IMG/VR virus record: IMGVR_UViG_3300008267_001924
Coordinates: 1 to 23,331 of that record
Source: a virus
Reading direction: 5' to 3' (one strand)
DNA: 23,331 bases
Shown here: positions 1 to 23,331 of the stretch, in pieces
Numbering within the stretch: the first letter of the stretch is position 1
Layout of the letters: every line of letters begins with the position of its first letter
Notes under the pieces: model-generated
Told to the model about the DNA's origin: nothing
Database searches by the model: none
What the model saw: the letters and a program-made list of their open reading frames with translations, nothing else
Program-made: the position numbers and the translations under genes

Positions 1-638
1 GCCGTTCAGGTACAACACGCCGTTCGCCGTGTTGCCGGAGAGGACAGGGTTGTTCGTAAAAGTCGCTACGCCGCCAACATTGAGCGCCGAGGTGATGGAG
101 ACATTGGCAAAGGTTGCGTTACCCGCGCTGTTCAATTGCGAGACGACTTGGAAGCGCGTGCCGTCATAGACGACTACCACCACCTCGCCGGATTTGATAT
201 CCGCAGCAGCAAGGGCGGTAGACCCGTCACGGGTCACAGCCTTTGCGCCGAGCGCGTCGATGTTCAGCGTGACAGAGGTGGTGTTATCACCCGCTGCGAC
301 GAAGTAGAACATCTGTCCAGCGGCGTAGGCAGCAAGGGTAGGCGAGGCAGTCGCCGTGATGGTGTCGGCCCCAGAGACGCTGTTAAGCAGTTTGGTAACC
401 GTAGACTGCACCTGCGACAAATTCGCAGAGTCCGTGGCGGCAGAACCCACCCCAAGCCCCGTGAACTTGTAGGTGGACATCGGGATGTTAGCCGTAACCG
501 TCGTCTGACCATCCTTCGTGATGGCAGTCGAGAGGCCGGTGGCAAGGTCAGCCGTCAGCGCATTGAACGCCGTGGATGAGATGACCGTGCCAGATACGAC
601 GGGTTGACCCGCCGTGTTGATTAAGCATTGAAGGCCAT
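1..638 (-). CDS. Tail fibre / receptor-binding protein, N-terminal part; cut by window edge, frame break after codon 5
   Basis: The frame is open from about position 624 down to the window edge (about 208 residues seen). The N-terminal part (QPVVSGTVISS, then ALTADLATGLSTAITKDG) leads into TYKFTGLGVG and a beta-rich segment containing FYFVAAGDNTT and VVYDGTRFQVV. This is the build of phage fibre or collar proteins that carry a distal receptor-binding or S74-type chaperone domain, which would lie outside the window; the last visible residues, NGVLYLNG, fit the approach to such a domain. The start is chosen at 638 because AGGAG lies 8 bases upstream of an ATG reading MAFNA, but that frame stops at codon 6 (TAA, 621-623) while the long frame is shifted by one base. 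One extra T (GCTTTAATC) would give MAFNALINTAG and a continuous protein. It may be a real mutation or a sequence error. Family assignment rests on motif style, not a search. Confidence 0.72.
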
Positions 639-643
639 GTTAA

Positions 644-2590
644 TTACTCCTGATTACTTGAAGAAGAACCGAAGCCGCCTGCACCTGTTGCGCTTCCTGT
701 TCCGCTTGCTGCTCTAGACCGACGACGCGCCAAAGCATCGCGATATGCCTGCGTGGCGGCAATTTCTTGTTGCGCCGCAGAACCGCGAAGCAACAGCATC
801 CTTGCAAGTGCGTTGCGGGACGCTTCTGGCATTTGCAGCCGCTGCGCTCCATAACGAACTATGCCGGGAACATTGCCCGTTTGAACATTTTGCGCCACAT
901 CAACTGTTTCCATAAAGTTGTTGAGGTCGCGCTGCGCTTCCTGCCGCGCAAAAGTTTGCGAACCTTGTCCTGCTCTTTCAACCGATTTAACGCGCTCCTG
1001 TCCAAGCAACACACGGCGAAAATTGTTGAAATTGTCGCCAAAAATAAGCCGCAAACGACCTTGTAAAGCAGGTTCCTTCCATGCATTGAGCAATTGCGTC
1101 TGACCAGACTGCGTTCCAATTTTGTCACGCAACGCTTGTGCTGCGCCAAGCCTAAAAGCGTCCATCTCGCCACGACTCATGCCGTTGACCAATTCGCTCA
1201 AATCCTCAACGCCAAGCCGCAGGGATTCAGACCCGCGCCGCATGGCGGTTTCAATTTCAGCGCCGCCAGCAAAAGTGTCACGCGCCGTTCGGTATATAGA
1301 ATTACCGGAATCGTCTTTTGGCGACAAATCATCAAGTTTTCTGATTAATTCATTACGCAATCCGCTGTAGGCTCTTGACCGTTCTGTTGCCTTGCCAAAC
1401 TCGCCACGCGCTCCTTCCTCAATGTCAAAGAGCGCCCGTTTAATTCGGTCAAGTGCCTCAAACGGAATAGGGTCGCCCGGATTGATTTTTGACAAATCAG
1501 GCATATCTGCGCCAGACACTTGCGCCAACTCACGCGCTGGCCCCTGCGCTCCGGCAGCGCGTTTAAGCAACGAAACAAGCCCTCTGTCAGCAACAAACGA
1601 TGTGCCACGCAACTGGTCGTAAAATGGCTGTGCAGCATCTTGCTTGGCTTGCGCGAACCCAGACAGCGTAGCGCGGAAAGGCATACCTTGCGCGTCAAGC
1701 AACCTCTCGGCGGCAGTTTCAATGACCGGCCCACGCTCTGACGCAATGCGCCGTCGAGTCATATCCAACTGTTTTGCGGCGGTTCCCGGCATAGAAGCAA
1801 GCAGGTCAATCTGTCCAACAGTCTGCGGCCCTATAGCGGCAAGCGGTGCGCCCTCTCCAAGTCGTTCAAGTTTGCGTTGTGCAAACGACTGAAACGGCTC
1901 ATTTTGCATTTGCATTTTTTCGGGCATTTCACGCAACAACACTTGCGCCAATCGTTCTCGCGCCAAATCCTCTGCTGACCGTTGTCTAAACGGTGCCGCG
2001 CCACGGCGAACACCAGCCGATATACCCATGCCCACGCCTTGCGCCCCGGTGCCAAAAACAGCAGAAGTTCCTGCGGATTTAAGCGCATCTAATCCAACAT
2101 CACCGAGCGTTTCTGCTTCGCTTTCCCCAGCACCCGCAACGCCGCCTGTTCCCGCGCTAGTTGCTAACGCTTGCCCAAGCCTTTGTGGAACGGTCATTGC
2201 CGCAGTTCTAACAGGGCCAAACCCGCCCAACAAAGCGCCACCAAACATCTTCAAGGCGGTTGAGCCAACGGGATACTGTTCAGCAAAACTTTGCGTAGCG
2301 CCGCGCACCAAATCTCTAGGTGCTGTGTAATCCGCACGGGTTGGCGGGGTATCGGTGCCACCCATTGCGTACGATTGCCCAAGTTGCCCAAGCGCAACAG
2401 CGCCTGCCAATTCGTCAGCAAATTCAAGCGTTGGGCCTTGAGCAAAAGTTATTGCGCCCCGAGCAATTGCAGGCAATGAAGCGCCAGTTTCTCTTGAACG
2501 GTTAAGCAAACTTTTCCATTCGCCGCCTTGGAAAACAAACTTTTCGCCAGTTTGCTTGTTTGTTGCGGTTTGACCTTCGCGATATTCCAT
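644..2590 (-). CDS. Large virion ejection-type (internal) protein
   Basis: 648 residues. The N-terminus (MEYREGQTATN, then EKFVFQGGEW) is a short lead-in seen on very large virion proteins of podoviruses. Residues ~30-190 are Gly/Ala-rich (FAQGPTLEFADEL and a run of small residues) and could be amphipathic or membrane-active. The middle and C-terminal parts are charged helical stretches, with SGNSIYRTARDTFAGG, and the C-terminus is Gly/Ser-rich (SGTGSATGAGGFGSSSS). I infer a protein packaged in the head and ejected with the DNA, from its size, composition and place next to the tail-fibre gene; no catalytic motif was recognised. The start at 2590 has GAGGA just upstream; a TTG six codons earlier is less likely. 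Codons are clearly AT-richer than in the fibre gene downstream or the 4.2-6.4 kb gene upstream. Confidence 0.7.
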   Translation of the reverse strand: MEYREGQTATNKQTGEKFVFQGGEWKSLLNRSRETGASLPAIARGAITFAQGPTLEFADELAGAVALGQLGQSYAMGGTDTPPTRADYTAPRDLVRGATQSFAEQYPVGSTALKMFGGALLGGFGPVRTAAMTVPQRLGQALATSAGTGGVAGAGESEAETLGDVGLDALKSAGTSAVFGTGAQGVGMGISAGVRRGAAPFRQRSAEDLARERLAQVLLREMPEKMQMQNEPFQSFAQRKLERLGEGAPLAAIGPQTVGQIDLLASMPGTAAKQLDMTRRRIASERGPVIETAAERLLDAQGMPFRATLSGFAQAKQDAAQPFYDQLRGTSFVADRGLVSLLKRAAGAQGPARELAQVSGADMPDLSKINPGDPIPFEALDRIKRALFDIEEGARGEFGKATERSRAYSGLRNELIRKLDDLSPKDDSGNSIYRTARDTFAGGAEIETAMRRGSESLRLGVEDLSELVNGMSRGEMDAFRLGAAQALRDKIGTQSGQTQLLNAWKEPALQGRLRLIFGDNFNNFRRVLLGQERVKSVERAGQGSQTFARQEAQRDLNNFMETVDVAQNVQTGNVPGIVRYGAQRLQMPEASRNALARMLLLRGSAAQQEIAATQAYRDALARRRSRAASGTGSATGAGGFGSSSSNQE

Positions 2591-2613
2591 AACTTCCTCG
2601 TTTACCAAGGCGA

Positions 2614-3921
2614 CTAATCAAGTGTCGCGCCGGTAGGCAATCTGCTTCTATACGGGGCTGGCGCAACAACATCAGGAAACATATTTGGCAACCCTTTAAA
2701 TTGAGGCAATTCCCTTGCGCGACCACGAACACGGTTGCTTACAGCAATTGCTGCTCTACCGGCTTTTTCATTCAACTCTGCAAGATATTGCAAATTGCCG
2801 CGAGTCAACTCCAATTTACCAGAGGATGCTTTTTCCAAGAAATCGCGGTCTTTATCCGTAAATCCTTGACCAGAACCAAGGCCACTTGAACGAATTGTTG
2901 ACAAAGTGGTTTTAGCAAGTTCCGCAGAAAGGTTTTCAGTAATTGTTGCTCTATCACCTTTTGAAAACCCAGCCGCTGAAAGTGCTTTTTCAAATCCAAG
3001 CCGCGCCTCTGCTCCAGTTCCGGTAATTGGGTTTTGGGCAAGCAAATCGCGAACCCTGTAAGACGACTCAATTTGTGCAATTGCATTTTCACCAGCAGCA
3101 ATTGCTTCTGCGTCTTGTTTTGCAACCAATCCGGCCAACTCTTCTGAATATTTGTTAGCGGTTTTTTCTCCCGGCATAACATTAGTAATGCGAACGCCGC
3201 CATCTCTATCTTGTGGTGCTTTCACATTTGTTTGAACAAGTCTTCCTAATTTGCTGACTACATAGTAATTACCGTCTGCGCCCTTTACGGGAGTTGTGCC
3301 ATATTCTTCAGCATCAGGCTTTTCCATTGTTCGCGCAAGCATGGCCGCAAGAGCGGGATTGCCCTGCAATGCAGCGGCTCCGGTTTTTGTCATGCCCACC
3401 CGCAATGCATCCTTTGGGTCATAAACATATTGAGATTGGCGCGTAACCTCTTGAATGTCTCCCGCTCTACGCTGGGCTAGTTCTTCAGCATTGCGGCGCT
3501 GCATATCTTGTGCAAACGCGGGTGCTGCTGACTGAAACTCTTGCAACCCAAACTTATCAACTGGAGCAATGCTGCGAATAGGTGAACCACCCATTAAGCG
3601 GCCTGCAATTTGAGCGCCAGTTGCATCAATCTGTCGTTCTGTATCTGCTTCAAATTGCGCTTTTGTTTTTGCAGCAGTTTCTTCAGCCTCATCGGCCTTG
3701 CGTCCTGCACGGGCTGCTAGGTAAGCCTGTAGACCCTGCACCAGAGGCGCTGCGGCGGGAATAGGGGCGTTCTGGATGTCCCCCGGCTGGTATGCCTGCT
3801 GTGCAAGCATCTCTGCCATACGGCGACGCATACGGCGACGACGGCGTGCCTCGGAGGCTTGCCGCTGGTATTCGTCTGGAAGCGCAAACATTGAGACTGT
3901 TTTGTAGCGTTCGTCAGCCAT
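2614..3921 (-). CDS. Virion ejection-type protein with basic N-terminus
   Basis: 435 residues. The N-terminus (MADERYKTVSMF) is followed by a strongly basic helix rich in Arg (EARRRRRMRRRMAEM, ~24-38), a Pro/Ala linker, and a charged helical segment (~75-110). The C-terminal ~150 residues (GFTDKDRDFLEKASSG, then LQYLAELNEKAGRAA) look like a helical domain that recurs at the C-termini of phage tail or ejection proteins. No enzymatic motif was seen. It lies between two other large helical virion proteins, 23 bases from the next gene, so I infer an internal or ejected virion component. The start at 3921 follows GGGGAGGA; a start nine codons earlier would lie inside the upstream small gene. Base composition is AT-rich like the 644-2590 gene, except the first ~200 bases. 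Confidence 0.68.
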   Translation of the reverse strand: MADERYKTVSMFALPDEYQRQASEARRRRRMRRRMAEMLAQQAYQPGDIQNAPIPAAAPLVQGLQAYLAARAGRKADEAEETAAKTKAQFEADTERQIDATGAQIAGRLMGGSPIRSIAPVDKFGLQEFQSAAPAFAQDMQRRNAEELAQRRAGDIQEVTRQSQYVYDPKDALRVGMTKTGAAALQGNPALAAMLARTMEKPDAEEYGTTPVKGADGNYYVVSKLGRLVQTNVKAPQDRDGGVRITNVMPGEKTANKYSEELAGLVAKQDAEAIAAGENAIAQIESSYRVRDLLAQNPITGTGAEARLGFEKALSAAGFSKGDRATITENLSAELAKTTLSTIRSSGLGSGQGFTDKDRDFLEKASSGKLELTRGNLQYLAELNEKAGRAAIAVSNRVRGRARELPQFKGLPNMFPDVVAPAPYRSRLPTGATLD

Positions 3922-4189
3922 TTTCAAATCCTCCCCGGTCGGGGCCACCCTGCGGGTTGGTCATCCCCGGCGACTTTGGCATCTTCGGGTACTGCCGCAG
4001 GAACTGACGCGGCGCACGGTTGATGTCCGCAGCGTTCTGCGGGGGCGAATACTGCATATCACTCTGCGCCCCTGCGTTGTTGCTCACCTGCTGGCTTTGG
4101 CCCTGCATCTGGAGCATACGCGCCATGCGCTGACCGCGACCGCCGTTCATCATGGGGGGAGCGTTAAAGGTTTGGTAAGGGGTTCTCAT
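3914..4189 (-). CDS. Small Gln/Asn/Pro-rich hypothetical protein
   Basis: 91 residues with no recognised domain. The composition is low-complexity and polar: Met/Gln-rich in the middle (ARMLQMQGQSQQ), then QYSPPQNAAD and a Gly/Pro-rich basic end (GGPDRGGFENG). There are no membrane segments or cysteines. It has a good ribosome site (GGAGG, 7 bases before the ATG at 4189) that also forms the end of the upstream gene, and its own stop overlaps the next start by 8 bases, so it is almost certainly translated within the operon. A small linker, chaperone or internal virion protein is possible; nothing in the sequence chooses between these. Confidence 0.62.
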   Translation of the reverse strand: MRTPYQTFNAPPMMNGGRGQRMARMLQMQGQSQQVSNNAGAQSDMQYSPPQNAADINRAPRQFLRQYPKMPKSPGMTNPQGGPDRGGFENG

Positions 4190-4192
4190 CGG

Positions 4193-6358
4193 TTAACCTC
4201 CAAACATTCTCTTGCCGAGCGCCGCGCCAAAATCACCGCCAAGTGCGCTTCCAGCCATGCCAGCAAGGCTACCGTACAGCCCCATCTGCGCGTTTTGGCG
4301 TGCAATCTGATTCTGGTAGTTTTGCTGCGCGAAATTACCAGCCGCTTGTTGCGCTCCGAAGATGGGAGCCGCACCAACTTCCGCGCCTTGGTAGGACTGG
4401 AATTGCGGCATCTGCACCTGTGCGCCGCCCATGATGGCTGCGACCTCGTTAAGCGGGAGCGCCCGAAGCGCCAACTGCTCTTGCAACGCCGCCTGACGCT
4501 GGGCGTTCTGGAAGTTTGCTGCCGCCTGCGCTTGGTTGAAGCCCTGTGCTTGGAGCGCCGCTTGAGCCTGCGCCTGTTGCAACGCTGCCTGTTGGTTCTG
4601 GGCAAGCGAGGCGTTATACAGCCCAGCAATGTCCATCTCCTGCCCAAACTGCTGACCGGCAGCAGCGTTGTACGCACCCGCCGCGCCCAAGCCCTGTTGG
4701 AAGTTCTGCGCGATGGCACGGTTAACGGCTTCCTGTGCCGCCTGTCCCGTCTGGAAGGATGCCATCTGCGCGTCTCGACCAAACTCACCCGCCGCAAGCC
4801 GCTGCGCGAACTGCTGCGCCTGTGCTTGGTTGGCAAACTGACCCGATTGGAGCGCCAGTTGAGCGTTTTGGGCGATTGCAGCGTTTTGTGCGCCCGTGGC
4901 CTGCTGACCCGCGCCAAACCCCGCCAGAGCCGCTTGGTTGGCAAAGCCGCCTAGAGCCTGTGCCTCGCCTAGCCCCTGCTGACGAGCCGCCATATCAAGG
5001 CTAATGCCCTGTAGCGCAGCCTGCGTTCGGAGGTCGTTTTCCTGTTGTTGCTGCTCGGCAATGGCGGCGTTAAACGCCTCGCCACCACGCACCAAACCTT
5101 GATTCGCCAACTGCGTCTCAAGTTGCGCCCGTTGACGCTGCAATTGCGGGTCGAGGCGCGACATGATGGCCTGCTGCGCCGTCATACCAGCGCCAACCGG
5201 CATTGCGGCAAGTTGCGAGGTGTCCAACTGCCCTTGAAGGGTCGGGGCAGCGGGGCCACCCTGCGCCGTGCCAAACTGGCCTGCGCCGGTCTGCACGCCG
5301 CTAATGCCGCTTGTGTCCAAGCCCTGCAAGTTCAGCCCTTGTGGGCCACCCGCAGCCATTCCGTACTGTCCTGCCGTGGGGCCGAAGTTAACCGGCAGCG
5401 CCGACACATCAGAGCGTGCGCGACCCTGCAACTCGGGAAGGGTCGGCAGGTTGCCATAACCGCCAAATTGGAACTGCTGTGCCGGAAGCCCCTGCGGGGT
5501 GAAATCCGTGCCGTAAACATTTTGCACGCGCCCGATGGCCTGTTCACCAAGGCCGGACAACGCACGCTCAACCCGCTGCTGCGCCTCTAGGGTCGCCTGT
5601 GCCTCGGGGGTCAAGTACTGCTCAATCGTCGGGGTGTCCAAGTCCACCATGTCGGTGAACATCTCGCGGGTCGGCATCACATCGCCGGTATACCCGTACT
5701 GCGAGAATGAGGGGTCATAGCCCTGCGCTGCCCGTTGCATCTGTCCCGGCCCCATGCCGGATGAGTCGAGGCGACCGCCGCCGATAAGCATTGAGGTCGG
5801 AACCTGCGCCCCGGTCGGCAAGGTGGTGAACCCTTGGGTGTAATCCCTGTCTTCGATGCCAAGAGCCTGCCGTCGTGCAGCAGGCATCCCGTCAAACTTC
5901 ATCGCGGTAGGTTCGGGCGACACGCCCATGTCAACGCCGCCCGAGCCGCCTAGTTCTATCCGTTGGCCTCCGGTCGTCGGGCCGTACATCCCGCCGCCCA
6001 TTGAAGTTGTCGGGGGAACTTGTCCAGTTGTAACGCCGTATGTTGCTGGTGCAGGCGTGGACGGCTCGGTGCGAGACATTATCGGCGGCGCACCAGTCGG
6101 CGGGGTGCCAGTCGGCGGGGTGCCGGTAGCCGGAGCCTGCGGGTTACGCGCACGCCAATCAGCCATCGCCGCGTTGTAGGCGTTCATGTTGAACTGTGGG
6201 CGACCGTAGGTAACACGCTGACCACCAAGGGGCGTGATGACATTCGGGTTAGAGAGCCGCGCAGTAAGGCGTGCCGCCTCTAGGTTGGCGATGCCCTGTT
6301 GCTGTGCCGCACCCGCGTAGTCAGGCGCTGGCGGTGGAGCCGGTGATTTTTTGCCCAT
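4193..6358 (-). CDS. Large Gln/Ala-rich virion protein, probable ejection protein
   Basis: 721 residues. The N-terminus (MGKKSPAPPPAPDYAG, then QQQGIANLEAARLTARL) and the short segment QATLEAQQRVERALSGLG (~255-272) are styles I associate with large internal or tail-associated proteins of podoviruses. Residues ~75-95 contain a short Pro repeat (TGTPPTGTPPTGAPP). Residues ~410-690 form a very long Gln/Ala-rich helical tract (FNQAQAAANFQNAQRQAA), suited to a coiled coil or extended rod, and the C-terminus is Gly-rich (GSALGGDFGAALGKRMFGG). No catalytic motif was found. A role in DNA ejection is inferred from size, composition and position. The start at 6358 follows AGGACACC and lies inside the upstream acetyltransferase gene, overlapping it by 38 bases. 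Confidence 0.72.
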   Translation of the reverse strand: MGKKSPAPPPAPDYAGAAQQQGIANLEAARLTARLSNPNVITPLGGQRVTYGRPQFNMNAYNAAMADWRARNPQAPATGTPPTGTPPTGAPPIMSRTEPSTPAPATYGVTTGQVPPTTSMGGGMYGPTTGGQRIELGGSGGVDMGVSPEPTAMKFDGMPAARRQALGIEDRDYTQGFTTLPTGAQVPTSMLIGGGRLDSSGMGPGQMQRAAQGYDPSFSQYGYTGDVMPTREMFTDMVDLDTPTIEQYLTPEAQATLEAQQRVERALSGLGEQAIGRVQNVYGTDFTPQGLPAQQFQFGGYGNLPTLPELQGRARSDVSALPVNFGPTAGQYGMAAGGPQGLNLQGLDTSGISGVQTGAGQFGTAQGGPAAPTLQGQLDTSQLAAMPVGAGMTAQQAIMSRLDPQLQRQRAQLETQLANQGLVRGGEAFNAAIAEQQQQENDLRTQAALQGISLDMAARQQGLGEAQALGGFANQAALAGFGAGQQATGAQNAAIAQNAQLALQSGQFANQAQAQQFAQRLAAGEFGRDAQMASFQTGQAAQEAVNRAIAQNFQQGLGAAGAYNAAAGQQFGQEMDIAGLYNASLAQNQQAALQQAQAQAALQAQGFNQAQAAANFQNAQRQAALQEQLALRALPLNEVAAIMGGAQVQMPQFQSYQGAEVGAAPIFGAQQAAGNFAQQNYQNQIARQNAQMGLYGSLAGMAGSALGGDFGAALGKRMFGG

Positions 6359-6761
6359 AACGGTGTCCTAAAAAACGGCACGCATCGCGTGTCATGGTCA
6401 GGAAAACAATATCACCGTCGGTGTCGGCGTTTTTGATTCGCGCTTCCTCGGTGAAACCCATTTTACGCACAAGCCTGATGGCTTTCGCGTTTTTGCTACC
6501 TACGGGGGCGATGATTTTGTCAACCCCACAGATGTTGAAAGGATAGTCAAACATGGCGGCAAGGTAAGCCGGGGTTAAGCGTGCCAGAGCGATATGGCAG
6601 ACGATGCTGCGCCCGTTCCAGTTCTCATAGACCACGCCGCCCACAATCTCATCGCCCTTACGCAGCCCGATGGCGTTCGACCGTTCGGCGTGATACCCGC
6701 CGCCCGTCTGATTGCACACCCATTCGCCCACTTCGGGGCCGCTTGTTATATGCCAGCCCAT
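6321..6761 (-). CDS. GNAT-family N-acetyltransferase
   Basis: 146 residues, the usual length of a single GNAT domain. The family transfers an acetyl group from acetyl-CoA to an amine. Visible: a central strand pair around IVGGVVYENWNGRSIVCHIAL (~39-59, beta4 region), then a helix, then VGSKNAKAIRLVRKMGF (~87-103), the Asn-x-x-Ala helix and following Gly-Phe typical of GNAT motif B. The substrate cannot be read from sequence. It overlaps the upstream tail gene by 16 bases and the downstream ejection-type gene by 38 bases in a different frame, so it is firmly built into the late operon. Such genes in virion modules could modify a structural protein, a cell-wall component or a host toxin; that part is speculation. 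The ribosome site is weak, suggesting coupling to the upstream gene. Confidence 0.85.
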   Translation of the reverse strand: MGWHITSGPEVGEWVCNQTGGGYHAERSNAIGLRKGDEIVGGVVYENWNGRSIVCHIALARLTPAYLAAMFDYPFNICGVDKIIAPVGSKNAKAIRLVRKMGFTEEARIKNADTDGDIVFLTMTRDACRFLGHRYGQKITGSTASA

Positions 6762-8308
6762 CCGAGTTGATACACCACATCAGTTGAGGCCCATTGAATC
6801 GCCAACTTGTTGCTGCTGCTCTGGAACTGCACAGCGCCGCAATACCCAACACCCGTAACGCCCTGCCAGTTGTTCTGAATCTCTAGGTCAGAACCCCAGA
6901 TGCCCGCGTCCCAATACGCCGAGTCCCAAAACGCGGTGGCAGGCGGGGTAAAGGAGATGGGAGCCACATTGTCGGAGATGTTGAAATCAACATTGATGCC
7001 GACCGTTACAGCAGGGGTGCCGTTGCTGAAGATACCGGGACGGGCGCGTGTAAAAATCTTCTTTACGCCGCGAGTCTCAAAGTAGTTAAAGGCTTGCAGT
7101 ATCCTGCCGTTGATGTTGTTTGTGTCGTCGATGTAGCCCGTGCTATCAACCGTCCAAGCCTTTGCAACGAAGGTAGCCGCGCCGAAGTAGGGCGTGTCGT
7201 CGAGCAACCCAAAGTGAAAGGCGTTCCAACCGGTGAACTTGCACCACGCCTTTGTGATGTTGTTCATCACAAACTGTTCCTGACCGCCCTCGCGCACCGG
7301 GACATTGACAATTAGGGCGTTGTTCTTCGGGTTGTACAACATACACCAACCGAAGTTGTCCCTGTACGCCGCAGCAGATGCTGCAAACGCGCCCTGTATC
7401 TTGTCCGACAACGCGATGTTGGGGTCGAGCCGCGACGATTGGAGCGCCGAGGCCATCGGGATAAGCCCGTCAAGCGTCAACACCAACAGGTCGCCGCCGT
7501 ACTTCATCAGGCAGCGATTGCCGATAGGAGAACCAACAATCCACACGCCGATGAGCGCCCAAGTCGAGGCCGAGGACGGGTCTGTACCGCGATAGACGAT
7601 GACCTCGCCTTTATCGGTGACAAACACAAGGTTGTCATCCACGCCGTAACCCGCGTCAATCGTCCACGATGCCATTGACACCAGCACGCCACCGAGTCGC
7701 GCAATGGATGACAGGTCAAGAACATTTGCTGCGCCGCCAACGCTCGAGGTCGGCAGGTACCACGCCTTGAGGGTGTTCTTTTCGATGAACCACACTCGGT
7801 TCTTAAAGAGCGTAGGCGAGTTGAGCGTTGTCGTTGTTACGCCCGTAATGGCAGGCGTGGATATGCTCGTAATGCTTGTCCAAGTCGTACCGTTGTAAAG
7901 GTACGGCGTGTTGGTTCCGTTAGCGGCGTACAGATAGTTACCGCCTGCGGTAGTAACATTCGTATATTCCCATTTGCTGTTTGACAGACCGCTGACCGCA
8001 GCAGCACCGATAGTACCCGCACTCGTAGCGTTGTAAAACTTGCCGTCCGACACCGCCCACAGTTGGTCAGAGGTGCCGCCGCTGTAGGTCATCAGGGTTT
8101 CTACATCGTCAGGAAACCCCGTGGCGTGCTTTACATAGCCACCACGCAGCACGACATTTGACACGCCCGGAAAGTAGTTCTCCAACTGCACGGCATCCGT
8201 AGGAGCCATGTTGGCGAGAGAGTCCCGTGCGTTCCACCCGCCCACGGGCGAGGGAAGACTTGCGACATTTGCCGCAGCGCGTTGAACAAGGCGACGGGAT
8301 ACAGGCAT
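6746..8308 (-). CDS. Tail tube / nozzle-like structural protein
   Basis: 520 residues, almost entirely short beta strands with many Gly, Asn, Thr and Trp. The N-terminus, PVGGWNARDSLANMAP then AVQLENYFPG and VVLRGGYVKH, resembles the opening of podovirus tail-hub proteins (T7 gp12-like tail tubular protein B, P22 gp10-like), which start with a 'gift-wrapped' strand listing a DNA-column position and an RGG-type turn. The body (SDQLWAVSDGKFYN, YLYNGTTWTSI) looks like beta-propeller blades. The C-terminus is FQSSSNKLAIQW. It is coupled by TAATG to the candidate adaptor gene, the same order as adaptor then nozzle in known podoviruses. Assignment by architecture and order, not by search; it could also be a P22 gp10-type stabilisation protein. 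Confidence 0.7.
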   Translation of the reverse strand: MPVSRRLVQRAAANVASLPSPVGGWNARDSLANMAPTDAVQLENYFPGVSNVVLRGGYVKHATGFPDDVETLMTYSGGTSDQLWAVSDGKFYNATSAGTIGAAAVSGLSNSKWEYTNVTTAGGNYLYAANGTNTPYLYNGTTWTSITSISTPAITGVTTTTLNSPTLFKNRVWFIEKNTLKAWYLPTSSVGGAANVLDLSSIARLGGVLVSMASWTIDAGYGVDDNLVFVTDKGEVIVYRGTDPSSASTWALIGVWIVGSPIGNRCLMKYGGDLLVLTLDGLIPMASALQSSRLDPNIALSDKIQGAFAASAAAYRDNFGWCMLYNPKNNALIVNVPVREGGQEQFVMNNITKAWCKFTGWNAFHFGLLDDTPYFGAATFVAKAWTVDSTGYIDDTNNINGRILQAFNYFETRGVKKIFTRARPGIFSNGTPAVTVGINVDFNISDNVAPISFTPPATAFWDSAYWDAGIWGSDLEIQNNWQGVTGVGYCGAVQFQSSSNKLAIQWASTDVVYQLGWAGI

Positions 8309-9222
8309 TAGTTCTCGTACCCGTAGCCGCTGTCAGGAATGTTGTCGTAGCCGATGAGAACCGTACCCGGACGCGGGGCAAACGAGAGATTGGCAGCGCC
8401 CGTGTCCTGCGCGATAGCCGTCTCAAGTTCGGCGATGTAGTCGCGGAAGATGGCGGTTGTATCAAAGCCCTTCGACTCAAAATACTTGAGTTTGGTGGAC
8501 AGCACCATTACGCGGTCGGGATAAACGCAGGTGTCGTTGTCGGCAGTCAGCGAGGTCTTTGCGGTACCTGTTGCGCTCTCGGCCCATGCGTTGCTGCGGT
8601 ACTCAAAGCCGAGCAACTCCCCGGCGTTCATTCCGGGCCAAATCTGGAAATACTTGCCGAGCAAGCGATAACGGATACGGGGGCCGGTCGAGATGTAGCC
8701 CGACAGCAGCCACTCCCATTGCTGTGCGCTCTCGGGGCCGAGCATCTCCCAACGCTTCGACTTGTCCCAATGCGTGCGGTTGACGCTGCTGTAGTAGTCA
8801 GCGGGAAGCCCGTACTTGACCTTCTGGAAGGTCAGGCCACCGTCTACCTGCGCCTCGGTCGGCTCGTAGTTGATGCTGACCGTGGTTGCAGACGGTACAC
8901 CCGTGACATAGGTGGCGTTAGGGATGCCAACGCCCTGCACCTGATAGGTCGTGTCGAGCGCGGCAGTCGAGGGGATGCCGGTGATGGTGTACGACGAGGT
9001 AGACCATGTGCCGGTAGTAGAAATCGCCTCGGTGTAGAAGGTGTGCTGTTTGGTGAGTTCGCGCCAATCAGCGCGACGCATCAACTCATACCCCGAGGCG
9101 TTCATCAACGCGAGGATTTGCACTACATCTTGGTTGGGATTACCCGCCACCGTTGAGGGGATGGGCAAGCCAAGTTCAGCCGTCACCTGCTGAACCAGCG
9201 CCAACATAGTTGTAGTACCCAT
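8308..9222 (-). CDS. Tail adaptor-like (head-to-tail) protein
   Basis: 304 residues. The N-terminus is helical (ALVQQVTAELGLPIPST, then VQILALMNASGYELMRRADW), as in podovirus adaptor proteins that dock under the portal. Residues ~65-130 form a Thr/Ser-rich beta insert (STSSYTITGIPSTAALDTTY). The remainder (YYSSVNRTHWDKSKRWEML, FEYRSNAWAESATG) is a mixed fold ending in a helix with LKYFESKGFD. Position between the portal/capsid block and the candidate nozzle, plus this helix-beta-helix build, is why I call it an adaptor (T7 gp11-like). The start at 9222 has GGAG 9 bases upstream, overlapping the end of the previous gene's stop region. A general neck protein remains possible. Confidence 0.65.
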   Translation of the reverse strand: MGTTTMLALVQQVTAELGLPIPSTVAGNPNQDVVQILALMNASGYELMRRADWRELTKQHTFYTEAISTTGTWSTSSYTITGIPSTAALDTTYQVQGVGIPNATYVTGVPSATTVSINYEPTEAQVDGGLTFQKVKYGLPADYYSSVNRTHWDKSKRWEMLGPESAQQWEWLLSGYISTGPRIRYRLLGKYFQIWPGMNAGELLGFEYRSNAWAESATGTAKTSLTADNDTCVYPDRVMVLSTKLKYFESKGFDTTAIFRDYIAELETAIAQDTGAANLSFAPRPGTVLIGYDNIPDSGYGYEN

Positions 9223-9225
9223 GCG

Positions 9226-9777
9226 TTAACTCTCCACGATGGCTTCCTTCTTCGGGCGACCAGCAGGCTTACGCGCCAAGAGCGAAGCCATCTGTGCCTG
9301 AAGTTCAGCCAATTGCTTTTTGGTTTCGTCCAACTGGTTCTCTGTCTCGGAGCGATTGCGCCGATTGAGGAACGCCTTTGCCTTTTCACGCAGACCGGGG
9401 CCGCCCATGCCGATGCGCTGCAACTGCGCGTCAGATGCGGCTGCAATCTGCTCTACGGTCTGGAACTTGAGGATGCGAAGTTCCTCGATATGTCCACGGG
9501 TAATGTCGCCGTTGCCTTCAGCAAACCAGATGTCAAGCGAGGTTCCAACTGCGGGTGCGTCTTGCTCGTTCTGCTTCATCTGGAAGTACAGATACTGACG
9601 CGGAAACCGCTTCTTGTGGTCTTCCGTCATCGGCTGCTCGATGATGGTCGTCTTGTCGCCGGGGATGTTGATGCGAACGAACGGCTTACCGTCCCACTTC
9701 GGGTCTACTTCTTTTGCAAGGTAGAACTCAACCTGAAGTTGCTCATCGGCGTTGTAGATGTCGCTGTCTAAAGGCAT
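9226..9777 (-). CDS. Conserved-type phage protein with HhH-like segment, coiled coil and AT-hook
   Basis: 183 residues. Residues 1-105 are a mixed alpha/beta region (VQVEFYLAKEV-like start, RFPRQYLYFQMKQNEQD) with no recognised fold. Residues ~110-135 (EQIAAASDAQLQRIGMGGPG) resemble a helix-hairpin-helix, usually a nonspecific DNA contact. Residues ~140-168 (SETENQLDETKKQLAELQAQ) form a short coiled coil. The C-terminus contains ARKPAGRPKKE, a classic AT-hook core (GRP flanked by Lys/Arg). Both elements suggest contact with DNA, perhaps at the neck or in the capsid interior. A clear ribosome site (AGGAG) precedes the ATG at 9777. DNA binding is inferred from motifs only, and the role in the particle is unknown. 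Confidence 0.66.
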   Translation of the reverse strand: MPLDSDIYNADEQLQVEFYLAKEVDPKWDGKPFVRINIPGDKTTIIEQPMTEDHKKRFPRQYLYFQMKQNEQDAPAVGTSLDIWFAEGNGDITRGHIEELRILKFQTVEQIAAASDAQLQRIGMGGPGLREKAKAFLNRRNRSETENQLDETKKQLAELQAQMASLLARKPAGRPKKEAIVES

Positions 9778-9809
9778 CGTCGTTTACTCCTGTGGGGAGG
9801 GTGGGAAAA

Positions 9810-10637
9810 TCACAAGTTGTTTACTTGCGTTAAGGTAGCAATAACTGACGGAATCGCAGGCCAGACGCTTGTGGCGCTGGCCGCAAGGATTCTAACGCTG
9901 GTATCGTCTGTTGCCCACATCAATTCTACATATTGGGTGGGTTCTAACTGGATGATGAAGTTCCACGCCGCAACCGTTCTGGCAGCGGTTCCTTGAATGG
10001 CTATCGTGGTGGCTGTGTTCGGGACATTGGTTCCGTTCTTCCGAAGCCAGATGTAGATGTTCCCAGCGCCGCCAGAAGTCTTGTCCAATTGCGCCGAGAA
10101 TTGCACATTGTAGACACCTTGGAAGTCTGCAACGAGGCGCGAGGTAGGCGAACCGATAGACACGCCGTTGCTGCTGTCGGTGGTGTTAAACACCATGCCG
10201 TAGGCGGTATCAATCGACGCTGCTGTTTGCGTGGTGGTGTCTGAAAAAGCCCCAAAGTGCAGGATGGGGACAGCGCGACCGAAGCCTTGCAGTTCTTCCC
10301 ACAGCGAGTTGCTTACGGCAAAGAACATCCCAGAGCAATCGGGGCTAATCGTGCCGAAGCCTGCATTGTTGATGCTGCTGTTTGCGTCATACGGGTAAAC
10401 CGTGATGGGGTTAGCCGTGCTGTTCTTGACGATGACGGTTGCACCCGCCTCGGTCTGCGGCAGCCTTACGCCCGTGCCAACCGCTGCGCTGTTCACATTG
10501 GTGTAAACATAGGTTATCTGCGTAGCGTTACCCGCAGATGTTCCGGCTGCGGTCGCGGTAGAAACACCATCGCCGCAGATGGACACGGTAGCCAGCGAGT
10601 TAACACCGGCTCCTAGCACCCTGCTCGGGATAGCCAT
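9810..10637 (-). CDS. Virion protein with C-terminal C1q-like jelly roll
   Basis: 275 residues. The N-terminal third (IPSRVLGAGVNSLATVSICG, then VRLPQTEAGATVIVKNS) is a beta-structured region seen in phage surface proteins. The C-terminal part (~150-270) has the C1q/TNF-like jelly-roll pattern: FQGVYNVQFSAQLDK, a strand with IYIWLRKNGTNVPNT, then WNFIIQLEPTQYVELMW. C1q-like domains in phages form trimeric, exposed knobs that bind surface sugars or other ligands. I infer a decoration or receptor-contact protein on the particle. It is coupled to the upstream DUF115-type gene by TGATG. No signal peptide. The N-terminal match is by impression; the C-terminal jelly roll is the stronger call. Confidence 0.64.
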   Translation of the reverse strand: MAIPSRVLGAGVNSLATVSICGDGVSTATAAGTSAGNATQITYVYTNVNSAAVGTGVRLPQTEAGATVIVKNSTANPITVYPYDANSSINNAGFGTISPDCSGMFFAVSNSLWEELQGFGRAVPILHFGAFSDTTTQTAASIDTAYGMVFNTTDSSNGVSIGSPTSRLVADFQGVYNVQFSAQLDKTSGGAGNIYIWLRKNGTNVPNTATTIAIQGTAARTVAAWNFIIQLEPTQYVELMWATDDTSVRILAASATSVWPAIPSVIATLTQVNNL

Positions 10638-11410
10638 CAGGCCACCATGTCGAGCGCGTGGCGCTCCTTGATGATGGCGGCAATGAGGCCGGGGCCAACC
10701 GCCTCCACGGTGATGTCAGGCATCACGCTGTAAATCATCTGGAATTCGTTAGCCTGCTGCGCCATCGCAGCATTGCAGGTGAACTTGCGTTTCTCAACGC
10801 CTACATACACATCCATCGTCGGGCCGGTCATTTCGCCCGTAAACCGCTTGATGCCATCGGCACGGTTGCAACTGTCGTATCCGTACAACACAAACTTGCG
10901 GAACCCGAAAAGGTATCCGATGTTGATGGCACGCATACCCGAGGTCGTGCCGCCGCCAACTGCAAGTTTGCCTGCGCCAAGCGCCTTGAACTCCGGGCCT
11001 TCCGTCCATGAGTGCCACAGCACAACCTTGCGCTCTTTCAGCGTGTCAAAGGTGGCGGGAGGGCAGCGGGAGGCAACGAGATAGGTCGTGTGCGCGTTAT
11101 GGCGCTGTATACCGCTTGTACGGTCACGCGGGTCGAGGTTAACCCACAGGTCAGGCTCGATGCCGTTCTCGCACAGGAAGTCGTGTGCGGCCTTTACAGC
11201 GACGATGGGGCGACCAGCCTTCCGGTGCGCCCTGATTTCTTCTACATAGTCGGGCATTGACCACCCACTCGCTACACACACGAATGTTCCATCGTGGGTG
11301 AAGAGAGCGGGGGCCAATTCTGGCAACCCACGGGCAAGCGACGAGCGAATGTTGGAACAGAGTTCCTCCGGTTCGCCAGCCGCCTGCACCGTGAGTTCCA
11401 GTTTTCGCAT
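10637..11410 (-). CDS. DUF115 / MptE-like Rossmann-fold protein
   Basis: 257 residues, close to a lone DUF115 domain. The family includes archaeal 6-hydroxymethylpterin pyrophosphokinase MptE and the sugar-transferring flagellin Maf proteins. Visible: a first strand with FVCVASGWSMPDYVEEI (~43-59, in place of the usual Gly-x-Gly-Pro-Ser), IVAVKAAHDFLCENGIEPD (~69-87), WVNLDPRD (~89-96), and a Gly loop then helix GGGTTSGMRAINIGYLFGF (~152-170) followed by FVLYGYDSC (~173-181). This order of motifs is characteristic. In a phage virion operon such a protein could modify a virion or host glycan; that is inference. It lies between the capsid decoration-like gene and the C1q-like gene and overlaps the latter by one base. 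No unusual codon use noted. Confidence 0.72.
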   Translation of the reverse strand: MRKLELTVQAAGEPEELCSNIRSSLARGLPELAPALFTHDGTFVCVASGWSMPDYVEEIRAHRKAGRPIVAVKAAHDFLCENGIEPDLWVNLDPRDRTSGIQRHNAHTTYLVASRCPPATFDTLKERKVVLWHSWTEGPEFKALGAGKLAVGGGTTSGMRAINIGYLFGFRKFVLYGYDSCNRADGIKRFTGEMTGPTMDVYVGVEKRKFTCNAAMAQQANEFQMIYSVMPDITVEAVGPGLIAAIIKERHALDMVA

Positions 11411-11412
11411 GA

Positions 11413-11895
11413 TTACGGAGTGGCGTTAGCCGGAACCGGAATAACCATGCTGTACGCCGCCACAGCCGTCATGGCCGAGGTAGCCGAGGCAGTCACTTCC
11501 GTGACCACGCCAGCGACCAGAGCGCCCGACACGGTGGCATCGTCCAACCGCCCTTCGGTGCTGGTGGTGTAGAGGGCAACTGCCGGGAGGCAGGAAGCCG
11601 ACACATTCACCCGCACCTTGCCGCCGAGATGCACCCAGCCGTAGTAGCCGGAGGCAATTGACACCTGCGCGAAGCCGACACGCTTGGTGTCAGCAACACG
11701 GGCGGTGGTGGCGTTCAGAGCGATGTTGGTGTTGGGGATAGCGACGGCGTTGTACTGCGCGATGGCCGAAGCCGCCTGCACATACACAGCCATGCCACCG
11801 TCGTCGAGCGTCACAACCGTGCCGGGATTGATGGCAGCAGTTGAGTCGGTCGAGCCGAGGGCGGGATACGCAAAACCATTTACGATAACAGCCAT
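11413..11895 (-). CDS. Small capsid-associated (decoration-like) protein
   Basis: 160 residues, rich in Ala, Val, Thr and Ser, all short beta strands: VVTLDDGGMAVYVQAASAI, then IASGYYGWVHLGGKVRVNV. No cysteine pair, membrane segment or catalytic motif. It directly follows the major capsid gene (14 bases after its stop), where phages commonly encode head decoration or stabilising proteins; a DUF2190-like spike is a close comparison (the strand containing GYYGWVHLGGKV fits). The start at 11895 has GGGGA 7 bases upstream. The role is inferred from position and composition, and it could also be a minor head protein. Confidence 0.66.
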   Translation of the reverse strand: MAVIVNGFAYPALGSTDSTAAINPGTVVTLDDGGMAVYVQAASAIAQYNAVAIPNTNIALNATTARVADTKRVGFAQVSIASGYYGWVHLGGKVRVNVSASCLPAVALYTTSTEGRLDDATVSGALVAGVVTEVTASATSAMTAVAAYSMVIPVPANATP

Positions 11896-11909
11896 TTTTG
11901 TATCCCCTA

Positions 11910-13418
11910 TCAGTTAATCAACACGCCGCAGAACTGCGGGCCGGAGGAGGTAAGGTTACCCGCCCAGCCAATCAGTTTCACAATCATTCTGTTACTTCGC
12001 CTTTCGGCTACTGACCACCCTTTCGGATGGCGGGGCAACCTCTTCGGGTCACCCTCTGCGGCTTCTTTGGTTATACCGCAGTTCAGACTATCGCATGACA
12101 AGCCTTTTTCGCTTGTCCCCTCTCACTTAGTCGTTCAGCCTGCTTTCGCTTGGCCCCTGTTACCCGCTTCCGGGCTTCCAAGTCAATCAGAGAGGGTTTA
12201 TAGACGCCATTAGTGAATCGTAGGTTTAGCGTCTTGGTTGACAGCCTGACGGTCGCCGCCAATCGGGACAAAGTTTCTGTCCTTGTGGGGGCGGAACATC
12301 AGGTACTTGGTGTTGAGGAACCACATGTGGTTCGCGTTACCGACACCGCCGTTATACGACGACGAGCCGATACCACCGTCAAGCACCACATCCGAAGCCA
12401 TGCCAGCGCCGAAATACTTCAGCGAAGCAAAGCCAGCACCAGCCATGCCCGAACCGGAGTCCGTGATGCGCTGGATAGCCTGCAACGACTGCAAGTAGAA
12501 CTTGTAGTAGTTGTTGTCGGCAACGATGAGGTCAGGCTTGTCGGTACCGCGAATCAACTGCACCGCAACCGCATCCATGTAACCTTGGATGTTGCTGCTG
12601 GTCACAGCGCCCGTGCCGTCGCCAGTCGCCGAGAAGGCAACCGAACGCCAGAACTGCCACACCTGACGGTTGATGCCGCCGTAGGTGCCGGTGGACGGGC
12701 TGTCAGGCACAGCGGCAGCAAGACCCGTGAGGTTCTTACCCGCGTTGCCGGTGCCGTCACCGTACAGGTCACCGCTGATACGGTTCGCCAGTTGCGCCTC
12801 GGCAACCTCCATACGACCGTCGAGCAGGTCGATGATGGCTTCCTTACCCGAGTTCTGAATCATCTCCAGACCCGAGATGGACACAGCAGACGCCTGAACT
12901 GCGCCGCACTACCAAATGTTCACAAGGTTTCGTTACTTCCTTGCCGCCCTTTCGGACTGCTGCATATTTCTATGCAGAGCAGACTATCTCACAACCCTTT
13001 CGGGTTCTTTGCACTTCGAGCCACTTGGCCCTACGAGGAGTCACCCTCTAGTCGTTACGCCTTCCCTTTCGGGCTTGGCTCGGTGTTGCCTTCAACTAAA
13101 TGGTCAGGGTTCCACCGAATTCACAAAGTTCATTCAATGCAAATTGCTTTGCAAGGCCACTAGTATGTCAATGGGACTATTCTGACCGACATTCAATACC
13201 TCGTACCCAGAGTACGAATTTGTATTATTTGTCGTTGTATCATTGTACATGATTTCCTGAAGGATGGTTGAACCGCCCGAGAATGTCTTCACATTCCCGC
13301 GCTCCTTCAGGCGACGAAGCAACGCATTGTTGTTCGTGACATTATCCGCGAGTTCACCGCTACGGCTTTGGATGTTAGTGGCGATGATATCGCTGATACT
13401 GGAATTGGCATAAGCCAT
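11910..13418 (-). CDS. Major capsid protein, split by two group I introns; frame break in exon 2
   Basis: HK97-type coat protein in three exons: 13171-13418 (MAYANSSISDIIATN... to SP plus two bases of the next codon), 12228-12911 (SISGLEMIQNSGKEAIIDLL... to VNQDA) and 11910-11984 (IVKLIGWAGNLT to the stop). Without splicing, exon 1 runs into a stop at 13134-13136 and exon 2 at 12210. Splicing intron 2 joins NQDA to IVKLIGWAGN in frame, a natural coat C-terminus. Splicing intron 1 joins SPI to SAAQF, which fits the coat family as I remember it. After TTC at 12896 the frame must move by one base (net 1 or 10 bases missing) to reach QASAVSISGLEM. Spliced length is about 335-338 residues. AGGAG lies 7 bases before the ATG. 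Scaffold is upstream and a decoration-like gene downstream. Coat identity is strong; the exon 2 lesion is unexplained. Confidence 0.88.
11985..12227 (-). ncRNA. Group I intron 2 in the major capsid gene (243 nt, no ORF)
   Basis: Read on the minus strand. P1 is a 7-bp helix between exon AGACGCU and guide GGCGUCU, with the last exon U opposite G. P3: CCCUCUC with GAGAGGG. P5: GCCCG/CGGGU. P6: GGCC/GGCU with a GC-GAAA-GC arm. P7: GACUA with UAGUC. P8: GACAAGC/GCUUGUC. P9: CUGCGG/CCGCAG, followed by two GAAA-capped arms (CCAUCC/GGGUGG and GCC/GGC). P10: exon AUUG with UAAU. P4 (CUUG/CAGG) is the weakest helix. The terminal G is at 11985. Splicing restores the capsid frame exactly (GAC GCT joined to ATT GTG). 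Unlike intron 1 there is no pair of hairpins between P7 and P3'. It contains no ORF, so any mobility would need an endonuclease supplied from elsewhere. Confidence 0.87.
12912..13170 (-). ncRNA. Group I intron 1 in the major capsid gene (259 nt, no ORF)
   Basis: Read on the minus strand. P1: exon CCAU pairs with GUGG, with the exon's last U opposite G (U-G wobble) and the first intron U opposite A. P2: UGCAAA/UUUGCA with GCAA loop. P3: CUUUGUG with UGCAAAG. P4: CGGUG/CACCG. P6: GCC/GGC, with a CCC-GAAA-GGG arm. P7: GACUA (13041-13050 region) with UAGUC (12980-12990 region). Between P7 and P3' there are two extra hairpins (GAGG/CCUC and GGGCC/GGCUC), a group IA-like feature. P8: AACCC-GAAA-GGGUU. 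P9: CUGCAUA-GAAA-UAUGCAG. P10: the exon start UAGU pairs with ACUA next to the guide sequence, which sets the 3' splice after the terminal G at 12912. All required core helices are present. No homing endonuclease is encoded. Confidence 0.88.
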
Positions 13419-13441
13419 TTCAATACTCCTATATCAGTTAA

Positions 13442-14398
13442 TTACAACCGCGAACTGGATTCATCAAACGCTTCCTCCAGCATTGCGCGGCGACTATGCG
13501 CCTTGGGAGCCGTGTTGATTCCGGGTGTGGAACCTCTGACGCTAACCGCAGCAGCCCGAGCAGCCTTCGCCGCTCGGTCTTTCACTTGCGCTTGACGCTG
13601 CACAACCTCTGCCTGTCGGGCCGATTGCACTTTGTCAAACAAATCCGAATCCAACCGAATGGCCTTCTCGTAAGCATCGTCCAGCGTTTCAGCCACCCCG
13701 GATTGGAGCAACTGAATCATCGTCGGACGCGCTTCTTCAAAGTGTTCGGCTGTCATCGAAAAACTGTTGATTTCGTTCAGCAGGGTCTGGTTCTCTGCCA
13801 TCTCCTGCTGCTGTTTCCATCCCATGACCTCGCCGCGAACGGTGTTCAGTTCGTTCTGCAACTGGTACACCATCGGGTCAACCGAGGGTTGGGCGACCTG
13901 CTGACCGCCCTGCATGGCTTGGTTAAGGTTGATGCCGTAAGACGCAGCCAACTGCGTCAGGTACGCCATCTTCTGTTGTGGGGGGCTGTTACGCAGCGTG
14001 TAGTCGGCCTGCGCGAGAGCGGCAACCGCCTGCTCGGGCTTCATCCCTAGACCTTGGATGGTCGGCAGGTACGGCTCCAACGCCTGATTCATCGCATCGG
14101 CAAACTGCGCCTTGGAAAGCAGCGGCTCTACACCGCGCTTCATCTGCTCTTCGCGTTGCCAAGCGTATTCCTGAATCTTGGGGTCAGCCTTTGACCAATA
14201 TTCGTGGTATTCCTTCTTCCACGAAGCCGGGGGCTTGCGCCATACGGGTTCGTCGGCAGGGTCAACAGCCTGCTCTTCGGCCTGCTTCTCGGCGTACCGG
14301 CCTACCTCGTCTCTCGGCTGCGCTTCGGCGCTCTGCTCAAACTGCTGCTCCAGCAATTCCTTGCGGTCGAGCGTTTCTGCCTGTGGGGCTTGTTCCAT
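13442..14398 (-). CDS. Scaffolding protein
   Basis: 318 residues, almost all charged helix rich in Gln, Glu and Ala, with no cysteine: a dimeric, extended scaffold. The N-terminal ~60 residues are acidic and flexible (EAQPRDEVGRYAEKQAEEQA). The middle carries helical stretches (MKPEQAVAALAQADYTLR, then QLQNELNTVRGEVMGWKQQQ). The C-terminus is basic with PGINTAPKAHSRRAM, the kind of short capsid-binding tail that scaffolds use to dock on the inside of the coat. It sits directly upstream of the major capsid gene, 23 bases from its start, which is the standard place. Its own start is coupled by TAATG to the upstream gene. Role: it guides procapsid assembly and is lost before or during DNA packaging. 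Confidence 0.84.
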   Translation of the reverse strand: MEQAPQAETLDRKELLEQQFEQSAEAQPRDEVGRYAEKQAEEQAVDPADEPVWRKPPASWKKEYHEYWSKADPKIQEYAWQREEQMKRGVEPLLSKAQFADAMNQALEPYLPTIQGLGMKPEQAVAALAQADYTLRNSPPQQKMAYLTQLAASYGINLNQAMQGGQQVAQPSVDPMVYQLQNELNTVRGEVMGWKQQQEMAENQTLLNEINSFSMTAEHFEEARPTMIQLLQSGVAETLDDAYEKAIRLDSDLFDKVQSARQAEVVQRQAQVKDRAAKAARAAAVSVRGSTPGINTAPKAHSRRAMLEEAFDESSSRL

Positions 14399-14745
14399 TA
14401 CCGTCTCCTGTGGGGGTCGTGGGTAAATCGGACTTCATCGCGCAACCGCGACAACAACCGATTAGCATCCGAATGGGTCATGTTCGCCAACTGGTGACGC
14501 AACACATCCACTCGATTGCTTTTCGGCTTCTCTTTATTGACAAACTTGGTCGGGTCTTCGTTACCGACCTCAATGCAACCGTTAGCCTTGAGGTGCCGAC
14601 GGTGCTGCGAACGCGAGGTAATCATGCGTCCGTCAATCATGGACTTGTACGGCGCGATGTCGGGAAGGATGTAGTGATGTCGCCCACGCTCATCGCGCTT
14701 GCGCTCTACAAACTCGCCATCGACCATCACATAAGTTCGTTTCAT
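14398..14745 (-). CDS. Conserved-type phage protein near scaffold, function unknown
   Basis: 115 residues. The N-terminal half reads YVMVDGEFVERKRDERGR then YILPDIAPYKSMIDGRMITS and RSQHRRHLKANGCIEVGNED; an 'SxIDG..I.SR' stretch followed by a His/Asn/Gly end is a pattern I associate with small podovirus proteins next to the scaffold gene. The C-terminal half is helical and basic (VDVLRHQLANMTHSDANRLL). No cysteines, so no zinc finger. It overlaps both neighbours by a few bases (ATGA and TAATG junctions), arguing for tightly coupled translation. No function is supported; a capsid-assembly accessory role is only suggested by location. Confidence 0.68.
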   Translation of the reverse strand: MKRTYVMVDGEFVERKRDERGRHHYILPDIAPYKSMIDGRMITSRSQHRRHLKANGCIEVGNEDPTKFVNKEKPKSNRVDVLRHQLANMTHSDANRLLSRLRDEVRFTHDPHRRR

Positions 14746-15386
14746 AGCAGCAACAATACTTCTTCGTCGTCCATCTCTTGATGCTCTCGCATCAACCTTT
14801 CCACTCGGTCAAGGTCGCCTAACAAGGCATCCCAGTTAACCGTGGGTTGCTCAATGTTAACAGTTAAATGCGGTTCAACAATCCTCTCTGCAACTTCTGG
14901 TCGTGTCTCATGCAGTTGTTCGTAAACCGAGATTAACTCTTGCTTGCGCCTTTCGCGCTTCGCTTGGTCTTCTTCCCAATTTTTCTTACGCTTTTTGTCG
15001 CCTTCGTGCGAGTCGTCGAGGACGATGATTGGCTGGACAGAGGCGGTGAGGGTTCCGGTTGCTCCGGTCGCTTCCACACCGGTAAGCGCAGCCTCTCCTT
15101 GAAGGTCGAGAGAACCTGTTTGACCAGATGCTCCCACACCGGAAAGGGCAACCTCGACCGAATCGGTTTCATCTCCAACGACTCCAACGGCGCTGACACC
15201 CGTAAGGCCCGCCGTAATGCTTGCTCCGAGGCTTCCCGTCTCGCCTGTAGCAGAATTGCCCGAGAGCGTGACGCTTTGCTGGGTGCCGAGGTTACCAACG
15301 CCACCGGTTCCGGTGACGCTTGTGACCGGGAGGCTGTCCCATTGCGCGTCATCCCATGTACCTGTGTTCCACGGCCCCTTCGCCAC
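14742..15386 (-). CDS. Repeat protein: ~20-residue Gly/Thr-rich repeats plus charged C-terminus
   Basis: 214 residues. The N-terminus is WNTGTWDDAQWDSLP, a Trp-rich opening seen on phage structural proteins. Residues ~37-117 hold about four imperfect repeats of roughly 20 residues centred on L(S/T)GxxAxGxxGSL, for example LSGNSATGETGSL, LSGVGASGQTGSL and LTGVEATGATGTL, giving a short beta-strand array. The C-terminal ~85 residues are highly charged helix (DKKRKKNWEEDQAKRERRKQ) ending in EEVLLLL. The start is a GTG at 15386; no other in-frame start fits better. The build suggests an exposed fibre or spike that attaches by its C-terminus. The repeats differ enough to be old. Confidence 0.64.
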   Translation of the reverse strand: MAKGPWNTGTWDDAQWDSLPVTSVTGTGGVGNLGTQQSVTLSGNSATGETGSLGASITAGLTGVSAVGVVGDETDSVEVALSGVGASGQTGSLDLQGEAALTGVEATGATGTLTASVQPIIVLDDSHEGDKKRKKNWEEDQAKRERRKQELISVYEQLHETRPEVAERIVEPHLTVNIEQPTVNWDALLGDLDRVERLMREHQEMDDEEVLLLL

Positions 15387-15392
15387 GACTCA

Positions 15393-15848
15393 TCACACAA
15401 TCCGCAGGAGCGCGGTTGAGGCATCGTTGGTCGGCATGGTCAGGATGAAGTTACCCGCCGTGACCGTCTGCGACCCGAAGGTGTAAACCGCTACCGCCTT
15501 GTCACCCTGACTGCTGTTGTACATCAACACCGCGTCAAACGCCGTCGTCAGCGTCACCCCGGTGTAGGTCAGCGAGGCCGAGGGTGTCCAATACGCCGTA
15601 GTTCCCGTTGAGGTGGGCGCTGTGGCGTTCGTTACCGTAATGCCCCCTGCGCTGTACCCTGCGCCCGACACCTCTCCAGAGGCGTTATAGGCGGTCGTAG
15701 CAGCGTTAACCGTGGCGCTGGCAAGGTAGAGCGCAGCCTTGAAGGTGTCCTTGTTAGTGTTTGCCCGAGTCGGGGGCGTGCCGATGGCGTGTACGCCGCC
15801 CAGAATCTCGACCTTGAACGAGGTACACATTGCCTGCGTGTTAGGCAT
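15393..15848 (-). CDS. Virion-associated hypothetical protein, beta-rich
   Basis: 151 residues. It begins TSFKVEILGGVHAIGTP and continues with Ala/Thr/Ser-rich beta strands, ending GSQTVTAGNFILTMPTND. I recognise this style from small phage proteins near the portal that are often called hypothetical and may be head or fibre-associated, but I cannot name a family. It has no signal peptide or catalytic motif. The start overlaps the stop of the 61-residue gene upstream (TGATG), and its stop lies 6 bases before the next start, so it is co-translated with them. Confidence 0.62.
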   Translation of the reverse strand: MPNTQAMCTSFKVEILGGVHAIGTPPTRANTNKDTFKAALYLASATVNAATTAYNASGEVSGAGYSAGGITVTNATAPTSTGTTAYWTPSASLTYTGVTLTTAFDAVLMYNSSQGDKAVAVYTFGSQTVTAGNFILTMPTNDASTALLRIV

Positions 15849-16033
15849 CAGAATTTCTCCAGTTCGGGGAACAGCGCCGGGGCTTCCTTGAGGTGGACAT
15901 GGACAGACCGATGGACAAGTTCACCTTCGTGCCAGTATTCGACCCAGCGCGTGTGTTCGTGGTCGTTGTTAACCTCGCCCTCGCGCTTATCCAGCAGGGC
16001 TTCGTCCATCATCCCTTTGGTCGTCGTAATCAT
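15848..16033 (-). CDS. Small hypothetical protein
   Basis: 61 residues, charged and His-rich in the middle (HEHTRWVEYWHEGELVHRSV), with no recognised domain. The short segment WVEYWHEGELVHRSVHVHLK could form two strands. It overlaps the portal stop at its start (ATGA) and the next start at its end (TGATG), so it is well supported as a translated operon member despite its size. No function can be assigned. Confidence 0.6.
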   Translation of the reverse strand: MITTTKGMMDEALLDKREGEVNNDHEHTRWVEYWHEGELVHRSVHVHLKEAPALFPELEKF

Positions 16034-18282
16034 TGCAGTCGCGGCTCCAGTTCAAGGGTCTGCTGCACCGCCTCCACGCCCACAGCCCGACCGTCAGGGC
16101 CACGAATGATGCGCTTCGGGGCAGTCAGCGTTGACAGGGCAGAGCGCACGCCCTTCATGTTCTCGTCGTTGGACGATGCCATCTGACCGTAGAGCGCCAC
16201 GAGATTCTGCATGGCCTGCCTTACCTCGCCGCCCATGTCCTGCATGACGCGCTCGGTGACGGCTTGCTGCTGCTCCAGAGCGGGGATGTCGAGGCCGGGG
16301 TTAGCCGAGATGCGTGCCACCATGATTTTGGTTGCAGCGTCCAAGTCTGCCTTGTACTTCGCCATCTGCTGTTCGGCGGCGATTTTCTGTTGTGCAAGTT
16401 GCGCCTCAAACTGCTGTTTCAGCGATTCAAGTTGCTGGTCGTTCTGCGCCTTCATCGCCTCGACCTGCGAAGCCTGCTGCAACTTCGCCTGCTCAACTTG
16501 CATCATCATCTGCGCCTTTGCCTGCTCGGCCTGCGCGACCATCTGTGCGCGTTGCGCCTCCGGGTTCTCACGCGGTTGCTGTGCAGCCATCTTCAATTGT
16601 TCCACCGCTGCGTCAATGCTGCCCTCAAGCGGTCGAGCCGCCTTGAACGCCTGCACGCCGTACTTGAGCAAGTCCATCATCACCGGGATAAGTTCGGGCG
16701 ATGCCTGACCGACCGGGAGCGCCTGCTGCAAGAAGCCACCGAAGGCTTGCAGAAACTGCATCCTGTCCTGCTTCTCTTGCGCCTCGTCAATCTGCACAAG
16801 GCTGTCAGCGGCGATGTCGATGCGGAAGTTACGCAGCGGCTTGTCGCGGATGAGTTGCAACGCCTGCGGGATGAGCGCCTTGTCAGCGTCTGACATCTGC
16901 TCGGCGGCGGCATAGGCGAGGATGGTTTGCGGCTGATAATGCAGGCACATCACCTGCGCCTTCAGCCGGATGACCTCGGTAGCGTAGAGCGCCACATCCT
17001 CCTGCATCGACCGCAGACGCAGGCCAGCGTACTGACCCTTAATCTGCTGCGCCGTTGCAGTCTCCGAGGCGGCAGACTGACCACGGATGATGTCAGCGAT
17101 GCCCGTGATTTCGTAAATCTGGCCCTTGATGTCGGCACGCGCTTGGTAGCATTGCAGAAGCGCCTGCGCGATGGTGTCGAGCGGCAGAAGGTCGATGCTG
17201 CCCTTGAGGCCGCCCTTCTCGCCAAACGCTGCCCACTTGTCTACCGGGATGAGGGCGTTGTTGTCGCCTTCGGTCATCAGGCGTTGGAGCGCAGGCTGCG
17301 AAGCGTCATACACGCCGCGCACCCGCAGAGCCTTCACCAATCCGTCGATGCGGTCGGACAGGATGTCCAACTCCATCGCTTGGTCTTGGTACAGCACGAA
17401 GTCAGGGACGGGTACGAGGTTGTCCGAGGTCGTCGTGGCGTACAACGGTTTCGGGCAGGGGAAGAACCCTTCCACGCCGAGCGGGTCGTCGCGCACATCG
17501 ATAAAGTGCGGCATCCCCTTGCAGAACCAATAGACCTTCAGCGTCTCCTTGTCCCAGAGTTCGCAAATCTTGGCGAGGTTGTACTGACGCTTGCTGTCGC
17601 GGTAAGCGTTGAGCGTCTCCGGGCCTTGGTCGGTCGGGATGGTGCGTGCCATCTCCTCGCCAAACCGCTCCACGATGGCCTCACGGGTCATGTAGACCCA
17701 GCGCCATACCTGTCCTACCTCTTCCCAAGTGCGCCCTTGAGAGTGCCCGAAGTCCTTCCAATGCACATAGTCAACGGGGGCGCGTTCGTACTCGACCTGC
17801 TCCAGCGGCGGCGGCGCACCTTCACCGGCTTCGATGTCCGAGGTGATGGATAGACCGTCATCCTCAACGCCGATTGGTGCTACATGGGGTTCGTACCGCA
17901 CCCACGAAGTTCCGCGACCGCCGAGGAATCTATCCTCGACATCGTATTTCATGGTCGAGCGGAAGTCGGGGTAATGCTCAATCTCAAAGTCTACGGCGCG
18001 TTCAATGAGGCGTGATGCCACGCGGCCCACGGGGTCGTTGTCACCGAAGCGGCGCTGTACATCAGCCTTCGGGAGTTTGGCGTAGACGGCAGGAATCAGC
18101 GTCTGGACATTCGACCACAGGATGTTGAACTTCGCCGTCTCGTTGCCGCCAGAGCCACGGGTATCGTCGCGGTAACGCTTGACGAGTTTCTTGACACGCG
18201 CCTGCCACTTGGCGAACTCGTTCTCGTAAGTACCCACAGCACGCAGGTACTTCTCTAGTTCTTGGCTAACGCGCTCGTCCAT
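16030..18282 (-). CDS. Portal protein, P22-like
   Basis: 750 residues, close to the ~725 of the P22 portal. It forms the dodecameric ring at one capsid vertex through which DNA enters and leaves and to which the tail binds. Visible: the N-terminal helix-rich clip/stem region (LEKYLRAVGTYENEFAKWQ; FNILWSNVQTLIPAVYAKLP ~47-66, a typical portal stretch), the wing (VHWKDFGHSQGRTWEE; SRAAS-type helix AYRDSKRQYNLAKICEL), the stem helices (IYEITGIADIIRGQSAASET ~395-414), and a very long Gln/Ala coiled-coil C-terminus (~560-690; AQMVAQAEQAKAQMM, QVEAMKAQNDQQ). The start at 18282 follows AAGGACTG, just past the upstream stop. The coiled-coil 'barrel' is long, as in P22. Confidence 0.88.
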   Translation of the reverse strand: MDERVSQELEKYLRAVGTYENEFAKWQARVKKLVKRYRDDTRGSGGNETAKFNILWSNVQTLIPAVYAKLPKADVQRRFGDNDPVGRVASRLIERAVDFEIEHYPDFRSTMKYDVEDRFLGGRGTSWVRYEPHVAPIGVEDDGLSITSDIEAGEGAPPPLEQVEYERAPVDYVHWKDFGHSQGRTWEEVGQVWRWVYMTREAIVERFGEEMARTIPTDQGPETLNAYRDSKRQYNLAKICELWDKETLKVYWFCKGMPHFIDVRDDPLGVEGFFPCPKPLYATTTSDNLVPVPDFVLYQDQAMELDILSDRIDGLVKALRVRGVYDASQPALQRLMTEGDNNALIPVDKWAAFGEKGGLKGSIDLLPLDTIAQALLQCYQARADIKGQIYEITGIADIIRGQSAASETATAQQIKGQYAGLRLRSMQEDVALYATEVIRLKAQVMCLHYQPQTILAYAAAEQMSDADKALIPQALQLIRDKPLRNFRIDIAADSLVQIDEAQEKQDRMQFLQAFGGFLQQALPVGQASPELIPVMMDLLKYGVQAFKAARPLEGSIDAAVEQLKMAAQQPRENPEAQRAQMVAQAEQAKAQMMMQVEQAKLQQASQVEAMKAQNDQQLESLKQQFEAQLAQQKIAAEQQMAKYKADLDAATKIMVARISANPGLDIPALEQQQAVTERVMQDMGGEVRQAMQNLVALYGQMASSNDENMKGVRSALSTLTAPKRIIRGPDGRAVGVEAVQQTLELEPRLQ

Positions 18283-18284
18283 GT

Positions 18285-18578
18285 TCAGTCCTTCTTGTTT
18301 CGCGCAGAGATGGCACTAGCCTTCGCACGCGCATCCTCTTTGCTCGACGCACCCCACGCACGCAGCGCGAGAGCGAGGCGGGTAGGCTTGCCGTTCTTCT
18401 CCATCGGGCCAGCCATGTTGCCCATGCGTGCGAGGAACGAGGCGCGGCGAGGATTGTCGCCACCCTTCACGGGAGGCTTGAGCGTGCCGCCCGTCTCGGC
18501 CTTATACGATGCGCGGCCCTTTGCGTTGAGGCCACCTTTTTCATTTTTGCCTTCCTTCCGCTGCCACGCTGCGCTCAT
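18285..18578 (-). CDS. Small basic DUF6321-like protein
   Basis: 97 residues, strongly basic. Key pieces: SAAWQRKEGKNEKGGLNAKG (~2-21), GDNPRRASFLARMGNM (~40-55) and KPTRLALALRAWGASSKED (~64-82). I recognise this as the DUF6321 type, small proteins found in phage and in some bacteria, of unknown function. The positive charge and the Gly/Lys pattern at the N-terminus could mean contact with DNA or an acidic protein. It is coupled upstream by TAATG and lies 2 bases before the portal start, so it is part of the terminase-portal cluster. Confidence 0.72.
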   Translation of the reverse strand: MSAAWQRKEGKNEKGGLNAKGRASYKAETGGTLKPPVKGGDNPRRASFLARMGNMAGPMEKNGKPTRLALALRAWGASSKEDARAKASAISARNKKD

Positions 18579-18742
18579 TAGTAACCCTTCTTCTCGGGTT
18601 TAGCGGTCTTGGCAGACTCGCGGAACGCCGCTGCAGTCGGCGCACCAGCCTCTCCCGGCTTACGCATACGCTCACCCGACCCAGCCTTGATACGCTCCTG
18701 CTTGGCTAGGATGTTGGCGTAGAGTCCGGGCTTGCGGTTCAT
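18578..18742 (-). CDS. Very small basic hypothetical protein
   Basis: 54 residues, starting MNRKPGLYANILAKQERIKA then MRKPGEAGAPTAA and ending AKTAKPEKKGY. Lys/Arg-rich, with no domain. A start 19 codons further up lies inside the upstream gene and gives a non-natural sequence, so the ATG at 18742, overlapping the previous stop (ATGA), is preferred. Small proteins with a Lys/Pro-Gly-Leu-Tyr-Ala-Asn opening next to the terminase and DUF6321-type gene are typical of phage packaging clusters. Function unknown. Confidence 0.62.
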   Translation of the reverse strand: MNRKPGLYANILAKQERIKAGSGERMRKPGEAGAPTAAAFRESAKTAKPEKKGY

Positions 18743-19044
18743 TTGCTGAACAGCCCAACTGCGAGAACAGCAGCGCCTGCGCCCGTCGTGACCTTCCACG
18801 GGCCGGTAGCCGCGTTGAGGCCAAGTTCGAGGCTATACACACCGATGGGCGTGTTGGCAGGGATTGCAAGCACGGTCGTGCTGCCGTCGATAATGCTAAC
18901 GGTCGAACTTACAGCCGTGGATACCGTCACCACGATGCGATGCAGGTAGTCGTTTGCTGCGCCATTGGTGCCAAGCACCTGCGCGGTCTGCGAGGCGGCG
19001 ACCGTCTCGTAGGGATACTGATACGGAAGATTAACGCCACTCAT
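18739..19044 (-). CDS. Small beta-rich phage protein
   Basis: 101 residues: PYQYPYETVAASQTAQVLGT, then YLHRIVVTVSTAVSSTVSII and VYSLELGLNAATGPWKVTTG. An all-beta single domain with no cysteines or charged patches. It may be a small head or neck protein; comparable proteins appear next to phage terminase and portal genes. It overlaps the terminase stop at its start (ATGA) and the next start at its end, so it is co-translated. Family not identified. Confidence 0.62.
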   Translation of the reverse strand: MSGVNLPYQYPYETVAASQTAQVLGTNGAANDYLHRIVVTVSTAVSSTVSIIDGSTTVLAIPANTPIGVYSLELGLNAATGPWKVTTGAGAAVLAVGLFSK

Positions 19045-20373
19045 ATTCGCGCCCTCCTTGAGACGCTGCGCTCATGCACTTGCCACATATCGTTAAGGGT
19101 GACTTCGTTCTGCGGCCCAACGATAAGCACCTTGCCCTCTAACGGCTTTTGCGCGGCAGGCTCCTGCCTCCACGCAACTGCCAACATACGGAAAGCGTCA
19201 GCAGGGTGTGATGTCCAATCATGTCGGGGTGATGCCCTGAACGCTTTCTTGTCCTCATCATACTCCCGTTGGTACTGCCGTAAAGCCTCTATCCCGTCGC
19301 CACATTTTACGGAATTGAACCAAGTTCGGGGCAACATTTGGCGAACTGCTTGGATTCCGTCCTGCAGGCCAATGTTAGGAACCACCGACAGATTGGCTAT
19401 CCCGAGGTGGTCGGCCAACTGCTCGACGATGCTGCGACCCGTCTGCAGGCTCTTTGCCCGTGCGTCATGCGGCAGGTAATGCTTGGCATACCGATAACCT
19501 TTGTTAACGACTACCTCTGCGATAGCGCGGATGTCTGCACCCGAGATGGCGAAGAAGTCGATGACGCGCACTTCGCCGCTGATGACCTGATACCACCAGA
19601 TAGCCGTGTCGTCGCGGTAGCCCAAGTCCCATGCCGTGTACACAGGGTAGCCGGGGTCGTGCTGCACCTCTGGGCTGATGCGGTGGTCTGCCTGTCGCAT
19701 CTCTGTGCCGTAGAACGCGCCAAGGATAGCCGCCTCGAAACTGCACTCGTACTCTTGGAGGTACTGGTCTTCCGACAACTGCGCCTTTGCTGCGTTGAGT
19801 TCACCCTGCGGTAGTAGCCCTGATTGGCTAGCGGGTAGGCGTAGCAGGAACCACTCATCGGGCAGGCGTTGGGCAGTCTCGTAGATGTCCCAGAACTGGT
19901 TCTTGCCCTTCGGCGTACCGGCGAACACAGCCCACCCTTGCTTGTCTGATAGGGCTGGGCGTATGACATTACCGAACACGCTGGGCTTGAAGTCGCCGTA
20001 TTCGTCTAGGTAGATACCGCTGAACCCGAGGCCGCGCATGGCATCTGCGTTGTCGGCTCCAAACAGACTGACCTTTACGCCGTTAACCAGCGTAATAGTC
20101 ATCTGCTGCTCGTTTGCGTCCTTGATGAGCGGTTCGGAGAAGAACTTAAAATAATCCCATGCGATGCGCCGTGCCATGTTTTGGTATGGCGCGACGAATC
20201 CGAACAAACCGTTTGGCCCCTTGTACATAATGGCCGCCCGAATGATGTCGTTGACGGCTGCAACTGTTTTACCTGCACCTGCGGCGGTGGGCGACTAAAC
20301 ACGCCCACCGCTTGCTCCTGTCATGGAAAGGCAAAAACGCCTTTCGAGGGTTATATGGCAGGACTACATCCAT
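19041..20373 (-). CDS. terL: Large terminase subunit (TerL), frame break at the Walker A loop
   Basis: DNA-packaging ATPase and headful nuclease. The true start at 20373 (MDVVLPYNPRKAFLPFHD) is in a different frame from the rest: 31 codons end in RWACLVAHRR, then the frame moves by +1 and continues GKTVAAVNDIIRAA. Removing 4 bases near 20280 restores VAHRRAGKTV, a textbook P-loop, and gives 442 residues, a usual TerL length. Other motifs are intact: Walker B IYLDEY (Asp/Glu ~122-123), the coupling motif FAGTPKG (~150-155), nuclease Asp in TAWDLGY (~248), HDARAKS (~301) and SHPADAFR (~385). TerL starts inside the end of the HNH gene. As written, only a frameshifting ribosome would make the full protein; a later start would lack the P-loop. 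Function is clear, state uncertain. Confidence 0.88.
20271..20282. repeat. Tandem GCAGGT pair at the terminase Walker A codons
   Basis: Two adjacent GCAGGT units on the minus strand overlap the HRR-AGKT codons. A 4-base difference from a normal P-loop sequence (CGC CGC then GCA GGT AAA) accounts for the +1 shift. It looks like partial slippage or duplication. Confidence 0.55.
20284..20311 (-). other. Perfect 10-bp stem-loop in the TerL leader, just before the frame break
   Basis: Arms GCGGTGGGCG and its exact complement surround an 8-base loop; a second 7-bp stem-loop (GAAAGGC/GCCTTTC) lies upstream at 20326-20345. Both fall inside the TerL coding frame between the HNH gene and the Walker A loop, and the frame break (20280) follows about three bases after the second arm. 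Neither has a T-run, so they are not intrinsic terminators. They may be chance products of codon use, a regulatory fold, or the cause of the adjacent lesion. Confidence 0.6.
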
Positions 20374-20852
20374 GCCCAATTCTTCCCGCGCCAAACTTCG
20401 TAAATTGCGCTTTTGCTTACGCCATACTTTTTTGCGTATTCAATGCCTGACAACGCTTTTGCACGAATGTCCTTCACGGCATCTTCTGTTAACCGCGCCC
20501 ATTTCGCATTGCGACCACGATTGTTTGGCGTGAAGTTGCGGCCCTTACGCACGCAATCTTGCATATTGTCTGACAGCGTTCCGCAGAACAGATGATTCGG
20601 GTTAACGCAAAGAGGCTGGTCGCAGTGATGCAATATGCACTCGCCTTTAGGAATATCGCCCCTGTAAAGCCGCCATGCTACTCGATGCGCTTTCGCGGTT
20701 CCCTCATCGCGGCGACCGAGGCCAATGACCCCGTATCCGTGTTCCTTCGTCGCGCCCGTCCAAAGCCAGCAACCCGTGTTCGGCTCGGGCATAACCTTAT
20801 CGTGGAACCTATCCCACAATGACCGGCGATACCGATGGTCGCCCTTTGCCAT
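20364..20852 (-). CDS. HNH endonuclease inserted between terminase genes
   Basis: 162 residues. A zinc-type HNH: CWLWTGA (~28-34), AHRVAWRLYRG (~55-65), then HHCDQPLCVNPNHL (75-88), where His75/His76, Cys77, Cys82, Asn86 and His87 form the HNH_3-type centre, followed by DNMQDCVRKGRN (~95-106). The C-terminus (LTEDAVKDIRAKALSGIEYA, then YGVSKSAIYEVWRGKNW) is a helix-turn-helix used by homing endonucleases to hold their site. It starts at the TAATG that also ends the small terminase gene and overlaps the TerL start by 10 bases, a clean insertion between two normally adjacent genes. It has no intron core of its own, so it is a free-standing homing-type enzyme. Base composition is a little AT-richer than the terminase body. 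Confidence 0.9.
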   Translation of the reverse strand: MAKGDHRYRRSLWDRFHDKVMPEPNTGCWLWTGATKEHGYGVIGLGRRDEGTAKAHRVAWRLYRGDIPKGECILHHCDQPLCVNPNHLFCGTLSDNMQDCVRKGRNFTPNNRGRNAKWARLTEDAVKDIRAKALSGIEYAKKYGVSKSAIYEVWRGKNWAWM

Positions 20853-21112
20853 TACTTGGGTTCGCCCCAACGGATGTTCAGTTCCTGCGGTTTGCCATCT
20901 ACGCCGCTGTGTTCGTGGCGTGCGAGTTTAGGCACATGGTATTCAAGTAAGTCGCTGAAGCACTTAAACGCCGCCTCTGCGCCCTTCTCTTGGTGTATCT
21001 CGTCAAGCCAGCCCTGCAAGCGGTCTGCGTTGCCGTCTACGAAACGAGAGATAGCCTCCCTCGCTGCTTGGGTTGACTTGTTCGGGCTTCCTTTGGGTCT
21101 TCCTGCTGGCAT
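20852..21112 (-). CDS. terS: Small terminase subunit (TerS)
   Basis: 86 residues, short for a TerS but with the usual start, PAGRPKGSPNKSTQAAREAI, a basic GRP/KG segment that often precedes a DNA-binding helix, then a helical core (ISRFVDGNADRLQGWLDEIH) and an end, PKLARHEHSGVDGKPQELNI, typical of TerS C-termini that contact TerL. TerS recognises the packaging site and loads TerL. Order (TerS before TerL, portal following) supports the call. It is followed directly by the HNH gene (TAATG). Upstream there is a 68-base AT-rich gap containing TATATT and no convincing -35, and no strong ribosome site before the ATG at 21112, so transcription probably continues from above. Confidence 0.76.
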   Translation of the reverse strand: MPAGRPKGSPNKSTQAAREAISRFVDGNADRLQGWLDEIHQEKGAEAAFKCFSDLLEYHVPKLARHEHSGVDGKPQELNIRWGEPK

Positions 21113-21180
21113 ACCGGGGTTAATATATCTTGATTGTTTATCTAATGAAACTATCTTTGCCGCTGTTGCCTTGGGTTAAC

Positions 21181-22357
21181 TTACTTACGCTCCAGTATGC
21201 GTACCTTCTTTTCCTCGCCGGGGAATACGACAAAGTTGCGCGTTCCGGTGGCGCTCAATCCGCGACTACGACTACCTGCGTCTAGGTACTTGATGCCGGG
21301 GATACTAGCGTTTTGTAATTTTTCCGATGCTGTAACTTTCAACGGTTTTTCTGGTGATTCTCTTCCGCCGCGCTGAAGATGAATTCGATACAAATATTCT
21401 CCCGTCCAATTTTTCCATTTGCTTTCGTCAGGCGCATTTGGCATGGCGCGTATAGCGGCTTTTACAAACTCTGATTGCTCACTTAACGGTTTTTCCCAAT
21501 CGAGCATATGGTCTACCATTTCGTCGGGTAGGTCGACGGTATAAAGCGCGCCCGTTTGTGGTGCAGCGCCCTTTTTCATTTGTTGCAGATAATTTAGCGC
21601 GTCTTGCGTCTCTTGGAACGCGCCTTGCCGTAAATACGGCGAATCCTTGTGGGCGCTCATTGTTGCAACTTCTTTTTTTATTGCAGCAATAGCCTTATTT
21701 ACATTTCCGTCAGTTGCTTGCAATGCCATCGTTGCTTTTCGCGCTGGTGGGCTTTGCGCTGATTGATATGTTTTCGCGACATCAGGACTTTCGGCAAAGT
21801 AAATTCCGTGCCCGTAAGCCTGTTCGCCCTCACCCGTCCTCACCTGTGCCAATCTTGCTAGCGTCAAACTCGCCCAGCGGGTTGGCCTCCGTTTCGGGGA
21901 ACCGATGCGGGGTGCCGTGGTACACATCTAGTTCAGCGATGGGGGCGGTTTTGCGTAGCGCGGCGGCTATCCGCATGGGGTCAACCATCGACCCTGCGTA
22001 TTCACCGGCAGCGCGGGGGCTGGTCATCGCCTGCTGTGCGCGTTCAACCTCGCCCTGCACAAGAGCCTTGCCCGTCTGAACCGGCTGCGTAACGATTGCC
22101 TTGCCGATGGTACCGAGGTCTTGGGCGGCTTGGTCTAGGCGAGGGGTTGGGCGGTCGGCGGCTTGGGCGTACTCTGCCGTCGTCATACGCCCCATGTTGG
22201 GGTCGCTCGTCAGCGCCTCGTATGCAAGTCCTCCGACGCTCCTAGCACGGTCTGCGAGGTTCTCCACCACACCGCCACCAAACTCGGCGGCTTGGCTCTT
22301 CAGCCGCTCCAAGTAGTCGAGCGCGGCGGCAACCCGTGATGGCGCAGGCTTTGCCAT
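21181..22357 (-). CDS. Phage ADP-ribosyltransferase (ART-PolyVal-like), frame break at 10-bp duplication
   Basis: Two open frames make one 388-residue protein if a 10-base tandem copy is removed. N-terminal ~140 residues are helical (LDYLERLKSQAAEFGGGVV; RAQQAMTSPRAAGEYAGSM). The ART domain begins with DVYHGTPHRF (~144-153), EFDASKIGTGE and, in the second frame, GEQAYGHGIYFAES, then ALYTVDLPDEMVDHMLDWE, TGEYLYRIHLQRGG, IPGIKYLDAGSRSRG and NFVVFPGEEKKVRIL. This order matches phage-associated ADP-ribosyltransferases of the polyvalent-protein class, which transfer ADP-ribose from NAD to host or phage targets. The break leaves the N-terminal frame stopping at 21830. The part before it is GC-rich and the part after AT-richer, suggesting a recombination joint. 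Placed before the terminase genes, it may be packaged or injected early (inference). Confidence 0.8.
21825..21844. repeat. 10-bp imperfect tandem duplication inside the ADP-ribosyltransferase gene
   Basis: On the minus strand GGTGAGGACG is followed directly by GGTGAGGGCG (9 of 10 identical). One copy fits the conserved IGTGEGEQAYGHG motif; the second shifts the frame by +1. Deleting either copy restores one continuous frame. Confidence 0.85.
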
Positions 22358-22360
22358 GTG

Positions 22361-22729
22361 TTAACTCAAGTTTTCGAGTTTGTACTTAAGGCTCGTCACG
22401 GCATCCACAACCGCGTCAAACAGGTTAACGAGGTCGCTGTCCTTTGGGAGCGTCGGTTTAATTTCATCACAAAAGGTCAGCAGCCCCTTCACATACGCCT
22501 TGGGGTCGCGCTGCTTGTGGAACTCGACATCGTAGCCGCTGATGATGCCGTAACGCCCTTGGTACGCCTCGGCGTAAGCGTCAACAAGGTCGGGGATTGC
22601 ATCGTAGTACGCGCCAAGCGCCTGATGTTGGGCGTAGGATTTCGTGGCGAGGTGTTGCAAATGCGTGATGGTTGCGCTGTGGAACATCGTTCCGACAAAC
22701 AACGCGGCGTTTTTTTCGTGCGAAGCCAT
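22361..22729 (-). CDS. DUF5856-like phage protein
   Basis: 122 residues, all helix: ALFVGTMFHSATITHLQHLA (~8-27), SYAQHQALGAYYDAIPDLVD (~30-49), EAYQGRYGIISGYDVEFHKQ (~53-72), ending DAVVDAVTSLKYKLENL. The set of His, Glu and Asp on these helices resembles a ferritin/Dps-like four-helix bundle, as described for DUF5856 proteins of phages. The start at 22729 (MASHEKNAAL) follows a strong GGGGGGA site; a GTG four codons upstream lies in that site and is rejected. It ends 3 bases before the next start, opening the minus-strand operon. Function unknown; metal binding is an inference from the helix pattern. Confidence 0.72.
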   Translation of the reverse strand: MASHEKNAALFVGTMFHSATITHLQHLATKSYAQHQALGAYYDAIPDLVDAYAEAYQGRYGIISGYDVEFHKQRDPKAYVKGLLTFCDEIKPTLPKDSDLVNLFDAVVDAVTSLKYKLENLS

Positions 22730-22786
22730 TTTTCCCCCCACTTTGGGTTACGATGATGCTATGCCCTCCCACAGAGAGTTGCAAGC
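22730..22786. promoter_or_regulatory. Divergent intergenic region
   Basis: 57 bases separate the minus-strand operon from the plus-strand methyltransferase gene, so both transcripts must start here or upstream inside the neighbour. I see no convincing -35/-10 pair. The plus-strand gene has AGAGAG about 9 bases before its ATG, and the minus-strand gene a G-run. Promoter presence is inferred from gene direction only. Confidence 0.3.
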
Positions 22787-23311
22787 ATGAACACCATTTC
22801 CGACGAGTACCGCGCCCAGCAGGTCGAACTGCACACCAACCCCAACTACGGCGTGGCCTCCATCGCCTTTGCCCCCATCGTCGCCAAATTGGCGGTGGAC
22901 AATGAGGTTAAATCAATCAGCGACTACGGGGCAGGCAAGAAACACCTCCAAACCGCCCTACAGGGCGCTGGTCTTGAGTTTGATTACCGCCCCTATGACC
23001 CAGCCTTCCCGGAGTATGGGCCTCCCGTAGAGGCTGATATGGTCTGCTGCATTGATGTCCTTGAACACATCGAACCCGACCGGCTCGACGCTGTGCTGGA
23101 TGACCTTGCCAGCATCATGCCGCGCATCGGCTTCTTCAGCATCCATACGGGGGCGGCGGTCAAGGTGCTGTCGGACGGGCGCAATGCCCACCTCATCCAA
23201 GAACCCGCACGCTGGTGGCTCCCCCGCCTCTGTGAGCGGTTCCATATACACCACCTCCAACACCACCAGATGATGGGTCAGGGTTTCTGGGTCGTCGTTA
23301 GCCGCATCTGA
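22787..23311 (+). CDS. SAM-dependent methyltransferase (class I)
   Basis: 174 residues, the only plus-strand gene. Motif I, the SAM-binding loop, reads SISDYGAGKKHL (~43-54); motif II acidic residue is in YRPYDPAFPEY (~68-78); motif IV region is ADMVCCIDVLEHIEPDRL (~83-100), the hallmark 'DVLEHI' of small-molecule or sugar methyltransferases. The C-terminal part (FFSIHTGAAVKVL, then PARWWLPRLCERF) completes a Rossmann-like fold. The substrate is not readable; a DNA-modifying role is not supported, because no DPPY or PCQ motif is present. It faces away from the virion operon and so is probably controlled separately, perhaps early. Start at 22787; full length (stop at 23309-23311). Confidence 0.85.
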   Translation: MNTISDEYRAQQVELHTNPNYGVASIAFAPIVAKLAVDNEVKSISDYGAGKKHLQTALQGAGLEFDYRPYDPAFPEYGPPVEADMVCCIDVLEHIEPDRLDAVLDDLASIMPRIGFFSIHTGAAVKVLSDGRNAHLIQEPARWWLPRLCERFHIHHLQHHQMMGQGFWVVVSRI

Positions 23312-23331
23312 AGCCACGCTACCGTCTCAAC

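What the first reader, a model, noticed from the sequence alone, without database searches (positions are those of the whole stretch)
11985..13170. Two ORF-less group I introns interrupt one phage major capsid gene
The coat protein appears as three disconnected frames because two compact ribozymes (259 and 243 nt) lie in it. Each has P1 with the U-G wobble, P3, P6, P7 (GACUA/UAGUC), P8, P9 and P10, read directly from the sequence. Group I introns in phages are best known from DNA-metabolism and lysis genes; two in the most abundant structural gene, each ending in a joinable codon, is unusual. Expression of capsid would depend on two RNA splicing events, a possible control point.
Basis: partly seen in the sequence, partly recalled or inferred. 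Interest (0 to 1): 0.92.

Follow-up and report, generated by a model that had tools for sequence, protein, structure and literature searches.

The report
Two self-splicing introns in capsid gene
The coat-protein gene of this phage is interrupted by two small self-splicing RNA elements; relatives without them show exactly where they were inserted, and the kin of one of them that were sampled sit mostly in coat-protein genes of several unrelated phage groups.

Summary
Relatives carry the gene with neither, either or both. Intron 1 matches Rfam RF00028 (56 bits). Intron 2 matches no Rfam model, but 48 relatives show strong covariation, and a model built only from copies in other genes finds it at E 6e-38. 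The gene family has at least eight insertion sites (five mapped exactly) and alleles with three introns. In two pattern samples of intron 2's lineage, 79 of 102 dereplicated host-gene groups were labelled major capsid genes of six PHROG families. Best explanation: selfish self-splicing elements that spread horizontally; no evidence for a control function. The window copy has a 13-nt deletion in exon 2, so even after splicing it reads out of frame; an otherwise identical record lacks that deletion. Introns in phage capsid genes, even several per gene, are in print (mycobacteriophage LittleE, crAss-like phages). What looks new is the Rfam-invisible, capsid-biased lineage and its polymorphism. 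Splicing is inferred, not shown.

The parts
13171..13418 (-). capsid exon 1 (82 whole codons, codon 83 split after its second base)
   Evidence: PHROG 9953 major head protein, E 4.6e-17; exon mapping
12912..13170 (-). intron 1 (called site IV here), ORF-less group I intron, 259 nt; splits an ATT codon as AT|T
   Evidence: RF00028 56.2 bits over 13182-12960; empty alleles in 75 of 78 readable relatives; boundaries
13049..13053 (-). intron 1, P7 5' strand GACUA
   Evidence: sequence, RF00028 alignment
12982..12986 (-). intron 1, P7 3' strand UAGUC
   Evidence: sequence, RF00028 alignment
12228..12911 (-). capsid exon 2
   Evidence: PHROG 9953, E 2.6e-70
12893..12894 (-). place of a 13-nt deletion in exon 2 relative to the 78 readable relatives of set 1; causes a frameshift in this assembly
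   Evidence: record L204 is otherwise identical over 9 kb and has no deletion
11985..12227 (-). intron 2 (called site V here), ORF-less group I intron, 243 nt, between codons GCT and ATT
   Evidence: empty alleles in 54 of 78 readable relatives; R1 142 bits, E 5.7e-38; covariation
12190..12196 (-). intron 2, P3 5' strand (CCCUCUC)
12118..12124 (-). intron 2, P3 3' strand (GAGAGGG)
12128..12132 (-). intron 2, P7 5' strand GACUA
12086..12090 (-). intron 2, P7 3' strand UAGUC
12202..12208 (-). intron 2, internal guide (7 contiguous pairs with the 5' exon end, U.G at the splice site)
11910..11984 (-). capsid exon 3 (24 codons and stop)

Best explanation
Both insertions are self-splicing group I introns without their own homing endonuclease. 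In the late transcript each ribozyme would use a bound guanosine to cut after the U of its U.G pair, join the exons and leave, so that one 339-aa capsid protein is made. They are selfish, near-neutral passengers: present or absent in otherwise similar phages, and moved between diverged capsid genes by recombination, most likely double-strand-break repair started by an endonuclease acting in trans or once carried in cis. SHOWN: exact insertion and empty alleles, a conserved and covarying group I core, intron sequence shared between diverged capsids, endonuclease-bearing insertions in the same gene family. INFERRED: splicing in the cell, near-neutrality, and the route of movement.
For: Empty and filled alleles at both sites with exact lengths, in all four combinations. 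Joined exons give a full-length capsid in 80 of 84 loci with a start codon and a mapped intron (some contigs were fetched twice); the four others are L001 (the window's own locus, 99 aa) and L011, L164 and L204, whose joined frames end at 329, 329 and 131 aa, where their coverage of the gene ends. RF00028 56.2 bits for intron 1. For intron 2's lineage, 93.9% of 2218 cells pair against 73.8% in shuffles, and 31 of 49 pairs change on both sides; R1, built from 30 copies in genes other than this capsid family, scores 142 bits at intron 2. Intron V is more alike than its flanking exons in 475 of 496 pairs of 32 loci (the window counted twice); where exons are 70-80% identical (20 pairs) introns average 96.8%. 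Larger insertions in capsid relatives hold antisense endonuclease ORFs: L435 (Pfam HNH_5), L458 and L436 (PHROG endonuclease hits).
Against: No RNA evidence; no spliced junction of site IV in viral contigs (0 matches). The window copy is frameshifted downstream of intron 1, so this assembled allele would not make capsid even if spliced. The window's HNH gene is not linked to the introns: a close copy was found only in L204's record among 50 records, 26 of which hold the terminase, so no acting endonuclease was identified. Ribozyme constraint could explain part of the high intron identity. Intron 1's folding energy is ordinary.
Confidence: 0.88

Rival explanations
1. The lineage spreads at the RNA level: excised intron RNA reverse-splices into the most abundant late message (capsid mRNA), is copied to DNA and recombines in. 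This would explain many sites in one gene, no endonuclease, and capsid genes of unrelated phages as targets.
For: At least eight sites in one capsid gene family; 79 of 102 dereplicated host-gene groups are labelled major capsid genes of six PHROG families and most other labelled ones are virion genes; copies at sites I, II and V are of one lineage and are 231-254 nt long, too short for an endonuclease ORF. Reverse splicing as a proposed route of ectopic spread is described in PMC3984707 (passages).
Against: Copies at sites I and V of one gene are only 54-57% alike, and the closest copies between sites of any genomes are 70% (II-V) and 73% (I-II), so recent hopping within the gene is not seen. 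Endonuclease-bearing insertions exist in the same gene family, endonuclease ORFs follow some copies elsewhere (L376, L334), and conservation alone makes a capsid gene a good homing target.
Confidence: 0.17
2. The introns are a control point: capsid synthesis is gated by splicing (for example by guanosine supply or translation), and phages keep them for that.
For: Two introns lie in an essential structural gene and the reading frame meets a stop inside each, so full-length product depends on splicing.
Against: 54 of 78 and 75 of 78 relatives lack them, and 62 of 80 loci of the second set showed no intron in the mapping (60 of 80 after the model search). Sites and combinations vary.
Confidence: 0.06
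3. Assembly artefact or dead pseudogene: the capsid gene is simply broken in this contig.
For: The window has a 13-nt frameshifting deletion in exon 2 and a 4-nt insertion at the terminase Walker A region.
Against: Intron 1 recurs in other records at 93-100% identity (L204, L205, L007, L029, L031, L201, L163) and intron 2 in 24 of 78 set-1 loci; joined frames are intact in 80 of 84 loci; compensatory base changes show selection on the RNA.
Confidence: 0.02

Closest known systems
Group I intron in the major capsid gene of mycobacteriophage LittleE (Cluster J)
   Same: Group I-type intron in a phage major capsid gene; identified by intronless relatives; 5' exon ends in U, intron ends in G; splicing shown there by RT-PCR (PMC3706429, passages). 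A 265-bp spliced insertion in a tail gene is described in the same passages.
   Different: LittleE has one capsid insertion of 819 bp with an endonuclease-like ORF on the bottom strand; here two ORF-less introns of 259 and 243 nt, and no RNA evidence.
Intron-rich MCP gene of crAss-like phages, Zeta group
   Same: Several group I introns in one phage MCP gene (ORF split into five fragments; PMC7886860, passages).
   Different: Those introns were identified through intron-encoded endonuclease domains in gut phages; here the introns are ORF-less, and site by site intronless alleles are in hand.
Twin introns of phage Twort ribonucleotide reductase, and introns of Jug phages
   Same: More than one group I intron in one gene; Jug introns average about 206 nt (PMC12363816, passages). 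Twort: title in the reference list of PMC3984707 and a mention in PMC3888941 (passages).
   Different: Interrupted genes named in the passages seen are ribonucleotide reductase, terminase and polymerase, not capsid.
Insertion between two P22 coat protein CDS of MW202674.1
   Same: Same lineage as intron 2 (74% identity over 86% of the intron; row in the covarying alignment), between two CDS both annotated as P22 coat protein.
   Different: Different capsid family; the CDS table shows no intron there.

Membership tests
Group I self-splicing intron | P3-P8 / P4-P6 core with the guanosine-binding P7 helix | tested here: met
   Intron 1: RF00028 alignment. Intron 2: P3, P5, P6, P8 and P9 with changes on both sides; P7 present and invariant in 48 of 48, which by itself says nothing on covariation.
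Group I self-splicing intron | P1 with U.G at the 5' splice site; P10 | tested here: met
   intron 2 has 7 contiguous P1 pairs and 4 P10 pairs; intron 1 has 4 and 5. P1 of 6 or more pairs occurs in 9% of 2280 control positions and in 16 of 38 tested variants, all with 7 pairs; the printed rows of sites I-IV have only 3-5 and some have no P10, so P1 is good evidence for intron 2 only.
Group I self-splicing intron | Intron ends in G, 5' exon ends in U | tested here: met
   The rule was used to settle one-base ambiguities, so it is partly by construction.
Group I self-splicing intron | Precise insertion relative to intronless alleles | tested here: met
Group I self-splicing intron | Guanosine-initiated splicing and exon ligation | not testable with these tools
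   Needs RNA.
Rfam RF00028 model (Intron_gpI) | Score at or above 50 bits | tested here: inconclusive
   Intron 1 met (56.2 bits). Intron 2 not met: no hit at gathering nor at E<=5; no copy of its lineage in the loci was hit either. The model is a detector, not the definition of the class.
Mobile group I intron with homing endonuclease | Endonuclease ORF inside the intron | tested here: not met
   259 and 243 nt, too short for such an ORF. Larger insertions in relatives have such ORFs.

The most novel reading that the evidence does not exclude
There is a lineage of minimal group I introns, mostly without an endonuclease and unseen by the standard Rfam model, that specialises in phage major capsid genes across at least six PHROG capsid families, and it reaches them by RNA-level invasion (reverse splicing into the most abundant late mRNA) rather than by DNA homing.
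Probability: 0.15. Interest if true: 0.85.

Novelty: new variant of a known kind. Interest (0 to 1): 0.62.

Why it matters
Capsid genes are common markers for finding and classifying uncultured phages (general knowledge). In one capsid subfamily, 20 of 80 loci fetched by exon similarity carry at least one group I intron, and the copies of intron 2's lineage that I tested are invisible to RF00028, so such genes are read as broken or as two proteins, as in MW202674.1. The polymorphic sites give a natural test of how endonuclease-free group I introns spread and why this lineage prefers capsid genes.

Tried and rejected
RF00028 with lenient thresholds for intron 2: nothing. The window's HNH gene as a trans-acting homing enzyme: not associated (two 39-40% and two 27% homologues in other records). 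Spliced-junction signatures in viral contigs: site IV none; site V five contigs, empty alleles with the same junction, two of them already held as L035 and L036; no proof of splicing. Host identification by genome contigs: only five MAG contigs of mixed taxonomy, not informative. A match in L343, at first noted as an intron in an RNA-phage replicase, is a chance match inside an unbroken replicase frame with no P7 partner.

Limits and dropped rows. Copies without the P4 motif or with distant P7 halves were set aside before the host-gene counts: 8 of 121 in the first sample and 39 of 124 in the second; of those 39, 20 carried a capsid label and 19 none, a lower share than in the 85 kept (67 capsid). 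Keeping all, 87 of 124 were labelled capsid. The P7 check excludes an ORF in P8 only; ORFs elsewhere in copies outside the PHROG 9953 gene were not excluded. Labels come from the nearest long open frame and representatives' hits, so single labels may be a neighbouring gene; some are weak (PHROG 267 at 3.6e-6; P22 portal 26.0 bits and one P22 coat 22.2 bits, both below Pfam's cut-off). Of six unlabelled representatives tried, three gave no PHROG hit, one a weak capsid hit (E 0.0047), one an unknown family and one tape measure. The set-1 query held five intron-encoded residues, which favours intron-2 alleles in its ranking. L165 and L174 had no unique boundary. L076, L212 and L269 were missed by one chaining step and recovered. 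P9.2 pairs in only 58% of cells. Taxonomy look-up, structure prediction and fold search were not used.

Full report
What is there. On the minus strand, between the ORF at 14398-13442 (no PHROG match) and the ORF starting at 11895, lies the major head protein gene, PHROG 9953. It reads as three frames. Eighty viral loci encoding close relatives of exon 2 were fetched, the best 80 of 565 (L014 and L015 are one contig). In them the distance between exons 1 and 2 is 42 nt in 75 of 78 readable loci and 301 nt in three (L007, L029, L031); the distance between exons 2 and 3 is 0 in 54 of 78 readable loci, and 24 carry an insertion, 243 nt in 21 (231 in L076, 241 in L034, 245 in L018). Two loci lack exon 1 and two lack exon 3 and are not counted in the respective figure. 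Alleles with neither, either and both introns exist.

They are group I introns. Intron 1 scores 56.2 bits against RF00028, threshold 50. Intron 2 has no Rfam hit. I collected its relatives with a 20-nt core pattern and from the other loci held, took 48 dissimilar ones of 82 distinct sequences, aligned them and counted a hand-drawn structure (P3, P4, P5, P6, P6a, P7, P8, P9, P9.1, P9.2): 93.9% of 2218 cells pair against 73.8% in shuffles, 466 cells change on both sides against 143, 31 of 49 pairs have such changes, and sliding the partners drops pairing to 41-45%. P9.2 pairs in only 58% of cells. The number of further pair types is not above the shuffles (84 against 80.5). The structure was drawn from the window sequence, which favours it on paired cells but not on compensatory changes. 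As an independent test, a covariance model of 30 copies from genes other than this capsid family finds the window at 12204-12049 with 142 bits, E 5.7e-38; the only other match in the window is 15.9 bits inside intron 1. Intron 2 folds better than all 200 shuffles (z -4.92); intron 1 does not stand out (z -1.53).

The window allele is damaged. Relative to the 78 readable relatives, exon 2 lacks 13 nt just after intron 1; joined exons stop after 99 aa, whereas L205 and L007 give 339 aa. L204, a separate IMG/VR record, matches window 12780-21837 with no mismatch over an alignment of 9071 positions and a single gap opening; its site IV gap is intact. The deletion is thus an assembly error or a very young mutation, and intact copies of the same phage exist.

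The gene family is a hot spot. A second set of 80 loci, fetched with an exon-only query from a 62%-identical capsid, and the pattern loci showed further sites. Counting by codon of the window-type protein: about 13 (L458), 22 (L438, L456), 52-53 (site I), 61 (II), 72 (III), 83-84 (IV, intron 1), about 145 (L320) and 315 (V, intron 2); more distant relatives add about 75 (L435), 287 and about 310 (L436). Sites I-V were mapped to the base in 112 copies, duplicates of contigs and the window included. Two contigs (L243, L186) carry three introns, I+III+V. In set 2, mapping found introns in 18 of 80 loci and the model added L212 and L269, 20 of 80 in all. Sites I, II and V belong to intron 2's lineage: model R1 hits 19 of the 80 set-2 loci strongly. 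Sites III and IV share core motifs with each other though they are at most 52% alike; site III scores 41.8 and 38.8 bits against RF00028, below threshold, and site IV of L163 63.3.

Host genes of intron 2's lineage. After dereplicating flanks at 85% identity, 79 of 102 groups are labelled major head protein, the rest tape measure 4, portal 5, tail 1, unknown 2 and unlabelled 11. Representatives hit PHROG head families 14242, 1357, 283, 267 and 1328 besides 9953 and Pfam P22 coat, SU10 MCP and Phage_capsid_4. A capsid gene is about 4.4% of this window; the binomial tail for 79 of 102 is 6e-86 at that share and 4e-58 at 10%, though groups are not fully independent and labels are not all certain. 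Two copies in ribonucleotide reductase genes (L129, L200) have 400 nt or more between P7 halves, and an ORF in L129 matches GIY-YIG. For intron 1's lineage, a 17-nt pattern gave 50 stretches; 28 have a group I P7 signature, of which 24 lie in the PHROG 9953 capsid gene, one (L449) in an SU10-type capsid gene, one (L431) by a weak DNA polymerase match, the other two unassigned. Relatives of intron 1 among cultured phages look different: of 140 records, 40 were listed; the named functions under the match are HNH endonuclease, DNA polymerase, primase/helicase or AAA ATPase and terminase, many rows are hypothetical, promoter or unannotated, and none listed is capsid. So capsid bias is not shown to be a general feature of phage group I introns; both pattern samples start from window sequences and may follow lineage.

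Movement. Intron 2 is more conserved than the exons beside it in 475 of 496 pairs of loci; at 70-80% exon identity the introns average 96.8%, but where exons fall below 70% (175 pairs) introns average 69%. Intron 1 is 97.3% identical in L201, whose capsid is 88% identical in protein. This speaks for horizontal spread, with ribozyme constraint as a partial alternative. The window's HNH gene (20870-20364, PHROG 1872 and Pfam HNH_3) was closely matched only in L204's record among 50. Endonuclease ORFs do occur, antisense, in large insertions of this capsid family: L435 (HNH_5), L458 and L436. My reading is that ORF-less forms are stripped or trans-mobilised descendants; RNA-level spread is the bold alternative.

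What is known. Searches of the held library (listings) and passages of papers show capsid introns in LittleE, a cited one in Tuc2009, and multi-intron MCP genes in crAss-like phages. In these searches I found no paper on a capsid-biased lineage of this kind or on several polymorphic sites in one capsid family; many subscription papers are not held. I therefore file this as a new variant of a known kind.

Noticed in passing
window 20277-20280 and 20364-20870 (-): The large terminase frame is shifted by a 4-nt insertion at the Walker A region, shared by record L204; the open frame is 417 aa against 451-520 in the next 12 matches. An HNH gene sits directly upstream, and the terminase DNA beside it is only about 72% identical to L294, although the protein downstream is 96% identical, as if converted together with the HNH insertion.
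   Followed up: partly
L206 2989-3207 (MW202674.1): A complete phage record annotates P22 coat protein as two CDS with an insertion of intron 2's lineage between them.
   Followed up: partly
L207 2497-2898 (OR420741.1, Roseobacter phage CRP-118): Ribonucleotide reductase annotated as two CDS with a 400-nt gap whose start resembles intron 2.
   Followed up: no
L307 35 and 306; L325 639 and 932; L313 2201, 3192 and 3721: Two core motifs of intron 2's lineage only 271-293 nt apart, and a locus with three; possibly tandem introns.
   Followed up: no
L376, L334: GIY-YIG/NUMOD3 and endonuclease VII ORFs begin shortly after intron copies; the frame before the L376 copy has only a weak capsid match and that before L334 none.
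   Followed up: no
L035, L036, L465, L466, L467: Empty alleles at site V with exactly the exon junction seen in intron-bearing alleles: ready targets or precise losses.
   Followed up: no
L014 and L015 (contig 3300034018_000027): The capsid gene with intron 2 occurs near both ends of one 36.6-kb contig, perhaps an overlap of a circular genome.
   Followed up: no

Follow-up and report, generated by a model that had tools for sequence, protein, structure and literature searches.

A probable programmed translational bypass site in the Walker A motif of phage terminases, linked to an HNH endonuclease gene

Among phages, translational bypass has until now been near-singular, with T4 gene 60 and one further candidate (Hau3). 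In T4, a gap of 50 nt of non-coding sequence is bypassed in an essential gene that adjoins the homing endonuclease MobA; a stop follows the take-off codon, the tRNA is specific for glycine, a Shine–Dalgarno (SD)-like motif is present, a 5′ stem-loop has been modelled as the motor, and the gap is thought to protect against the endonuclease (PMC5009743). The further candidate is a putative bypass in the terminase gene terL of Streptomyces phage phiHau3 and prophage StrepC.1, with a short recoding gap, an SD-like motif 5′ of it and a Gly take-off codon; it is UUA-linked and has been interpreted as host regulation (PMC5009743). The mitochondria of Magnusiomyces capitatus carry Byp elements, many short bypassed inserts with imperfect landing matches, at 81 sites in 12 genes and largely independent of context (PMC5009743). 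In 70S ribosomes, a stable hairpin set against the E site acts like an SD:anti-SD duplex and promotes forward movement, as found with synthetic constructs that shift by 1 nt (PMC6321510). Apart from the phiHau3 remark, we found no report in the literature of the TerL site described below.

Here we analyze the broken Walker A motif of terL in an uncultured virus record from IMG/VR, of which the whole stretch of 23,331 bp is hereafter called the window. Judged by comparison of sequences, the break is very probably a programmed translational bypass site carried on a mobile HNH-endonuclease cassette. As in T4, non-coding bases would be bypassed in an essential phage gene adjoining a homing endonuclease gene, with an SD-like motif, a 5′ stem-loop and, in several gap classes, a stop after the take-off codon; after T4, this would be a second apparent pairing of a homing endonuclease with translational bypass. 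What sets the present family apart from the known cases is the length and variability of its gap, its tRNA and signal sequence, and its breadth. Compared with T4 gene 60, the gap is 4–7 nt and variable and holds no hairpin, the tRNA would be Arg with a partial landing match, the gene is terL and the enzyme is of the HNH type. About 31 residues precede take-off here, and the N-terminal ~30 are ordinary TerL sequence, in which no nascent-peptide signal is apparent. The phiHau3/StrepC.1 site is unrelated in sequence, and the HNH linkage and the gap-length series are shown here and not there. In phiHau3 (L433 about 2590–2620, JX182369), the break also lies in Walker A (KGWG / YSGKD), just downstream of a perfect CTTCAG-CGG-CTGAAG stem. 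Because this break falls in the same motif and has its own short 5′ stem, recoding may have arisen convergently at the terminase P-loop, and the P-loop may be a repeated target. Unlike the Byp elements, the present family occupies one gene site with a conserved SD-like motif and hairpin, and unlike the synthetic constructs it is natural, with a predicted displacement of 4–7 nt.

In the window, terL lies on the minus strand and is split, VAHRR and AGKT being encoded in different frames (Table 1). The two are separated by 4 extra bases, AGGT (20280–20277), three bases past a perfect 10-bp hairpin; a preliminary description of this DNA had given coordinates for the site (20268–20311), the 4-base insertion and its distance from the hairpin, all of which are exact on rereading the strand. 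From 20319 to 20265 it reads AGGAG CAA (GCGGTGGGCG TGTTTAGT CGCCCACCGC) CGC AGGT GCA GGT AAA ACA, with the hairpin in brackets. The 0 frame starts at the ATG at 20373 and yields MDVVLPYNPRKAFLPFHDRSKRWACLVAHRR before the TAA at 20271–20269, whereas the AGKTVAAVND... frame is open down to 19041, its nearest upstream stop being a TAG within the hairpin loop.

Table 1 Coordinates of the features of the terL region in the window and the evidence for each
Feature	Position	Strand	Evidence
TerL 5′ segment, 0 frame, from ATG 20373 through VAHRR, then out-of-frame codons to TAA 20271–20269	20269..20373	-	Homologous to in-frame N-termini of 74 relatives
SD-like AGGAG; 4 nt lie between the end of GGAG and the conserved stem (CGG)	20315..20319	-	GGAG present in 32/35 distinct cores with a gap, 0/74 in frame
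Perfect 10-bp hairpin with 8-nt loop, ending at the take-off codon; codons translated (RWACLVAHR)	20284..20311	-	8-bp core in 21/21 distinct 4-nt-gap cores vs 10/74 in-frame
Putative take-off codon CGC (Arg)	20281..20283	-	CGC/CGA/CGT in all 73 gapped loci
Putatively untranslated gap AGGT; proposed landing on its final three bases, GGU	20277..20280	-	Gap length and sequence differ among relatives; landing always NG[U/C/A]
TerL 3′ segment, predicted to resume at GCA, the A of AGKT; encodes the ATPase and nuclease domains	19041..20276	-	Terminase_6N/6C, PHROG 2 TerL, purifying selection
HNH homing-endonuclease-like gene (HNH_3, PF13392) between TerS and TerL	20364..20870	-	Profile match; adjoins the element in 34/67 gapped and 0/71 in-frame loci
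Very likely TerS, as it occupies the small-terminase position	20852..21112	-	Location and size; PHROG match only weak
Inferred mobile cassette: TerS 3′ end, HNH, TerL 5′ end, SD, hairpin and gap	20277..20996 (left edge approximate)	-	Identity block with L020/L167

The gene has the hallmarks of a working TerL. It matches Pfam Terminase_6N and 6C, PHROG 2, and the structures of T4 gp17 and other TerLs, and it contains Walker B (IYLDE), the coupling motif (GTPKG), an RNase H-like nuclease domain and, only with the gap skipped, Walker A. Thirteen records, several of them >30 kb, hold one TerL each. TerL is under strong purifying selection, with a dN/dS of 0.04–0.15 for the C-terminal part where estimable and little amino-acid change in the N-terminal part. 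These values, together with intact TerL frames on both sides of the break, exclude the dead gene that had been put forward as one option.

The same break is found in independent metagenomes, which confirms that it is real and the product of neither chance nor error. Searching IMG/VR with the C-terminal part of TerL gave 80 relatives, 8 with the same break and 72 in frame as VAHRRAGKT (or IAHRRAGKT). A pattern for the break returned 38 contigs, and an unbiased pattern with any 4 nt between HRR and AGK returned the same 38 plus ten TerLs with TAGT, TAGC or TAGA, in which the codon next to Arg is a stop; its other matches were non-TerL. The hairpin followed by any gap of 1 to 13 nt was the pattern that added longer classes. 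In total, 72 further IMG/VR stretches have Walker A broken by frame or stop at the same codon, with gaps of 4 nt (AGGT, TAGT, TAGC, TAGA), 5 nt (AGGGT, AAGGT, TAGGT, TAAGT), 6 nt (TAATGT, one case, L418, in which the frame is kept but a TAA stop lies inside) and 7 nt (AAACCGT, AGATCGT). When the gap is skipped, the DNA of every relative predicts exactly VAHRR/AGKT, and no single frameshift can restore this product across all gap classes. As in T4 gene 60, coding would resume at a non-overlapping codon in any frame. The TerL frame relative to the N-terminus differs even among close relatives, and sisters such as L278 (TAGT) and L414 (TAGGT), or L158/L163 (AGGT) and L419 (TAAGT), differ in gap length.

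Some TerLs carry the signals without a gap. L436 (5326 onwards), a gap-free sister of the 5-nt class, keeps the SD-like motif and the hairpin with HRRAGKT in frame, and represents either a natural gap loss or the pre-insertion state. Two diverged in-frame TerLs (L434, L435) likewise have GGAG and the full hairpin and no gap, and are either relics or pre-adapted states. Blastn of the 73-nt core against isolate phages gave nothing relevant, no isolate phage with the element was found, and the sampled isolate TerL relatives align without interruption through Walker A wherever the match extends to it. A scan of genome_contigs (84,980 species) returned five chance matches, none of them TerL, and no prophage relatives, and a hairpin scan with N8 loop spacing in place of N10 returned background only.

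The hairpin of the window is unusually stable, with a 61-nt RNA fold of -24.7 kcal/mol (z = -3.0) that was equalled by 0 of 200 shuffles. Its 8-bp stem, CGGTGGGC/GCYCACCG, is complete in 35/35 distinct gapped cores compared with 10/74 in-frame cores; part of the gapped set was found by a pattern that includes the hairpin, and the clean comparison is therefore the 4-nt set found without a hairpin requirement (21/21 vs 10/74, P = 7e-14). The SD-like GGAG, which was part of no pattern that defined the compared set, usually ends 4 nt before the stem and is present in 32/35 gapped and 0/74 in-frame cores (P = 2e-24). Both P values take related sequences as independent and are thus overstated, and the in-frame control set consists mainly of TerLs near that of the window, but the contrast itself is near-complete. 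The SD-like motif is preserved through different codons and residues (RSK, TEK, GEK, RRQ), whereas in-frame relatives almost always have RT at this place (one has RN). At the third codon positions of the arms (-28, -10, -7), conservation is 0.92–1.00 in gapped and 0.39–0.58 in in-frame loci, despite the gapped proteins being more diverse than the in-frame set; synonymous positions within the hairpin are frozen. The arms hardly vary and base-pair covariation is accordingly not usable as support. A pattern of SD-like motif plus hairpin, blind to the downstream sequence, gave 68 matches in 2.9 million contigs, of which 65 are gapped terL and 3 in-frame terL.

The codons on either side of the hop would follow rules of their own. 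The take-off codon is CGC, CGA or CGT in all 73 gapped loci and never CGG or AGA, and the landing triplet (the last three gap bases) is GGT, AGT, AGC, AGA, TGT or CGT, with the middle base always G and the third never G. Its match to the take-off anticodon is full by wobble in the 7-nt gaps (CGN to CGU), uses a U-G wobble in the 6-nt gap, and is restricted to positions 2 and 3 in the 4- and 5-nt gaps, where codon position 1 is mismatched. These rules would fit hopping by tRNA-Arg(ICG) that holds by positions 2 and 3. Some gaps have AAA or AAG as the A-site codon, neither rare nor a stop, which means that a slow A site is not universal. The longer gaps of L406, L409 and L418 (6–7 nt) have landing triplets with a better anticodon match (UGU, CGU) than gaps of 4–5 nt (GGU, AGN).

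The window taken alone would fit an ordinary +1 frameshift at CGC_AGG, in which one base is skipped and GGT GCA GGT AAA is read to give VAHRRGAGKT, with one extra residue. AGG is uncommon in the window (3.9 per 1000 codons), and +1 shifts in 70S and yeast systems are promoted by a hairpin that lies directly upstream of the shift site (PMC6321510). However, in relatives the same hairpin precedes gaps of other sizes, namely 5 nt (in the other frame), 6 nt (in the same frame, but holding a stop) and 7 nt, and the offset varies between relatives with the same signals in place of one fixed +1. Moreover, a P-site CGN pairs poorly one base along, and the P-loop, which does not vary among the in-frame relatives or in the gap-free L436, would become one residue longer. 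We thus consider a +1 shift unlikely. Recoding, offered in the preliminary description as a +1 shift or a bypass, is supported, and the second form fits better, because gaps of 4, 5, 6 or 7 nt in different relatives cannot be explained by any single frameshift. Internal initiation near AGGAG, giving TerL as two polypeptides, could draw on a GTG within the hairpin, 6 nt downstream of AGGAG and in the AGKT frame for the 5-nt class. This GTG is out of the AGKT frame in the 4-, 6- and 7-nt classes, no start codon was found upstream of Walker A in the AGKTVAAVND... frame of the window, and a split P-loop would be expected to abolish ATPase activity, all of which make two polypeptides extremely improbable.

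Removal of the extra bases from the RNA, by splicing or editing ahead of translation, would also combine a variable gap with a constant product, and the hairpin abuts the gap. Yet an Rfam covariance-model search of the whole window had its sole match at 12960–13182, a group I intron in the capsid gene, with nothing at the terL site, and such removal would not explain why the landing triplet is always NG[UCA], why the take-off codon is never CGG, or why the SD-like motif is there. We know of no bacterial or phage system that excises 4–7 nt from mRNA, and consider this explanation very unlikely. The case for an error of sequencing or assembly, or for an inactivating mutation private to this contig, is that the window comes from an uncultured virus as a metagenomic contig and does have one private frame break elsewhere, in an ADP-ribosyltransferase-like gene. 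All 24 other distinct relatives that were checked lack that break and are in frame. In contrast, about 70 contigs, drawn from many metagenomes, share the terL break; their synonymous divergence is saturated, purifying selection on them is strong and the signals flanking the break are conserved. This recurrence excludes the sequence error considered earlier and leaves a negligible chance for either form of the explanation.

The HNH gene would tie the putative bypass site to a mobile element; neither this link nor the SD-like motif featured in the preliminary description. Among loci with enough upstream sequence, an HNH gene lies directly upstream of terL in 34 of 67 gapped loci compared with 0/71 in-frame loci (P = 6e-14), so that, as with mobA and gene 60, gap and endonuclease gene are physically linked, and relatives that lack the one also lack the other. 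It is seen in every gap-length class, about half of the gapped loci are without it, and the 25 closest HNH relatives all sit at a gapped terL (25/25). Distant HNH relatives (about 50% identity or less) have no hairpin/TerL site adjoining. Between the window and L020/L167, identity is 92–100% from about 20996, at the TerS 3′ end, through HNH, the TerL N-terminus, the SD-like motif and the hairpin to the gap, but 70–75% immediately 3′ of the gap and 53–68% 5′ of about 20996. Otherwise diverged phages thus have in common a block of ~0.7 kb whose border falls exactly at the gap. The TerL tree has at least 9 switches between gapped and in-frame states (by a quick method, and the tree does not give their direction). 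As in the mobA–gene 60 case, the identity block and the state changes point to horizontal spread and are characteristic of homing in which co-conversion stops at the cut site.

Putting the signals and the cassette together, we think it probable that there is a widespread family of minimal bypass modules, each made up of an SD-like motif, a 5′ hairpin that refolds, a take-off codon for tRNA-Arg and a gap of 4–7 nt. The modules would pass from phage to phage as the immunity part of an HNH homing cassette whose target is the P-loop codons of the terminase; refolding of the hairpin would be the motor, and gap length could drift freely. Ribosomes would read the hairpin codons (RWACLVAHR) up to the Arg codon CGC at 20283. 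Because the stem ends at the take-off codon, it would not be fully pairable with that codon in the P site; it would refold right behind the ribosome and favour forward motion, possibly assisted by pairing of the SD-like AGGAG with 16S rRNA, while the A site is occupied by a stop or other codon ([A/T][A/G][A/G]). The peptidyl-tRNA-Arg(ICG) would then detach, the mRNA be pulled by 4–7 nt and the tRNA re-pair at an NGU, NGC or NGA triplet, with decoding restarting at GCN to give the exact P-loop VAHRRAGKT. We infer that a hop of this size would place the stem about as far from the P site as the SD:anti-SD duplex is at initiation. The HNH enzyme encoded upstream probably cleaves TerL P-loop codons that are intact and uninterrupted, and repair would copy HNH, the TerL 5′ end and the gap to the recipient. 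The gap would abolish the cut site and so confer immunity, while bypass would preserve TerL function.

A bypass of this kind would show a way for an essential gene to tolerate an insertion in its most conserved motif, and a reason for gene callers to label such TerLs truncated. With natural length variants, gap-free sisters and consistent signals, the family makes the roles of the hairpin, the SD-like motif, take-off and landing directly testable.

Two further genes of the window are interrupted. The group I intron (RF00028, E = 5e-12, minus strand) interrupts the major capsid gene, which is therefore present as two ORFs (13418–13134 and 12884–12210). The ADP-ribosyltransferase-like gene (HGTPH...YGHGIYFAE; 22357–21181, minus strand) has its frame broken by a 10-nt near-duplication (GGTGAGGACGGGTGAGGGC).
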